Shown here in pieces: positions 1 through 64,000 of a DNA stretch of 64,000 bases; the first letter of the stretch is position 1; each line of letters starts with the position of its first letter. The position numbers were made by a program, and so were the translations under genes. The notes below the pieces were generated by a model, which was not told the DNA's origin, did not search any database, and saw only the letters and a list, made by a program, of their open reading frames with translations. Source of the stretch: Pantoea sp. Ep11b (lineage in GTDB: Bacteria > Pseudomonadota > Gammaproteobacteria > Enterobacterales > Enterobacteriaceae); contig NZ_CP160632.1 of NCBI RefSeq assembly GCF_040783975.1, positions 67,108 through 131,107 of the forward strand, given 5' to 3'.

Positions 1-173
1 GCGGTCTGTCTTATCAATTATCATTCCGCTATTAACCACTATCCCCTCTTTCAACTGAAATAGCGCCGCCACCGCCTGTACCTCTGAAGAGGTAATCTGT
101 TCTTTCCTTTTTTATTATGAAATCGTTTTCATCCATTTTTAACACAGGCGTCTGTTTTACTTTTCGCAGGAAT

Positions 174-199
174 AAAAAAAGCCCCCATAGTGTGGAGGC
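174..199 (-). terminator. Rho-independent terminator of the chemoreceptor gene
   Basis: Read on the minus strand, a GCCTCC/GGGGGC stem with a 7-base loop is followed by a run of T. It lies 22 bases beyond the stop codon of the chemoreceptor gene. Confidence 0.8.
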
Positions 200-220
200 C
201 ATGATATGACGCATCAGCAA

Positions 221-1879
221 TCAGAAGCTTTCCCAGTTTGCCTGCGCCACATCGATGCGCTGGCGCTCAGGCCAGGGCGGCTGAAAAGCCGGTCGACGCA
301 AAGACGCCGCCTGCGGCTGCGGCGCGGCACGTCTGTTACTCTCCAGCGTAAAGCTGGCGACCAGGCCTGACAGCGTCTCCGCCTGCTCCTGTAGCGATTT
401 CGAGGCGGATGACGCTTCTTCCACCAGCGAGGCGTTCTGCTGTGTCACCTCATCCATCTGGCCAATCGCCTGATGAACCTGCTCAATGCCTTTGCTCTGC
501 TCAGACGTTGCCGCTGCAATCTCATTGACCAGATCGGCGACCTGCTGAATTGCCTGCCGGACATTTTCACTGTTTGAACCGACTCCGCCTGCCTGCTCTA
601 AGCCCTGTTCAACCTGTGAAACGGACGTTGAAATCAGATCCTTAATCTCGCGTGCGGCAGAAGAGGAGCGCTGTGCAAGGTTACGCACTTCGGAGGCGAC
701 CACCGCAAAGCCGCGGCCATGTTCACCGGCACGCGCCGCTTCAACCGCCGCATTCAGTGCCAGAATATTGGTCTGAAACGCGATACCCTCGATCAGCCCG
801 GTGATTTCAGAGATTTTGGCCGAGCTGGCGCGGATATCATCCATCGTTGTCAGCATCTGCTTCACGGCTGTGCCATTCTGGATTGACATCTGATTGGCGC
901 TATTGGCCAGTGTGCTGGCCTGATTTGCGCCTTCTGCGTTCTGCCGCACCGTTTCGCTCAGCGTCGCCATACTGGCGGACGTCTGCTCCAGCGAAGCCGC
1001 CTGCTCTTCGGTACGCGCCGAAAGATCTTCATTGCCCGCTGCGATCTGCGTCGAACCGGTGCTGACCGATTGTGCTGCGTGACTGACAGAGAGCAGCGTG
1101 CCGGATACCCGGGCCAGCAGCTGGTTGAAGGCTGACGCCGTTTTGCTGATTTCATCCTTTCCGCGAACCTCAGCCGTCTGGGTCAGGTCAAGGGTATGAC
1201 TCACCTGCGTCATGGTATTGACCATGCCAGTCAGACTTTTTCTGATGCCCAGGATAACCCTGGTGGAGAAGGCAGCCAGTATCAGGATCAACAGCAGTGA
1301 GCCGCCCGACATTCCCCACAGGGTCCGGGCGTAGATGCGCTTGTTCTCAGCGCGGAGCTGTTCGCCAATGTCGATATTCAACTGAATCTGACGGGTGTAA
1401 TCGGACTCCAGCTTGCGGGCTGCGGCACCTATACCATTCTCGCCCTGTAGCAGTGGCAACGTGACGTTGTCATCATGGGCGCGCGATGCGGCCAGAAAGG
1501 CGGGTAATGCGCTGCGCACGGCATCCAGGTCTTTTTCAGCCTGCTCAGTTAATGCCCTGTCTTCTTCATTCGAGATGTCGTTCGCCATGTAATAGGCATT
1601 CAACGCCTTAATCTGCTGCAGCAGATTCTCGATACGCTCTTCCGCAGCCGGAAATTTTTCCGCATCGCGGGTGCTGTGATGGCGATAAAGCGCGATGCCC
1701 AACTGATTGGTGACGCTGATCGATTTGTTCAGGTCGCGAATGCTGGGCACCGCATTTGTCTGCACATATTCGAAACGCGACTGAAAGCCCGAAATGACAG
1801 ATAAAGAAATAATCACCAATGCAATCAGCGACATTGCAAGCAGTGAGAAGATTAGCATAAGACGCTGTGTAATAGTCAT
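221..1879 (-). CDS. Methyl-accepting chemotaxis protein with C-terminal NWESF tether
   Basis: Inner-membrane chemoreceptor that signals through CheA/CheW to the flagellar motor. The 552-residue protein has TM1 at about 8-32, a periplasmic four-helix-type ligand domain to about 186, TM2 at about 187-206, a HAMP segment, and a long cytoplasmic coiled coil. The highly conserved hairpin tip ([21 protein letters not shown]) is clear. The last residues are NWESF, a near match to the CheR/CheB docking pentapeptide NWETF of E. coli Tar and Tsr, so this is probably a high-abundance-type receptor that can be adapted efficiently. The ligand cannot be read from sequence. A sigma-28 promoter lies 55 bases upstream of the start codon and a terminator follows the stop. 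Confidence 0.95.
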   Translation of the reverse strand: MTITQRLMLIFSLLAMSLIALVIISLSVISGFQSRFEYVQTNAVPSIRDLNKSISVTNQLGIALYRHHSTRDAEKFPAAEERIENLLQQIKALNAYYMANDISNEEDRALTEQAEKDLDAVRSALPAFLAASRAHDDNVTLPLLQGENGIGAAARKLESDYTRQIQLNIDIGEQLRAENKRIYARTLWGMSGGSLLLILILAAFSTRVILGIRKSLTGMVNTMTQVSHTLDLTQTAEVRGKDEISKTASAFNQLLARVSGTLLSVSHAAQSVSTGSTQIAAGNEDLSARTEEQAASLEQTSASMATLSETVRQNAEGANQASTLANSANQMSIQNGTAVKQMLTTMDDIRASSAKISEITGLIEGIAFQTNILALNAAVEAARAGEHGRGFAVVASEVRNLAQRSSSAAREIKDLISTSVSQVEQGLEQAGGVGSNSENVRQAIQQVADLVNEIAAATSEQSKGIEQVHQAIGQMDEVTQQNASLVEEASSASKSLQEQAETLSGLVASFTLESNRRAAPQPQAASLRRPAFQPPWPERQRIDVAQANWESF

Positions 1880-1933
1880 GAAGAGATCCCCGGTAGAAGA
1901 TAAAACTAAAAATGGCCAACATGCCGATCATTC

Positions 1934-1960
1934 TTATCGGCGGCCGTGTGCGGGGCTTTA
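1934..1960 (-). promoter_or_regulatory. Sigma-28 (FliA) promoter of the chemoreceptor
   Basis: On the minus strand the sequence reads TAAAGCCC, 11 bases, GCCGATAA. This matches the enterobacterial FliA consensus (TAAAGTTT-N11-GCCGATAA) at the full -10 element, the TAAAG core and the spacing. The gene start lies about 55 bases downstream, so the receptor is predicted to be co-expressed with late flagellar genes. Confidence 0.85.
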
Positions 1961-2468
1961 ACGGATCACAGCGCCGTTATTTTTATCTTGCGACTGTCAA
2001 AAAATGAACTAAGTAAGAGCCCGACGCTTGCAGGCTGCGTGCGACTGTTAGCGGTATTGGTGGCAACGCCACCGGCCATGCCGGGCTACCTCTCTCTGCT
2101 GTATAGCCCTGCGCATCCGACACCCTTTCGCCCCTGCTCTGGTCTCCCTGCCGGAGTGATACGCTGCCGGCGATCGGATCGTCACCTATAAGATGGCCCT
2201 CCGGGTTCAGGCACGTTCAGGTAATCTGCCTGATCAGACATAAAGAGAAGAGACGCGAATAGGCTGCCCTGCGGTTGTTTAACTTAACAGCGAACTCAGC
2301 GGTCAGCCTGCTGACCGCGACAGGCTGAGATTTTAGCCATTTGTGGCAGGGCCAGATTAAATCAGTGAATCGGCTGGCGGAATGCTGATTCTGGTCTATG
2401 CTCACTGGCCCGACCAGGCTTAAGCCTGTCAGGAATCAATAACGCGTACAATAAAAAAGGTCGTTGTC
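1961..2468. other. Intergenic region without a supported gene
   Basis: About 500 bases between the FliA promoter and the next gene. Reading frames here are short, have no ribosome-binding site and show no recognisable protein. I see no repeat or RNA gene. Confidence 0.5.
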
Positions 2469-2798
2469 ATGAATTTAGCTCAATTTGAAACCAGAACCGG
2501 TCTTTGGCCACACATGCAATTTACGGACGTTGAATATGAAGTGTGCAGCAGAGGCGTGGAGATCTACGCCATCGATGTCAGCCGCCAGACCAAAAGCAAG
2601 CTGTTCATCTGTCGCGTTGCAAATGAGCAGCAGGCCGCCTCGCTGACAGCGCAGTTTAAAGAAGGGTTACCGAAGATAAAGCTCAAAAAACGCAAAATCG
2701 CGATGAAGCGGGCCAGCATCGCCTGTGAGAAAAGCGCTGTTACCAGTGCAAACTATCAGGATCGGGCTGCACAGCGTCAGTCTGCCTCCAGACCCTGA
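2469..2798 (+). CDS. Hypothetical protein, 109 aa, basic C-terminal half
   Basis: I do not recognise this family. The start is supported by an AAGG element 8 bases upstream of the ATG. Residues 1-60 look like a compact soluble alpha/beta domain with two cysteines (VCSRG, FICRV). From about residue 65 the chain becomes very basic (KIKLKKRKIAMKR) and ends in a low-complexity polar tail, which could bind nucleic acid or be disordered. There is no signal peptide or membrane segment. It stands alone, with about 500 bases free upstream and over 1 kb downstream. A frameshifted tail extension is possible because a +1 frame stays open past the stop. Confidence 0.55.
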   Translation: MNLAQFETRTGLWPHMQFTDVEYEVCSRGVEIYAIDVSRQTKSKLFICRVANEQQAASLTAQFKEGLPKIKLKKRKIAMKRASIACEKSAVTSANYQDRAAQRQSASRP

Positions 2799-3330
2799 CT
2801 GGAGAACAGGCCAGCGTTTTCAGCGGCGGCCGGCCCTGGGATGCCTGCCTTTATCTTTGTTCTGGTGCTGCGGCGCGTTGAAAGGCGCATCGCGGCAACC
2901 TGACACAGACGGCACTTCCCCGCCTCAACGGAGATGTCACGGAAAGCAGAGACAGGGTTCACTGATTTGCCACGCGCGTTGTGCTGTCGCAAAGTCGCGG
3001 GGAGTGACAGAACAGCGCGCCCACGTCATCACGCCGTATCGCTTCCCTGAATGCGGTCTGGATCTCATGATCCCGAAACTTACACCTGGGTAGGGGCATC
3101 CTCTAAGCAGGAAGTCACTGTGCTGAGAAACAGTGGAAGGGATCAGGTCTGTACGCTTAACCGGTAATGGATGCGGAAATGAAGGCAGATTGTGGCCAGC
3201 GATAGCCGAAGCGGCAGTGTCAGGCAGACTTTAATCCAAATCTTAGAAATCGTTTTCAGAACAGATTAACTTACTGATTTTGAAATACTTTAACCATGGT
3301 TAAATTTTGAACGATTTGCACGCTCATGAA

Positions 3331-3371
3331 AAAAAGGGCTAACCGCAGCGGCATCTCAGGCGGTTTTGCCC
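3331..3371 (-). terminator. Orphan terminator hairpin (minus strand)
   Basis: Minus-strand stem GGGCaaAACCGC / GCGGTTaGCCC, followed by a run of seven T. No supported gene ends into it. Confidence 0.6.
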
Positions 3372-3787
3372 TATCTTTAAATGGCGCTGTAAAGAAATCC
3401 ACATTTTTTACAGCGTGTTCTGACTCCTACCCTTGCCCCCTCTGAACAGGGGGCACTTTTTCCGATTACGGTGAGGAATTCTCCTGAATGCGCCAGGTCG
3501 CCATCCCTGCCCGGTGGGTTAGGTTGAGTTGCCATTTGGAAAAGTGGTTGATTTGTAACCTGATGATTCACAGGCTGAACCAGCGTCGTCCCGCCCGGTC
3601 AGTAATTATTTGAATTGCAATGAATTTCCCGAATCTGCCGGAAAACTGAACGTTACCGGCTGTAAAAGCCAGCCAGAACAGCATGGTGCGGGGAACAGAA
3701 AGTGGGTCATAATCAGGCCCTGCCCGATTGACCGGCGCCTCACCAGGGATGCCGTGACGTAATAATAATGTGATTTTACCGCTGTTT

Positions 3788-3811
3788 GCCCCCGCTTTTG
3801 CAGGGGCTTTT
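3788..3811 (+). terminator. Orphan terminator hairpin (plus strand)
   Basis: GCCCC(C)GC-TTTT-GC(A)GGGGC, followed by TTTTC on the plus strand. No gene is recognisable upstream of it. It could end a small RNA or a lost gene. Confidence 0.5.
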
Positions 3812-3983
3812 CTCCCTGCCTGACCTTTTTATCTGCTGTTTTACACCGGACTGACAGATCACCTGCCTGTTCGCTTCTGTTGATACGGCAGGCAGAATCG
3901 CACAATGGCCACAGCTCTGCCCTTAAGACGCGATAGTTCTGTGATATGTTTAGTCGGTCGCTATCTGCCATGTGAGTCCGCTT

Positions 3984-5201
3984 ATGCTCTCCACCCTGAT
4001 CTACCGTAGCCAGCTTGCGGGTTCTGTCTCGCCAGAGCGGTTAAAAGCACTGGTAGAGCGCGCCAGCGTTAAAAATGCCGAGGCGAATGTCACCGGGATC
4101 CTGCTCTATAACGGTCAGCATTTTTTTCAGGTACTGGAAGGCAGCGTTGATAATGTCAACAGGGTTTACCAGCGCATCAGTTCGGACGATCGCCATTTTA
4201 ACCTGATTGAACTGATGCGGGACTACGCGCCTGCCCGTCGCTTTGGTGATACCGGAATGGCGCTGTTCGATCTACGCGATTATCCGAAACACGACGTAGT
4301 TGATGCCCTGCTAAAACGGGTCACGCTGAGTGATGAGCGGATCAGGCATGACAGAGTCGTGAAGTTCCTGCGGTCTTTCGTTGAAGGGCGGGACAAAGAG
4401 ACGTTTATCGAAATCGATCCTGCCAGCGAATGGACGCTGATCGCGCCCTCTCTCACCCCGGCACAACCCGCCTTTCAGCCGGCAGCGGATCAGCACTGCG
4501 AATTTGCCCTACAGCCCATTGTGGATACTGCAAACCGCCAGATTGTTTCCTGCGAGGCGTTGATTCGCGGTCAGCGCGGATCTTCGCCCGCCGACTATTT
4601 TTCCCGGCTGCCTGAAGATGAGCGTTATCAGGCCGATCTCGACTCCAAAACCTACGCTTTCCAGCTGGCGCGGCATCTGGGACTGCAGGATCAGACCCTG
4701 TCCGTCAATCTGCTGCCTATGTCACTGGTGATGATCGAGGATGCCGTAGCGTACCTGATCGCTCAGATCAGGCAGCAGGGCCTGCGGCCGGAGCAGATCG
4801 TGGTTGAAGTGACGGAAGATGAGATTATTTCCCGCTTCGATGCCTTTCATCTGGCGGTTAAGCAACTCAAAGCCGCCGGGATCAGTCTGGCGCTCGACGA
4901 TTTTGGCGCGGGTTTTGCCGGTTTATCTCTGTTAGCTGATTTTCAGCCTGACAAAGTAAAAATCGATCGTAAGCTCATCACCGATATCCATCGCAGCGGC
5001 CCGCGTCAGGCCATTGTGCTGGCGATCCTGAAATGCTGCCAGGCGCTGGAGATTACCGTCATCGCGGAAGGCGTTGAAAAAATAGAAGAGTGGCTCTGGC
5101 TCGAAAGTGCCGGCGTTCGCTACTATCAGGGCTTTCTGTTTGCCCGCCCGGCGTTGAACGCCCTGCCCGAAGTGCACTGGCCAGCCCGTCGTCCTGTCTG
5201 A
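3984..5201 (+). CDS. BLUF-EAL blue-light-regulated c-di-GMP phosphodiesterase, active-looking
   Basis: Cytoplasmic photoreceptor-effector. The N-terminal BLUF domain (about 1-95) has the flavin-contacting Tyr in LIYRSQ, the Asn in NVTGIL, the Gln in FFQVLEG and the conserved MALFDL strand. The EAL domain (about 165-400) keeps the catalytic set: EALIR, Asn in VNLLPM, Glu in VEVTEDE, LDDFGAG, Lys in KIDRK, Glu in AEGVE and QGF. Blue light should therefore control hydrolysis of c-di-GMP to pGpG, as in BlrP1. Start: an in-frame GTG lies at 3972, but the ATG at 3984 aligns with the start of the second BLUF protein near 10.6 kb; neither has a strong Shine-Dalgarno. A CsbD-like gene and a BluR-like MerR regulator follow, recalling the E. 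coli bluF/bluR pairing. Confidence 0.92.
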   Translation: MLSTLIYRSQLAGSVSPERLKALVERASVKNAEANVTGILLYNGQHFFQVLEGSVDNVNRVYQRISSDDRHFNLIELMRDYAPARRFGDTGMALFDLRDYPKHDVVDALLKRVTLSDERIRHDRVVKFLRSFVEGRDKETFIEIDPASEWTLIAPSLTPAQPAFQPAADQHCEFALQPIVDTANRQIVSCEALIRGQRGSSPADYFSRLPEDERYQADLDSKTYAFQLARHLGLQDQTLSVNLLPMSLVMIEDAVAYLIAQIRQQGLRPEQIVVEVTEDEIISRFDAFHLAVKQLKAAGISLALDDFGAGFAGLSLLADFQPDKVKIDRKLITDIHRSGPRQAIVLAILKCCQALEITVIAEGVEKIEEWLWLESAGVRYYQGFLFARPALNALPEVHWPARRPV

Positions 5202-5372
5202 TCGCGTCAGAGCCTCTCCCGTCCGTCGCCCTTTTACTCAGAGTTTGATGCCGCTCACACCGCTTCGCTGCAAAAAGCAAAAGCTGTGCCATGCTTGATC
5301 CATCTGACAGCCATCAGGCAATACAGATATCCACCAGGTCCCTGGACAAAAACCGTAATCAGGAGAATCACC

Positions 5373-5582
5373 ATGAACGAAGATCGCATTGGCGGTAACT
5401 GGAAGCAGTTCAAAGGTAAGGTGAAGGAAAAATGGGGCGATCTCACGGATGACGACATGACCGTTGTTGAAGGGAAGCGCGACCAGCTGGTCGGCAAAAT
5501 TCAGGAACGCTACGGCTACGAAAAAGATCGTGCCGAAAAAGAAGTCAAAGACTGGGAAGATTCTAATAAGTACCAGTGGTAA
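5373..5582 (+). CDS. CsbD family stress protein (YjbJ-like)
   Basis: A 69-residue hydrophilic protein, the same length as E. coli YjbJ, beginning MNEDRIGGNWKQFKGKVKEK and ending in a charged helical segment rich in Lys, Glu and Asp. The CsbD family is strongly induced by general stress or stationary phase; its molecular role is unknown. AGGAG lies 7 bases before the ATG, which decides this start over a longer reading from 5286. It lies between the BLUF-EAL gene and the MerR-type regulator, so it is a plausible target of that light-responsive pair, although nothing in the sequence proves this. Confidence 0.9.
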   Translation: MNEDRIGGNWKQFKGKVKEKWGDLTDDDMTVVEGKRDQLVGKIQERYGYEKDRAEKEVKDWEDSNKYQW

Positions 5583-5595
5583 CGCGTTACCTGCC

Positions 5596-5617
5596 GCCGG
5601 GCATTGCTATGCCCGGC
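5596..5617 (+). terminator. Perfect hairpin downstream of the CsbD-like gene
   Basis: Nine-base stem GCCGGGCAT / ATGCCCGGC with loop TGCT, 13 bases after the stop. No T run follows, so it may stabilise the RNA end rather than terminate on its own. Confidence 0.5.
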
Positions 5618-5789
5618 ACCTGTCCTGCCCGCCGCTCTCCCTCTCTGTCTGCCTGCTGAATGTCATGTTGTGTCCTGTCTTAAAATAAGACAAATAATTT
5701 GGAAGTGATGGTTTCTTTATTCAATCCCGTCGCGCATAATCTGCTCATCTTCCCTGAATCGGGGATCGTTAAGTTTTCGGATATCCACT

Positions 5790-6554
5790 ATGCCCCATCA
5801 CTCTACCGACACCGTCTGTGGCCTTGTCGGTGTTCTGCCCGAAACTCTGCGCCGCTGGCGCCGGGCCGGACTGATAACACCACCTGGAGCAACGGGCTAT
5901 TCCGACCAGCAGCTTACGCGCGCGCTATGCGTTCGCGAAATGACGTCAGGCGGCCATACGCTTTTTGATATCCACGCTGCGCTTAACTGGCCCGGCGTGA
6001 CGCTGCCTGGCGGCTGGGCCTGCCGCGAAGAGGATATGCTGCAGCTGCTGGCCTCCTATCCGGACGCCGATATTGAACGTGAACTGCAGATGATGAGCAC
6101 AGACTACTGTAGCGATGACTACGTTAATCGCTATCTCCGGCCGCTCAATCTCTGGCTGCGTAGTGATCTCAGTGAAGGTGCGGCGCAGCGTCAGATGCGC
6201 TTTCATACAGCGGTGCTCAGGCAGTGGGAACAGCTGGCACGGGGCGCTCTTCGACGCAGTACCGTGCCGCTGTTTCTTGAGGCGGTCAGCGTCACGGATG
6301 AAACGGAAATCTGGATGGAAGCGATCCGGCTGAACGGCCAGGGATTCCGGGTGGAAGTGGCTGCGGAAGCATCCGGCGTTCCTGCCGTGGCACAACAACG
6401 TTTTGAGCATCACCTCATGTGGTGCGGCGATGGTATCTGCGCCCAGATGAAAGCGGCTTTTCACGCCAGTCTTGAGGCAGGTGAACCCGTCATGCTTACG
6501 GGCACCGATACTGCGCTGCGGTCGCCGGTTAAGCCAAAAGCCACCAGCACCTGA
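5790..6554 (+). CDS. MerR-type regulator, MlrA/BluR-like
   Basis: Probable DNA-binding regulator of 254 residues. Residues about 8-70 form a MerR-like winged helix (VLPETLRRWRRAGLITPP, then the GYSDQQLTR wing region). Residues 100-240 resemble the C-terminal domain of MlrA and BluR (YcgE): an N-RYLRPLNLWLRSDL segment followed by EIWMEAIRLNGQGFRVEV, which parallels the [21 protein letters not shown] region of BluR. In E. coli, BluR is a repressor relieved when light-activated BluF binds it. A BLUF-EAL gene lies 600 bases upstream here, so a similar partnership is likely, but this is inference. No clear ribosome-binding site is seen before the ATG. It converges with the heat-shock gene that follows. 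Confidence 0.75.
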   Translation: MPHHSTDTVCGLVGVLPETLRRWRRAGLITPPGATGYSDQQLTRALCVREMTSGGHTLFDIHAALNWPGVTLPGGWACREEDMLQLLASYPDADIERELQMMSTDYCSDDYVNRYLRPLNLWLRSDLSEGAAQRQMRFHTAVLRQWEQLARGALRRSTVPLFLEAVSVTDETEIWMEAIRLNGQGFRVEVAAEASGVPAVAQQRFEHHLMWCGDGICAQMKAAFHASLEAGEPVMLTGTDTALRSPVKPKATST

Positions 6555-6583
6555 CCACAACTCGCCTCTTTCTTCTCATAAAT

Positions 6584-6617
6584 CAAAAAAGGCGGAACAG
6601 CCTCAGCCGTTTCCGCC
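6584..6617 (-). terminator. Rho-independent terminator of the small heat-shock gene
   Basis: Minus-strand stem GGCGGAA / TTCCGCC with a GC-rich inner arm, followed by TTTTTTG. It lies just after the Hsp20 stop and also separates the convergent MerR gene. Confidence 0.85.
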
Positions 6618-6627
6618 CGGGATAGCA

Positions 6628-7116
6628 TTACTGATGTTCAAGCGTGCGCGGACCGTCGGTCGCAATCGGGATGCGGCGCGGTTTTTCGCTCTCCGGAATT
6701 TCCTGATACAGGTCGATCTTCAGTAAGCCTTCCGCCAGCGTGGCGCCCGTGACCTTCATGTGCTCGGGAATCGAAAAGCTCAGCTGAAAATCGTGTCGGG
6801 CGATGCCGCGATGGATCCAGCCGCCCTCCTCCTGACGGGGTTCGCCGGACGTTTCCTGACTGTCTTTTTCTCTGTGACCCGCCACGGAAAGCCGTCCGCC
6901 ACGATGCTCGATCTCCAGCTCCTGCTCTTTCCAGCCCGGTACGCTCACGGTCAGCGCATAACGATGATGCTCAAAACGCTGCAGGTCATAAGCGGGCGCT
7001 GCAGAAACGGGACTGTCGCCTGTCAGCTGACTGAATAATTTATCGATGCGGTTGAAGCGATCTGAAAACACAGAATCCGCCAGTGAAGGGAATGCTGAGA
7101 AGGGTTGTAATGACAT
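6628..7116 (-). CDS. Hsp20/alpha-crystallin family small heat-shock protein
   Basis: Cytoplasmic ATP-independent holdase chaperone of 162 residues. A variable N-terminal arm (1-45) is followed by the alpha-crystallin domain: strands around YALTVSVPGWKEQELEIE, GGRLSVAGHRE, and the conserved closing strand with ATLAEGLLKIDL (the A-x-x-x-n-G-v-L motif). A short tail carries the IPI anchor motif (RRIPIA), which in this family docks into neighbouring subunits to build oligomers. The start at 7116 is chosen because AGGAG lies 9 bases upstream; a longer reading to 7146 would place that site inside the gene. Similar in size to IbpA/IbpB but not clearly either one. Confidence 0.93.
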   Translation of the reverse strand: MSLQPFSAFPSLADSVFSDRFNRIDKLFSQLTGDSPVSAAPAYDLQRFEHHRYALTVSVPGWKEQELEIEHRGGRLSVAGHREKDSQETSGEPRQEEGGWIHRGIARHDFQLSFSIPEHMKVTGATLAEGLLKIDLYQEIPESEKPRRIPIATDGPRTLEHQ

Positions 7117-7291
7117 AGTGATAATCTCCTGAACAGGTTCATCCAAAAGTTCATCTGACCGGTTTAACTCTCCCGGTCATCTCCCTGAATAGGGATAAGC
7201 GGTCAGCTTTCAAGTCGGCAAAGCGCACTTTTTTTATCGCCTGCCGACGGAGATTGATCCTGAGCGTGAATATCAGAGCTTCACGCAGCCC

Positions 7292-7531
7292 CTATTTTTT
7301 ATTCTGCGGTGCCAGAACGTAATGCGGATGACGCCCGGCCAGCAACAGCAACAGTTCATATTCGCCCTGACTCAACAAGGCCGGATTGACTGCGGCTTCT
7401 TTGGTTTGCCAGACACGCAGGCTGAGATCGAAACGTTCTGCCGCACTCTGCTGGGAAAGTCCGGCGGCCAGCCGAAGTTCACGCACATTACTCTGGACAA
7501 CCACAGGCGGCTGGGGGGGACGATTAACCAA
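7292..7531 (-). CDS. Small XRE-like DNA-binding protein, TTG start
   Basis: Predicted 79-residue helix-turn-helix protein. Residues 14-60 read NVRELRLAAGLSQQSAAERF followed by DLSLRVWQTKE, which fits a Cro/XRE-type helix-turn-helix. I chose a TTG start at 7531 because AAGGAG lies 6 bases upstream, and because this makes the protein exactly as long as its paralogue at 33435-33674 (79 residues, VVV at the same position). A longer reading from 7570 lacks a ribosome-binding site. Its target is unknown. It lies convergently beyond the heat-shock gene, and its paralogue also sits near chemoreceptor and GAF-EAL genes. Confidence 0.75.
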   Translation of the reverse strand: MVNRPPQPPVVVQSNVRELRLAAGLSQQSAAERFDLSLRVWQTKEAAVNPALLSQGEYELLLLLAGRHPHYVLAPQNKK

Positions 7532-7897
7532 ACAACGCTCCTTCAATAGGGTGGAACCGCCAGCGATCACAGCAGCGTTATCACGTAAAGCGAAGCGATC
7601 CGAAAGCGGTCAGAGAAAAGACCAGTGAATAATTGACTATTTTAAATAAATGTCAAATTTCAGGTCAGCCATTTTCACCACATCCTGTCACAAGCGAAGC
7701 GGTATATTTTGACTTAAAGAGGACTTTTCTATTTTGTTTGAGTGTCTTAATTTGCGGGCCAGGAATTATCCTGTTGTTCGCCCGGAACGCTTTTCAGGGA
7801 TTAATCCGCTATCTCACTGCTTCTTTCTTCATCAGGATGGGCGCTTCGTCTGAAGCCTCTTTTCAGGCGAATCATTGCAACCCGAGGAGGAAAATAA

Positions 7898-8122
7898 ATG
7901 AAACACGCTATCCAGCGTCGCTCACCCGACGATCTGTCACAGGTCGACATTCGTGAACAGTGGCAAATCACCTACTGGACACAGGAACTGGGCACGACAC
8001 AGGAGAGGCTGACGCGTGCAATCCGCGAAAACGGGCCACAGATAGAACAGGTACGTGCGTGGCTGGCGCAGAATCCGCCACGTCGCCGTCCGGCCCAGCC
8101 GCTGAATGGCATCAAACGCTAA
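7898..8122 (+). CDS. DUF3606 family protein
   Basis: A 74-residue protein with the DUF3606 core (VDIREQWQITYWTQELGTT, then VRAWLAQ). The family is small, cytoplasmic and of unknown function, common on plasmids and chromosomes of Proteobacteria. GAGGAGG sits about 8 bases before the ATG. It is monocistronic as far as can be seen. Confidence 0.88.
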   Translation: MKHAIQRRSPDDLSQVDIREQWQITYWTQELGTTQERLTRAIRENGPQIEQVRAWLAQNPPRRRPAQPLNGIKR

Positions 8123-8640
8123 ACTGTCTGCTGACTGACACGCTGTGTTAACGCCAGCCTCAGAGTGGATGCCCCGCTCTCTGCCGGGTTTACGCGGAGC
8201 AAAACGCTCAGCGGGCCTTAGTGCTTTCCCGGCTTTTACCTGCTGTTTTAACAGGTTACCTTTTCTGCCCCCTATGGCCTGCTATTCTCAGTCTGACCTG
8301 GCCGGATTTTTACTGTCGGAACCGGGTTAATGCTATTGTTAACCTGCCCGGATGTGAAATGTTCATACACAGGAAATAGATATTCACACTTCTGAAGACT
8401 CAGCCTGCAAATATAAAATCACCATCGGTCATTCGTATCACCCTGCTTCGATTAAATTTTCGAATCGTAAATCCCCCTTTTCTGCGTTAAAGAAAATAAT
8501 AAGAGACACCCGCCGCGCACTCACCTATCATCCTGATGAAAATAAAAAATACGCACTATTTCCTGCCGCCCGAATGAAATTTCGCTCCGGGCAGTTTTCT
8601 TTTTCGCTCCGTAATCAGACGGTGCGGGGGTTTTACACAC
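8123..8640. other. Intergenic region ahead of the GAF-EAL gene
   Basis: About 520 bases, AT-rich in its second half. No gene, tRNA or sigma-28 element was found. It presumably holds the promoter of the downstream phosphodiesterase gene, though no clear -35/-10 pair stands out. Confidence 0.4.
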
Positions 8641-10425
8641 ATGCTCAACCATTTACACGGCGACAGTGAGCGCCGAAGCCGTGCCTTACAGGCGCTGCGT
8701 GATCCCGACGAGAGTCGCGATGACGTATTACGCAAATTTGTCAGGCTGGCCAGTCAGGCCCTGGGGATCCCGGGCAGCTTTATCTCTGTGCTGGATGATG
8801 AGTTTCAGACCATCCGCGCATCTCATAATTTTGATCTGCAGCGTTCAACGCGGGCGGACTCTCTCTGCCGCCATGTGGTTGACAGCGACAGCGCGGTGAT
8901 TGTCCCCGATACCTATCACGATGCGCGTTTTGTTACCCATCCGCTGATCACCGGTGCGCCTTTTATACGCTTTTACGCGGGTGTGCCTCTGAAAACCCGC
9001 GACGGTATGATTCTTGGCACACTCTGCGTGACCGACACCGAACCGCATGCCTTTGCCTGCGATCAGGTCACCACACTGACGCTGCTCTCAACCCTGGTGA
9101 TGTCCTTTCTGGAAGCCTGGCATTCGGCAGGGTTTACCGATCCGGTCACCGGATTGCCTAACCGTCAGCGCCTGATCCGTGATTTGCAGTATATGGCCGT
9201 TGCCGGGGATATCACGCCGCGCCGCCTGGTTCTGATCGACTGTATTGATATGTCGCGCGCTTATGAGATGGCCCGCACCATGGGCATGAGTCCGGTTGAG
9301 AGCCTGCTGAAAGATATGGCGACCCTGCTGCCGCTGCGCCTGCGGCCGGCAGTGGGCGAGATGATTTACACCGTGGCAACGGGCCGGTTTGCCATTCTGA
9401 CGCGAGCGGATAGCCGGCTCAGCGCAGCCTGGGTCGCCGGTCGTCTGGAAGGGATCAGCGCAGACATTGATGAGGGGCTCTCTGTTGCTCTTACGCCGCA
9501 TACCGGAGAAGCGGGCTTTGTGGCAGGCAGCATGTCAGCGTCTGACGTGCTGCGCCGGGCCAGCACAGCGCTGAATGAAGCGGTAGGCCGCGGGCTACCC
9601 TCTCAGCGCTTTGATGAAGAGGCGGAAACGCAGCGCTCAGAAGATTTCCTGCTGATGACCGATCTTAAAACCGCGCTGCGTCAGAATATCGGGCTTTATA
9701 TGGTCTATCAGCCGAAAATCTGTTTGCTGAAGGGTAAGCCGGTCGGACTGGAGGCGTTAATCCGCTGGAAACACCCCTGCCGGGGCGAACTTTCACCCGG
9801 CGCATTTATCCCGCTGGCTGAGCAGACAGACCTGCTCTCTGTGCTGACCGAGTGGATTATCGATAAAGCCATTGAACGTCTCAGCCGCCTGCGGAATCAC
9901 TGCATTCAGTTGCCACTGACGATTAACGTCAGCGTACGCGACTTTGCCCGCGAAGGGTTTGCCGCCGGGCTGGAAAGTAAAATGCAGAAGGCTAAGCTGC
10001 CGACTTCTCTGCTGGGCATCGAATGCCTTGAGACAGAGCGTATTCTGGAAAGCCCGACCGCCCTGCGCGGGCTGGAGATGCTCAGAGAGCGGGGATTCAC
10101 GATTTCACTCGATGATTTTGGTGCCGGCTATAGCAACATCAGCTATCTGCGTCGTATGCCGCTGGATGTGATCAAGCTGGACCGTTCCCTGATCAGTGAG
10201 CTTTCCTCCGATACGGCTTCACGCATCATCGCCCGCAGCATCATCGCCATGCTGAAAGAGCTGGACTATACCGTCGTGGCAGAGGGGGTTGAGTGTACGG
10301 ATACGGTGGCCTCCCTGACCGAATATGGCTGCGATCAGGCTCAGGGCTTCTTCTATTCGAAACCGTTAGACGAGGAGGCGCTGGATCAGTGGCTTCACTG
10401 GAAGCTGCGGGGGGAGTGTATTTAA
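8641..10425 (+). CDS. GAF-(degenerate GGDEF)-EAL c-di-GMP phosphodiesterase
   Basis: Soluble 594-residue signalling enzyme. A GAF sensor domain spans about 20-165, ending in the PVTGLPNR linker typical of GGDEF starts. The GGDEF domain (about 170-325) is degenerate: the signature loop reads ATGRFAILTR, so no cyclase activity is expected. The EAL domain (about 340-585) keeps EALIRWKHP, the Asn in INVSVRDF, the Glu in IECLETERI, LDDFGAG, KLDRS, AEGVE and QGFFY, so phosphodiesterase activity is likely. The signal sensed by GAF is unknown. A close paralogue (593 residues) lies in opposite orientation at 29514-31295. The ribosome-binding site is only a weak GGGG. Confidence 0.92.
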   Translation: MLNHLHGDSERRSRALQALRDPDESRDDVLRKFVRLASQALGIPGSFISVLDDEFQTIRASHNFDLQRSTRADSLCRHVVDSDSAVIVPDTYHDARFVTHPLITGAPFIRFYAGVPLKTRDGMILGTLCVTDTEPHAFACDQVTTLTLLSTLVMSFLEAWHSAGFTDPVTGLPNRQRLIRDLQYMAVAGDITPRRLVLIDCIDMSRAYEMARTMGMSPVESLLKDMATLLPLRLRPAVGEMIYTVATGRFAILTRADSRLSAAWVAGRLEGISADIDEGLSVALTPHTGEAGFVAGSMSASDVLRRASTALNEAVGRGLPSQRFDEEAETQRSEDFLLMTDLKTALRQNIGLYMVYQPKICLLKGKPVGLEALIRWKHPCRGELSPGAFIPLAEQTDLLSVLTEWIIDKAIERLSRLRNHCIQLPLTINVSVRDFAREGFAAGLESKMQKAKLPTSLLGIECLETERILESPTALRGLEMLRERGFTISLDDFGAGYSNISYLRRMPLDVIKLDRSLISELSSDTASRIIARSIIAMLKELDYTVVAEGVECTDTVASLTEYGCDQAQGFFYSKPLDEEALDQWLHWKLRGECI

Positions 10426-10628
10426 TGCAACACGGCGCGTAGGATTGCGGTTGCATCGTTTTGTAGCGTTACGGATAGTGCCTGCTGCTCCTCCGGCTCG
10501 CCTTTTTTGCCGCTTTGCTTACCGCCGCCTTATGTGGTGCACACTGTGCGGGATCCGGCAAAGAAGGATGAAACATTTTTTGAACAATGTTAGCGTGTGC
10601 GCAACAACCATATGAACAGGAGCTGCAC

Positions 10629-11816
10629 ATGTTAACTACTATAATTTATCGCAGCCATATTTCAGATGATTTTCCGGTCAGAACCCTGCCAGAGATGGTC
10701 GATAATGCCAGTAAAATCAATACGTCTCACGGCGTGACCGGCATTCTGCTTTTCAACGGCACGCACTTCTTCCAGCTGCTTGAAGGCCCGGAAGCGGGCA
10801 TTCTCGCAGTTTATGAGCGAATCTGTGCTGACCGCCGGCACCATAATGTCGTAGAACTGATGCGTGACTATGCGCCATACCGCCGCTTCGGTAATGCAGG
10901 CATGTCGCTGTTCGACCTGCGCGAACATGATCGCTCATCTCTGCTTCAGGCGGTTCTGGATAAGGGGACGTCAAAATATCAGCTGACCTATGATGATCGG
11001 GCACTGCAATTCCTGCGTACCTTCGTCGAGTCCCGCGAAAAAGAGAACTATTACGAGGTTCTCCCGCCGGGTTACTGGGAATTTATTTCCGAACACGATG
11101 AGGCGCCCGCGTCGAGTCCGGAAACAGAAGGCGTCACCTTCCGCCCGGTCGTCGATCCGCTGGCGCGTCGGGTGACGGCGATTGAAGCAACCACGGTTCG
11201 TCCGGCAACGTCCGGGGAGATCGCTGGCGATGCGCTTTACGCCGAAGACCTGGAAACCCTCAAACAGACCTTCAGCCATGCCGGCAGAGTCTGTCCTGAT
11301 GATATGACGCTCTACGTCAGTCTGCTGCCGATGACGCTGGTAATTATCCCCGATGCCGTCACGCAGATCCTGGCTGCGATTGAGCAGGCAGGACTTGTGC
11401 CTGAACAGGTTGTGATCGGCGTCAGTGAAACCGCCGTGATTTCGCAGCTGGAGGCCTTCTCTGACGCCGTCCGCGCCCTGAAAGCCGTCGGCATCAGCCT
11501 GTCGATCGACAATTTCGGTGACGGTTCAGCAGGATTATCCCTGCTCACCCATATTCAGCCTGATCGCATCCGTATCGATGCCGGGATCACCCGCGACGTT
11601 CATCGCAGCGGACCTAAACAGGCAGTGGTACAGGCCATTATCAAATGCTGTTCAGCGCTGGAGATCACCGTTATCGCGGCGGGCATCGTTCAGGCTGAAG
11701 AGTGGATGTGGCTGGAAGCGGCTGGGGTTATCAACTTCCAGGGCACACTGTTTGCGGCTGCGGGTCGCTACGAGGCGCAGTCTGTCGCCTGGCCGGAATA
11801 CCGGGAAGCGATGTAA
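10629..11816 (+). CDS. BLUF-EAL protein with catalytically dead EAL domain
   Basis: Paralogue of the protein at 3984. The BLUF domain is intact (Tyr in IIYRSHIS, Gln in FFQLLEG, MSLFDL). In the EAL domain almost every metal and substrate position is changed: EAL becomes EAT, the VNLLPM Asn becomes Ser (YVSLLPM), VEVTEDE becomes IGVSETA, LDDFGAG becomes IDNFGDG, KIDRK becomes RIDAG, and AEGVE becomes AAGIV. It should therefore act by light-dependent protein binding, as E. coli BluF does, rather than hydrolyse c-di-GMP. The ATG at 10629 is preferred over 10587 because ACAGGAGC lies just upstream and the protein then begins MLTTIIYRS, matching its paralogue. Confidence 0.92.
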   Translation: MLTTIIYRSHISDDFPVRTLPEMVDNASKINTSHGVTGILLFNGTHFFQLLEGPEAGILAVYERICADRRHHNVVELMRDYAPYRRFGNAGMSLFDLREHDRSSLLQAVLDKGTSKYQLTYDDRALQFLRTFVESREKENYYEVLPPGYWEFISEHDEAPASSPETEGVTFRPVVDPLARRVTAIEATTVRPATSGEIAGDALYAEDLETLKQTFSHAGRVCPDDMTLYVSLLPMTLVIIPDAVTQILAAIEQAGLVPEQVVIGVSETAVISQLEAFSDAVRALKAVGISLSIDNFGDGSAGLSLLTHIQPDRIRIDAGITRDVHRSGPKQAVVQAIIKCCSALEITVIAAGIVQAEEWMWLEAAGVINFQGTLFAAAGRYEAQSVAWPEYREAM

Positions 11817-11840
11817 CCTTCGCTCTGCGCATCATGAAAA

Positions 11841-11867
11841 GCGGCACATCAGAGTGCCGCTTTTTTT
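11841..11867 (+). terminator. Rho-independent terminator after BLUF-EAL gene
   Basis: Perfect stem GCGGCAC / GTGCCGC, loop ATCAGA, then seven T. Confidence 0.92.
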
Positions 11868-11990
11868 AGCCGCAGCCAGAGACTGCATCACGCCCACCAC
11901 CTGCACTGCGATGTCACCCTCTTTTTTCCTGCGTGACCATGTCACGAGATCCCGTTGATGCTGGATCCACCCTGCGGCTTAATGCCTGTA

Positions 11991-13027
11991 GATAACCACT
12001 GTAGCGAGTAGTCCAGTCCGGCGGCGTAAGGGATCCCCGAGGGCCTTTTCATCGACGCCGGTATCATAATGCACCAGATATTTACTGTAGCGAGTGCCCT
12101 TTTATATGAGCCTGCATGTGGAAGGTATTGCGTAATATCAGCACCGAGCGACAGCGTGTCAGCCTCTGTGCATCGGTTCTGGCAGCCTGAGGACTGATCG
12201 TCAGCTAAGCTTCTCGTTTTGATAACCACTATAGCGAGAACACCGGAAACGACCGGCACATGCGGCGGTAACGGGCACATCGTCCCCTCGGCGGGCGATT
12301 AAAGCGTGTATTACGGAGCCACTCCGGGTGTCCGGCATTATCCGGACTGGCATCAGACCCGTTACGGTTAACCACTGTAGCGAGTAGTGCTATATCAGCA
12401 AAAGAAGGTGACAGTCTGTGAAAAAACGATGACACAGGCCCTGAAATGATAGTAAGTGCTTACATTTATAGGTAAGAGGCTGCTGCAATCACAGCGATCG
12501 CATGATAACAACCACTATGGTGAGTAAACTGCGCTTTTCTGTTCTCATCTGATAACCACTGTAGCGAGAACGTTTACTCTGCCAGCACGATAATCCGTGC
12601 AGTAAACAGGCGATTGGTCGGAAAAGTGAGCGGGTAACCACTATAGCGAGTTAATCATGGGACAGGAATGAGGGCTTCAGATGCTCTGACAGAGCAGATA
12701 ACCACTATAGCGAGTTTATCCGGACGAGCACAGGCTCCTTTGTGCCCCTGTGGACCGCAAAACGCACCGCATCAGCCTCGCCGCAATCCCATGAAAAGAG
12801 AAAATAACCACTGTAGCGAGTAAACAGCAGAGGTTTCCAGACCGTCAACCCTGCAGATAGCCGTGAGTAACCACTGTAGCGAGTAAAATTCTCGCCCCAT
12901 CCTGTCGATCAGGATAACGGATGAGCCGCAGTGTGACGGGGATACAGAGATCGACGACAGTAAGCTCAGGAGACAACGCTTCAGAGGTAACCACTGTGGC
13001 GAGTAACCTGACTCGCTACAGTGGTTG
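11991..13027 (+). repeat. Dispersed iteron field downstream of repA
   Basis: At least eleven copies of TAACCACTRTAGCGAGTA in the plus orientation start near 11991, 12079 (truncated), 12221, 12367, 12507, 12551, 12633, 12697, 12803, 12867 and 12987, plus one inverted copy at 13011-13027 that forms a near-palindrome with the last. Spacing is irregular (44-146 bases), unlike the arrays upstream of repA. RepFIB replicons carry RepA-binding iterons on both sides of repA, those downstream contributing to copy control. No credible gene lies in this kilobase. Confidence 0.92.
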
Positions 13028-13069
13028 CAGAAAGATAACGGAAGATCTGCCGCCTGCCGGGCATAGCCA

Positions 13070-14140
13070 TTACAGCTTCTTTTGCTTACGGATCTTGTTC
13101 AGTAACTCTATTTCCTCGCGCGAAACCATAACCAGCTCACTGCTTTCCTCTGCGAGCAGCGGTTCAGGCAGGCTGACGTCAATCACGTCGGGATCGATAT
13201 CCAGATCGTCAAACTCATCCATCTCATCATCGATCAGGCCCGACTTGCTGAGCGGCAGTTCGGCCGGGCGCAGCTTTGGATGGCGATAGTGGACCCAGAA
13301 GTAAACTGACGAGCCGCGACGCGTTTCGGTGTAGTCGAGATAACCAATCTCTTTTAACTGCTCCATGGCCTTTCTGACGGTGGCATTCTGGGTGATCACG
13401 CGCGAGGTCAGATTAAGCCGGGCGCGCAGACGCGCCATGGAGATCGGCGCCGGTTTTGGCGGCAGGCTTTCGATAAAGGTGTAGAGCGCCTGAGCAGACT
13501 CTTTGCGTGCCAGCTCATTGATGGCTTTCAGCTGCAGCAGAACCTTTCTGTCGAACTGATAGAGTTCAAAGATCTTGGGATCGGCCTGCAGCGTGACCGT
13601 ATCCTTTTTAATGCTGTATTTGGCCGACTGCACCAGGTGCGTGGTGTAGTTTTCGCCGCCTTTGCTGGTAAACGTCAGGGTATTGGAGGCGATGCGCGTC
13701 AGCGACGCATCCAGACGGCTCCTGAGCTTCGAGGAGAGCCGCGCAGAGGGTATACCGCAGAGTTTGGCAAACTCAACGAATGAGAGCGTTACCGTGTCTC
13801 CCAGACACTCATGCGTGGCAAATGCCCGAATGATCCCCACCCAGGTTTTAAAGTCGTTATCCATATCCAGCCGCGCACCCAGAATCTTGATGTTGTCATA
13901 GCCTTCAGACCTGACCAGGGATAACTGTTTCAGATCCTGGGTCACGTCCATGGCGTTCATCTGGTTTTTCTGACTGCGAGCGGTGGATTTAAGCGTAGGA
14001 ACAAACAGGCCGAGTCGCATCAATGCAACCGGCTGCACGGTGTTATTACTGTTGGGAGTCAGCGTAACAACCTCCCCCGTGCGTTTATCAGTTTCGCTAA
14101 ACGCATCCGCTATGTTCAGGATATCTGGTTCTTTTCTTGG
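13070..14140 (-). CDS. repA: RepFIB-type replication initiator RepA
   Basis: Plasmid replication initiator that binds iterons and opens the origin. The protein (356 residues from the ATG at 14140) matches F-plasmid RepFIB RepA over most of its length: [20 protein letters not shown], then [57 protein letters not shown] and [13 protein letters not shown]. These cover the two winged-helix domains of the Rep_3 class. An acidic C-terminal stretch ([15 protein letters not shown]) extends beyond the F protein. The alternative start at 14206 would run into the promoter-proximal iterons, so 14140 is preferred; no Shine-Dalgarno is visible. Iterons immediately upstream imply autoregulation by RepA. Confidence 0.95.
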
Positions 14141-14182
14141 CATGGGGAAGATCCGTGATGTGAACAGACAAAAGCCGCCGCT

Positions 14183-14285
14183 ACTCGATACAGTGGATAC
14201 TATCACTCACTATAGCGGTTAATCTACTTGCCATAGTGGTTAATTGTCTCGCTACAGTGGATGTTTTGCTCGCTATAGTGGTTAG
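14183..14285 (-). repeat. Origin module A: five phased iterons
   Basis: Five copies of the iteron (plus-strand form ACTCGCTATAGTGGTTA with variants) begin at 14183, 14205, 14225, 14247 and 14268. The period is 20-22 bases, about two helical turns. The orientation is opposite to the downstream field and reads in the repA direction. The copies nearest repA are the most diverged. Confidence 0.92.
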
Positions 14286-14331
14286 TCACATGTCCCGAAG
14301 GCAGGCATACCAGTGCCTCGCGGCTGCCGGG

Positions 14332-14393
14332 GATCTCTCAGGAACTTTCAGGGATCTTATGAGGATCGATGATTGGATCGATTCAGTGGATAA
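14332..14393. other. Origin module A: GATC array and DnaA-box-like site
   Basis: Dam sites at 14332, 14353, 14364 and 14376 (steps of 21, 11 and 12) are followed by AGTGGATAA at 14385-14393, one mismatch from the DnaA box TGTGGATAA. The arrangement resembles the unwinding region of P1-type origins. Confidence 0.7.
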
Positions 14394-14528
14394 CCCGACA
14401 TATTTGGCTGAAAACTGCGCATCTTTCTGACACGCCAGGTTCTGTCAATAGCCGTTCTCCTGAACGGCCCTCTGAAAGTACCCACACAGCCCCTGACAGA
14501 AGCTTTTCCACACGCTGAAAGGCCATTT

Positions 14529-14631
14529 ACTCGCTACAGTGGTTATCCGTCACTCGCCAGCGCGGTTGCTTTTCTCGCTACAGTGGTTGTTACACTCGCT
14601 ACAGTGGTTTTTCTTCTCGCTATAGTGGTTA
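14529..14631 (-). repeat. Origin module B: five phased iterons
   Basis: Five copies begin at 14529, 14552, 14573, 14594 and 14615, with period 21-23 bases. The orientation is the same as module A. The second copy (ACTCGCCAGCGCGGTTG) is degenerate; the others are close to consensus. Confidence 0.92.
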
Positions 14632-14678
14632 CGGATCCCCTCTCAGGCGTGATGTGACAAGGCCTGGGACACTGCGGG

Positions 14679-14742
14679 GATCTGTTTAGGATCTCAGTTT
14701 GATCTATTAAGGATCGAACAATTGGATCTGGCCTGTGGATAA
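14679..14742. other. Origin module B: probable oriV with phased GATC array and perfect DnaA box
   Basis: GATC sites at 14679, 14690, 14701, 14712 and 14725 (steps of 11, 11, 11 and 13) lie in AT-rich 11-mers, followed by a perfect DnaA box TGTGGATAA at 14734-14742. It sits 47 bases from iteron array B, the same distance as in module A. Confidence 0.8.
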
Positions 14743-15003
14743 CGGGGATAAAAACCAGACGTTAAAAATGAACCACAGAAGCAACCCCTCTCACAGGGCC
14801 TGCAGAAAACAGTCTGACAGGAGAGAAACGGGTAATTTTGTAAAGAGGCTAAAACAGTTGATAACGATGAGTGTGCCAGGCATCTGCCACAGTATTCTCA
14901 CTAAACAGAAACAGGGCGTTAAACAGAAATCGTGCGCGTTTTCATTTTTTCCACCATGAAAATAATTTCATAACTAATTGATTTTAATAATTAAAATTAT
15001 ATA

Positions 15004-15031
15004 TTTTCATGATGAAAACACCCTCGGGAAA
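15004..15031 (+). repeat. Near-palindrome repeat, copy 1
   Basis: Palindrome TTTTCAT-G-ATGAAAA followed by CACCCTCGGGAAA. It matches copy 2 at 15935-15962 in 24 of 28 positions. Confidence 0.7.
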
Positions 15032-15934
15032 CGTTATTTCTGCCTCTGTTTGTAACGGTTAATGAACAAAAATCAGAAATGCACAAGGGATGGTGCTTTT
15101 ATCCCTGCAAAAGATCAGAGATATCAGAAAGTAACAGAAGATACGATTGCCAGTATTTATCCGGGTGCAGAGCATAGCCGCGTTTCGAACAGGTAAATCA
15201 GTGATGGCTGTTAATAATTCAGAACGCTCCATAGCGGGATTAACCATGGCAACCCATCTGAGCATCAGCAGAAATTCACAGAATTGAGCACAGACGAGCA
15301 TCGCACTATCAGAAAAGTATGACGGTCCAGATTTGTAAGTCTCAGACACCGCCTCTCTGAAAAGCCGCTGACACCACAATCTGGCCACCTGAAAAATAAC
15401 ACTTGCGCTGAAAGTATCGTCATCAATCTGAGTAGTGCTTAAATCGAATCGTTGCACTGAATGCCAGCAGGAAGTGAACTGACCCTTTTTCATGCACAAA
15501 GAAGTTTTGTGCAAACATTCCCTTCCCTGCCTTTAAATCGATTGATTGAATTTAACGACTATCACCATAGTGAATACGGGTCTGGCTGAGTGGCACCATG
15601 ATTCTTGTCGGAGAGGCAGTTCTGTGCGTTCTGAACAGGGAAGTATTGCTGAGGTGGGAGCAGGAGCAGATTACGATAACAATCTCTGTAAGCCTCAGGC
15701 TTTTTACGCGCTCATCTGACCAGGCTTGTCGTGATACCTCTGTAAAATAGATTGTCCACGTCTGCTGACAGTATTTAATCCGGTATTTTGAACGGCAGAT
15801 GCAGATAAGACTCAGACACCCTATCCATGCTAACGGAATAATTAAACTGACGCCTGTGACCCGATAATTTCAGACAGATTTTTCACCAGCCCTTTTCTCT
15901 TTCAATGTACTGATTTTATTGGTTTTTTATGAAA

Positions 15935-15962
15935 TTTTCATGCTGAAAACACCATCAGAAAA
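15935..15962 (+). repeat. Near-palindrome repeat, copy 2
   Basis: TTTTCATGCTGAAAACACC followed by ATCAGAAAA. It is the second copy of the element at 15004, about 270 bases upstream of parA. Confidence 0.7.
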
Positions 15963-16233
15963 ACCTGTATGATACAGGCAGGAAGCTCACCGGGCATAAT
16001 ACCTCTTTCTGCGTAAAATCAGTTCCGCCATCTGCACAGTCATCGCTTTGCAGTTATTACTGTTTATGTTTTTAAAGCATAGACAATGCATGTACCCAGT
16101 TACTCTTCTCTAATCCTTCAGGTAATCCGCTTCACTCTGTGATAAAAAATCCAGGTTTTTAGCTTTTTTCTAAAAAATTGGCAGGTCGCTGCTTTTTGTG
16201 TAGTATGCCAAAAACATTAAGAAAGAGGGGCTT

Positions 16234-17436
16234 ATGAAGCGTGATTATGGCGGAGTGCTGGAGATGGCAACCCGTGCCAACTCCATGTTGCATGGACTCA
16301 GCGATCATATTGAGCAGCAGCGTCAGGAGTTTAACCAGACCGGCTTTTATCAGACCTTTTCCCGCAACGCGGTCGCCAATATGCCACTGCTGAGCAAGCA
16401 TGCCGTAGTTGCTGCGATCAGCGATATGGAAGCCGCAGGCTATCAGTTCGGTAAAAAACAGACCGGCAGCACGTCACAATATGCATTGACCATTCAGAAC
16501 GTGGTCGACATCTATCAGCATCGTAAAGTCCCTAAATATCGTGACCGTCACGATGGTCCTTTTGTCGTGTTTGTGGTCAGCCTTAAAGGTGGCGTGTCTA
16601 AAACCGTCAGTACGGTTACCCTTGCGCACGGCATGCGCGCCCACCCTTCTATGCTGCACAACGACCTGCGCATCCTGGTTATCGACCTCGATCCTCAGGC
16701 GTCCAGCACCATGTTTCTGAGCCACACCAACAGCGTCGGTTCCGTACTCGAAACCGCCGCGCAGGCGATGCTGAACGACCTGGATGCCGATCAGCTGCGT
16801 GAGCAGTTTATCAAGCCGACCGTGATGCCTGGCGTGGATGTGATCCCGGCTTCGATTGACGACGGTTTTGTGGCAAGCGACTGGGAAGAGCTGGTTGCTG
16901 AACATCTGCCTGGCGTGGCACCTTCAGAGGTATTACGCCGCAACGTAATCGACCGTCTGGCGGGTGACTATGACTTCATCTTCCTGGACACCGGCCCCCA
17001 CCTCGACTCTTTTATGCTGAATGCAATTGCAGCCAGTGACGTCCTGCTGACACCAACGCCCCCGGCGCAGGTCGATTTCCATTCCACTATGAAGTATCTG
17101 ACCCGCCTGCCGGAGATGCTGGAGCGGATCGAATCTGAAGGCGTCGAACCACGCCTCAAGGCAAATATCGGCTTCATGTCCAAGATGACCTCCAAGCACG
17201 ATCATCTGACTTCCCAGAGCTATGCGCGTGAGGTCTTTACCAAATCGATGCTGGACTGCGGTTTACCGCGCCTGGATGGATTCGAGCGCTGTGGCGAGTC
17301 TTTTGATACCGTCATCAGCGCTAACCCGGCCTCGTATCCGGGCAGTGCAGACGCGCTGCGCAAAGCCAAACATGAAGCCGAGCAGTTCTCCAGGGCTGTT
17401 TTTGACCGAATCGAATATATCAGGAGTACCCTGTGA
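16234..17436 (+). CDS. parA: P1-type plasmid partition ATPase ParA
   Basis: Type Ia partition ATPase of 400 residues that moves plasmid copies over the nucleoid and represses its own promoter. The N-terminal 110 residues form the DNA-binding extension with a helix-turn-helix (LSKHAVVAAISDMEAAGYQF). The deviant Walker A motif KGGVSKT follows at about 118-124, then VIDLDPQASST (Walker A') and FIFLDTGPHLD (Walker B). AGAGGGG lies 6-7 bases before the ATG. The stop overlaps the parB start by 4 bases (GTGA), so the pair is translationally coupled. Confidence 0.97.
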   Translation: MKRDYGGVLEMATRANSMLHGLSDHIEQQRQEFNQTGFYQTFSRNAVANMPLLSKHAVVAAISDMEAAGYQFGKKQTGSTSQYALTIQNVVDIYQHRKVPKYRDRHDGPFVVFVVSLKGGVSKTVSTVTLAHGMRAHPSMLHNDLRILVIDLDPQASSTMFLSHTNSVGSVLETAAQAMLNDLDADQLREQFIKPTVMPGVDVIPASIDDGFVASDWEELVAEHLPGVAPSEVLRRNVIDRLAGDYDFIFLDTGPHLDSFMLNAIAASDVLLTPTPPAQVDFHSTMKYLTRLPEMLERIESEGVEPRLKANIGFMSKMTSKHDHLTSQSYAREVFTKSMLDCGLPRLDGFERCGESFDTVISANPASYPGSADALRKAKHEAEQFSRAVFDRIEYIRSTL

Positions 17437-18404
17437 GCAAACCTATACAGCGTATCGGCCGTAAATTCGGGGACTCGGCTATCGCCAGCATGATAGACAG
17501 CAGCAGCCAGTCACGCACCTTTACGCTGAAGTCGGGTGCCAAAGCGACCTTTGTCCGTCAGCTGATCCCGCATGATGATATTGCCACCCGAACCAGCGTT
17601 GATCCCGGTATCAACGGACGCGACCAGCGCACGCTGACGCCAGAGTCGCTGCAGGAGATCACCCGTACCATTACGCTGCAGCAGTTTTTCCCGGCTATCG
17701 GTCGCGTCAACGGAAACCAGATTGAGATCATGGATGGCTCACGCCGCCGCGCCGCCTGTATGCTTTCCGGCGCCAGTCTGGAAGTGCTGGTGACGGCGGA
17801 TGCGCTGAGTCTCAGCGATGCGCGTCAGCTGGCCGCTGATATTCAGACGGCAAAAGAGCACAACCTGCGCGAGCTGGGGCTGCGCTTCAAGCTGATGTAC
17901 GATAATGGCATGAGCAAAAGCGAGATCGCCAAAGCAGAGGGGATCTCCAATGCCAAAGTTTCCCGCGCGTTCCAGGCCGCCGCCGTTCCCGCCGAATTTA
18001 TTGAGCTGTTCCCGGTCGTCTCTGAACTGACCCTGCAGGACTATCAGCTGCTGCTTGACGTATCGGAAGAGGCGAAAGCGGAGGCGATGGACATCAGCGA
18101 ACTGGTCGATCAGATCCGTCACAGGCTGGATGATGATGCGGCCCTGCAAAGGGCCAGTCTGGATGAGAAGAAAGGCGTTATTCTGAACGGATTCAAAACG
18201 GCCCGCCGTCAGTTAAAGAAGCCGGCTCCCGCCAGCAAAACGGTGACGGAAAAACTGGCCACGTTCAGCACGGCCAATACCTATGCGCGTCGCAAAACCA
18301 ATGACGAAAAGCGCACCATACAGTATGAATTCAGCCGCCTGCCAAAAGAGATAGCCGAGCAGATCGATGCCTCGATCAGACAGATACTCTCCACTGTCAA
18401 ATAA
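17433..18404 (+). CDS. parB: Plasmid partition protein ParB
   Basis: Centromere-binding partner of ParA, 323 residues, GTG start overlapping the parA stop. The ParB/RepB nucleotide-binding-like domain spans about 60-160 (TPESLQEITRTI, then the MDGSRRRAACMLSG motif, equivalent to the CTPase box GxRR). The helix-turn-helix MSKSEIAKAEGISNAKVSRAF lies at about 165-185. A basic linker and a C-terminal dimerisation region end the protein. It resembles P1 and P7 ParB in size and pairing. Its parS site was not located with confidence. Confidence 0.95.
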   Translation: MSKPIQRIGRKFGDSAIASMIDSSSQSRTFTLKSGAKATFVRQLIPHDDIATRTSVDPGINGRDQRTLTPESLQEITRTITLQQFFPAIGRVNGNQIEIMDGSRRRAACMLSGASLEVLVTADALSLSDARQLAADIQTAKEHNLRELGLRFKLMYDNGMSKSEIAKAEGISNAKVSRAFQAAAVPAEFIELFPVVSELTLQDYQLLLDVSEEAKAEAMDISELVDQIRHRLDDDAALQRASLDEKKGVILNGFKTARRQLKKPAPASKTVTEKLATFSTANTYARRKTNDEKRTIQYEFSRLPKEIAEQIDASIRQILSTVK

Positions 18405-18430
18405 TCTCATATCAGCTCACGGATAACAGA

Positions 18431-18452
18431 ACCGGCCCTGCGCCGGTTTTTT
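18431..18452 (+). terminator. Rho-independent terminator of parAB
   Basis: Stem ACCGGC / GCCGGT with a 5-base loop, then TTTTTTA, 26 bases after the parB stop. Confidence 0.88.
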
Positions 18453-18576
18453 ATTTCCGGCAAATCATTCCGGCCATCCCGCGTCTGCCTTCTCCCTTAT
18501 TATTCCTGCAAAACTCTGTTAACCAGGCTCCAGATCAGTGGGGTTTAACTTGAAGTTACCGCCGTTTGACGCTATA

Positions 18577-18592
18577 GCTAAAACGGTTTAGC
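18577..18592. promoter_or_regulatory. ScrR operator upstream of scrK
   Basis: Palindrome GCTAAAACGGTTTAGC, a LacI-family operator of the same design as the two sites before scrY. It lies 28 bases before the scrK start codon, so bound ScrR should block scrK transcription. Confidence 0.85.
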
Positions 18593-18619
18593 TTTCAGGT
18601 TTAATCAGAGGAGTGTGTT

Positions 18620-19546
18620 ATGTCCGTTCGCGTATGGTGCCTCGGTGATGCCGTGGTGGATTTACTGCCCGAAACGCCGGGTCGCCTGATGCAGTGTCCG
18701 GGCGGTGCGCCCGCCAATGTGGCGGTGGGGATCGCCCGTCTTCAGGGAAACAGCGGTTTCATCGGCCGGGTAGGGGCCGATCCCTTTGGTGAGTTCATGC
18801 GGCAGACGCTCCGTGAAGAGCAGGTCGATACCCGCTATATGGTGGCCGATCCGGAGCACCGTACCTCAACGGTCGTGGTCGGTCTGGATGAGCAGGGTGA
18901 ACGCTCCTTTACCTTTATGGTCCGGCCCAGTGCCGATCTGTTCCTCGCGGCTGCGGATTTGCCTGCTTTCCGTTCCGGCGAGTGGCTGCACTGCTGTTCG
19001 ATCGCCCTGGCCGCTGAGCCTTCGCGCAGCACAACCCTGACGGCGATGCAGCAGATCCGGTCAGCAGGCGGTCATGTCAGCTTCGATTTAAATCTGCGCC
19101 AGGATCTCTGGCCCGATCCGGCGCAGCTGCGTGCGGTGGTCAGTGAGGCGCTGAGCTTTGCCGACGTCGTGAAGCTGTCGGACGATGAGCTGGCGTTTCT
19201 CTGCCCGGATCGGGAGCCGTCAGTCAGCATGCCGCAGCTGGCGGCGCAGTTTGGCCTTAAATTGCTGCTGGTCACCCGGGGCAGGGAAGGGGTCATCGCC
19301 TGTTTTCAGGACCAGATAAAGCATTACACGACTTCGCCGGTTACCAGCGTTGATACCACAGGTGCTGGGGATGCTTTTGTCGCGGGGCTGCTCTGGAAGC
19401 TGGCGCAGCACGGGCTGCCAGCCGACGAATCGCAGTTAGCGCGCTGTCTTGCCAGCGCACAGCACTGTGGTGCCCTGGCGACCACGGCTAAAGGGGCGAT
19501 GACGGCGCTTCCCTGGCTTCACCAATTGGACGATCTGGCTGGCTGA
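18620..19546 (+). CDS. scrK: ATP-dependent fructokinase ScrK
   Basis: Phosphorylates the intracellular fructose released from sucrose 6-phosphate, yielding fructose 6-phosphate. The 308-residue PfkB-family sugar kinase carries the N-terminal sugar-binding signature CPGGAPANVAVGIARL (about 31-46) and the C-terminal signature DTTGAGDAFVAGLL (about 246-259), which contains the catalytic Asp. AGAGGAG precedes the ATG. It is separated from scrY by 157 bases that hold two ScrR operators, so it is probably its own transcription unit with possible read-through. Confidence 0.97.
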   Translation: MSVRVWCLGDAVVDLLPETPGRLMQCPGGAPANVAVGIARLQGNSGFIGRVGADPFGEFMRQTLREEQVDTRYMVADPEHRTSTVVVGLDEQGERSFTFMVRPSADLFLAAADLPAFRSGEWLHCCSIALAAEPSRSTTLTAMQQIRSAGGHVSFDLNLRQDLWPDPAQLRAVVSEALSFADVVKLSDDELAFLCPDREPSVSMPQLAAQFGLKLLLVTRGREGVIACFQDQIKHYTTSPVTSVDTTGAGDAFVAGLLWKLAQHGLPADESQLARCLASAQHCGALATTAKGAMTALPWLHQLDDLAG

Positions 19547-19588
19547 CGGTCATTTATTGCCCCTGTTTTGCGAGCTGTCTCACAATCA

Positions 19589-19602
19589 CTAAACCGGTTT
19601 AG
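19589..19602. promoter_or_regulatory. ScrR operator 1 upstream of scrY
   Basis: Perfect palindrome CTAAACCGGTTTAG with the CG centre typical of LacI/GalR-family operators. It is 59 bases centre to centre from the second site. Confidence 0.9.
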
Positions 19603-19647
19603 CTATTTTCGTTGCGAAGGGAAATTACCCGTGGCTATGATTTGCGC

Positions 19648-19661
19648 CTAAACCGGTTTAG
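19648..19661. promoter_or_regulatory. ScrR operator 2 upstream of scrY
   Basis: Identical perfect palindrome CTAAACCGGTTTAG, 42 bases before the scrY start. With the site at 19589 it could give cooperative repression. Confidence 0.9.
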
Positions 19662-21218
<1,557 letters not shown>

Positions 21219-21224
21219 ACAGGC

Positions 21225-21243
21225 GGCCCCGGCAGCCGGGGCC
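21225..21243 (+). other. Strong hairpin between scrY and scrA
   Basis: Perfect 8-base GC stem GGCCCCGG / CCGGGGCC with loop CAG and no T run. It is likely an RNA-stabilising or attenuating structure that sets scrY expression above scrA and scrB. Confidence 0.6.
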
Positions 21244-21285
21244 ATTACGCCATGCGGATAAAAACATAACAAGACTGAGGTATCT

Positions 21286-22656
21286 ATGGATTACGTAAAA
21301 ATCGCCCGGGCACTCCTGCCGCTGATGGGAGGCAAAGAGAACATCGCCAGCGCCGCCCACTGTGCCACGCGCCTGCGGCTGGTGCTGGCAGACGATGAGA
21401 AAGCGGACACTGCCGCCATTGGCCGCGTTGAGGGCGTTAAAGGCTGTTTCCGCAACGCCGGACAGCTGCAGGTGATCTTCGGCACCGGCGTGGTGAACAA
21501 AGTCTACGCGGCCTTTATTGCCGAGGCAGGCATCAGTGAGTCGAGCAAATCTGAAGCCGCCGACATTGCCGCCCGCAAGCTCAACCCTTTCCAGCGCATC
21601 GCCCGCCTGTTATCCAATATTTTCGTGCCCATTATCCCGGCGATTGTGGCGTCAGGTCTGCTGATGGGCCTGCTGGGAATGGTCAAAACCTACGGCTGGG
21701 TCAATCCAGAAAATGCGCTCTACATCATGCTGGACATGTGCAGTTCGGCGGCCTTTATCATCCTGCCGATCCTGATTGGCTTCACGGCTGCCCGTGAGTT
21801 TGGCGGCAATCCGTTTCTGGGCGCGACCCTGGGCGGGATCCTCACGCATCCGGCACTGACCAACGCCTGGGGTGTCGCCGCCGGTTTCCACACCATGAAC
21901 TTCTTCGGCATCGAAGTGGCGATGATTGGCTATCAGGGCACGGTGTTCCCGGTGCTGCTGGCAGTGTGGTTTATGAGCCTGCTGGAAAAGCAGCTGCGCC
22001 GGATTATCCCGGATGCGCTGGATCTGATCCTCACGCCGTTCCTGACGGTCATCATCTCCGGCTTTATCGCGCTGCTGATTATCGGCCCGGCCGGCCGGAT
22101 GCTGGGCGATGGGATCTCGTTTGTCCTCAGCACGCTGATTGCGCATGCTGGCTGGCTGGCCGGACTGGTGTTTGGCGGACTTTACTCGGTAATTGTGATT
22201 ACCGGTGTGCATCACAGCTTTCACGCTATCGAAGCAGGACTGCTGGGCAACCCTTCAATTGGGGTGAATTTCCTGCTGCCCATCTGGGCGATGGCGAACG
22301 TCGCGCAGGGCGGTGCCTGTCTGGCGGTCTGGTTTAAAACCCGCGATGCAAAAATTAAAGCGATCTCACTGCCCTCGGCATTTTCCGCGCTGCTGGGGAT
22401 CACCGAGGCAGCCATTTTTGGTATCAACCTGCGCTTTATGAAACCCTTTATCGCCGGATTAGTGGGCGGTGCGCTGGGCGGTGCCTGGGTCGTCTCGGTG
22501 CATGTTTATATGACGGCGGTAGGGCTGACCGGTCTGCCGGGTATGGCGATTGTCCAGGCCGGATCGCTGCTGAACTATATTATCGGTATCGTCATCGCGT
22601 TCACGGCCGCGTTCGTGATCTCTTATCTGCTTAAATACAAAACGGATGCAGAATAA
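21286..22656 (+). CDS. scrA: Sucrose PTS permease EIIBC ScrA
   Basis: Imports sucrose across the inner membrane and phosphorylates it to sucrose 6-phosphate. The 456-residue EIIBC protein has an N-terminal EIIB domain with the phospho-accepting Cys in AAHCATRLRLV (about residue 26) and an EIIC domain of about ten membrane segments from residue 105, including GGNPFLGATLGGILTHPALT. There is no EIIA domain, so phosphate must come from the chromosomal glucose EIIA (Crr), as is known for enteric ScrA. Its stop overlaps the scrB ATG (TAATG), giving coupled translation. Confidence 0.97.
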   Translation: MDYVKIARALLPLMGGKENIASAAHCATRLRLVLADDEKADTAAIGRVEGVKGCFRNAGQLQVIFGTGVVNKVYAAFIAEAGISESSKSEAADIAARKLNPFQRIARLLSNIFVPIIPAIVASGLLMGLLGMVKTYGWVNPENALYIMLDMCSSAAFIILPILIGFTAAREFGGNPFLGATLGGILTHPALTNAWGVAAGFHTMNFFGIEVAMIGYQGTVFPVLLAVWFMSLLEKQLRRIIPDALDLILTPFLTVIISGFIALLIIGPAGRMLGDGISFVLSTLIAHAGWLAGLVFGGLYSVIVITGVHHSFHAIEAGLLGNPSIGVNFLLPIWAMANVAQGGACLAVWFKTRDAKIKAISLPSAFSALLGITEAAIFGINLRFMKPFIAGLVGGALGGAWVVSVHVYMTAVGLTGLPGMAIVQAGSLLNYIIGIVIAFTAAFVISYLLKYKTDAE

Positions 22657-24065
22657 TGGTTTCATCAACACGTCTGGCCGCCATTCTGCAGGCGGTCATG
22701 CAGGGGATGCCAAAGGCGCTCAGCGACAGCCACTATCCCGGCTGGCATCTGGCACCGGTTACGGGCCTGCTGAACGATCCCAATGGCTTTATCCAGTCCG
22801 GGGGTGAGTATCATCTCTTTTACCAGTGGAATGCGCTGGGCTGCGCCCATCAGCACAAATGCTGGGGACACTGGCGATCAGCCGATCTGCTGCACTGGGT
22901 GCATCAGCCCCTTGCCCTGATGCCGGATGAGGCGTATGACCGCAGCGGCTGCTACTCCGGCAGCGCAGTGGAGGATGAAGGTGTCCTGACGCTGATCTAC
23001 ACCGGTAATGTGAAATTTGAGGATGGCTCGCGTACCGCGTGGCAGTGCCTGGCGCAGCAGAACAGCGCAGGCGGCTTTGATAAGCTAGGGCCGGTCATCG
23101 CGGTGCCCGAGGGCTACACCGGCCACGTTCGCGATCCCAAAGTGTGGCGGCATGAAGATCGCTGGTACATGGTGCTGGCCGCGCAGACGACAGAGCGACA
23201 GGGCAGGGTGCTGCTGCTGCGTTCTGACGATTTGCGAACGTGGCAGAATCTCGGTGAGATTGCGGGCAGCGAACGGGGCGGGCTGGCAGCCGCGGGCTAC
23301 ATGTGGGAGTGTCCTGATATGTTCAGGCTGGGCGACAGCACCTATCTGATCTGCTGCCCGCAGGGCGTGGCGCGCGAAGAGAAGCGCTATCTGAACAGCC
23401 ACGCCTGCGCCTGGCTGAGCGGATCGCTGGATTATGCGCAGCCAGCCTTTGTGCATGGATCGCTGAATGAGATGGATGCCGGGTTTGAATTTTATGCCCC
23501 GCAGACCACGCTGACGGCGGACGGCCGGCGTCTGCTGGTGGGCTGGATGGGCACGCCGGATGGTGAAGAGATGGCCCAGCCCACGATTGCGCAGGGGTGG
23601 ATCCATCAGATGACCTGTATACGCGAGCTGAGTTCGCGTAACGGCCGGCTCTGCCAGCAACCGATCGCCGAGCTGCAGGCGCTGCGGGAAAAGGAGCAGC
23701 ACTATCTGGGCCGTGCCAGTGACGCGCCCGCGATCGCCGCGCGGCGACTGGAGCTGATGCTGGAGAGCGAGGGCGGCATCGAACTCCGCTTCGCGGATAC
23801 GTTGATCCTGACGTGGCAGCAGGAGGAACTGCGGCTGACGCGCCGCAGCCTGGTGACGGGAGAGTGGATGACCCGTTACTGGACCGGAGCCGCCCGCCGG
23901 TTGCAGATCCTGTGCGACCACTCCAGCGTTGAGATCTTCATCAATGATGGCGAAGGGGTGATGAGCAGCCGCTATTTCCCTGAGCATCCGGCGAGGCTGA
24001 CCCTGCACGGAGACGCAGAACTGCAGGTGCGCTACTGGTCGTTACGTCGCTGCATGGTAGAATAA
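22656..24065 (+). CDS. scrB: Sucrose-6-phosphate hydrolase (invertase) ScrB
   Basis: Cytoplasmic GH32 beta-fructofuranosidase that splits sucrose 6-phosphate into glucose 6-phosphate and fructose. All three catalytic motifs are visible: nucleophile Asp in LLNDPNGF (about residue 42), transition-state stabiliser in VRDPKVW (about 160) and acid/base Glu in MWECPDMF (about 215). The C-terminal beta-sandwich carries [17 protein letters not shown]. The length of 469 residues is usual for the family. It overlaps scrA by one base and is followed 29 bases later by scrR. Confidence 0.97.
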
Positions 24066-24094
24066 GCGCCTGTTTCATTAACCGATGCCTTGTC

Positions 24095-25099
24095 GTGAGA
24101 AAAACAAAACGCGTTACCATCAGTGACATCGCCGGACTGGCCGGGGTTTCAAAAGCCACGGCCAGCCTGGTGCTCAACGGCCGTGGTGAAGAGTTACGGG
24201 TCGCGAAGGAGACGCGCGAACGGGTTCTGGCTCTGGCCAGGGAGCATCACTATCAGCCCAGCATTCACGCCCGGATGCTGCATGATGCCCGCAGTCATAC
24301 GCTGGGGCTGGTCGTGCCGGAGATCACGAACCACGGTTTCGCCGCTTTTTCTCACGCGCTGGAAAATCTCTGCCGCGCGGCGGGCCTGCAGCTGCTGATC
24401 GCCTGTACCGACGAAAATGCCATCCAGGAGCGCGTTGTGGTCAGTAACCTGGTGTCGCGTCAGGTTGATGGGCTGATCGTCGCCTCCAGTATGCTGAGCG
24501 ACAGCGACTATCTCAGCCTCAGCGAACAGCTGCCGGTGCTGCTGTTTGACCGCCATATGAACAATACGAAGCTGCCCTGGGTCATTACCGACTCGGTTAC
24601 GCCAACGGCTGAACTGGTTGAAAAGCTGGCTCGTGCCTGCCCGGAAGAGATCTACTTTCTGGGCGGTCAGTCCGCACTCTCGCCGACACAGGATCGTCTG
24701 GCCGGATTCAGGCAGGGTCTGGCGCGGGCAGGGGTGACAGCGCAGCCGGAGTGGATAATCCAGGGTAACTATCATCCCGGCAGCGGCTATGAGATGTTTG
24801 CCACGCTCTGCAGCCAGCTGGGACGCCCGCCGAAAGCGATGTTCACCGCCGCCTGTGGCCTGCTTGAGGGGGTGCTGCGCTACATGAGCGAGCATAACCT
24901 GCTGAACAGCGACATCCGTATTGCCAGTTTTGACGATCACTATCTCTATGATTCGCTCTCGATCCCGATTGATACGGTAGAGCAGAATGTCCCTGAGCTG
25001 GCGCAGGCCAGTTTTTCTCTGCTGACCACGATGATTGCGGGTGAGGAACCCCTCCGGCGTCAGCTGGTCCTGCCCGCCACGCTGCGACTGCGCGGATAG
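24095..25099 (+). CDS. scrR: LacI-family sucrose regulon repressor ScrR
   Basis: Repressor of the scr genes that releases DNA on binding fructose or fructose 1-phosphate, as known for enteric ScrR. The 334-residue protein has a GTG start, an N-terminal helix-turn-helix ([20 protein letters not shown], residues about 8-27), the hinge helix, and a periplasmic-binding-like core from about residue 65 ([20 protein letters not shown]). The three CTAAA(C/A)CGGTTTAG palindromes at 18.6-19.7 kb are its probable operators. It sits 29 bases behind scrB in the same direction. Confidence 0.95.
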
Positions 25100-25127
25100 C
25101 AGGCAGATGCTTTTCCGGTCAATGGCG

Positions 25128-25667
25128 TCACTCCGTTTTGCGCCGGATGCGCGAAAGAGAGGTCACAAGGCTGGTTTTATCGGCCTCACTGAGATGAGGC
25201 GCTGCAAGCGCCGCCATCAGCCCGCGTCGATCCGGCTCCGTCAGCGGGCCCGCCTTCAGACGCTGGCTGATCGCATTAAGCAGTTCTCTATCCAGCCGTT
25301 CTATCTGTTGCCGTGTTTCCGCCAGGTCTGCGGGTGCGCGGGCGTTTTCAGGCGTGGAGAGCCAGTCTGCCAGATAGCGGTACTGTATCGCTTTACCGGC
25401 GTTCATCAGGGCATGAATAAAGGGGGCCACCGACTGCGGTTCAAGCCCTGTCTGCTGCGCGTTGCTCAGCATCTTATCCAGCACAACCTGCTCACGAGGC
25501 AGATCTTCTACAGGCAAATGGTGCCGGGCTTTATAACCGGCAACGGCTTTCATAATCTGCATGCGTTCATTCAGTGCTGCTGAGATGGCGTCGGATGAAA
25601 CCGATCCCGCGAAAGCGTTGCTGCATAAAAACAGTGAAGAGAGAAAAACAGCCACAAATTGTGTCAT
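25128..25667 (-). CDS. aroQ: Secreted (periplasmic) chorismate mutase, AroQ gamma class
   Basis: Converts chorismate to prephenate outside the cytoplasm. The 179-residue precursor has a signal peptide (MTQFVAVFLSSLFLCSNAFA, cut after AFA). The all-helical AroQ-gamma fold shows LNERMQIMKAVAGYKARHHLPVED with the active-site Arg, Lys and Arg series, and an internal segment KAIQYRYLADWL containing the conserved Gln. The size matches the monofunctional *AroQ described from Erwinia herbicola (Pantoea). It converges with scrR, with only 28 bases between the stops. Why a mutase is exported is not settled in bacteria; roles in interaction with a host plant have been proposed. Confidence 0.93.
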   Translation of the reverse strand: MTQFVAVFLSSLFLCSNAFAGSVSSDAISAALNERMQIMKAVAGYKARHHLPVEDLPREQVVLDKMLSNAQQTGLEPQSVAPFIHALMNAGKAIQYRYLADWLSTPENARAPADLAETRQQIERLDRELLNAISQRLKAGPLTEPDRRGLMAALAAPHLSEADKTSLVTSLSRIRRKTE

Positions 25668-25931
25668 CTGCCTGCTCCGTTAATGAAAACTGGCACTGAT
25701 TTATGCATGAAAAAATAACTTAGTGTGATTATTTTGTTTTCAAAATGTGAATGAGTGCGTTGATGCAGACGATCGCACTATATCGTTAATCAGATTGCGT
25801 TTTTTCATAAAAAATTCATCTCTGAATGCCATGCTGGCAGGCTGTTTCCAGCGTAACCCGATGCCATATCCGATTCTGCCGGAGGGGCTTTCCGGGCCGT
25901 CTGATCTGTCACGGGCAGAAGCGCCGTGCAA

Positions 25932-26843
25932 TTAAATTGCGCGCCGGGCGGTGCGCAGATCGGCGGGCGTAAAAAAGTGATATTTCAGCAGGCAGCGCCG
26001 CCCGGCATTCTGCGCGCTGCGCAGAGAAGGGGTATTACCCGGCAGAATCGTACCGGTCAGCAGTGCCGCCGGGTCATAGCACTGATTAAGCTGCTGCTGC
26101 AGGCAGCGCTGAGCACGCGCGGCCAGCCCGCGGCCCTGATACGCAGGCGTAATCACCTCATCCATAATCTGGAATCCCTCCATAAATGCCAGCCGCCGCG
26201 GCACACAGATTATCAGCCCGGCCACGCTACCCTGCCAGACGATCAGACAGACATGCCCCCCGGCGATATCGTCACGCAGCTCCTGACTGCTGGTAGCCAG
26301 CAGCTGTCCGCGCAGATGGGGCAATGTCTGCCAGCTGGCGCGGTAGGCGCGGTTAATCGCCGTCATACAAACGGGATAATCCCTGTGGCTGGCTCTGACC
26401 AGCGAAAGTGCCGGATCGCCGGGTGCGCAGGATGATGCCGGCTCGCTGCCGAAGATCAGCTGGTCTGTGATGCCGATATCAGGCATGGAAGCAGGTAACA
26501 GAATACGCAGTTTCAGAGGCTTCAGCGGCTGCCAGGCCTGCATGATGGCGCTGGCAACGGTATGATCCAGCTCTCCGTCCCGCGCCACGACTTCAATAAA
26601 AGGCTGGGCGAGGTCGCCACCCAGATAACGGGGACCGGTGAGATAACGCTGACCGTTGATCGTCAGTTCACGCTGCAGAAAGGTGTGCTGAGGCAGGCCG
26701 GTTTCACGCCAGGGAAAAGCGGCCGAGAAATGATGATCGTGACATCTTAACGCCTCCTGTGCCAGCCAGCGGGTCAGCCAGTCGCTGAGGCAGGCAGAAG
26801 AGACCGGAACGGTACGATAAAGCGACACCATATAATTCAGCAT
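25932..26843 (-). CDS. GNAT family N-acetyltransferase-like protein
   Basis: A 303-residue protein whose C-terminal 150 residues look like a GNAT domain: a central strand VCLIVWQGSVAGLIICV, then EVITPAYQGRGLAARAQRCL with the Q/R-x-x-G-x-A acetyl-CoA pyrophosphate loop. The N-terminal half (residues 1-140) is not recognised. The ATG at 26843 has AAGGA 5 bases upstream and is chosen over a much longer frame reaching 27011 that has a histidine-rich, unlikely N-terminus. The substrate is unknown. No operon partners are evident. Confidence 0.8.
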   Translation of the reverse strand: MLNYMVSLYRTVPVSSACLSDWLTRWLAQEALRCHDHHFSAAFPWRETGLPQHTFLQRELTINGQRYLTGPRYLGGDLAQPFIEVVARDGELDHTVASAIMQAWQPLKPLKLRILLPASMPDIGITDQLIFGSEPASSCAPGDPALSLVRASHRDYPVCMTAINRAYRASWQTLPHLRGQLLATSSQELRDDIAGGHVCLIVWQGSVAGLIICVPRRLAFMEGFQIMDEVITPAYQGRGLAARAQRCLQQQLNQCYDPAALLTGTILPGNTPSLRSAQNAGRRCLLKYHFFTPADLRTARRAI

Positions 26844-27138
26844 ACGAGTCCTTATTTGGCCGCCGTCAGCGATCGCCCGCTTCTCTGTGGCTCTGCCGGA
26901 GCGCAGAGAGGCAGATGTGGCTGCTGAGAGTGTAAACGAAGTGCGCGCTTTATGACCATCACTAACGCATCGGTAGCGTCTTTCATGCCCGTGCCCGTGC
27001 CGGTGACGCACGATCTGTCAGGCCCTGATGAAAATCCCGGCAGCATATCGCTCTGCGCGCGGATTAGTCCTCCCCGATGATGGTGCTGATCATAAACTCA
27101 GGATTTATTTCCTGAGATTCAGGCCGGATTATTTCCGC

Positions 27139-27528
27139 ATGGTCAAATTAATTGATGATATAAGGCATAGTTGCACAAAAATATTAAGAATGCCGGGTCA
27201 GCATAACTTTTACGAAAATATGACGGAATCAGATAATCAGCCGGCAATAAATAGCTTATGCTTTAGGGGTCGTCAGATAATTATAAAATATTCAGTTCTT
27301 TTACCACCCGGGGGTTATATGGTTCATATTGATTTATGTACCAAAGAGGGCGTAATGAAAGCTTATGCTTTTCAGACGCCCATGCAGGCAATGACACTGT
27401 TGGATACAATTAAAGATGATGAGTTTCAGTGGTTTAATCTGGAGTGGGATGGACAAAGATTTACCTGCCCCTATCATTTTATTAAAAGACTCAGCAGCCG
27501 ATCTTATATCCGATCATTCTGGCGTTAA
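27139..27528 (+). CDS. Hypothetical protein, AT-rich gene
   Basis: I do not recognise this protein. The open frame runs from 27028, but its first 37 codons have poor composition and no ribosome-binding site; ATG codons at 27139, 27190 and 27220 are all possible, and 27139 is given with low certainty. The reliable part (about residues 30-129) looks like a small soluble alpha/beta domain (IIIKYSVLLPPGGYMVHIDL, then YHFIKRLSSRSYIRSFW). Base composition is clearly more AT-rich than its neighbours, which suggests recent transfer. It may be a real orphan or a remnant. Confidence 0.4.
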   Translation: MVKLIDDIRHSCTKILRMPGQHNFYENMTESDNQPAINSLCFRGRQIIIKYSVLLPPGGYMVHIDLCTKEGVMKAYAFQTPMQAMTLLDTIKDDEFQWFNLEWDGQRFTCPYHFIKRLSSRSYIRSFWR

Positions 27529-27890
27529 TTATCGTAATGTATTTAGCAGAGGCTCATCTGAACGTTTATCGCGATCTCTGCTTTTACTCTCCTGAAGCTG
27601 ATTCATCTGGTCTGTTCAGCGGGGCAAACGCTGCCCCGCTATTTTCCCCTTAAACCGGTACTGTCATCGGTACCCCTGATAATAGCGGTGGACAAGGCCA
27701 CGGATTCCGCCGCAACTCGCCCTCATTATTCACGGCTAAGTTTTATCGCGTTCAGCACATTGTCATCCATTGATTCAGCCGGACTGCGGGGTTGCAGACA
27801 ACACCGGGCAATAAATCGTTATCAGGGGTAAATCGTCTTCTGTTCCCTTCTTTGAATCGGGTTGCGGCTGATACACTCAGATTAATCTCA
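27529..27890. other. Intergenic region before the diguanylate cyclase
   Basis: About 360 bases with no supported gene. It probably contains the cyclase promoter. The cyclase frame itself stays open back to 27792. Confidence 0.4.
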
Positions 27891-29489
27891 ATGCGGACCC
27901 CGACTCTGATGCATCAAGAAAAAATCCGTCTTCGCTCACTGCTGACTTTACTTTCAATTGGCGGGGTTATACTGACCTCGGGTCTGCTGCTGGGCGCGCT
28001 GCTGCTGTTTCAGAAGGCCAACATCGAAGAGAGCCTGCTGGAAGGCAACATTGCGTATGCCAGTAAACTGGCAGACACCACCGATCGCTATCTGGCGACA
28101 GCACAGCGTGAACTGGCGTGGAGCGCCACCCAGATCACGGGGCTCAGCGACACGCAACTGCTGAAAGCGGAAACCGAGCGGCTGCGGATGCAGTCGGGCA
28201 TTTTCAACTCGGTGCTGGTGGTTAACAGTCATGCCATCGTGACCGCCATCTCCCCCGAAAGCCTGAATCTGAAGGGGGTCAGACTCGACTCACCCGCCAG
28301 TCAGCAGGCCATTACGACGCAAAAGCCCTTTATCTCTAATCCTTTTACCTCGGCCTCCGGAAATTATGTGGTGTTCCTGTCTCAGCCGCTCTTCAGCCCG
28401 GAAGGGCATTATCTCGGCTATGTGGGCGGGACGATCTACCTCAAAAAACACAGCATACTGAGTGACATCCTGAGCCAGCATTTCTATACCAAAGGGTCGA
28501 CAGTCAGCGTGGTCAGCAATGACGGGCTGGTTATTTTCAGTCACGATCCGGCGCGCGTGGGCACAAAGATGCCCCTCAGCCCGGCGCTTCAGAAGCAGCT
28601 CGCATCGACCGAGAACGGCCATTTCACGCTGGAACGAGACGGACGGGACTTTCTGACCGGTTACGGAACGCTGCGCAGCACGGGCTGGAACATCTTTGTC
28701 ACCGGCTCCTTTGAAACGGTCAGAACGATTCAGATCAAGTCAGCCGAGAATGCCCTCTGGTTCATTCTGATCATCATCGCCCTGACAGCAGCGATTATTG
28801 CGTCACTGGCCGGGCGAATCGCCTCGCCCCTCGAAAAGCTGGCGGACCAGGTTCGCAACGAGGGCAACGACCCGCAGAGCGGATCTCTTTCGGCGGTGAA
28901 AACCTGGTATTACGAGGCCGATCGGCTGAAAGAGGCCGCGCAGGAGTACCGCTATATCGTTGCCCGGCGTCTGGCGGCGCTGAATAACGAGGCGATGACC
29001 GATCCGCTGACGGGCTTGTGCAACCGGCGCGGTTTTACGGCGCTGGCGACAGCCTCAGACAGCCAGCATGAGCAGTGCGTGATCGCGATTGATATTGACC
29101 ATTTTAAAAAGATTAACGATCTCTACGGGCATGATGCCGGCGATGCGGCACTGGTCAGGCTGGCTTCGTTACTGCGTCAGGCCTGTCGCACAGGCGATGT
29201 TGTCAGCCGGTTCGGCGGCGAGGAGTTTATTCTTTTGCTGCCACACACCACCCTGGCTGACGCCGCCGGTATCGCGGAGCGTATCCGTGAAACCGTCAGC
29301 GCCACGACCTTTCCGTTTGCCGGCACGATGACGATCTCTGCTGGGGTCGCCTCGCTGACAGAGGAGGGGAGTGACCGTGAGTCTCTGATACGGCGTGCCG
29401 ATGAAGCACTCTACAAGGCCAAAGCCGCCGGACGTAACAGGGTGATAATGGCGAGGCCTGAAGGGTTCATCGCCTTTGCCCCGGCCTGA
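27891..29489 (+). CDS. Membrane diguanylate cyclase with dCache-type periplasmic sensor
   Basis: Makes c-di-GMP from GTP at the inner membrane. TM1 lies at about residues 17-40, a periplasmic Cache-like sensor at about 45-310 (YASKLADTTDRYLATAQREL, then SGNYVVFLSQPLF and GYVGGTIYLKKH), TM2 (WFILIIIALTAAIIASLAG) at about 315-335, a HAMP-like linker, and the GGDEF domain from about 395. The active-site loop is RFGGEEF (about residue 442) and an allosteric inhibition site RxxD (RTGD) lies five residues before it, so product inhibition is expected. Start codons at 27792, 27891 and 27909 are all possible; none has a strong Shine-Dalgarno. Confidence 0.9.
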   Translation: MRTPTLMHQEKIRLRSLLTLLSIGGVILTSGLLLGALLLFQKANIEESLLEGNIAYASKLADTTDRYLATAQRELAWSATQITGLSDTQLLKAETERLRMQSGIFNSVLVVNSHAIVTAISPESLNLKGVRLDSPASQQAITTQKPFISNPFTSASGNYVVFLSQPLFSPEGHYLGYVGGTIYLKKHSILSDILSQHFYTKGSTVSVVSNDGLVIFSHDPARVGTKMPLSPALQKQLASTENGHFTLERDGRDFLTGYGTLRSTGWNIFVTGSFETVRTIQIKSAENALWFILIIIALTAAIIASLAGRIASPLEKLADQVRNEGNDPQSGSLSAVKTWYYEADRLKEAAQEYRYIVARRLAALNNEAMTDPLTGLCNRRGFTALATASDSQHEQCVIAIDIDHFKKINDLYGHDAGDAALVRLASLLRQACRTGDVVSRFGGEEFILLLPHTTLADAAGIAERIRETVSATTFPFAGTMTISAGVASLTEEGSDRESLIRRADEALYKAKAAGRNRVIMARPEGFIAFAPA

Positions 29490-29513
29490 TAACGCTTCAG
29501 GGGATGAGGGGGC

Positions 29514-31295
29514 TCAGCACTTGCTGCGAAGTCGCCAGCCGAGCCACTCATCCAGCGCCATTTCCGGCAACGGTCGGGCATAGAAAAAGCCCTGCGCCTG
29601 ATCGCAGCCAAACTCGGTCAGTGCCGTTTCGGTTTCCGCACTCTCCACGCCTTCGGCCAGCACTGTGTAATCCAGATCCTTGAGCATAGCGATTATGCTG
29701 CGGGCAATAACGCGCGAAGCGGTATCCGATGAAATCTCGCTGATCAGCGAGCGGTCGAGCTTGATCACGTCCAGCGGCATGCGTCGCAGATAGCTGATGT
29801 TACTGTAGCCCGTACCGAAATCATCCAGCGAAATTCCGAAGCCACGCAGTTTCAGCATCTCAAGCCCCTGCATCGCGGCCGGGCTTTCCAGGATCCGTTC
29901 GGTCTCCAGACACTCAATGCCCAGCAGCGAAACCGGCAGCTTCGCTCTGATCATCTGATCCTCCAGTTGGTCGGCAAAACCGTCGCGGGAAAAATCGCTG
30001 CTGCTGACGTTAATGGTGACCGGCAGCTGAATATAACTGTCGCGCAGCCGTGCGAGGCGGGTGATAGCCTGATCGGTCACCCAGGCTGTCAGCTCGCTGA
30101 GCAGTTCGGTTTGTCCGGCAAAAGGCAGAAACTGCGCCGGTGAGAGTTCGCCGTGCTGGGGATGTTTCCAGCGGATAAGCGCTTCCAGGCCGATGGGCTT
30201 GCCGCTGTGCAGACAGATTTTAGGCTGATAGGCGAGCCATAGCCCTTTATTCTGGCGGATGGCTGCGGCCAGATCATGCATCAGGGTGAAATCCTGGGTA
30301 TGGCGGGTATCGGTATCCTTGCTGAAAAGCATGGAGGGAACGTCACGGGTAATCGCCTCATGCAGGGCGCTGACGGCACGTCGCAGGATCTCCTGCGGCG
30401 GCAGTTCCCCGGTGTTGAACCCGGCTTCCCCGGTGTGAGTCACCAGCGCTACCGACAGTCCGTCGCCGAGATCGGCGCTGATCCCCGTCAGCTTATCTGC
30501 CACCCAGTTGGCCGTCATCCTGCTCTCCTGACGTGTCAGCAGCGCAAAACGCCCGGTTGCCACCGTGTAGAGCATTTCACCCGGCGCGGGCCGCAGACGC
30601 AGCGGCAGCAGGGTGGCAACATCTTTCAGCAGGCTTTCAACCGGGCCCATTCCCATTGAGCGCGCAAGCTCATAGGCGCGCGGCATATCGATGCAGTCAA
30701 TCAGAACCAGCCGCCGTGGCGTGGTGTCGCCGGAGGCGGCCAGAAACTGCAGATCGCGGATCAGACGCTGACGGTTAGGCAGGCCCGTAACCGGATCGGC
30801 AAAGCCCGCCGAATACCAGGCTTCCAGAAAAGACATTACCAGCGCCGCCAGCATGGTGAGCATCGCCACCTGCTCGCTACCGAAGCGATGAGGTGCCACG
30901 TCGGTGACGCACAACGTTCCCAGAATGAGGCCGGTGCTGCTCTTCAGCGGCACGCCGGCATAGAAGCGAATAAACGGCGCGCCCAGGATCAGCGGATGTT
31001 CCGCAAAGCGTGCGTCGAGCAGCGTATCAGGCACCACCACGATACTGTCACTGTCTACGGCGTAACGGCAGAGCGAATCCTGGCGGGAAGAGTGCGTCAG
31101 CGTGAAATTATGCGCTGCCCTGACGTACTGCATCTCATCATCCAGCACGGAGATAAAACTCCCCGGAATACCGAGCGCCTGGCTGGCCAGCCGGACAAAC
31201 TGCCGCAAAACCTGGTCACGACTTTCGTCGTAACTCAACAGCGCATTCAGCGTGCGCGCGCGGCAATCGTCGTCGCCGCCTGAACATGTAAGCAT
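29514..31295 (-). CDS. GAF-(degenerate GGDEF)-EAL c-di-GMP phosphodiesterase, second copy
   Basis: A 593-residue paralogue of the protein at 8641-10425, colinear throughout: GAF (about 20-165), PVTGLPNRQRLIRDLQ linker, degenerate GGDEF with ATGRFALLTR, and an EAL domain with EALIRWKHP, INVSSSDFSRD, IECLETERI, LDDFGTG, KLDRS, AEGVE and QGFFY. The catalytic set is complete, so phosphodiesterase activity is expected. It is convergent with the membrane diguanylate cyclase (24 bases between stops), placing opposing c-di-GMP enzymes tail to tail. The divergent gene upstream is a chemoreceptor. Confidence 0.92.
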   Translation of the reverse strand: MLTCSGGDDDCRARTLNALLSYDESRDQVLRQFVRLASQALGIPGSFISVLDDEMQYVRAAHNFTLTHSSRQDSLCRYAVDSDSIVVVPDTLLDARFAEHPLILGAPFIRFYAGVPLKSSTGLILGTLCVTDVAPHRFGSEQVAMLTMLAALVMSFLEAWYSAGFADPVTGLPNRQRLIRDLQFLAASGDTTPRRLVLIDCIDMPRAYELARSMGMGPVESLLKDVATLLPLRLRPAPGEMLYTVATGRFALLTRQESRMTANWVADKLTGISADLGDGLSVALVTHTGEAGFNTGELPPQEILRRAVSALHEAITRDVPSMLFSKDTDTRHTQDFTLMHDLAAAIRQNKGLWLAYQPKICLHSGKPIGLEALIRWKHPQHGELSPAQFLPFAGQTELLSELTAWVTDQAITRLARLRDSYIQLPVTINVSSSDFSRDGFADQLEDQMIRAKLPVSLLGIECLETERILESPAAMQGLEMLKLRGFGISLDDFGTGYSNISYLRRMPLDVIKLDRSLISEISSDTASRVIARSIIAMLKDLDYTVLAEGVESAETETALTEFGCDQAQGFFYARPLPEMALDEWLGWRLRSKC

Positions 31296-31641
31296 GGATC
31301 CCTCCGCACCGTCTGGTTACGGAGCGAAATTAAACAGATAAATTTAATGATATGGCGTGATCACTACAGGCAATTTCTTAAAAAGGGAATAGCCCTGACA
31401 GTTTATTTTTTTAGTTCACTGTGCGCCACTCCTGACCAGGATAGCAGGGCTTTTTTCTTTAACGAAATATTTTACTAATCACGATTCTATTATTTTGTCG
31501 TCAGAAACTTTTAATTTCTGAAATACCCTGCCAGGATAGAAGGCATAAAAATAGTGCGCTATATAATAACGCATTAAAGTAGATGACAAAACTCATTATT
31601 GCCTTTTTTAACTACACCAAAACAACATCAGGGAAACCCTC
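31296..31641. other. Divergent AT-rich promoter region
   Basis: About 345 bases between the divergent GAF-EAL and chemoreceptor genes. It must hold both promoters. No sigma-28 element like the one before the first chemoreceptor is present; TAAAGTAG near 31574 lacks a matching -10. Confidence 0.45.
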
Positions 31642-33078
31642 ATGAATTCACTCAGGCATTTCACCATTCGCCGCGTTGTGCTGTGGATGATGATCGTATC
31701 CGTCGGCGTGATTGCGCTGGCGGGCGGTTACAGCAACCAGGTCGTGCGCGATATCTTTCGCCAGACGGAACGCGCCGACCTCCTGTCGCAGCAGCTGAGC
31801 GTGCTGGCGCAGAGTGCTCTCGTTATGCAGAGCGGCCGCCCGGCCGAGAAAGATGCGCTCATTGCCGCGATGCCGGCTGGCCCTGAATGGGATGGTCTGC
31901 GTACAACCCTCCTGGCCGCCCCTGCAGACTTCCCGTCCGCTGCCCGCGAACAGCTTAATCAGCTGACGCAGCAGCTGGCACAAAGTCAGGCTCCGCTCAG
32001 GGCTGACCGCCGTAAGCTGGAAGGCGCACTGCTGGCCGCGCTGCTGATGTCCGTGGCATTGCTGCTGTTCTGTGACCGCTATCTGGTGGTTCATCTGGTG
32101 CGTCCGGTAGGTAAGATCCGCGCGCACCTGAAAGTAATCGCGGACGGCGATCTGACCCGTGAACCTGAAGATCTGGGGCGCAACTGCGTTGGTCAGCTGG
32201 TGCCGCTGGTGAAAGAGATGCAGCACAGTCTGCTGGAAACGGTCAGTGCCATTCACGATAACGCGGCGATCCTTCATCGCGAAGCGGGTGACATTGCTGC
32301 AGGCAATGCGGACCTCTCTGACCGGACTTCGACCCAGGCTGCGGCGCTGGAGCAGACGGCGGCCAGCATGGAGGAGATCACCGTCACCGTACGCAACAAC
32401 GCGCAGAACGCCCGCGAGGCGCGGGAACTGGCCGTCAGCACCACGGATACCACCCGCGAGGGCGTGGCGCTGGTCCGGACAGTCGCGACGGCTATTGCCA
32501 GCATTGCGCAGGGCTCAGAAAAAATCCGCCAGTTCACTGCCACTATCAACGGCATTGCGTTTCAGACCAATATCCTGGCGCTGAACGCCGCCGTCGAAGC
32601 GGCCCGTGCGGGTGAGCAGGGCCGCGGTTTTGCGGTGGTTGCCAGCGAGGTCCGTTCACTGGCGCAGCGCAGCGCGGCCGCCTCTAAAGAGATTGAAGAG
32701 CTGATTACCGAAACGGTCGCGCGTGTCGATGACGGCAGGCGTGCGGCCGAGAGCGCAGGGACCACGATGGAAGCGGTGCTGCGTGGCGTCGGCGGTGTTA
32801 ACGAGCGCATCGGACAGATTGCGCTGGCATCGGATGAGCAGAGTAAGGGGATTGCCCAGGTGACGGTGGCCGTGGCTGAACTGGACCGCGTGACCCAGCA
32901 GAATGCGACGCTGGTTCAGCAGGTTTCTGCAACGGCTGGCAGCCTCAGTGGACAGACCGAAACGCTGGGAAGCGTGATTACGCGTTTTACCCTGCCACAA
33001 CAGCCTGCTTCTGCGGTCAGCAGGCCCGCAGCGCCCGTGGAGCAGCCGGGTGGCTGGGCCGCCTTCAGTCAGGCCTAG
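31642..33078 (+). CDS. Methyl-accepting chemotaxis protein without docking pentapeptide
   Basis: A 478-residue chemoreceptor. TM1 lies at about 10-30, with a short periplasmic domain (about 31-128, rich in Gln and Leu, much smaller than the 4-helix domain of the 221-1879 receptor), TM2 at about 130-150, HAMP, then the signalling coiled coil with [21 protein letters not shown] at the tip. The C-terminus reads GGWAAFSQA and lacks NWETF/NWESF, so it probably depends on other receptors for CheR/CheB docking, like Trg and Tap. AGGGAAA lies upstream of the ATG. The ligand is unknown. Confidence 0.93.
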
Positions 33079-33434
33079 CCTGAACGCCCTCTCATTAAGT
33101 CCGGGCTGGCCGTACGTGTATTAATCGCGGCCAGCTTTCCGGCTTATTTTAAAGATGAATAAATGCGTCATTTATTTTAAGTGTTATTGACGCCGATCAT
33201 CGCAAAGCCATTTTTGCGATTCAGAATGAAAATAATGATTCAAGCCGGGCAGGAATTGTCCGATGAGAACGGAAAATATAATTTCACTTAATTCCAGCAC
33301 GTTTGCTGATTTTTTACGCTTTCCTGACACGAAAAATACCCGGGATTTAAAACTTAACTCAAATTTATATGTTGGCTGCAGGCAGATCCTTCTGTCCGGC
33401 CATCGGATCGGGGCACCGTATGCGGAGCGTTCAT
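33079..33434. other. AT-rich intergenic region
   Basis: About 355 bases without a supported gene, ahead of the small XRE-like gene. Nothing else was recognised. Confidence 0.4.
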
Positions 33435-33674
33435 ATGAGAAATCAGATTTTTCAGCAGCCCGTCGTTGTGCAGCACAACGTGCGTGAACTGCGTAAGGCA
33501 GCCGGACTCTCACAGGAGATTGCGGCAGAGCGGTTTGATCTCAGCCAGCGGGTCTGGCAGACCAAAGAAGCATCGAAAAATCCTGCGCTGCTCAGCCAGG
33601 GGGAATATGAGCTGCTGATGCTGCTGGCCGGAGAGCATCCCTACTATGAGCTGGTCCCGAAACCGAAAAAGTAG
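33435..33674 (+). CDS. Small XRE-like DNA-binding protein, second copy
   Basis: A 79-residue paralogue of the protein at 7292-7531, with the same helix-turn-helix region (NVRELRKAAGLSQEIAAERF, then DLSQRVWQTKEASKNPALLS) and a conserved C-terminal LLMLLAGEHPYYELVP. GGAG lies 7 bases before the ATG at 33435, which is preferred over the longer frame from 33369. It stands between a chemoreceptor and a GGDEF-EAL gene. Target and role are unknown. Confidence 0.8.
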   Translation: MRNQIFQQPVVVQHNVRELRKAAGLSQEIAAERFDLSQRVWQTKEASKNPALLSQGEYELLMLLAGEHPYYELVPKPKK

Positions 33675-34026
33675 GATCGTCAGCCTCTGTTTTCGCTGAA
33701 GTAAAGTTATGTCAGGCCGATATATAGCTAAACGAAGCGCATTATCCCGCTCGTCTGATATGCCCCGGCCGGTTCTGGCTGGCGCGGTCCGCAAACAGGC
33801 GCTGCTGCGTCGCGACCTCTCAGCCGGGCAGAACGTGTTAACTGGCGTCCGCTTCTGGCGGCACCAGCTTTATCGGGCTCTGTGCGGCAATCTGTTGCTG
33901 CCGGGCTCACTGACGGGCCTTTCTTCCGGCAGCGGGTCGGCAGCGCAATCTGTCCGTCCTGTCTGATTGAACGTGTCCTCTTTATGCTGTGTCATGCCGG
34001 CCACAGCAGATAACATCAGAGGGGAG
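33675..34026. other. Intergenic region before the GAF-PAS-GGDEF-EAL gene
   Basis: About 350 bases. Overlapping short frames on both strands have no ribosome-binding site. The downstream coding frame remains open to a TTG at 33967. Confidence 0.4.
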
Positions 34027-36225
34027 ATGACGTTGAAACGTCCCGTTTATCATGATGCCGAGGCCGCTCGCCTCGACGCACTCAAACAGTATCATCTGAT
34101 GGATACACCGCCGACCGATGCGCTGGACCGCCTCACCACGCTGGCCGCGCGCCTGTTTAAGGTGCCGGTCGCCTTTGTGTCGCTGATTGATGAGAAGCGG
34201 CAATTCTTCGCCTCCCGCTACGGTCTGAATATCTCCGGCACCGCGCGTAACGTCGCTTTCTGCAATCATACGCTGGCGAAAGGCGACATCCTCTGTGTGC
34301 CCGATACGCTGAAGGATCCGCGCTTTTGCGACAGTCCGCTGGTGCATGGCTATCCCTTTATCCGCTTTTACGCCGGGATCCCGCTCTCAACCCCCGATGG
34401 TCATCACATTGGCACCGTCTGCCTGACCGACAGCCATCCGCGTGAGCCGCTGACGGCGGAGGATCGGCAGCATCTGGCCGACATCGCCGCCCTGGTGATG
34501 GATCGCATGGAGATGCACCGTCTGGAATTGCTGCGTTACACCAGCCAGCAGCGGCTTCAGGCGATCTCATCGACCTCGCCTGACGCCATTGTCTGCACCG
34601 ACCTGCGGCGCGGCATCATCTTCTGGAATCCGGCCGCGACGGCGCTGTTTGGCTACACCGCCGAAGAGATGCGGGGCCAGTACGTCAGCGAGCTGATTCC
34701 GGCGCGCTGCCAGACCGATTATCGCACCGAACTGGCTCGTATCACCGCGGATGATGCGGCGATCTCTCTGCCGCGCTCGTTACAGATCTGGGGCGTGACC
34801 CGGAATGGTCGCGAATTTCCGGCCGAGGTCTCTTTTTCCGGCTGGTATGAAGAGGGCGAGCGGCTGGTGGGAATGATTATCCGTGATGTCACGGCCCGCT
34901 ATGAGAGTGAAGCGCGACTCTGTGAACTGGCCTCTCTGGATATGCTGACGCGACTCGCCAGCCGCAGCGCCTTTATGGAGCAGGTGGCTCAGCTGACCAA
35001 AGCGGGCGTGCCCTATACGCTACTGATGACCGACCTCGATGGCTTCAAGGAGGTCAATGACACGCTGGGACATGCCGCCGGGGATGCGCTGCTGTGTCAC
35101 GTCGCCGAACAGATTCGGGCGGTCTGTACCAGCGCCGTAACGGCTGCGCGTCTGGGCGGTGATGAATTTGTGATCCTGCTGGCGGGTGGCAGCGCCGAAG
35201 CGGCAATCATGGCGGAAAAACTGATTGCGGCCGTGCAGACGCCGTTCCGTTACCACGACTCACCCGTTGTGGTGGGAGCCAGCACTGGCATCGCCTCTTA
35301 TCCTGAGCATGGCCGCGATCCCTCTTCGGTGATGTCTGCCGCGGACCTGGCGCTCTATCGCGCCAAGGCCTCGGGCAAAGGGTGCAGCATTCTGTTTATG
35401 CCCGCATTCCGGGATGCCGAACAGCAGCGTCGTCGCTTTGAGCGCGAACTGGAAACGGCGGTACGGCAGCAGCAGTTCACGCTTTATTATCAGCCCCGCT
35501 ACGACGTGGAAAGCGGCAGACTCGTGGGCTGCGAGACCCTGGTGCGCTGGCAGCATCCGACGCGCGGCTTGCTGTTGCCCGCGGAGTTCATCGGTATGCT
35601 GGTGAAGAGTCCGCTTTCCGTCACGCTCGGGGAGTGGATTATCCGCAGTGCGCTGGCTCAGGTCCGGCAGTGGCAGGTGCGTTTTCCCGCGCTTCGCGTC
35701 AGCATCAACCTGTTTCCGCGTCAGCTGACCGGACAGACGCTGGAAGCGGTGATCCGTGAAAGCGCCGGAGGCGATGCCGGTTTCGTCGAGCTGGAGGTGG
35801 ATGAGCCGCTGCTGGCGGTGCTGGTGCAGGATATGCCCGCGCAGGTGGAGGCCGTGCGCCGGACGGGCGCCTCCTTTGTTATCGATCACTACGGTCGGAC
35901 GCTGGGGGCGCTTAATCTGCTGCGCTACAGCTTTGTGTCGGGCTTCAAGATCGATAAGTCGCTGACGCTGGAACTGGATTCCAGTATGCGGGTGCGGATG
36001 ATGTTTCGCGCCATGACCGCGCTGGGGAAAAGCCTGGGTATTCAGGTCGCGGCAGAAGGCGTGGAGGAGAAAGATCAGATCGCTTTTGTCACGACAGCCG
36101 GATGCAACGTGATGCAGGGAAATGGGTTATGTCAGCCACTGACGCCAGAGGACTTTGAGGCGATGCTGGATCAGGAAGCCCCTGTGCTGCCTGCTGTCAG
36201 CGGTTACGGCGTCACGCCACGCTGA
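34027..36225 (+). CDS. GAF-PAS-GGDEF-EAL protein, probable diguanylate cyclase
   Basis: Soluble 732-residue hybrid. GAF lies at about 25-175 (VAFVSLIDEKRQFFASRYGL, FCNHTLAKGDILCVPDTLKD), PAS at about 180-300 (STSPDAIVCTDLRRGIIFWN), GGDEF at about 310-465 with intact ARLGGDEF and no RxxD inhibition site, and EAL at about 480-725. The EAL domain looks inactive: EAL is ETL, LDDFGTG is IDHYGRT and the ELTE-type Glu region is ELEVDE. Net activity is therefore probably c-di-GMP synthesis without product feedback. Start: ATG 34027 is given, but a TTG at 34033 has better spacing from AGGGGAG, and the frame is open to 33967. Confidence 0.9.
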   Translation: MTLKRPVYHDAEAARLDALKQYHLMDTPPTDALDRLTTLAARLFKVPVAFVSLIDEKRQFFASRYGLNISGTARNVAFCNHTLAKGDILCVPDTLKDPRFCDSPLVHGYPFIRFYAGIPLSTPDGHHIGTVCLTDSHPREPLTAEDRQHLADIAALVMDRMEMHRLELLRYTSQQRLQAISSTSPDAIVCTDLRRGIIFWNPAATALFGYTAEEMRGQYVSELIPARCQTDYRTELARITADDAAISLPRSLQIWGVTRNGREFPAEVSFSGWYEEGERLVGMIIRDVTARYESEARLCELASLDMLTRLASRSAFMEQVAQLTKAGVPYTLLMTDLDGFKEVNDTLGHAAGDALLCHVAEQIRAVCTSAVTAARLGGDEFVILLAGGSAEAAIMAEKLIAAVQTPFRYHDSPVVVGASTGIASYPEHGRDPSSVMSAADLALYRAKASGKGCSILFMPAFRDAEQQRRRFERELETAVRQQQFTLYYQPRYDVESGRLVGCETLVRWQHPTRGLLLPAEFIGMLVKSPLSVTLGEWIIRSALAQVRQWQVRFPALRVSINLFPRQLTGQTLEAVIRESAGGDAGFVELEVDEPLLAVLVQDMPAQVEAVRRTGASFVIDHYGRTLGALNLLRYSFVSGFKIDKSLTLELDSSMRVRMMFRAMTALGKSLGIQVAAEGVEEKDQIAFVTTAGCNVMQGNGLCQPLTPEDFEAMLDQEAPVLPAVSGYGVTPR

Positions 36226-36261
36226 CCGGTTCGTCCTGTACGGCGGCGCGCTGGCCACTCA

Positions 36262-36828
36262 TCAGCGTGCTGCTGGCCGGTATTCCTCTTTCAGCAAGCC
36301 GAAGATCCAGTCATCCTGCCATCTGCCGTCGAGAAAGAAGTTCTGCCGTAAGGTGCCTTCCTGAATAAAACCGGCCGACAGCAGGGTCCGGCATGATGCC
36401 GCGTTACCCGCCGTGACGGTGGCGACCATTTTACGGTAATTCTGCTGCTCAAAGCAGAAGGCGATCGTGGCCCGCAGCGACTCGCTGCCGTAGCCTTTAC
36501 CCTGCGCCTCTGCGGCCAGCAGAAAACCCGCCTCAGCTATCCCGTCTCCGCGATCGATAAACCCGCACAGGCCCACCGGAAGCCCGGAGGTTTTCTCCTC
36601 AATCACCAGACACAGCCAGTGCGGACAGCCCCTGTACCAGGCGGGCAGCCGCACATCAAAAGAGTGTGTTCTGATCTCTTCGGCGCTGCGCGGGTCGCTG
36701 ATGTATTGCATCACCGATCGGTCCTGACTGACTGCCAGATAGAAAGGCCAGTCCTGCTGACGCAGCGGACGGTAGGTGAGGCGGGGCGAGATTACCTGTG
36801 GCGGGGTTTCAGACGCGTCCGTTGACAT
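36262..36828 (-). CDS. GNAT acetyltransferase, RimJ/RimL type
   Basis: A 188-residue acetyltransferase of the RimJ/RimL ribosomal-protein-acetyltransferase type. The N-terminal RLTYRPLRQQDWPFYLAVSQD is the usual opening. The acetyl-CoA loop AEAQGKGYGSESLRATIAF (Q/G-x-G-x-G/A) lies at about 118-136, and NAASCRTLLSAGFIQEGTLRQNF is the family C-terminal motif. AGGAAG lies 7 bases before the ATG at 36828; a longer frame to 36933 has no such site. The substrate cannot be inferred. It is divergent from the flavin oxidase-like gene at 37081. Confidence 0.9.
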   Translation of the reverse strand: MSTDASETPPQVISPRLTYRPLRQQDWPFYLAVSQDRSVMQYISDPRSAEEIRTHSFDVRLPAWYRGCPHWLCLVIEEKTSGLPVGLCGFIDRGDGIAEAGFLLAAEAQGKGYGSESLRATIAFCFEQQNYRKMVATVTAGNAASCRTLLSAGFIQEGTLRQNFFLDGRWQDDWIFGLLKEEYRPAAR

Positions 36829-37080
36829 GCGGTCACTTCCTGGGAATCGGATTAGTGAGGTGATGGAGCAAAAATACCACACTATTAAAGACGAACGGCA
36901 GGCGATCGCGTCACGATGCGAAGCGCCACGCAAGGTCGGGATATTTTCCTGTTTTTCGCATTCGCCTCTGCTGGCGACTGCTCACAGGAGTTATTCATAA
37001 CTGTGCTGGCAGGTCATCTTCACGCTTCATTGCTACGCTTAGTCCGATAGCTGAATGTTGACGCTGATGAGAGTAGCCCT

Positions 37081-37650
37081 ATGGATCTGAAAACGTTTGA
37101 AGCTGACGCCTGGACGGGACTGATGGACGCGGCCGCCGATCCGCACGCCGGATTCCGCTATGTGACGCTCTGCACGGCCGATACCGCGCAGCGGCCTCAG
37201 GCGCGCATCGTGGTACTGCGCGAATGCGATGATGCGCGCCGGAGGCTGACATTTCATACCGATGTCCGCAGCCCGAAATGGCAGGAGATGGCGGCGAACC
37301 CGCAGGTCACCGTACTGGGATATTGCCATGAGCGCCGCCTGCAACTGCGCCTGGCCGGGCAGGTTCACCTTTATGCGGCAGGCAGTGAGATCGCCCGCAA
37401 TACCTGGCGTGCGCTGCCGTCGCATACCCGGCAGACATACAGCGGTGGAGCGCCTGGCGGGGTGCGGGTAACAGCGCATCAGCCAGATGAATTAACGGAC
37501 CCGGAAGCCGGAGAATCCCGCTTCGGCGTGGTGATCCTTCACACCAGCAGGCTTGACGCTTATCAGCTTCAGCGAAATGACAACCAGCGCGCGCTGTTTC
37601 GCTATGCCGCTGAGGGGGCATTACTGGCAAGCGAGTGGATTAATCCGTAA
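37081..37650 (+). CDS. Pyridoxamine 5'-phosphate oxidase-like FMN-binding protein
   Basis: A 189-residue split-barrel flavoprotein of the PNPOx-like superfamily. FRYVTLCTADTAQRPQARIVVLREC (strands 1-2) and LTFHTDVRSPKWQEMAANPQ (the Arg-Ser-x-Lys FMN phosphate-binding motif, about residues 60-75) are characteristic. The C-terminal R-W substrate motif of true PdxH is absent, so this is a relative of unknown substrate rather than pyridoxine biosynthesis. Spacing of a GAGAG element supports the ATG. A 35-codon small frame with a strong ribosome-binding site follows 15 bases after the stop. Confidence 0.88.
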   Translation: MDLKTFEADAWTGLMDAAADPHAGFRYVTLCTADTAQRPQARIVVLRECDDARRRLTFHTDVRSPKWQEMAANPQVTVLGYCHERRLQLRLAGQVHLYAAGSEIARNTWRALPSHTRQTYSGGAPGGVRVTAHQPDELTDPEAGESRFGVVILHTSRLDAYQLQRNDNQRALFRYAAEGALLASEWINP

Positions 37651-37665
37651 GGGGAGCTGACAGTG

Positions 37666-37773
37666 ATGATTCTGCTTATCGAACACTATGCGCAGAAACC
37701 TTTTCTCATCAGGACATCCGATCCGGCAGACGCGATTAAAATTTGCAGGGAGCAGCTGAGACTGATCGTATGA
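37666..37773 (+). CDS. Candidate 35-aa small protein
   Basis: A short frame that begins MILLIEHYAQKPFLIRTSDP and ends QLRLIV. AAGGGGAG ends 9 bases before the ATG (6 before an in-frame GTG at 37663), and the gap to the preceding flavoprotein stop is only 15 bases, so it would be cotranscribed. I do not recognise it. It may be a genuine small protein or the truncated head of a lost gene. Confidence 0.4.
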   Translation: MILLIEHYAQKPFLIRTSDPADAIKICREQLRLIV

Positions 37774-38144
37774 GATCTGTTACCGGCAACCGGGCACCCT
37801 GATTGCGTTCATGAAGGGCTGAACAACAGGCGCGAGCTGCCGCTTCCGATGATCCGCCCCCCCTTGTGTCAGGTGCGGAAGAAGAGCCAGCCAGAATACC
37901 GGTTCCGGGTCCGTTCAGGAAATCCCCCCGCCTCCTGAGATGAGAGCCGGTTAATGCGGCACCTCTCCTCCCGCATCAAATACCTCCCCATTGCGTTGTA
38001 CATCCCAGGATCCCTGACTACCCTTGCCTGGGTGCCGGGGCCGGAGCGGGCCGCATCGCCTGAACACCCAATCGGCCATCACCACTTTCAGCGACTACCG
38101 GCAGGCGAGCCTTAGCCTGCCAGAGATGATCAAACAGGGACATC
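37774..38144. other. Intergenic region upstream of uvrA-like gene
   Basis: About 370 bases. A 52-codon frame from about 37953 and a frame that ends inside the next gene both look degenerate; this may be remnant coding DNA. No RNA gene or terminator was recognised. Confidence 0.4.
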
Positions 38145-40682
38145 ATGAAAGAAAAAAGCTCCACCGATCCTTACCGCGCTGATGAGCACATTGATCCTTA
38201 TGTCTCGGTTCAGGGTGCCAGAACACACAATCTTAAAGATGTGTCGCTGCGGTTCCCCCGGAATGCGCTGGTGGTCTTTACCGGGGTCTCCGGCTCCGGC
38301 AAGTCCTCACTCGCTTTTGACACCCTCTATGCGGAAGCGCAGCGCCGGTTTATTGAGTCGGTTTCGCCTCACGCCCGCCGTCTCATCGATCAGGCCGCTG
38401 CGCCGGATGTGGACAATATCGACGGGCTTCCGCCTGCCGTGGCGCTTCAGCAGAGCCGGACGGGTGCCCAGGAACGCTCAACGGTGGGCAGCCTGACCCG
38501 CATTTCCGTCACGCTGCGCCTGCTGTTTTCACGTGCGGGCGTAAGGCCAGAGGGCGTGCCCTTCATGACGGCCGACTATTTTTCCCCCAACCATCCCAAA
38601 GGCGCCTGTCCGCATTGTCAGGGACTTGGCCGGGTGCATACCGTCAGAACCGAAGCGATGGTGCCGGATGAATCACTCAGCATCCGCGAAGGCGCGATTG
38701 CCTCATGGCCCAGAGGCTGGCACAACAAGAATCTGCGCAGCATTCTGGAGACGCTCGGCTATGACGTCGATGCGCCCTGGCACACGCTTTCATCCCGCGA
38801 TCGGCAGTGGATACTGCTGACCGATGAACAACCCTCCGTGCCGATTTTTGTCGGGCTGAACGCGGCGCAGCGGGAAAAAGCGCTGGCGGCGGGCGAAGAG
38901 CCCGCCTATACCGGCACCTACACCAGTGCGGCAAAAATTGTGCTGCAGGGCTATGCGGGTGGCAGCGAAACCACGAAGAAACGGCTGGCGCGCTTTGTGA
39001 CGGTCGCGCCCTGTCCGGAATGCCACGGCAAAAGGCTTAACCGGGATGCGCTCTCCGTCACTTTTGCCGGAGAGGATATCGCCAGCCTGAGTGAGCTTCC
39101 GGTCTCTGAACTGCGTGAGCGGCTGAAACCCTATGCACAGGGCGTCTCGCCGGATATGCCCGCCGAAGCGGCGCTGCGCGAGGCGGTGCTCCGCATGACC
39201 GCCGATATCTGCACGCGGCTTGGTCAGCTGGAGACGCTGGGGCTGGGACATCTCGCGCCGGGACGCCGTACCACGCAGCTTTCCTCTGGTGAGCTGCAGC
39301 GCGTACGTCTGGCCACCCAGCTGATTTCCCATCTGTTCGGCGTACTCTACGTGCTGGATGAGCCTTCAGCGGGGCTGCATCCCGACGATGTCCGATCGCT
39401 GCAGGTCTCACTGAAAAACCTGGTCCGGGCAGGCAACTCACTGGTTGTCGTCGAGCATAATACGGACCTGATTGCCGGGGCGGACTGGCTGGTGGAGGTC
39501 GGGCCGGGTCCGGGCAGTCACGGCGGCGCGATCGTCTATAACGGGGTGCCAGCCGGACTGGAAGCGGTCAGCGCCTCGCCGACCGCGGAATATCTCTTTG
39601 CCCGCAGCTACAGCGGGCTGCGTCAGCGTCGGCCTGCTGAGCACTGGCTCAGGCTGGCGCAGATCGTCTGCAACAATATCGTCGGCGTCGATATTGCTAT
39701 CCCGCTGGCGAGAATGACCGCTGTCACCGGGATTTCGGGATCGGGCAAATCCACCCTGCTGAATCGCGTACTGCCGGAATTGCTCGGACGTTTTGATACG
39801 CCACCTGACAGTCAGGAGGGCGAGGAAGAGGAGCCGGTGCCTGATGTGACAGGCCAGATAACCAGTGGCGGTGATGCCATCGGCCGGCTGGTCAGGATCG
39901 ATCAGCGTCCGATCGGTCGGACGCCACGCTCGAATCTTGCCACCTACACCGGATTTTTCGACATCATCCGCCGGCTCTTTGCCGACACGCCCGCCGCGAA
40001 AGCCAGAGGGTTCAGCGCCAGCCGCTTTTCATTCAACCTGCCCGCCGGGCGCTGTCCGGCGTGTGAAGGGCAGGGGCAGATTTCCATTGAGCTGCTCTTT
40101 ATGCCGAGCGCGACGGCAACCTGCTCGGTCTGTGAGGGACGCCGTTATAATCCTGAAACGCTTGAGGTGACATGGAATAACCTCACGATCGCCGACGTGC
40201 TCGATCTTACCGTCGATGAGGCCAGCGAACTGTTCCGGGAATATGACGGGATCCAGCGTTCCCTGACGGCGCTGACGTCCCTGGGCCTGGGCTATCTGAC
40301 GCTGGGGCAGCCCGCCACGGAACTCTCCGGTGGCGAGTGTCAGCGCATCAAGCTCGCCTGGGAACTGCAGCGCGTGCAGCGCACCGCCACGCTCTATCTG
40401 CTGGATGAGCCTTCGACAGGTCTGCATCCGTCGGACATGGATAAACTGCTGGTCGTGCTGGATGAGCTGGTGATGCGCGGCCATACCGTGGTGATGGCGG
40501 AACACACGATGCGGATTGTGGCCGAGGCGGACTGGGTCATCGATCTGGGGCCCGGTTCCGGGCTGAAGGGCGGGCGGGTTGTCTCAGCCGGGTCACCGGA
40601 GGCGGTCAGCCGCGCGAAACAGAGTCTTACCGCCCCCTGGCTGGCTGCGCAGCTGAAAAAGCGGACGGGCGATCCGGCATAA
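38145..40682 (+). CDS. Class II UvrA-like ABC ATPase
   Basis: An 845-residue tandem-ATPase protein of the UvrA family, about 95 residues shorter than UvrA, as expected for class II proteins that lack the UvrB-binding insertion. It has Walker A GVSGSGKSS (about 47-55) and GISGSGKST (about 528), signatures LSSGELQRVRLATQL and LSGGECQRIKLAWEL, and Walker B VLDEPSAGLHPDD and LLDEPSTGLHPSD. The zinc motifs CPHCQGLG/CPECHGKR and CPACEGQGQ/CSVCEGRRY are present. Class II UvrA proteins are associated with tolerance to DNA-binding drugs rather than canonical excision repair. GGGACATC precedes the ATG closely. It is not next to uvrB or uvrC. Confidence 0.93.
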   Translation: MKEKSSTDPYRADEHIDPYVSVQGARTHNLKDVSLRFPRNALVVFTGVSGSGKSSLAFDTLYAEAQRRFIESVSPHARRLIDQAAAPDVDNIDGLPPAVALQQSRTGAQERSTVGSLTRISVTLRLLFSRAGVRPEGVPFMTADYFSPNHPKGACPHCQGLGRVHTVRTEAMVPDESLSIREGAIASWPRGWHNKNLRSILETLGYDVDAPWHTLSSRDRQWILLTDEQPSVPIFVGLNAAQREKALAAGEEPAYTGTYTSAAKIVLQGYAGGSETTKKRLARFVTVAPCPECHGKRLNRDALSVTFAGEDIASLSELPVSELRERLKPYAQGVSPDMPAEAALREAVLRMTADICTRLGQLETLGLGHLAPGRRTTQLSSGELQRVRLATQLISHLFGVLYVLDEPSAGLHPDDVRSLQVSLKNLVRAGNSLVVVEHNTDLIAGADWLVEVGPGPGSHGGAIVYNGVPAGLEAVSASPTAEYLFARSYSGLRQRRPAEHWLRLAQIVCNNIVGVDIAIPLARMTAVTGISGSGKSTLLNRVLPELLGRFDTPPDSQEGEEEEPVPDVTGQITSGGDAIGRLVRIDQRPIGRTPRSNLATYTGFFDIIRRLFADTPAAKARGFSASRFSFNLPAGRCPACEGQGQISIELLFMPSATATCSVCEGRRYNPETLEVTWNNLTIADVLDLTVDEASELFREYDGIQRSLTALTSLGLGYLTLGQPATELSGGECQRIKLAWELQRVQRTATLYLLDEPSTGLHPSDMDKLLVVLDELVMRGHTVVMAEHTMRIVAEADWVIDLGPGSGLKGGRVVSAGSPEAVSRAKQSLTAPWLAAQLKKRTGDPA

Positions 40683-40854
40683 GCTGACAGCACCGGACGC
40701 CGCGGCTGAAACGGCAGTAGCAGAAGAGCCCGGAAGTCAGCTTCTGAGCCCGTCAGTAATGATCCCGGCAGGAGGCGGTTAACAGCGCGTTCGCACTGAC
40801 GGCCTGTCTGCCCCGTTCATCCTGCTGCCCTGATCAGTGGAGACCGGGATTTTA

Positions 40855-41694
40855 TCAGCGCAGTGGTGCATTAGCCTGCAATCCATCCAGTTCGCGGACG
40901 TCATGACTGCAGAAAAAGGTAATCTCACCTCCATGCTGGCAGGAGAGATCCCGCAGTCGCTGCTGATTATGCCGCCTGGCCCGGTTATCCATTCCCATCA
41001 TCCACTGGTAAAAGCGCAGCCCCGGCGTGCAGTGGCGCGTCTGCTGGCGCATCTCACCGCGATAAAACCAGGCATCGCCGCCGTGCAACAGCCAGCCATC
41101 GGGCTGCCGGATGGCGATACCCGCGTGACCGGGTGTATGGCCTGCCAGCGGCACCAGCAGAATCTCTGGCGGCAGGTCACGCAGGCGATTGACGGCCTCA
41201 AAACCAAACCAGGTTTCTCCCTGCGGCTGATAGGTTTCCCACTGGCTGATCCCGCCCCATTGTCCTGGACGGTAACGTTCACGCGACAGCCAGCTATGAC
41301 GGCGATGGGCGGTATCAACCTCCTGCTGCAACAGATGGAGGCGCGCCTGCGGAAAATCGGTCAGCCCGCCGGCATGGTCAAAATCGAGATGGGTCAGGAT
41401 GATATGGCGTACATCTTCCGCCCGGAATCCCCGCGCCGTGATCTGGGACAGCGCAGTGAGATCGTCGCGTCGCTGAATATTGTTCAGCGCACGAAAAAAG
41501 CCGGACAGACGGCTGCCGGGCGCATGGACATCCTGCCGTCCGAATCCGGTATCCACCAGCACCAGCCCATCGCGGTCGGTCTCGATTAGCAGACAGTGGC
41601 AGACCAGATGCGCCCTGAGGCCTTTGCTGAATCCATCGTAGAACGCGCCGCCCAGCGGGCACATACAGCCGCAGTTAAGATGGTGAATTTTCAT
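40855..41694 (-). CDS. MBL-fold metallo-hydrolase, lactonase-like
   Basis: A 279-residue metallo-beta-lactamase-fold enzyme. The metal motif THLDFDHAGG (HxDxDH, about residues 100-109) is the form found in N-acyl-homoserine-lactone lactonases such as AttM and AiiA and their relatives. Further metal ligands are the His in LAGHTPGHAG, the Asp in HGGDAWF and the His in FFCSHDV. An N-terminal Cys-rich segment (LNCGCMCPLGG) is unusual for lactonases. The role in signal breakdown is a possibility only; many related hydrolases have other substrates. GGAGC lies 4 bases before the ATG. Monocistronic. Confidence 0.85.
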   Translation of the reverse strand: MKIHHLNCGCMCPLGGAFYDGFSKGLRAHLVCHCLLIETDRDGLVLVDTGFGRQDVHAPGSRLSGFFRALNNIQRRDDLTALSQITARGFRAEDVRHIILTHLDFDHAGGLTDFPQARLHLLQQEVDTAHRRHSWLSRERYRPGQWGGISQWETYQPQGETWFGFEAVNRLRDLPPEILLVPLAGHTPGHAGIAIRQPDGWLLHGGDAWFYRGEMRQQTRHCTPGLRFYQWMMGMDNRARRHNQQRLRDLSCQHGGEITFFCSHDVRELDGLQANAPLR

Positions 41695-41854
41695 CGAAGC
41701 TCCATTGCGTTAACGGGAAATGATCCGAGGCGGGTGCCGTCCGGCACACAGATCTCAGCCTGGCTATAGAGTGTAGAGAGGGTTGGAGCAGTAGGCGGAG
41801 CGGTGAAGCGGATAACCGGTCAGGATTGTCGGTTATCCGCCAGAAAACGGAAGA

Positions 41855-43168
41855 TTAACGGTGGAACAGCGGGAAAGCGCCGGTGATCAGGCCGCCCGCC
41901 ATCAGGACGAGACTGACCAGAATTCCCCACTTGATGGCAAAACGCTGGTGGTCACCGATATCAACCTTCGCCAGGCCAACCAGCAGGTAAACGGATGGCA
42001 CCAGCGGGCTCAGCAGGTGGAATGGCTGACCGACGATAGATGCGCGGGCGATCTCTTCTGCGGTAATGCCGTAGCTGGCCGCCGTCTGGGCGATCACCGG
42101 GAGAATGCCGAAGTAAAAGGCGTCATTCGACATAAAGAAGGTGAAAGGCAGGCTGACCAGCGCGGTAAAGAGCGCCAGGTAAGGCCCGAAGCTGTGTGGG
42201 ATCACCGCCAGCAGGCTCTTCGCCATCGCATCGACCATGCCGGTCCCGGAGAGGATCCCGGTGAAAATGCCCGCGGCAAAAATCAGCGAGGTCACTGCCA
42301 GCACGTTTCCGGCGTGCGCGCTGATGCGGGCTTTCTGCTCCTCCAGCGTCGGATAGTTGAGCATGACGGCAATCGCAAACGCCAGCATAAACAGGATCTG
42401 AATCGGCATTAAGCCGATGACCAGCAGCACCAGCAGCACGGTGGTCAGAATGAAGTTCGGCCAGAACATCTTTGGACGGCGGTTGGCGGCGCACTCTTCG
42501 GCGTCGCCCAGCCCCAGCTCAATGTTGTCCAGATGATGCTCTTTCATGCTCATCACGCCTAAACGCTTACGCTCACGCAGACCAAACAGCACCGCCATCG
42601 CCACCAGACTGGCGCACGCCAGCAGCATGGCAGGCAGCATTGGAATAAAGATGTCGAGAGCGTCGATGCGCAGCGCCGCGGCAGCACGGGCCGTCGGTCC
42701 GCCCCAGGGTGAGAGGTTCATGATACCGCTGGCGAGATTGACCAGGCAGGTCATCATCAGTACGTTCATACCCAGCCGGTGATAGAGCGGCAGGAAAGCG
42801 GCAATGGCGATCATATAGGTGGTCGAACTGTCACCATCCAGCGAGACCAGCAGGGTTAAAATCGCCGTTCCCACCAGCACTTTGAGCGGGTCTCCGCGCA
42901 CCAGCCGGAGAATAAAACGCACCAGCGGATCAAACAGTCCGGCATCGATCATCAGACCGAAATAGAGTATGGAGAAGGTCAGCATCACGCCGGTGGGGGC
43001 CAGTTTTTTGACGCCATCCAGCATCATGGCACCCAGGCCCGCGTGAAAACCGCCTATCAGCGCAAACAGGGTGGGGATCAGGATCAGCGCAATCAGGGCG
43101 GACATGCGCCTGGTCATGATCAGGTACATGAAGCAGACCACCATGGAAAAACCCAGTATCGTCAGCAA
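41855..43168 (-). CDS. CitMHS-family citrate transporter
   Basis: Inner-membrane secondary carrier of 437 residues, 11-12 membrane segments, taking up metal-citrate or proton-citrate. Typical CitMHS features are MVVCFMYLIMTRRMSALIAL at the start, DGDSSTTYMIAIAAFLPLY, NLSPWGGPTARAAAAL and the second-half motif SNDAFYFGILPV. I choose a TTG start at 43168 because GAGGG lies 8 bases upstream and the protein then begins as family members do; a GTG at 43183 would include the ribosome-binding site. No citrate lyase genes are nearby, so citrate would feed the TCA cycle aerobically. Confidence 0.9.
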   Translation of the reverse strand: MLTILGFSMVVCFMYLIMTRRMSALIALILIPTLFALIGGFHAGLGAMMLDGVKKLAPTGVMLTFSILYFGLMIDAGLFDPLVRFILRLVRGDPLKVLVGTAILTLLVSLDGDSSTTYMIAIAAFLPLYHRLGMNVLMMTCLVNLASGIMNLSPWGGPTARAAAALRIDALDIFIPMLPAMLLACASLVAMAVLFGLRERKRLGVMSMKEHHLDNIELGLGDAEECAANRRPKMFWPNFILTTVLLVLLVIGLMPIQILFMLAFAIAVMLNYPTLEEQKARISAHAGNVLAVTSLIFAAGIFTGILSGTGMVDAMAKSLLAVIPHSFGPYLALFTALVSLPFTFFMSNDAFYFGILPVIAQTAASYGITAEEIARASIVGQPFHLLSPLVPSVYLLVGLAKVDIGDHQRFAIKWGILVSLVLMAGGLITGAFPLFHR

Positions 43169-43464
43169 AGTAACAGCCCTCACAATGGTGTAAAAGTTAT
43201 AGAAAAGTTATCTTCAGGCAGGAGAATTCAGGTAATTACTTAGCCTGATAACGATTAAGCTATTGTTTTAGTTAACCCTGCACAGAAAGCTGATAGTAAA
43301 GAGTTATCAGGATTTAGCATTTATTTAACAAAAAAAGGTGATCGCCATCATTCTTAAACGAATCTTAAACGAGAATGTGTGATCGGGATCAAAGGGAACG
43401 ACAGCGTTATCCGGCCTCCAGGGCCAGCACAGCGTGGGATCAGAAGTGGTGATGCGGGTGCGGG
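43169..43464. other. Promoter region of the citrate carrier
   Basis: About 300 AT-rich bases between the flagellin terminator and the citrate carrier. It contains one CRP-like site and a direct repeat CTTAAACGA at about 43353 and 43364. Confidence 0.45.
43378..43393. promoter_or_regulatory. CRP-like site upstream of the citrate carrier
   Basis: TGTGATCGGGATCAAA has a perfect TGTGA half, 6-base spacing and TCAAA against the consensus TCACA. It is 210 bases upstream of the predicted start, within range only if the promoter is distant. Confidence 0.35.
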
Positions 43465-43492
43465 AAAAAAGGCTGAAGCGGAATGCTCAGCC
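43465..43492 (-). terminator. Rho-independent terminator of the flagellin gene
   Basis: Minus-strand stem GGCTGA / TCAGCC (extended by partial pairing) followed by TTTTTT, just after the flagellin stop. Confidence 0.85.
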
Positions 43493-43503
43493 CTTTCAGA
43501 AGG

Positions 43504-44955
43504 TTAGCTGCCTAACAACTGGATAATCATCTCCGGCGTTTTACTGGTCATCTTACTGACGGCCGTCTGACCCTGCTGGATGATCTGGCTGCGCGCCAGC
43601 TGGCTTGCTTCTTCAGCATAATCGGCATCCTGAATACGGCTGCGTGCGGCGGCGGTATCCACACCCTGCTGCGCTAACACGTTACGGTTCGACTCGTAGC
43701 GATTGATCTTAGCGCCATAGAGGGACTGATAGCCGCTGACCTTCGCCAGCGCGCCATCCAGCGCCGTCATCGTGACAGTGATATCACCACTGGTCAGCAG
43801 CGTCGTGTTGTTCAGCCCCAGTGCTTTGGTGTCTGACGGCGTTGCGGGAATGCTATCCGACTGCACCGGCTGACCATAATCGGCGCTGGTGATAACTTCC
43901 AGCGGGCGGCTCTCATGGGGCGGAGTGCCGGGCACGCCTTTGGGCTCCGGCAGGTTTCCCCAGGTCAGGTTCGCGGTGAAGGAGCCGTTGCCCACAACAA
44001 CCACAATCAGATCTTCAGTGACGGTATCCAGCGAAATACGCTCCAGCCGGGTACCGGTGTTGGTGCCGTTATTGAAATCGCCGCTGGCGACATCTTCATA
44101 GCGATCGCCGTCACCGCTGTAGGTGATATTCATGCCGTTGTAGCTGCTGCTGTTACTGCCCGCCAGCGCCCAGCTCGTCCCCCCTTCCAGCAGCTGCGAG
44201 CTGTCATAGGTCGCGCCGGGGGTGAAACCGTTCTTGCTGGTCAGCAGCCGGGCGTCCGCGGTTGCTGCATCGTTTATGCCTTTGCTGCTCCAGGTGTAGT
44301 CGGGCGCGGAACCATCAAGCGGCGTTCCGGCCAGATGCTTTCCATCACGGGTAAACAGCTGAAGGTCATCATCCTGTCCCAGAGAGTCGATGGTGATGGA
44401 TATGCCCGTCGATCCTGCCGGAATATAGGCCAGCGGAATAACGCCGGAGGTAAACGAGTAGCTTTTGCCCGCCACCGGGAATTTTGTGTTTATCGGGTCG
44501 ACGTTACCCAGTTTAGCGGGTGGCAGATCGGGATTATTGGTCGCCAGCGGGTAGCGGCCAAAAATTTCGGTCTGATCGGCGATGTCGTTGATGCCAGCCA
44601 GGATCTGCTGATACTGGTCGTTGACGCTTTGCCTGTCGGCGTCGGACAGTGTACCGTTCGCGGCCTGAACGGAAAGTGCGCGAGCCTGGACCAGCATATT
44701 GACGATACTGCTCAGGCCGCCATCGGCGGTCTGGGAGTAGCTGATCGCGTCATTAAGGCCACGCGCCACCACCGCATCGGCGTTGATGTTGGCCGTCATG
44801 CGGTTGGCAATCGCCTGACCCGCCGCGTCATCTTTTGCACTGTTAATCCGCATCCCTGATGATAAGCGTTCAATCGTTCGTCCAAGAATCGACTCAGTGC
44901 TGTACCGCGCATTGTTCAGGTTAGCGGCGGCTTCGTTATGATTGATGGTTAACAT
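43504..44955 (-). CDS. Flagellin with enlarged, unusual central domain
   Basis: Filament subunit of 483 residues. The D0/D1 regions are typical: TIERLSSGMRINSAKDDAAG (about 28-47) and the C-terminal YGAKINRYESNRNVL, then QDADYAEEASQLARSQIIQQ, ending IQLLGS. Between about 140 and 385 lies a non-standard surface region. It includes ISITIDSLGQDDDLQLFTRDG and long Gly/Asn/Ser/Thr-rich stretches with predicted beta structure, resembling a pre-peptidase-C-type beta-sandwich more than ordinary D2/D3. No HExxH protease motif is present. No other flagellar genes are nearby, so it must be assembled by chromosomally encoded export machinery. A sigma-28 promoter lies directly upstream. Confidence 0.92.
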   Translation of the reverse strand: MLTINHNEAAANLNNARYSTESILGRTIERLSSGMRINSAKDDAAGQAIANRMTANINADAVVARGLNDAISYSQTADGGLSSIVNMLVQARALSVQAANGTLSDADRQSVNDQYQQILAGINDIADQTEIFGRYPLATNNPDLPPAKLGNVDPINTKFPVAGKSYSFTSGVIPLAYIPAGSTGISITIDSLGQDDDLQLFTRDGKHLAGTPLDGSAPDYTWSSKGINDAATADARLLTSKNGFTPGATYDSSQLLEGGTSWALAGSNSSSYNGMNITYSGDGDRYEDVASGDFNNGTNTGTRLERISLDTVTEDLIVVVVGNGSFTANLTWGNLPEPKGVPGTPPHESRPLEVITSADYGQPVQSDSIPATPSDTKALGLNNTTLLTSGDITVTMTALDGALAKVSGYQSLYGAKINRYESNRNVLAQQGVDTAAARSRIQDADYAEEASQLARSQIIQQGQTAVSKMTSKTPEMIIQLLGS

Positions 44956-44987
44956 AGTCGCTTCGGACAGGGAGAGGAGTCTCTGAT

Positions 44988-45014
44988 TTATCGGCAGGGT
45001 GATAAGCAGCTTTA
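44988..45014 (-). promoter_or_regulatory. Sigma-28 (FliA) promoter of the flagellin gene
   Basis: Minus strand TAAAGCTG, 11 bases, GCCGATAA: exact -10, near-exact -35 and correct spacing for FliA. It lies about 33 bases upstream of the flagellin start codon. Confidence 0.9.
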
Positions 45015-45112
45015 ATCGCTGAGGCAGCAGAATGCGCAGAAAAAGGGCAACACGCTGATGATTAACCGCTTTTCAAATAAAAAAAAATTAACGTTTACCT
45101 GAACGGAAAGGG

Positions 45113-45140
45113 CGCCTGTTGCGTCAAGGTGCAACAGGCG
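45113..45140 (-). terminator. Hairpin terminator of the bud operon
   Basis: Perfect 10-base stem CGCCTGTTGC / GCAACAGGCG with an 8-base loop. On the minus strand it is followed by CCCTTTCC, a weak pyrimidine tail. It sits just after the budC stop. Confidence 0.7.
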
Positions 45141-45147
45141 ATGAGCA

Positions 45148-45945
<798 letters not shown>

Positions 45946-47625
45946 TTAAAGAATCTGGCTCAGATGCAGCTGACCCATCAGGAGCGGGTTGTCGGCGTAA
46001 TCGACCGGCACGGCCACGACCGCTGGACCCTGAACATCCATCGCCTGACGCAGCATCGGTTCCAGTTCGGCTGCCCGGGTTACGGCAAAGCCCGCCGCGC
46101 CAAACGCTTCGGCGTAGGCTTTGAAATCGATCGGGCCAAAGTTGACGCCTGAGACGCGCTGATACTTTTTCTCCTCCTGCATCGCCACCATGTTGTAAGC
46201 GTTATCCACCCAGACGATATGCAGAATATTGGCTTTCAGGCGCACGGCCGTTTCCAGCTCCATGCTGGACTGCAGGAAGCCGCCGTCGCCGGAGACCGAC
46301 ACCACCTTGCGCTGCGGATCGACCAGCCAGGCCCCAATCGCCCACGGCAGTGCCACGCCCATCGTCTGCTGACCGTTCGAGATCATGATCTGACGGGCAC
46401 GGAAGCTGTAGAGGTAGCGGGCGATCCAGATGTGGAAGCTGCCCATATCGACCGTCAGGCTCACGTCGCTGTTGATGATGTCCTGCATGGCGCGCACGAT
46501 GCGCAGGGGATGCAGGGCGAACTGGTTGAGGCTGGCCCCCTGCATCGCCAGTAATTTACGCTGCTGCTGCCGATCCTCCAGGATGCTGGCCGCTTCCGGG
46601 GTCAGCTGCAGCGGGGTGGTGATCCGTGCCGCCAGTTTGCGCACCGTGGCGGCGATGTCGCCCACCAGTTCGGCATCCGGCAGATAACGGTTGTCGGCCT
46701 CAGCCGGGATAACGTCGATATGGATCAGGGTGGCGCTGCCGCTGTTCCACATCGCCGGTTCATATTCCACCGGGCTGTAGCCGATGGTGATGACGAGGTC
46801 AGCCTGTTGCAGCAGCCGATCGCCCGCCTGGTTGTTAAACAGGCCGACGCGTCCGGCGAAACGTGAGAAGTGCTCCTGTCTGACCGCCCCTGCTGCCTGA
46901 TAGGTGCTGGTCACCGGAATATGACTGCGGGTCTGCAGGTCGTGGATCGCCTCGCTGTTCTCTGGCTGACTCGCCATCAGGCCCAGCAGGATGACCGGAT
47001 TTTTTGCCCCGGCAATCGCCCGGCTGACCGCGTCGATCATCGCATCGGGCGCGGCACCCAGCACCGGGCGGCCTTTGCTGCTCAGCGCCTTGCCGGTCAC
47101 CGGCTGGTCGACAATATCCTGCGGCAGGCTGATAAAGGCACCGCCGCCCCGGCCATGTTCGGCGTGACGAAAGGCGTTCGACAGACATTCAGAAAGCGCC
47201 GCGGGATCGGTGACCTCAACGGCATATTTGGTGACCGGGCGAAACATCGCCACCGTGTCCATGCTCTGATGGACCTGCTTGGCACTGTCGGAGCGTTTGA
47301 CCTGGCCGCCGAGGGCGACCACCGGATCCCCTTCGCTGGTGGCGGTGGCCATACCGGTGATCAGGTTGGAGCAGCCCGGCCCGGAAGTGACCAGTGCCAC
47401 GCCCGCATTACCGGTGAGACGGCCTACCGCAGCGGCCATAAACGCGGCGTTAGCTTCATGGCGAACCGGAATGGTCCGGATAGAGGAGTCCAGCAGCGAA
47501 TCAAAAACCTTGTCGATTTTTGCGCCAGGAATACCAAAGACATGCTGCACGCCCTGCGCTTCCAGCTGCGCAACCACCAGGTCAGCGCCGCAGGTCCAGA
47601 GCGTGGTATCGGTTGGAGTTTTCAT
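45946..47625 (-). CDS. budB: Catabolic acetolactate synthase BudB
   Basis: Thiamine-diphosphate enzyme that condenses two pyruvates to alpha-acetolactate. Its 559 residues equal Klebsiella BudB. Visible are the N-terminal catalytic Glu in [18 protein letters not shown], the central [10 protein letters not shown] region, [20 protein letters not shown] and the ThDP-Mg motif [16 protein letters not shown] ending in VDNAYN. Unlike the anabolic IlvB-type enzymes it needs no FAD-dependent regulatory subunit, and none is encoded here. Diverts pyruvate away from acid production. Lies 14 bases after budA. Confidence 0.96.
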
Positions 47626-47639
47626 CGTCTTTCCTCTGA

Positions 47640-48422
47640 TTAGCTTTCTACCGCGCGAATCGCGGCGTCAAGATTGGCGGGGTTCAGGTCGGCATTCAGA
47701 AAGTCGCTGTCCTGCGGTAAATCCACGACCAGCTTGCTGATGGCACCGAAGGTGAGGGTGCCCCGCTCCAGCGCGTAGTCGAGAATGTGACCCCCTCCCT
47801 GGCGGTCGTCGGTAATGAAATGTTCATGATAGCCCGCGACGTTGATCCCCTGCATATACTGCGGCGTGCGGAAACCAATCAGCTCGCCCGCGCGCTGGCG
47901 AAAAGCAAAGGTGGGCTGGTCGCCCAGGACTTCCGGCATTGAGCGATAGGGACGGCACTGGCACGGCACGGTGCGGGTGTCGACGCGGCTGAAATGACCG
48001 CTGATACGCAGCGCGCAGAACTGGTTATCAGAGGTGATCTGGCGATCGATCACCTGATGAATCGCCTCACGTGACAGCGGCTGGTCAAACTCATAGCGGT
48101 GCTGCGGTCGGAAAAAGGTCATCACCGCAAACGGGGTTTTCTGTGCCGGGTCGGCCGGATGGGCGCTGCCGTCGGCATGCAGCTGATAGACCTTGCTGTC
48201 GAACGCGATCATCTCGCCATCCAGCCGGTTAAAGGTGCCCAGACCGAAGTCACCTTTGCGCAACAGGTCAGCGATTCTGACATTACCGTCGTACACGCCG
48301 CTCAGCAGCGCACTCATCAGAGAGGTCTGATAGATAACACTTTCTGGTGCATCCTGAGAAAGTTTCAGGACGGTGTGTTTGAGTTGATCCTCACAGGAAC
48401 AATCAGTTACATAATTGCTCAT
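47640..48422 (-). CDS. budA: Alpha-acetolactate decarboxylase BudA
   Basis: Decarboxylates acetolactate to acetoin. The 260-residue protein has the family hallmarks [31 protein letters not shown], and the zinc-ligand region [18 protein letters not shown] (three His). The ATG at 48422 has GAGG 6 bases upstream and aligns with Klebsiella BudA, so a start at 48434 is less likely. First gene of the operon, divergent from budR across about 100 bases. Confidence 0.95.
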
Positions 48423-48453
48423 TTGATGCCTCATCGAATAACCGTTAAGCCGT

Positions 48454-48471
48454 GTTAACCTAATGGTGAAC
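48454..48471. promoter_or_regulatory. Inverted repeat in the budA-budR divergent promoter
   Basis: GTTAACC-TAAT-GGTGAAC, a 7-base inverted repeat with one mismatch, of the size bound by LysR-type regulators. Candidate BudR site. Confidence 0.5.
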
Positions 48472-48526
48472 CGATTCCGCTGTCGGGTCCAATAGCGAAA
48501 CCTGTTAACTTTGAGACGTTTTTGAT

Positions 48527-49432
48527 ATGGAACTGCGCCATCTGCGTTATTTTGTTGCCGTTGCTGAGACGCTTCACTTTACCCGGGCCGCCGAAATGCT
48601 GGGGATTTCGCAGCCGCCCCTGAGTCAGCAGATACTGCGGCTGGAGCAGGAGATTGGCACGCCGCTGTTAAAGCGGCTGACACGCGGGGTAGAGCTGACG
48701 GAAGCGGGGGAAGCCTTTCTGGCGGATGCGGTGCAGATCGTGCAGCTTGCCGACCAGGCGCTGGAGAATGCGCGCGGCATCGCGCGTGGGATCAGCGGTC
48801 AGCTCTCGCTGGGGTTTGCCAGCTCGGTGGCGTTTAATCCGCGCATCTTTACCCTGATCCGTCAGTTTACGGCGCGTTATCCGGCGATGACGCTCCTGAC
48901 GCGGGAAGAGAACATGGCCCTGCTGATGCAGGATCTGCAGGAGGGATTGCTGGATGCCGCCTTTATCCGGCTGCCATGTGAAAGCAGCAAGGCATTTAAT
49001 CTGCGCGTCATCTCTACGGAAAAAATGCTCATTGCCCTGCCGCGCAGCCATCCCCTCAGCGGCACGCCTGTGCTGGCGCTCTCCGCGCTGGCGGATGAGA
49101 CGCTGATTATCTTTCCGCGCGACGTTTCACCCAGCCTTTATGAGCTGATCGTAACGGCCTGTCTGCGGGCCGGGTTCGCCCGTCATACTTTTCAGCAGGC
49201 GCCGCAGATCACCACTTCGCTGGGGATGGTTGCGGCGGGCTGCGGCATCGCGCTGGTTCCGGAGTCGATGCGCTGCGTCGATAACCCCGAGGTCCGCTTC
49301 AGCGACATTGAAAACAACACGCTGTTTACGGATGTTGCCTTTGCCTGGCGTCGCCATCATCCGTCAAAGGCGGTTCTGCATCTGCTGGCGCTGTTGCCGG
49401 ACTCCCCGGCTGCCCCGGGCGACGCCGGTTGA
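48527..49432 (+). CDS. budR: LysR-family activator of the bud operon
   Basis: LysR-type regulator of 301 residues: an N-terminal winged helix-turn-helix (ELRHLRYFVAVAETLHFTRA, then AEMLGISQPPLSQQILRLE) and an effector-binding domain from about residue 90. In Klebsiella and Raoultella the equivalent divergently placed gene activates budABC in response to acetate and acid during fermentation. The symbol rests mainly on this position. The effector is not readable from sequence. Confidence 0.88.
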   Translation: MELRHLRYFVAVAETLHFTRAAEMLGISQPPLSQQILRLEQEIGTPLLKRLTRGVELTEAGEAFLADAVQIVQLADQALENARGIARGISGQLSLGFASSVAFNPRIFTLIRQFTARYPAMTLLTREENMALLMQDLQEGLLDAAFIRLPCESSKAFNLRVISTEKMLIALPRSHPLSGTPVLALSALADETLIIFPRDVSPSLYELIVTACLRAGFARHTFQQAPQITTSLGMVAAGCGIALVPESMRCVDNPEVRFSDIENNTLFTDVAFAWRRHHPSKAVLHLLALLPDSPAAPGDAG

Positions 49433-49503
49433 TAAGCGGCAGCTATCGTACTGAAAACAATAACCAGCTGGCGGCAGGGTGCCGGGAAGCCAATAATCGG
49501 GGC

Positions 49504-49749
49504 ATGACAACATACCGCGTAAGAGTCGGGTTTCATAACCCGTCAGCCCTGACATTCAGGCAACTGGACGAAATTCTTGAGCCGCAGCGATTCTGGCGAA
49601 CAGACTCTGCCGGCGGCCGGTTCCGCTATTTCATGGAGTATGAGTACCAGTCTGACGTGCGCGACCTCTGTTCGGTCTGCTCGCTGGCCTACAGTCAGGC
49701 CTGCAAAGTCAGAAAGTGCCCGCTGATACTGGTCGAGGTGATGAACTGA
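49504..49749 (+). CDS. Hypothetical protein, 81 aa, cysteine-rich
   Basis: Unrecognised small protein. It starts MTTYRVRVGFHNPSALTFRQ and contains a central aromatic stretch (RFRYFMEYEYQSD) and a cluster of four cysteines (CSVCSLAYSQACKVRKC) near the end, which could bind a metal. A CGGGG element lies just before the ATG at 49504; the frame is open back to 49429. It follows budR by 71 bases in the same direction and converges with the RND gene. Confidence 0.6.
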   Translation: MTTYRVRVGFHNPSALTFRQLDEILEPQRFWRTDSAGGRFRYFMEYEYQSDVRDLCSVCSLAYSQACKVRKCPLILVEVMN

Positions 49750-49752
49750 CTG

Positions 49753-49774
49753 CCGCCAGCGATCCCGCTGGCGG
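49753..49774. terminator. Bidirectional hairpin between convergent genes
   Basis: Perfect 9-base stem CCGCCAGCG / CGCTGGCGG with loop ATCC, centred between two convergent stop codons. There is no clear T run on either strand. Confidence 0.55.
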
Positions 49775-49778
49775 CGGT

Positions 49779-52700
49779 TCAGCGCGCACTGCGCTGCAAC
49801 AGCAGGCTTAACGCCGCAGGCAGTACCGTGAGCGTCACCAGCGTTGCGCTGATCAGTCCCCCGATAATCGCCAGCGCCATCGGTCCCCAGAACACCTGAT
49901 GGGCAATCGGGATCATGCCGAGGATAGCCGCACAGGCGGTCAGCACAATAGGCCGCGCACGGTGATGCGCGGCTTCTCTGATCGCGTCACTGGCGGGCAG
50001 TCCGGCGCGTCGGTTGGCATCTACTTCACTGATCATGATCACCGCATTGCGGATGATAATGCCTGCCAGCGCAATAATGCCCAGCAGCGCCACAAATCCC
50101 AGCGGTGTTCCCGCCGGAAGCATCGCCAGCACAATACCGGGCAGACCAAACGGCGCCATGCTCAGCGCCAGCAGCATGCCGGAAAAGCGCTGCAGCTGGA
50201 GCATCAGCAGGAGCAGCATGGCGCAGAGCGTGATCGGCAGCAGTGCAAACACCGAACCGTTGCCTTTGTCCGACTCCGCCACCACGCCCCCCTCTTCGAT
50301 GCGGTATCCGGCGGGCAGCGTGGCACGCAGCGAGGCAACGGCCGGAGCAAGCTGCTGTGAAACCTGTTCTGCCCGCTGGCCGGGCGCAATATCCGTCTGT
50401 ACGGTGATGGCGGCCAGCCGCTGACGTCGCCAGATGACCGGATCATCCACGCCCCAGTTAAGCGTCGCCACCTGCCGCAGCGGGATCTTTTTTCCGCTGG
50501 CATTGGTGATCATGAGTCCGGCCAGCGTGTCAGTATCCTGGCGCTCTGCGTCATTGCTGCGCAGCACCACATCGATCAGCCGGTTGCGATCGCGCAGGGT
50601 GGTCACCACGCTGCCGGACAGCAGGGTGTTCAGCGCCTGGGCTATCGTGTCGGAGGCGAGTCCGGCGGCGCGCGCGGCGGTCTGATTAACCGCCAGCGTC
50701 ATGACCCGCTCCGGCTCGCCCGCGGTGAGATTGACGTCGCGGGTCAGCGGAGAGCGGGCAAGCCGCGCCGCCAGCTGGCTGGCAGCCTGCCGCACCCGGG
50801 CATTGTCCGGGCCGGTGATGCGATATTTCAGCGGCCAGCCCACCGGCGGGCCCAGCTCCAGCGGCGAGACGCGGGTGGTGATGTCACCGAAATCCGCCGC
50901 CAGCGTCTGTTCCAGCCTGCTGCGCAGTCGATCGCGCGCCGCCAGATCCTTCGCCACCACCACCAGCTGCGCGATGTTCTCATTGTCAGGCAGCACATCC
51001 ATCGGCAGATAGAAGCGTATCGCTCCCGAGCCCACGTAACTGGTGAAGTTTGCCACATCCCGATTGCCGCGCAATATCTGTTCCAGCCGGGCGGTACGGC
51101 GGGTGGTTTCCGCCTGGGCCGCGCTGGCAGGCAGCGTCAGGCTGACCAGCAGTTCCGGCCGATCGGAGGCAGGAAAAAATTCACCCTGCATAAAGCTGGT
51201 GGCGTAAAGGCTGACCAGCAGCATCCCCAGGGCCGCGCCAATCGTCACCAGCCGGTAGCGCAGGATACGCTCCAGCAGACGATGATAGCCGCGCATCAGC
51301 CAGCCCGGCTGATGGGCCTTGATTGACGTCGCGGACAGCAGCCAGCAGCCAGTCAGCGGCGAAAAGATCACCGCGACGACCCAGGAGCAGAGCAGCGCCA
51401 GGGTGATCACCACAAACAGGGAGTAGCAATACTCGCCCGCGCTGGAGGCGGCGAATCCGACCGGAATAAAACCGGCGATCATCACCAGCGTCCCCGTCAG
51501 CATCGGGAATGCGGTGGTTTTAAAGGCCCAGGTTGCAGCCTGCCATCGGCTGTCGCCCGCTTCCAGCCGCGCCACCATCGTCTCGACGGTGATCATGGCA
51601 TCATCCACCAGCAGCCCCAGCGCGATGATCAGTGCGCCGAGTGAGATCCGTTGCAGGCCGATGCCTGCCAGTAACATGCCGGTAAAGGTCATCGCCAGCA
51701 CCAGCGGGATAGCTGCGGCCACCACCAGCCCGGCACGCAGACCCAGCGAGACAAAGGAGACGGCCAGGACGATGACCACCGCCTCGCCCAGTATCCGCAC
51801 AAACCCGCTGACCGCACTCTTTACTACAGAAGACTGGTCCGCCACGCGGGTGAGGGTAATGCCGTGCGGCAGCTGTTCGGCCAGCGTCTGCATGCGTTGA
51901 TTCAGTTGTTTACCGAAATCGAGCATATTGCCGCTGGCAGCCATGGAGATCGCCAGCCCGATAGCGGGCTGGCCGTTAACCCGGAACGTTGGTGTCGGGG
52001 GGGTGGCCGGTTGCAGAGTGATCGTGGCCAGGTCGGTGAGCGGTATAAAGCGGTCGCCAATATGCAGGGTTATCGCCTGCAGGCTCTCCACGGAGGTCAG
52101 GGTGCCGCTGACCCGCAGCGCGATATTCTCGCGATCGGTGCGCAGGCTGCCTGCCGGAACAACGTCGTTCTGCGCCCGGATGGCATCGCTGACCTGCTGC
52201 AAATCCAGCCCCATACCGTTGAGCTTGCGCGGAGAAAAGGCGATAACGATCTGCTGCTCCTGTACGCCCAGCAGACGCGTTTTGCCGATGTCGGGCAGAC
52301 TGGCGAGACTCCGGCGCAGCGCATCGACCCGATCGCGCAACTCTCTGGCGCTAAACCCCTCTGCGGTAAAGCCATAAATCGTGCCAAAGGTATCATCAAA
52401 TTCGTCGTTAACTGCCGGACCCACCACGCCCTGCGGCAGCGAGGGGGCGACATCCTGCATCTTTTTGCGCAGCTGATACCAGATGCCCGCCACCTGCGAG
52501 GGCGGTGTGTCATCTCGCAGGTTGACGTAGATGACCGTCCGTCCGGCGCGGGTTTCGCTTTCAACCGCATCCAGTGAGGGGATCTCCTGTACTTTTTGTT
52601 CCAGCACGTCAGTGAGCAGTTGCACCGTGGTGTTCACATCTGCACCGGGCCACTGCGCCGAGATCACCGCCGTTTTGATGGTGAACGCCGGATCTTCATT

Positions 52701-52820
52701 GCGAGACAGATGCTCGTAACTCAGGACACCTGTAGCCATGATCAGCAACATGAAAAAGATCACCAGCTGCTGATGGGTCAGCGCCCAGCCAGAGAGATTG
52801 ACGCCCGCCGGTCTGTTCAT
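49779..52820 (-). CDS. RND multidrug efflux permease (HAE1 type)
   Basis: Proton-driven inner-membrane pump of 1013 residues. It has TM1 near the N-terminus (LVIFFMLLIMATGVLSYEHL), a large periplasmic loop, and TM4 with the essential proton-relay pair in LGLLVDDAMITVE, the mark of drug-type RND pumps. A second loop and the C-terminal membrane block (GFVALLGIIALAGIIIRNAV) follow. It is somewhat shorter than AcrB (1049). Its start overlaps the stop of the adaptor gene by 4 bases (ATGA). No outer-membrane channel gene is present, so TolC or another channel must serve it. Substrates are unknown. Confidence 0.95.
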   Translation of the reverse strand: MNRPAGVNLSGWALTHQQLVIFFMLLIMATGVLSYEHLSRNEDPAFTIKTAVISAQWPGADVNTTVQLLTDVLEQKVQEIPSLDAVESETRAGRTVIYVNLRDDTPPSQVAGIWYQLRKKMQDVAPSLPQGVVGPAVNDEFDDTFGTIYGFTAEGFSARELRDRVDALRRSLASLPDIGKTRLLGVQEQQIVIAFSPRKLNGMGLDLQQVSDAIRAQNDVVPAGSLRTDRENIALRVSGTLTSVESLQAITLHIGDRFIPLTDLATITLQPATPPTPTFRVNGQPAIGLAISMAASGNMLDFGKQLNQRMQTLAEQLPHGITLTRVADQSSVVKSAVSGFVRILGEAVVIVLAVSFVSLGLRAGLVVAAAIPLVLAMTFTGMLLAGIGLQRISLGALIIALGLLVDDAMITVETMVARLEAGDSRWQAATWAFKTTAFPMLTGTLVMIAGFIPVGFAASSAGEYCYSLFVVITLALLCSWVVAVIFSPLTGCWLLSATSIKAHQPGWLMRGYHRLLERILRYRLVTIGAALGMLLVSLYATSFMQGEFFPASDRPELLVSLTLPASAAQAETTRRTARLEQILRGNRDVANFTSYVGSGAIRFYLPMDVLPDNENIAQLVVVAKDLAARDRLRSRLEQTLAADFGDITTRVSPLELGPPVGWPLKYRITGPDNARVRQAASQLAARLARSPLTRDVNLTAGEPERVMTLAVNQTAARAAGLASDTIAQALNTLLSGSVVTTLRDRNRLIDVVLRSNDAERQDTDTLAGLMITNASGKKIPLRQVATLNWGVDDPVIWRRQRLAAITVQTDIAPGQRAEQVSQQLAPAVASLRATLPAGYRIEEGGVVAESDKGNGSVFALLPITLCAMLLLLMLQLQRFSGMLLALSMAPFGLPGIVLAMLPAGTPLGFVALLGIIALAGIIIRNAVIMISEVDANRRAGLPASDAIREAAHHRARPIVLTACAAILGMIPIAHQVFWGPMALAIIGGLISATLVTLTVLPAALSLLLQRSAR

Positions 52821-53950
52821 AACGCCTCCTGCATCACTTTCACTTTTTCACCGGGCTGCAGCGTACTGATACCGGCGGTGACAACGCGTTCACCTGGTTG
52901 TAGCCCCGACGCGACGAAGATCTGCTCAGCACTGAAACGTGCCAGTACGATCGGCCGGAGCTGTAAGCGTGAAGTGGCATCAACCACCAGCAGCGCGGGT
53001 TGGTCGGCTGAGCGGGTCAGGGCGCTGGCGGGCAGGGCGATGACCGGGGGTTGCGCATCAGGCAGGCTGACGATGACCGTGGATCCGGGTGCCATCGCCT
53101 CAGGCGGCTGATGAAGAGCGATCCGCAGCCGCCAGGTGCGGGTCTGTGGGTCGGCCTGCGGGCTGATATCGCGCACCGTGCCACTGGCCTGAACACCCGG
53201 ATCGGCGAGCAGCGTTACCTTCAGCGGCGTGCCCTGCTCCGGGCGTAGCAGGGCGGGCGTGGTCAGGTCAAACACCGCATCGCGCGCATCATCTGCGGCC
53301 AGGGCCATCACCGTTTGCCCGGCGCTGACCACCTGACCGGGCTGAACTGAAACCGACGTGATCCGGCCTGCAACGGGTGCGTTAAGCTGCGTCCAGCTGA
53401 GTTTATCCCGGGCATTTTTCAGCGCAGCCTCGCTGCTGACACGGCGCGACTGCGCGCTCTGCCAGTCTGCCCGGGCGCTGTCCAGCTGGCTGCGGGCGAT
53501 GGCACCGCCTGGCATCAGCAGCACCATACGGTGCAGATTGAGCGCAGCGACCTGTTCAGCAGCGCGGGCGCTGTCCAGGTCGGCCTGTGCACTGCTCAGT
53601 TCATTACGGGACTGACCATTTTCCAGTGCTGCCAGTGGCTGGCCGACGCTGACGCGATCGCCCAGTTCCGCCGTGCGGCTGATAACCCGGCCATCCAGCC
53701 GGAACGCCAGCGCAACCTCCTCATGGGCGCGGATTTCGCCGGTCAGCACCTGTGACGCATCGGTACTGGGCGGCGGGGCGATCGTGGTTCTGACGGGGCG
53801 GATCGGCGCAGCGGCGGGCGGCGGATTATTATCCCGGCAGCCCGCCAGAATGAACACGCCGAGCAGGACAAACACCACGGGCGCAACGATGTGAACGGTG
53901 AAGAGATGACGCCACACCTGACGGGCAGCATCAGATAAGAAGTCTGTCAT
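52817..53950 (-). CDS. RND membrane-fusion (adaptor) protein, lipoprotein-like
   Basis: A 377-residue periplasmic adaptor linking the pump to the outer-membrane channel. The N-terminus has a hydrophobic segment ending in FILAGC, a lipobox that predicts lipid attachment at Cys, though the n-region before it is unusually long (about 25 residues). Domains in order are lipoyl half (EEVALAFRLDGRVISRTAELGDRVSVGQPL), a helical hairpin (about 105-170), lipoyl half (LNAPVAGRITSVSVQPGQVV), and the beta-barrel and membrane-proximal domain. Translationally coupled to the permease; 93 bases after the histidine kinase. Confidence 0.93.
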   Translation of the reverse strand: MTDFLSDAARQVWRHLFTVHIVAPVVFVLLGVFILAGCRDNNPPPAAAPIRPVRTTIAPPPSTDASQVLTGEIRAHEEVALAFRLDGRVISRTAELGDRVSVGQPLAALENGQSRNELSSAQADLDSARAAEQVAALNLHRMVLLMPGGAIARSQLDSARADWQSAQSRRVSSEAALKNARDKLSWTQLNAPVAGRITSVSVQPGQVVSAGQTVMALAADDARDAVFDLTTPALLRPEQGTPLKVTLLADPGVQASGTVRDISPQADPQTRTWRLRIALHQPPEAMAPGSTVIVSLPDAQPPVIALPASALTRSADQPALLVVDATSRLQLRPIVLARFSAEQIFVASGLQPGERVVTAGISTLQPGEKVKVMQEAL

Positions 53951-54043
53951 AACCGGGTTCCTTTAATGCGTTGTGCTCATTGAACCCGGCTTGTGTCCAG
54001 AAACGTTCCATGAACCATCAAGAAACGGTCAAGCCAGAACGAT

Positions 54044-55213
54044 TTATTCCACTGGCAGCGTGATCCTAATCAGCAGCCCGCCGTCAGCAGGCAGCGTGGC
54101 CTCAAGTGACCCGCCGTGCGCCTCGACGATCGCTTTGGCGATCGACAATCCCAGGCCGCTGCCGCCGGAGTGACGGGCACGGGAGGAGTCGGCGCGGGTA
54201 AAGCGGTCAAACAGCCGGGGCAGAAACGCCGGTTCCACGCCCTGACCGTAATCACGGAAGGTCAGCACAATCGCCCGATCGCGCGCGCTGGCCGTGATCT
54301 GTAATGCGCCACCCTCTGCCGCGTAGCGCAGCGCATTCTCAATGAGGATGGTGACGACCTGACCCAGGCGGAAGGGATCACCAGAAAGCAGCAAATCTTC
54401 CGGCGAGTTGACGCTGATAGTTACCCCCGCCTGTTCCGCCTGCGGCAGCAGCCAGCCGCTGCGCTCGCGCAGCAGCTCGCCGGGATCAATCCACTCGCGG
54501 TTCAGGGTAAGCTGCCCCGCATCCGCCAGTGAGAGCAGATGCAGTTCGTCGGTCAGGCGACTGAGCTGCGTCAGCTGCTTCATGATCATTGCCAGCTGCT
54601 GCGGCTCGGCCGGAAAAACGCCATCCAGAATGCCCTGCAGACGGCCCATCGCCGCCGTCAGGGGCGAGCGGAGTTCGTGGGCCATCGCCACATGCGAGGT
54701 GCGCAGCTCGCGCTCATAGCGGGCCAGCTGCTGCGTCATCTGGTTAAAGTCCTCCGTGAAGCGCACCAGCTCCTGCGGGGCTTCTTTCACTACTGCGGCC
54801 GTCCGGCCAAATTCGCCTTTCGATACGGCGCGCGCTGCGCCAGCCAGCTGGCTGAACTGTGCCGAAAGTGGACGGGCAAACCGCAGCGCCATCAGGACCA
54901 TAAACGGAATGGCCACCATGACCAGCACCAGCACGGTCAGCCAGTCAGAAGAGGCCAGGGAGGGATCGGAAAAGGTAATTCCCCACCAGCGATCGACAAT
55001 CTGGTGAAAACGCGTCGGATCGCTGGCGGGATGGAGACGCAGCCGGGTAAACTCCTCTGCCACCGCAGCGGGCATCCGGTGATAAACCCACCAGGCCTGC
55101 ATCGCAAAGCGCAGCCACATACAGATGGCGATCAGGATGACGCTGCCGATGGCCAGAAACAGCACCCGCAGGCAGATCCAGCGCCACAGCGAGGTATGGG
55201 TATCGCTCTTCAT
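54044..55213 (-). CDS. Sensor histidine kinase of the efflux operon
   Basis: A 389-residue inner-membrane kinase. TM1 lies at about 10-32, a periplasmic sensor of about 50 residues follows, TM2 at about 88-108 (WLTVLVLVMVAIPFMVLMAL), then HAMP, the phospho-accepting H-box MAHELRSPLTAAMGRLQG (about residue 178), and the catalytic domain with N-box ILIENALRYAAEGGA, DYGQGVE and the GGSGLGLSIAKAIVEAHGG G-box. Architecture resembles BaeS and AdeS. Its GTG/ATG start overlaps the regulator stop by 4 bases, so the two are coupled. The signal is unknown. Confidence 0.94.
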   Translation of the reverse strand: MKSDTHTSLWRWICLRVLFLAIGSVILIAICMWLRFAMQAWWVYHRMPAAVAEEFTRLRLHPASDPTRFHQIVDRWWGITFSDPSLASSDWLTVLVLVMVAIPFMVLMALRFARPLSAQFSQLAGAARAVSKGEFGRTAAVVKEAPQELVRFTEDFNQMTQQLARYERELRTSHVAMAHELRSPLTAAMGRLQGILDGVFPAEPQQLAMIMKQLTQLSRLTDELHLLSLADAGQLTLNREWIDPGELLRERSGWLLPQAEQAGVTISVNSPEDLLLSGDPFRLGQVVTILIENALRYAAEGGALQITASARDRAIVLTFRDYGQGVEPAFLPRLFDRFTRADSSRARHSGGSGLGLSIAKAIVEAHGGSLEATLPADGGLLIRITLPVE

Positions 55214-55905
55214 GGCTGTCTGAACCGATAGCCAACGCTGCGTACCGCCGGTAAAACGTCGGAGATGCCTGCGGCTTCCAGTTTGCGGCGCAGGTTATAG
55301 ACATGGGTGTCGACCACCCGCTCCAGCGCATCGCTCTCCGGCAGGCACTGCTCCAGCAGGAACAGGCGGGTAAACGGGCGCGTCGGGGCGCGCATCAGGG
55401 TGACCAGCAGGGAAAATTCGGTGGGCGTCAGATCCAGACGGCGCGGCGTGGCACTGCCGCTGTCGACCACGGCGGTGAGCGCCACCGGATCTACCACGAG
55501 ATCGGCCCAGCGCAGGGTCTCACTGACCGGTGCATGGCTCTGGCTGCGGCGCAGCACAGCCTGCACGCGCGCCACCACTTCACCCGGATGGTAGGGTTTG
55601 ACCACATAGTCATCTGCGCCATAGCGCAGAGCGCCGATGCGATCCGGCGCATCGCCCATCGCCGTCACCATGATCACCGGCGTGTCATCACGCCGCCGCA
55701 GCGCAGTCAGCACTTCGGTGCCGTTCATGCCCGGCAGCATGATATCCAGCAGGATCAGATCAGGCTGCCAGCGTCTGGCTATCTCCAGCCCACCCGGACC
55801 GTCACCGGCAATCATGACCTCATAATTTTCACGTTTCAGGTAAGCCTCAAGCACGCCCGCGGCATCGGCGTCATCTTCAATAATCAGTATACGTTTTGAC
55901 TGCAT
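55210..55905 (-). CDS. OmpR/PhoB-family response regulator of the efflux operon
   Basis: A 231-residue transcription factor. The receiver domain (1-120) has the acidic pair IIEDD, the phosphorylated Asp in LILLDIMLPGMNG (about residue 54), Thr in VTAMG and Lys in VVKPYHPGE. The C-terminal winged helix (about 130-228) has LDLTPTEFSLLVTLM and RVVDTHVYNLRRKLEAAG. First gene of a probable four-gene operon regulator-kinase-adaptor-permease, which implies autoregulation and direct control of the pump, as in BaeSR- and AdeRS-type systems. Confidence 0.94.
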   Translation of the reverse strand: MQSKRILIIEDDADAAGVLEAYLKRENYEVMIAGDGPGGLEIARRWQPDLILLDIMLPGMNGTEVLTALRRRDDTPVIMVTAMGDAPDRIGALRYGADDYVVKPYHPGEVVARVQAVLRRSQSHAPVSETLRWADLVVDPVALTAVVDSGSATPRRLDLTPTEFSLLVTLMRAPTRPFTRLFLLEQCLPESDALERVVDTHVYNLRRKLEAAGISDVLPAVRSVGYRFRQP

Positions 55906-56034
55906 TTCCGGATCACCTTGACTGTTTCTTCATAAATCCCTGGCCGTTCATTGACACTCGCCGCGCATACTCCGGGCGGTGATGCGGCACTGGATCCCTC
56001 AGCTCCGCCCCTGATGTGATAATGAGGAGATGTG

Positions 56035-56823
56035 ATGATAACCGGAAAAATAACGCTTCACATGGTCTGTTTTTCGCTGGGCTGGTTGACGGCTGATGCG
56101 ATTGCGGATGCGTCAGCGACGCCGCCCCCCAGCGTGACGCTGGGCATCGCCGCGATCAATGCACCGCGTTACAGCGGCGCAGATAAACAGCACTGGCAGC
56201 TGATGCCGCTGGTCCAGGCTCGCGATGGCGCACTCTTTTTCGATTCGCAGAAAGGAGTGGGTTATGACCTGCAGACGGACAATGGCTTCTATCTTGAACA
56301 TACCCTGGGCTACGGGCTGGGGCGTTCTGACCGGAATTCCTCCTGGCGGGACGGTGACGATCGGCTCAGAGGGATGGGGAAGATCGATCCGACGCTGAAC
56401 ACCTCGCTGGCGCTGGGATGGTCAGTTACCCCCTGGCTGGTGCTGGAGGAGAAAGCGACGCTGCCGCTGAGTGACAGCCAGGGGGTACAGTACCGGACCT
56501 CGGTAACGCTGATTCCCTGGCAGACCAGCAGCGACACCGTGGCCCTTCAGGTCGCGGCATTATCAGGCGATGGACGCTATATGAACACCTGGTATGGCGT
56601 CAGCCGCCAGCAAAGCGCACAGAGCGGGTTTGAGCGTTATGATGCGGCGGGTGGGTTTTATGGCACCGACACCACGCTGACATGGAGCCATCAGTTTACG
56701 CCTGCCTGGGCTGCCAGCGTCATCGGCGATTACACATGGCTGGATAAACACGCTTCAGATAGCCCTGTCGTTGCCCGGCGCAACAACGCATCCGCGACGC
56801 TGGCACTGAGCTACTCGTTCTGA
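56035..56823 (+). CDS. MipA/OmpV family outer-membrane protein
   Basis: A 262-residue precursor with a signal peptide (hydrophobic core MVCFSLGWLTADAIA, cleaved near ADA) and a predicted small beta-barrel. Family features are VTLGIAAINAPRYSGADKQ, GVGYDLQTDNGFYLEHTLGY and the terminal aromatic ATLALSYSF. MipA in E. coli is linked to murein synthesis scaffolding; OmpV-like members also appear beside efflux and polymyxin-response regulators. GAGGAG lies 5 bases before the ATG at 56035, so the GTG at 56032 is rejected. Divergent from the two-component/efflux operon, hence a possible co-target. Confidence 0.88.
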   Translation: MITGKITLHMVCFSLGWLTADAIADASATPPPSVTLGIAAINAPRYSGADKQHWQLMPLVQARDGALFFDSQKGVGYDLQTDNGFYLEHTLGYGLGRSDRNSSWRDGDDRLRGMGKIDPTLNTSLALGWSVTPWLVLEEKATLPLSDSQGVQYRTSVTLIPWQTSSDTVALQVAALSGDGRYMNTWYGVSRQQSAQSGFERYDAAGGFYGTDTTLTWSHQFTPAWAASVIGDYTWLDKHASDSPVVARRNNASATLALSYSF

Positions 56824-57383
56824 CCACCCTTCTGACACCATCCGAATGCGTTGCTGCCAGGCTTATCCTGCCTGTATTAGCCGGCAGGGCATCATGTGCC
56901 CTGTCTGAAGTTTTTCAGCAGGAAAAAACAGGCTGCCATATTAATACTTCTCTAGCCCACCGCAGCGTTAGCCGAAACCAAACTTCCAGATACGGCAGCC
57001 AGAAATGGCTGTCGGCGATAACCGTTATTGAATTTAAAGATCGGGTTAACAGGCGCGCGAATAAGTTTTTTGTATGTGTGCGTTTTCATTTGAGCATAAT
57101 TATTCTGCGCCTTTCAGGCGTTATTTACCGGTATCGATATTGTCACTCCTCATGTCTGAACTTAACCTTTCAATAAGATCGCTTTCTTCATCATTCTGAT
57201 TTTATTGTCTTTATGACTCATTACTTACCGGGGGGCGCGAGTATCGGGTTCGTCCAGCATCATCGATGAATAATAGAAGCCTTCGTGTCAGCTAAATGAA
57301 TAGCCGCGCAATGTCACGATGCTGGTCATGTGTGGGTTATTTTCACTTTGTGATGTTAATAACGTACAAAAGGAACACAAAAT
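56824..57383. other. AT-rich intergenic region
   Basis: 560 bases without a supported gene, AT-richer than its flanks. No repeats or terminators were recognised; it may mark an insertion boundary of the Rpn gene. Confidence 0.45.
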
Positions 57384-58316
57384 ATGGACATGGAAAAGAA
57401 AAATAATCCCACACCACATGATGCCACCTTCCGGCAATTTCTGACGCATCCCGATGTTGCGCGGGATTTTATGCAACTCCATCTCCCGGAGAATCTGCTC
57501 GCGATCTGCGACCTTAATACCCTGAAGCTTGAGTCAGGCTCTTTTGTGGAAGAGGATCTGCGCCAGTACTACAGTGACATTCTTTATAGTCTCAGAACCC
57601 TGAATGGTGACGGGTATATCCACGTTCTGATTGAGCATCAGTCTACACCGGACAGGCATATGGCCTTTCGTCTGCTGCGTTATGCGGTGGCAGCGATGCA
57701 GCGTCATCTTGATGCAGGGCATAAACGTCTGCCTCTGGTGATCCCGATCTTGTTCTATGCCGGAAAGCGCTCCCCCTATCCCTGGTCAACCTGCTGGTTT
57801 GACGAGTTCGAGGATCCCCATGTGGCCGAAGCGCTGTATAGCGGCGCGTTCCCGCTGGTTGACGTTTCGGTGATCCCGGATGACGAGATCATGACGCATC
57901 GCAGTATGGCGGCGCTGACGCTGTTACAGAAACATATTCGTCAACGTGACATGGCAACGCTGACAGACCGTCTCTCCTCTTTGCTGATGGCCGATTATCT
58001 CTCTTCACCCCAGGTATTGACGCTGATAAACTATTTACTGCAGGCTGGCGAGTCAGCTGACTATGAAGCTTTCGTTCGCGAACTGGCACTACGGGTGCCA
58101 CAACACGGAGATGCACTGATGACCATTGCACAGCAGCTCGAGCAGAAAGGCGTTGATATAGGGATGGAGAAGGGGATGAAAAAAGGGCGCGCGGAAGGTG
58201 AACGCGAAGCCACCCTGAAAATTGCGCGCGCCATGTTACAGAATGGTCTGGAGTATAAAACCATTATGGAGATGACGGGCCTGACGTCAGACGAGCTGGC
58301 AAAACTCCGGCACTGA
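57384..58316 (+). CDS. Rpn family PD-(D/E)XK nuclease / recombination-promoting protein
   Basis: A 310-residue member of the RpnA/YhgA-like family. The N-terminal HDATFRQFLTHPDVARDFMQ is the family opening. The nuclease core carries Asp in YYSDILYSL and the E-x-Q motif in HVLIEHQS (about residues 67-88), corresponding to PD-(D/E)XK chemistry. A central linker and a C-terminal helical region with GMEKGMKKGRAEGEREATLK complete it. E. coli Rpn proteins cut DNA, promote RecA-independent recombination and can limit phages. AAGGA precedes the ATG. An internal in-frame start at 58119 may encode a short C-terminal product. Confidence 0.92.
   Translation: MDMEKKNNPTPHDATFRQFLTHPDVARDFMQLHLPENLLAICDLNTLKLESGSFVEEDLRQYYSDILYSLRTLNGDGYIHVLIEHQSTPDRHMAFRLLRYAVAAMQRHLDAGHKRLPLVIPILFYAGKRSPYPWSTCWFDEFEDPHVAEALYSGAFPLVDVSVIPDDEIMTHRSMAALTLLQKHIRQRDMATLTDRLSSLLMADYLSSPQVLTLINYLLQAGESADYEAFVRELALRVPQHGDALMTIAQQLEQKGVDIGMEKGMKKGRAEGEREATLKIARAMLQNGLEYKTIMEMTGLTSDELAKLRH
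58119..58316 (+). CDS. Possible intragenic short Rpn product (RpnS-like)
   Basis: ATG in the same frame as the Rpn gene, preceded by GGAG at 8 bases. It would give a 65-residue protein containing only the C-terminal helical region (MTIAQQLEQKGVDIGMEKG onward). In E. coli, rpn genes are known to contain internal starts producing short proteins that block the full-length nuclease. Whether this start is used is unproven. Confidence 0.4.
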   Translation: MTIAQQLEQKGVDIGMEKGMKKGRAEGEREATLKIARAMLQNGLEYKTIMEMTGLTSDELAKLRH

Positions 58317-58362
58317 GCCTGAGCTGGTCCGGTTATCCCGATATCAACATTTCAGCCATCCT

Positions 58363-59247
58363 TTAACTTTTGGTGGATGGCTGTCGCTGCAGGAAATTCC
58401 AGGTCGCGCCCAGCATGCCAGAGTCATTGCCATAGGTTGCGGCATCGATGTGAATATCGAGATCATATTTCGCCAGCTGTTCACCCAACTCCTCCAGAAA
58501 CGGTTCGCGGGCTGTTATTCCTCCCCCGATAAAAATCATCTGCGGATCAAAGACGCTGAACAGGTTATATAAGCAGGCTGCAAGATCCTGGTAAAACTGA
58601 GTGACGGTCTTCCGGGCAGCGTCTTCGTTTCTGTCATACGCATCGAAAACATCTTTACCCGTGACGTCATCAATGGGCACTCCTCGCCGCTGACTGTAAT
58701 GTTTTCGCAGGGCCGTCATGGTACAACTCTGGCTCATGGTGTGGCGTTCAATATCGCTGCTGGTGGGGCGCGAAGTGAGCAGGCAGCCAAACTCACCCGC
58801 CCGATTCCGGCCACCCCGAATCAGTGCGCCGTTACAGAAAGCCGCGCCGCCTAGTCCGGTACCGATCGTTAACATCAGAAAATCATCCAGCTTTCTGGCT
58901 TTACCCAGCCACTGCTCCGCCAGCAAAGCGCAGTGTGCATCATTTTCCACCGTGGCAGGCAGCGACGTTTTTTCAGACAGCCACTGGCTCAGATGAAACC
59001 GGTCAAATTCACGGATCGTGCCGCCCATGGCGATATATCCGGCGGCGGCGTCGACATAACCGGGCGTGCTGACAGCGATCCCCGCACATCCGGGATTCTT
59101 TTCCAGCCAGACCAGGATTTCATCAAGTATCCTGTCGCGTGCGTTATGCGAAATATCTGCACTGTCGCTGACAAGAATGTTGCCCTGATCGTCCACCACG
59201 CCCATTTTTAATGAGGTCCCGCCAATATCGAAAGCTGCTATTTTCAT
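58363..59247 (-). CDS. ROK family sugar kinase, BglK-like, lacking the zinc motif
   Basis: A 294-residue cytoplasmic sugar kinase or related protein. The phosphate motif AFDIGGTSLKMG is at residues 5-16, the sugar-binding ENDAHCALLAEQWLGKA at about 100-116, the catalytic-loop LTIGTGLGGAAFCNG at about 126-140, and the adenosine motif IFIGGGI at about 238. The GHxxxx-CxCGxxGCxE zinc motif of most ROK kinases is replaced by GEFGCLLTSRPTSSD, as in beta-glucoside kinases. The substrate may thus be a phosphorylatable beta-glucoside rather than glucose or fructose, but this is inference. No transporter is adjacent. Convergent with the Rpn gene. Confidence 0.88.
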   Translation of the reverse strand: MKIAAFDIGGTSLKMGVVDDQGNILVSDSADISHNARDRILDEILVWLEKNPGCAGIAVSTPGYVDAAAGYIAMGGTIREFDRFHLSQWLSEKTSLPATVENDAHCALLAEQWLGKARKLDDFLMLTIGTGLGGAAFCNGALIRGGRNRAGEFGCLLTSRPTSSDIERHTMSQSCTMTALRKHYSQRRGVPIDDVTGKDVFDAYDRNEDAARKTVTQFYQDLAACLYNLFSVFDPQMIFIGGGITAREPFLEELGEQLAKYDLDIHIDAATYGNDSGMLGATWNFLQRQPSTKS

Positions 59248-59583
59248 TGATGTCCCCGGAGGTGATTTTCTCCCGATTAATTGTAGTGCTGCTGAAAATT
59301 GTCAGGCAGCGCGGCGCTGGCCATTTTTGTCAGGAAAGGTGCAGATCCTTCGGGATTTCTCTGTCAGCTGAGCCGTCGTGATTTGTCGGGTTACCTGACA
59401 TGCGCATTCAGGCGTCAGTCGGTGAAGACGTTATCTCTGTTAAATTTGATCTGCCTCAACAACCTGCTTATCTGGCCTGAGCAGCCCACTCATGCGCCTT
59501 TTCACCTAAGGTGTCTGCCTGGTGCTTCTTTAAATAAGCTGAATTATACTGTCGGGAATGAGCATAAATTCAGTGAATTCTTA
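59248..59583. other. Intergenic region before the first ToxR-like cassette
   Basis: About 335 bases. The downstream frame stays open to 59299, but the extra 95 codons do not look like part of a ToxR-type regulator. Confidence 0.45.
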
Positions 59584-60408
59584 ATGATTTACATTATCGA
59601 TGACCAGATTGCTTACAATTCTGATGACTGCACGCTGAGCCATATTCCTACTGAGGAAACGCTGAGCCTGAGCATTTCAGCCGGCAGATTGTTTGAGCAG
59701 CTGCTGAATTCTCAGGGCGAAATACTGGCGCGCGAGACTCTGCTGACGGAGGTCTGGGATAAATATGGTTTACGTGGTTCAAACAGTAATCTGAATCAGT
59801 ACCTCAGTATTCTGCGCAGAGCGCTGGCGGCGTATGGGTGCGACAATCTGATTATCACTATTCCGAAGATTGGCATCCGGTTAAACAGCGAAATCAAAAT
59901 CGAACGGGAATCTTCTCCTGCATGCGCGGTCGTGGAAGATCAGAGTGAAGAACAGGCGCAGGAAGTCGTTCATCGCGAGGATGTGGTCGTTACGGCGCCG
60001 GTGATAACCCGCCCGGCGTTTAAAAAGTCTTTACTCTCTTTGAGAACGACACTATTTGTCTTAGTGGTGCTGGCTGTTCTGGGGGGAGCTTACGGGTATT
60101 ACACTACGCATAATCTGCCCGCCAGAGGTGCATCAATGAGTACAATCAGACTGGACGGCGGCTGCGAGGCCGTTATTATCCAGGGCCTGGATGTCTTTGA
60201 GAAGCAGTCGCTGGATAAACAGATTCTGCAGATGCTGAGAGAAAATAATCAATCCTGCGTGCCGGGAAGGCGAATTTATTTTGATAAGAATCCCTCTTTC
60301 AATACCACCAATTATGGCAGAACCATTCTCTCTTCCTGCAACCTGAACAGTGCTGGTCACATTATTTCCTGTGATAACTTCTACTATCTTGACTGGAGAA
60401 TGAATTGA
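59584..60408 (+). CDS. ToxR/CadC-like membrane-bound winged-helix regulator (cassette 1)
   Basis: A 274-residue one-component regulator. The cytoplasmic winged helix (about 1-105) shows RLFEQLLNSQGEILARETLL, TEVWDKYGLRGSNSNLNQYL, SILRRALAAYG and IITIPKIGIRLNS, the OmpR/ToxR fold. A flexible acidic linker is followed by one membrane helix (about 159-180, TTLFVLVVLAVLGGAYGYY) and a periplasmic domain of about 90 residues with four cysteines (GGCEA, QSCVP, SSCNL, ISCDN). The arrangement matches ToxR, VtrA and YqeI-type regulators that sense signals in the periplasm with a small partner. The partner gene overlaps its stop by 4 bases. The ATG at 59584 has no strong Shine-Dalgarno. Confidence 0.82.
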   Translation: MIYIIDDQIAYNSDDCTLSHIPTEETLSLSISAGRLFEQLLNSQGEILARETLLTEVWDKYGLRGSNSNLNQYLSILRRALAAYGCDNLIITIPKIGIRLNSEIKIERESSPACAVVEDQSEEQAQEVVHREDVVVTAPVITRPAFKKSLLSLRTTLFVLVVLAVLGGAYGYYTTHNLPARGASMSTIRLDGGCEAVIIQGLDVFEKQSLDKQILQMLRENNQSCVPGRRIYFDKNPSFNTTNYGRTILSSCNLNSAGHIISCDNFYYLDWRMN

Positions 60409-60896
60409 AACGGAACCTCATTCTGACAATAACGCTGTCACTGACCCTGTTTGTGACCCTTGTCGCAGGTGTGATGTTTAAACGTCAGGATAATGACCTG
60501 CCTTTTCGCTGCTCAGCATTCAGCCGTTATGACCTCAGTCGTCATGAAGGCAAACGGTTAGACTTTTATGTTTCGCAGGACCTGCGCTTTATCGATCCGC
60601 ATTCGGGTTATCTTTTGCTGAATGGCCAGGTCACGGCCGGAGATACGGTAACGGTACTTAACCGACGTATTGCGTTGAGTAATGGTAACAGAATAGAAAA
60701 AAATACCTACCGCTATAAGATCAGAACGATTGTAACCGCAACCAACGATACAACACCGGATGCCATATTTAATTTGCTGTTTTCGGAAATTACGCTGGAC
60801 CCGACCTACCTGCAACTCGATCTCACCAGGGTCGATGAAAAGAGTTATCTTATCAGCGGGCCGCTCTCCTATCTGTTTACCTGTGAGCGTTATTGA
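60405..60896 (+). CDS. ToxS/YqeJ-like periplasmic partner protein (cassette 1)
   Basis: A 163-residue protein with a TTG start overlapping the regulator stop (TTGA) and GGAG about 10 bases upstream. One N-terminal membrane helix (LILTITLSLTLFVTLVAGVM) is followed by a periplasmic domain predicted to be beta-rich. It contains exactly two cysteines after the anchor, in PFRCSAFSRYDL and LFTCERY, positions shared with the cassette 2 partner. By architecture it is the counterpart of ToxS or VtrC, which bind and protect the regulator's periplasmic domain and help bind ligand. No sequence-level family assignment is certain. Confidence 0.72.
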   Translation: MKRNLILTITLSLTLFVTLVAGVMFKRQDNDLPFRCSAFSRYDLSRHEGKRLDFYVSQDLRFIDPHSGYLLLNGQVTAGDTVTVLNRRIALSNGNRIEKNTYRYKIRTIVTATNDTTPDAIFNLLFSEITLDPTYLQLDLTRVDEKSYLISGPLSYLFTCERY

Positions 60897-61005
60897 GGCA
60901 AAACTGACGACAAACGTATCTGTTGTAAAAAGCAAACAGCATAAGCGTTCTGACGGTTTAGTGGTTCGCCTTCGCCATGCTGTGATACCTGGTGCGGGAC
61001 AGTTT

Positions 61006-61488
61006 TCAGCGGCTTTTGCCGGAATTCGCATTGCACACATAGGTAGGAATCGATTCTATCTTAAAGAGGAAGTTCTTATTATGCTGTTGTTGAATCTGCA
61101 TATAAATATCCTTTTCAGTGGTGACAAAAAAAGCAGGAACATAATGGCTTAAATCTTCATCGCTGATGTTGTCATCCGGCAGGCTGATGTTTTTTTGCGA
61201 AGTCATATAATAAAGATCGCGATTGCGCTGTAGTTTAAAGGATATTTTTCGATTAACGATTTTTTCGGGGTGTTTGTCCGAGCGTCCGGTTATATGAACG
61301 ACGCCAAAGTTATCGTTAACAATAAAATTAAGGGTGAGGTAATATGTTTCGTCACTGTAATGTTGGAGCAGATTGGCTGTGCAGTTAAAGTTATCAATCC
61401 GCTGAAGCTGGAGGTAAGCGTAAAATAAATAAGTGCTCTCAGAAATTATAATAACGCAGAGCAGAGCGCCTGCTAGTTTCTTAATCAC
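61006..61488 (-). CDS. ToxS/YqeJ-like periplasmic partner protein (cassette 2)
   Basis: A 160-residue counterpart of the protein at 60405-60896. GTG start, overlapping the regulator gene by 8 bases. It has an N-terminal membrane helix (AGALLCVIIISESTYLFYAY), then a periplasmic beta-rich domain with cysteines in NFNCTANLLQHYS and YVCNANS, aligning with FRCSAF and FTCERY of the cassette 1 partner. The gene ends facing the cassette 1 partner gene, with 109 bases between the two stops. AT-rich relative to most of the window. Confidence 0.7.
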   Translation of the reverse strand: MIKKLAGALLCVIIISESTYLFYAYLQLQRIDNFNCTANLLQHYSDETYYLTLNFIVNDNFGVVHITGRSDKHPEKIVNRKISFKLQRNRDLYYMTSQKNISLPDDNISDEDLSHYVPAFFVTTEKDIYMQIQQQHNKNFLFKIESIPTYVCNANSGKSR

Positions 61489-62374
61489 TTTGTTCTAAGC
61501 CTCTGAAATAGTATTCTGAAATGCAGATGTTAGGTTCATCCATCTGTTTATTGCAACGGATGACAGATATCCTCGGCAGCATATAATAGTAAGTGATATA
61601 CATCCAGGGGTAATGGCTACAGCTTGTCTTCAGATTTTCAGCCAGAGACCTCATTCTGATTCGGGCATCCGGCGTTGCATTCTTATTGCTGAAAAAGACG
61701 TGGCAACCATGAATATTGGCCAGAAAAAAATATTTACTGAAGTAGTGTCGGTTATTGTCACTGCTTCTGTAAAAATTCACTGTCACCGTCAGTAAAATGG
61801 CGATTAAAAGCCCCACAGTCCACAGCAGCATGCCGGATGTGTTTCGATGAAGAGCGATTTCAGATTGGGGACTATTTTCGCGACGGGCGGAAAGCGGCTG
61901 TTCAGGGGGCGTGTCGACCTTTTCCGCTTCAGGGGAATGCAACGAACCCTTTTCCTCCCGTAATGCAGCTTCAGAAGAGCGCTTTTCATCAGAAAGTGAG
62001 TTTCGGGAGCTATCAGGTTCAGGTTCTACACTGCTGCGTTTTATGATTTCGGTGCCACTGGCCAGCGTAAGTCCGACCCGAGGAATAGTAACAACAGGAT
62101 CTTCAATCAGACCCGCTTTCCTTAACCCTTTACGCAGAATTGAAATATTCTGGTAGAAGGTATTCGGCGAAACCATCATGCCATTTTTTTCCCAGACAAT
62201 CTCCATAAACTCTTGTTGCGTTACGATCGTATCATTCCGGTTGATTAATAATAACAGACAGCGTCCTGCAGGAGAGTTCAGTACCACCACCTTTTCCGGA
62301 TCGTTGAGGTTTCGCAGTGTACTGGCTGCCGGATGAAACTCAATAAAGCCATTAATGATGTAATAGTTATGCAT
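61481..62374 (-). CDS. ToxR/CadC-like membrane-bound winged-helix regulator (cassette 2)
   Basis: A 297-residue counterpart of the cassette 1 regulator. The cytoplasmic winged helix (about 1-110) has AGRCLLLLINRNDTIVTQQE, FMEIVWEKNG, TFYQNISILRKGLRKAG and VVTIPRVGLTLAS. A long charged, Ser/Glu-rich linker (about 115-175) precedes one membrane helix (LLWTVGLLIAILLTVTVNFY) and a periplasmic domain with four cysteines (HGCHV, TSCSH, IRCNK, NICIS), the same number as its counterpart. Targets and signal are unknown. Such regulators often control virulence or surface genes near them; the peptide-export locus lies directly upstream. Confidence 0.82.
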   Translation of the reverse strand: MHNYYIINGFIEFHPAASTLRNLNDPEKVVVLNSPAGRCLLLLINRNDTIVTQQEFMEIVWEKNGMMVSPNTFYQNISILRKGLRKAGLIEDPVVTIPRVGLTLASGTEIIKRSSVEPEPDSSRNSLSDEKRSSEAALREEKGSLHSPEAEKVDTPPEQPLSARRENSPQSEIALHRNTSGMLLWTVGLLIAILLTVTVNFYRSSDNNRHYFSKYFFLANIHGCHVFFSNKNATPDARIRMRSLAENLKTSCSHYPWMYITYYYMLPRISVIRCNKQMDEPNICISEYYFRGLEQSD

Positions 62375-62831
62375 TTGTCTGTGCTCAGAATAAAAAAAGA
62401 GTTTAACTTTTTCATGCTTATGAAGTTATCTTAAAGAGATATTATCTTAAATAATCCATTCTCATTTGAGAACGTTTTTTGCCTGGGAACAGTATGGCAC
62501 TATCACCGGTTCTGGAAATATTTCACTCCGGAGGCTGTAAAGCAGCCGATAATTGGCTCTACAGATCATGCATCAGATAAGAGGATTTCAGGATGCCTGA
62601 ACGAAATCTTCTGCTTTTTGAGAGTATGGCGCACTTTTTATCTCCTCGGAAATCATCAGGTTTTAACTGTTCTTATCTGAATAACATTGTCGAAACTACA
62701 CGGTTTCAGGCGAAAAAGCGATGAACCGATTACCGCCTTTCACTGCTCGTGATTTCCAGCATATGGGTAACTATCAGCCGCAGCGTTACGGATAATAAAA
62801 AGGGGGCTTAGTCAGCCCCCCTTTGCTCAGC
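62375..62831. other. Intergenic region with a terminator
   Basis: About 450 bases between the cassette 2 regulator and the decayed peptide gene. It contains the hairpin at 62798-62820. A 24-codon plus-strand frame at 62721-62795 is too weak to call. Confidence 0.45.
62798..62820 (-). terminator. Strong Rho-independent terminator of the peptide locus
   Basis: Stem GGGGGCT / AGCCCCC with loop TAGTC or GACTA, and a T-rich tail (TTTTTATTA) on the minus strand. It is placed 12 bases after the last stop of the decayed peptide frame, which supports transcription leftward from the exporter side. Confidence 0.85.
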
Positions 62832-63099
62832 TTACTTAACCGCCTGACCGTCACATAAAGTACCGGCAGGGTTTTGCTAAAATTGAGTGCCAGCGCAAGT
62901 ACTGCAGACGCGCCATTCGAGCTCACCATCAAGTCATCGACAGTTCCGGCGACAAGCCGCCGCTCACTATACCTGCCAGCTTACCGATTGGGCCAGCATT
63001 CGGAATGTCGCCGCCGTCGCTGCCATGTGTGCCGCCGATGATTTTACTGTTGATTTCATCTCAAAAGCCCGCTGCTGATACAGCCTCAATTGTTATCAT
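62832..63099 (-). pseudogene. Decayed glycine-rich secreted-peptide (bacteriocin-like) gene
   Basis: Read on the minus strand, an ATG at 63099 opens MITIEAVSAAGF, then an in-frame TGA, then DEINSKIIGGTHGSDGGDIP and NAGPIGKLAGIVSGGLSPEL. Assuming one missing base near 62930, the frame continues DDLMVSSNGASAVLALALNFSK. A second missing base in the AAAA run near 62875 then gives NPAGTLCDGQAVK and a TAA 12 bases before a strong terminator. The rebuilt product is about 89 residues, Gly/Ala-rich, with a possible double-glycine leader end (KIIGG). Size and position beside a peptide-type ABC exporter suggest a microcin-like precursor that has been inactivated. No homologue is recognised; the reconstruction is inference. 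Confidence 0.4.
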
Positions 63100-63276
63100 A
63101 TTTAAATCACGCACGTTGCTTTCTTTAAATTAATTATCGTGATCAGTTAGTGTTTGCGCCATTAACTGGTCGCGTTAATTATGCATCTGGTGTGAATGAA
63201 TTTAAATAGGATTGTTTCTACACTTAAGAAGGTGGTGACCTTATGTCATTTAATTTAAAGCCATTTTCGTAAAATT

Positions 63277-63723
63277 TTAAGGTAATTTAGTTGTATTTGG
63301 TTCGAAATTTCTTGCGCAGTGATGTAACCGGTGCATTTCATTTTTCATTGATGTTTCGTCAGGGTACATCGAACCAAAGTTAATGATCTCATTTTCTGAA
63401 ATCAGACAGGAGTAGGTGGCCTGCCAGACGCGTTTGTCACTACCCGGACCCGCGGAGAAGCTATAGATGAGCTGGATAGTGTCTGTAAAAAAGGTCCCGT
63501 CTTTGACTTCATCCATTTTGACAAGGTTAAAATTATTGAGAATCCTTTCGGCATTACCTATCTGCTGAGAAATGTGGCCGAAAAAGGTACTCCCAGCCGG
63601 AAGGATGTCCCGGTTAAGGGTAATTTGCTGCCCATTTTTAAACGTGATCATGTTAATCGTCTGAGTTTTAATTTCTTCTTCAAAATGAAGTGTGCCTTCC
63701 AGGCAGATTAAACGGTTATTCAT
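63277..63723 (-). CDS. DcrB/DUF1795-like protein
   Basis: A 148-residue soluble protein with no signal peptide. The order of features fits the DcrB/DUF1795 (Eag-like) fold: an N-terminal strand pair (MNNRLICLEGTLHFEEEIKT), then LPAGSTFFGHISQQIGNAER, ILNNFNLVKMDEVKDG, the paired strands IQLIYSFSAGPGSDKRVWQA and YSCLISENEIINFGSMYPDE, and a closing helix. Eag members are chaperones for membrane segments of secreted toxins. The match is by pattern only. It lies 21 bases after the ABC exporter gene and upstream of the decayed peptide gene, all on one strand, so it may serve the export system. Confidence 0.55.
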   Translation of the reverse strand: MNNRLICLEGTLHFEEEIKTQTINMITFKNGQQITLNRDILPAGSTFFGHISQQIGNAERILNNFNLVKMDEVKDGTFFTDTIQLIYSFSAGPGSDKRVWQATYSCLISENEIINFGSMYPDETSMKNEMHRLHHCARNFEPNTTKLP

Positions 63724-63744
63724 AATTGCTCCTTGAGGTAATGG

Positions 63745-64000
63745 TCAGGCAGCCGCAGTGCTGTCTGTTTTATTGGCTTCTGAACGAAGCTGTGAAGAGT
63801 TAATTAATGCTGCAAAATCCGCTTTGGATATCTCCTTAACACCGTGGCGATGGATATGAATGATGCGGTCCGCGCTCAGAATCGTCTCTGGGCGATGCGC
63901 AATAATGACGCGCGTCATACTCATATGCCTGATGGCGTCATTAATGGCACCCTCCCTGACCACATCCAGGTGGCTGGTCGCCTCGTCAAGGATGAGCAGC
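63745..64000 (-). CDS. C-terminus of a peptide/bacteriocin-type ABC exporter (partial)
   Basis: The gene runs off the right edge; only the last 84 residues are visible. They hold Walker B and D-loop LLILDEATSHLDV, the switch His in VIIAHRPETILSADRII, and an Ala/Ser-rich tail ending DSTAAA. SHLD after the Walker B Glu and the AHRPETI switch are typical of CvaB-type transporters that carry an N-terminal C39 peptidase and export double-glycine peptides. Whether a peptidase domain is present cannot be seen. First gene visible of the leftward peptide locus. Confidence 0.8.
   Translation of the reverse strand, partial: LLILDEATSHLDVVREGAINDAIRHMSMTRVIIAHRPETILSADRIIHIHRHGVKEISKADFAALINSSQLRSEANKTDSTAAA

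Follow-up and report, generated by a model that had tools for sequence, protein, structure and literature searches.

The region upstream of the initiator gene repA carries a doubled origin of the P1/RepFIB type, with one complete module (A) proximal to the gene and another (B) distal to it. We hold, with moderate confidence, that labour is divided between the two: B would be the working origin, and A would be a P1-style repA promoter-operator that keeps origin features. The window, i.e. the whole 64,000-nucleotide stretch of DNA analysed, comprises bases 67108–131107 of a 131,107-bp Pantoea contig, and the genome consists of two contigs. The closest named relatives are Pantoea plasmids, including those of P. 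deleyi and P. vagans C9-1 (NC_014561); the best matches are 131–211 kb in size.

RepA is a 357-residue RepFIB/P1-like replication initiator encoded on the minus strand (13070..14143). It matches Pfam PF01051 (Rep3_N) with 46.8 bits (cut-off 22.4), which places it in the Rep_3 family. It is 62% identical to the RepFIB protein of the F plasmid (L082) over the best tblastn stretch and 49% identical to P1 RepA over residues 28–295. An Rfam search gave no match, and no solved structures were found by sequence. Iterons flank the gene on both sides: ten lie upstream, and ten inverted copies plus one facing copy lie downstream.

Modules A and B contain the same elements in the same order. The five plus-strand iterons of A (14183..14284; cores at 14184, 14206, 14227, 14248, and 14269) are spaced at steps of 22-21-21-21, and those of B (14529..14631; cores at 14530, 14553, 14574, 14595, and 14616) at steps of 23-21-21-21, so that the offsets from A to B are 346, 347, 347, 347, and 347. 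The GATC (Dam) array of B (14679..14728) has five sites, at 14679, 14690, 14701, 14712, and 14725. That of A (14332..14379) has four, at 14332, 14353, 14364, and 14376, with GAAC where B has GATC at 14690; paired sites are offset by 347–349. A minus-strand DnaA box closes each module, at an offset of 349. Judged by the DnaA consensus TTWTNCACA, the box of B (TTATCCACA, 14734..14742) is perfect, and that of A (TTATCCACT, 14385..14393) has one mismatch. A preliminary description had proposed two complete modules (14183–14393 and 14529–14742) at a constant offset of 346–349, with a perfect box in B and an imperfect one in A, and the elements are indeed found at these places. The steps of about 11 bases that it gave for the GATC sites hold for B, whereas A is not a clean ladder, being one rung short. 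Likewise, it is correct that A contains diverged iterons, but so does B: its second iteron (14553–14567) has four mismatches to the core. Most columns of this iteron are invariant in 11 aligned Pantoea loci, and it is perhaps a weak RepA site kept on purpose.

Two further elements distinguish the modules. A plus-strand DnaA box (TTTTCCACA, 14504..14512), which fits the relaxed consensus, starts 26 nt ahead of the first iteron core of B and faces the box at 14734; B is thus bounded by convergent boxes. A box is found at this position in 10 of the 11 Pantoea loci (the exception is L030). Boxes like it start 26–36 nt before the iterons in several single F-type modules, and in L032–L038 a similar box lies 26 nt ahead of the proximal module. 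In A, an extended −10 motif on the minus strand (TGATAGTAT, 14197..14205) spans the junction of iterons 1 and 2, 54–62 nt before the repA start. Motif counts in relatives and the annotation of P1 suggest that it is a putative repA promoter. If it is one, it would correspond to the P1-type rep promoter inside the iteron block. It has no good −35 element and was not reported by a sigma-70 consensus promoter scan of the region.

The likeness of A and B is far above chance. A global alignment gives 148 identities in 210 positions (70%) and a score of 61, which is 16 standard deviations above the scores obtained with shuffled B (n = 1000; mean −35.2, sd 5.9, largest −13). The stretch from 14144 to 16233 reaches 5 GATC in 60 bp and contains 11 15-mers that resemble iterons (four mismatches or fewer). 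In dinucleotide shuffles of the same stretch (n = 500), the GATC maximum was 4, and iterons averaged 0.2 (largest 3). The suggestion that A and B are more alike than any two iteron origins stands only in part. Their 70% exceeds the identity of either module to all of 39 single modules (A, median 62%, maximum 68%; B, median 61%, maximum 67%), but A is as close to the distal modules of some relatives (up to 72%) as to B. The median identity of proximal and distal modules is 68% within a plasmid (39 pairs) and 65% between plasmids (392 sampled pairs). Therefore, the likeness may come partly from the iteron specificity shared by modules that serve one RepA.

To describe the distribution of the pair, 106 loci were scored, the window included. 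A RepA match was found in 121 entries (counting the window), from which 6 duplicates and 9 entries with less than 600 nt upstream were removed. Two full modules are present in 41 loci, a full distal module with proximal iterons in 15, one module in 39, and none in 11, L102 being among the last merely through an indexing fault at the contig start; the share of double origins is inflated, because the loci were chosen for likeness to the RepA of the window (best 80 of 130). L016 and L029 were scored by profile as having proximal iterons only, yet they have three and four GATC in the proximal region. Of 117 upstream stretches searched with the profile, 113 contained a module or part of one. The E-values of this search are not independent tests, because B alone served to start the profile but matches to both modules were used to rebuild it.

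Full pairs occur in Pantoea, Erwinia, Rahnella, Kluyvera, Buttiauxella, Cedecea, Enterobacter, Xenorhabdus, and Morganella, as well as in the phage-plasmid SSU5 (L124, outside the 106). Partial pairs include those of Cronobacter, Sodalis, and Franconibacter. The duplication is therefore not special to this plasmid, as had been supposed, but an old pair. Nor is it universal among RepFIB replicons, in line with the preliminary description: a single module is present in F and in 38 further scored loci, which include a second E. coli IncF plasmid, Kosakonia, Citrobacter, other Enterobacter, and a Pantoea group with the module adjoining rep. One module adjoining rep is also found outside the 106 in P1, JK004, phi456, and two phages with 53–55% identical Rep, as judged from profile matches to array and box, with the iterons identified by eye. 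L089, a Klebsiella IncFIB plasmid, and L105 have one module adjoining rep and two isolated iterons about 395–427 nt upstream, at the place of B in double plasmids. A search of the 72,556 PLSDB records with the 591-bp pair gave matches in 533, frequently confined to a single module; in 48 records, the match extends over 80% or more of the pair.

The two modules are not equivalent across these loci. Of the 39 full proximal modules, 30 have the extended −10 motif TGNTANNNT where iterons 1 and 2 meet; none of the 56 distal ones does. The motif is present at this junction in 10 of 15 single modules adjoining rep and in none of the 24 that lie farther away. In the last 110 nt before rep, it occurs in 46 of 56 double loci, over a background of about 0.0011 per nt. 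The motif is absent from the six Xenorhabdus and Morganella double loci in which it was sought (L041, L042, L045, L047, L049, and L050). These loci also have the spacing types swapped, indicating that the division of labour is not universal.

The GATC arrays show the opposite bias. At least four GATC within 56 bp are present in 55 of 56 distal modules versus 22 of 56 proximal ones, and at least four (in an 85-bp stretch) are present in 38 of 39 single modules. In 11 of 56 double loci, the proximal array is lost (at most one site) while the proximal iterons are still present, which corresponds to six changes of state on a quick RepA tree. We count this pattern, in which arrays are kept in distal modules and in single modules, which must work, and are repeatedly lost in proximal ones, in favour of B as the probable origin. 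The DnaA box follows the same trend: in full pairs, it is perfect by the relaxed consensus in 37 of 41 distal modules versus 7 of 41 proximal ones. It is perfect in 13 of 39 single modules. The imperfect box of A does not show that A is silent, because the boxes of single modules are often imperfect (26 of 39) and the array-adjacent box of P1 has the same mismatch.

Within Pantoea, both modules are conserved. Among the 11 Pantoea loci, the mean pairwise identity is 92% for the GATC array of B (14676–14729) and 82% for that of A (14329–14380), 96% and 94% for the respective DnaA boxes, 87% for both iteron blocks, and 63% and 56% for the middle parts. Eight of nine columns of the A box are invariant, and the box is perfect in none of these loci. 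The linker between the modules (14394..14503) reaches only 37%, and 3 of its 110 columns are invariant; the DNA past B reaches 39%. Since the modules are conserved and the linker and the DNA beyond B are not, both modules appear to be under selection. The B array is also the more weakly paired of the two (−1.25 vs −1.33 kcal/mol per step). Its identity in Pantoea and a local weak spot at about 14680 suggest that it is the likely opening region. However, duplex stability does not single out B, because the A iterons are equally weak at about 14196 and the weakest stretch, at about 14958, lies beyond B.

Comparison of modules between species indicates that the pair is ancient. The closest A–A and B–B matches between Pantoea loci are 82–88% identical, compared with 70% for A and B. 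In a careful module tree that retained 123 of the 132 modules (the other nine rows were long or duplicated), A falls in a 10-row set of Pantoea A modules, and B likewise falls with B modules (each 100/98). The pair therefore predates these species. A recent tandem duplication is rejected by the same identities and by the module trees.

A careful tree of RepA covered 84 rows, without L040, L098, L108, and further long or nearly duplicate rows, and was flagged for long branches and a split outgroup. It places the 46 double loci in one 57-row clade (96/97), which also includes one Photorhabdus single and ten singles that adjoin rep. No more than two changes of state are needed, and a single clade of all the doubles kept is not rejected (p 0.27), so that one origin of the doubling and several are both compatible with the tree. 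L108, whose RepA is 50% identical, has a double origin with only two GATC per array. Its modules group together in a quick module tree (95 SH-aLRT), and it is perhaps an independent doubling.

Iteron spacing sorts the modules into two types. Steps of 22-21-21-21 are found in 29 of 34 proximal modules, and steps of 23-21-21-21 in 43 of 48 distal ones (first step 23 in 46 of 48). P1 and all 12 singles next to rep begin with a step of 22, and 23 of the 27 remaining singles, including F, begin with one of 23. Xenorhabdus and Morganella are reversed, with a first step of 23 in 4 of 5 proximal modules and of 22 in 6 of 6 distal ones; their double origins are perhaps a separate doubling. These types could be taken as two RepFIB module kinds, a 22-step kind near rep that mostly has the promoter motif and a 23-step kind farther away that lacks it, each double plasmid having both. 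The textbook single origins would then be halves of a double ancestor (or the doubles a fusion of halves), and doubles may use both as origins. We regard this ancestry as doubtful. Spacing and promoter position are what speak for it, and the module tree speaks against it. A quick tree does place near-rep singles with proximal modules and F-type singles with distal ones, but in the careful tree all 36 remaining single modules lie on one side of a branch (99/93). The groupings of proximal modules with near-rep singles (AU p 0.078) and of distal modules with the other singles (p 0.0505) are disfavoured without being clearly rejected. Neither an all-proximal clade (p 0.32) nor an all-distal clade (p 0.28) is rejected.

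Downstream of repA lies a control region (11994..13003, minus strand) with ten irregularly spaced iterons opposite in orientation to those of A and B, a counterpart of the downstream iterons of RepFIB; a weak extra copy is present at 12080. A single plus-strand iteron (13012..13026) is oriented as in A and B and faces the iteron at 12989. These two mutually facing iterons (12989–13026) lie just past the repA stop and include the only plus-strand copy downstream of the gene. On the side of B away from repA, 1.5 kb past the module, the plus-strand genes parA (16234–17436) and parB (17433–18404) provide the partition functions of the same replicon (Pfam PF18607, PF13614, and PF08775). The intervening stretch of about 1.5 kb (14743–16233) is without a convincing gene and holds the most weakly paired site of the region. 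It also contains three sites resembling the palindrome ATTTTCATGNTGAAAAC, at 14947–14963, 15003–15019, and 15934–15950. The search of the window with at most three mismatches gave six rows versus 0.41 expected, one site being listed on both strands and two weak ones lying elsewhere. The ATTTTCATGNTGAAAAC-like sites are candidate centromere or par operator sites.

In the division of labour that we favour, RepA would occupy the five iterons of B and DnaA the boxes at both of its ends. SeqA sequesters hemimethylated origin DNA. Works cited in PMC5043065 and PMC2865523 report that P1 replication requires methylated DNA and deal with how the position of the DnaA box affects the direction and copy number of P1. 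The five-site GATC array of B would open when methylated and would be sequestered by SeqA while hemimethylated. Because the A iterons straddle the putative repA promoter, RepA presumably represses its own synthesis at A. The GATC array and the imperfect DnaA box of A probably make repA transcription follow the same cycle of methylation and DnaA as B, normally without initiation. The ten inverted iterons downstream of repA would titrate RepA and handcuff A and B. Such a split would explain why proximal modules lose GATC and keep their iterons and why distal modules lack the promoter motif. Binding, repression, firing, and sequestration are deduced here from the anatomy, conservation, distribution, and asymmetry that were observed directly. 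The preliminary description had offered one active and one silenced origin as a possibility. "Silenced" is too simple a term for a module whose array and box are conserved in Pantoea and whose promoter motif is absent from distal modules.

The conservation of the array and box of A in Pantoea could also mean that A fires. Both modules would then open and load helicase, alternately or at different levels of RepA or DnaA, at initiation sites 350 bp apart that are served by one initiator. A has every kind of element at a spacing nearly identical to that of B, its array (82%) and box (94%) are conserved while the linker is not, and neither P1 nor 26 of the 39 single modules have a perfect box beside the array. 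This is possible, although we do not think it the likely account, given that at least four GATC are kept in 22 of 56 proximal modules versus 55 of 56 distal ones, that the proximal array was lost in 11 of 56 double loci through six changes of state, and that transcription from the motif in A would begin inside the module. The roles could instead be reversed, with A as the main origin, as in P1 and the near-rep singles, and B as an extra site for handcuffing or titration. P1, JK004, phi456, and the two phages indeed have their one module next to rep, and twelve single modules start at the place of A or within a few bases of it. We consider this unlikely, since B is the better conserved and more complete module and retains an array and boxes, yet handcuffing would need iterons alone.

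The repeated loss of proximal GATC elements in relatives would also fit a decaying leftover of a duplication, with function limited to RepA-binding iterons. This is more unlikely still, as A in Pantoea is conserved far above the linker and has a conserved promoter motif. A fortuitous or assembly-made repeat has nothing in its favour beyond the repetitive sequence. It is scarcely credible and was rejected, because the pair is present in assemblies of many species and the 48 of 72,556 plasmid records mentioned above match at least 80% of the 591-bp pair.

The doubled origin is a variant of the known P1/RepFIB origin and is common to many related plasmids. In P1, the repA promoter lies within the origin iterons, which makes it difficult to tell what serves the origin from what controls the initiator. 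In the doubled origins of many species and of a phage-plasmid, the two jobs seem to be split between copies 350 bp apart. They thus offer a means of finding out which elements are required for the start of replication and which serve only to control the initiator, and whether SeqA and Dam affect the synthesis of the initiator in addition to the origin. Since the upstream RepA-binding sites are doubled, the pair may also bear on plasmid incompatibility.

A search of titles and abstract openings in the open PMC literature, with older RepFIB papers outside its scope, gave no account of two upstream modules in a RepFIB-like replicon. The word "iteron" is absent from the main text of PMC3505739 (LPP-1) and PMC10425158 (pPATH). 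The F-type RepFIB replicon (F; pO157 and P307 from PMC11983097) has a homologous RepA and a DnaA box, a GATC array, and five iterons upstream of rep and, in the available text of PMC11983097, further iterons downstream of rep, as here. According to the same text, FIB replicons are believed to be regulated by the handcuffing of upstream to downstream iterons; the downstream block displaced an FIB plasmid by itself, which the upstream block failed to do. The F plasmid and the scored relatives nearest to it each have a single upstream module, which starts at least 105 nt from the rep start as inferred by alignment, without the extended −10 motif at the first iteron junction. Because it has two upstream modules and not one, the replicon of the window is named a RepFIB-like, doubled variant.

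The P1/P7 origin has the same order of elements (DnaA box or boxes, GATC at steps of about 11 bp, and five iterons) as both modules, A being one rung short, and is likewise accompanied by iterons in incC and, downstream, in incA. The P1 record places the −35 and −10 elements of repA among the three rep-proximal iterons, with the −10 where the last two of these meet, the counterpart of the junction in A. The imperfect DnaA box of A equals the array-adjacent box of P1. Unlike the window, P1 has one module, beside which lies a second, perfect DnaA box that A does not have. The available text of PMC5043065 states that DnaA opens the P1 origin and that RepA helps greatly.

SSU5 and the similar-sized plasmids p.CT29-P1 and pMB2617_2 have the doubled arrangement upstream of rep, as here, with several proximal GATC replaced by GGTC or GTTC. 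In p.CT29-P1 and pMB2617_2, the DnaA box of the proximal module matches the relaxed consensus, as does that of the distal one. R6K also has several origins served by one initiator, but those origins differ in structure, whereas the origin described here consists of two near-copies of one complete module in tandem.
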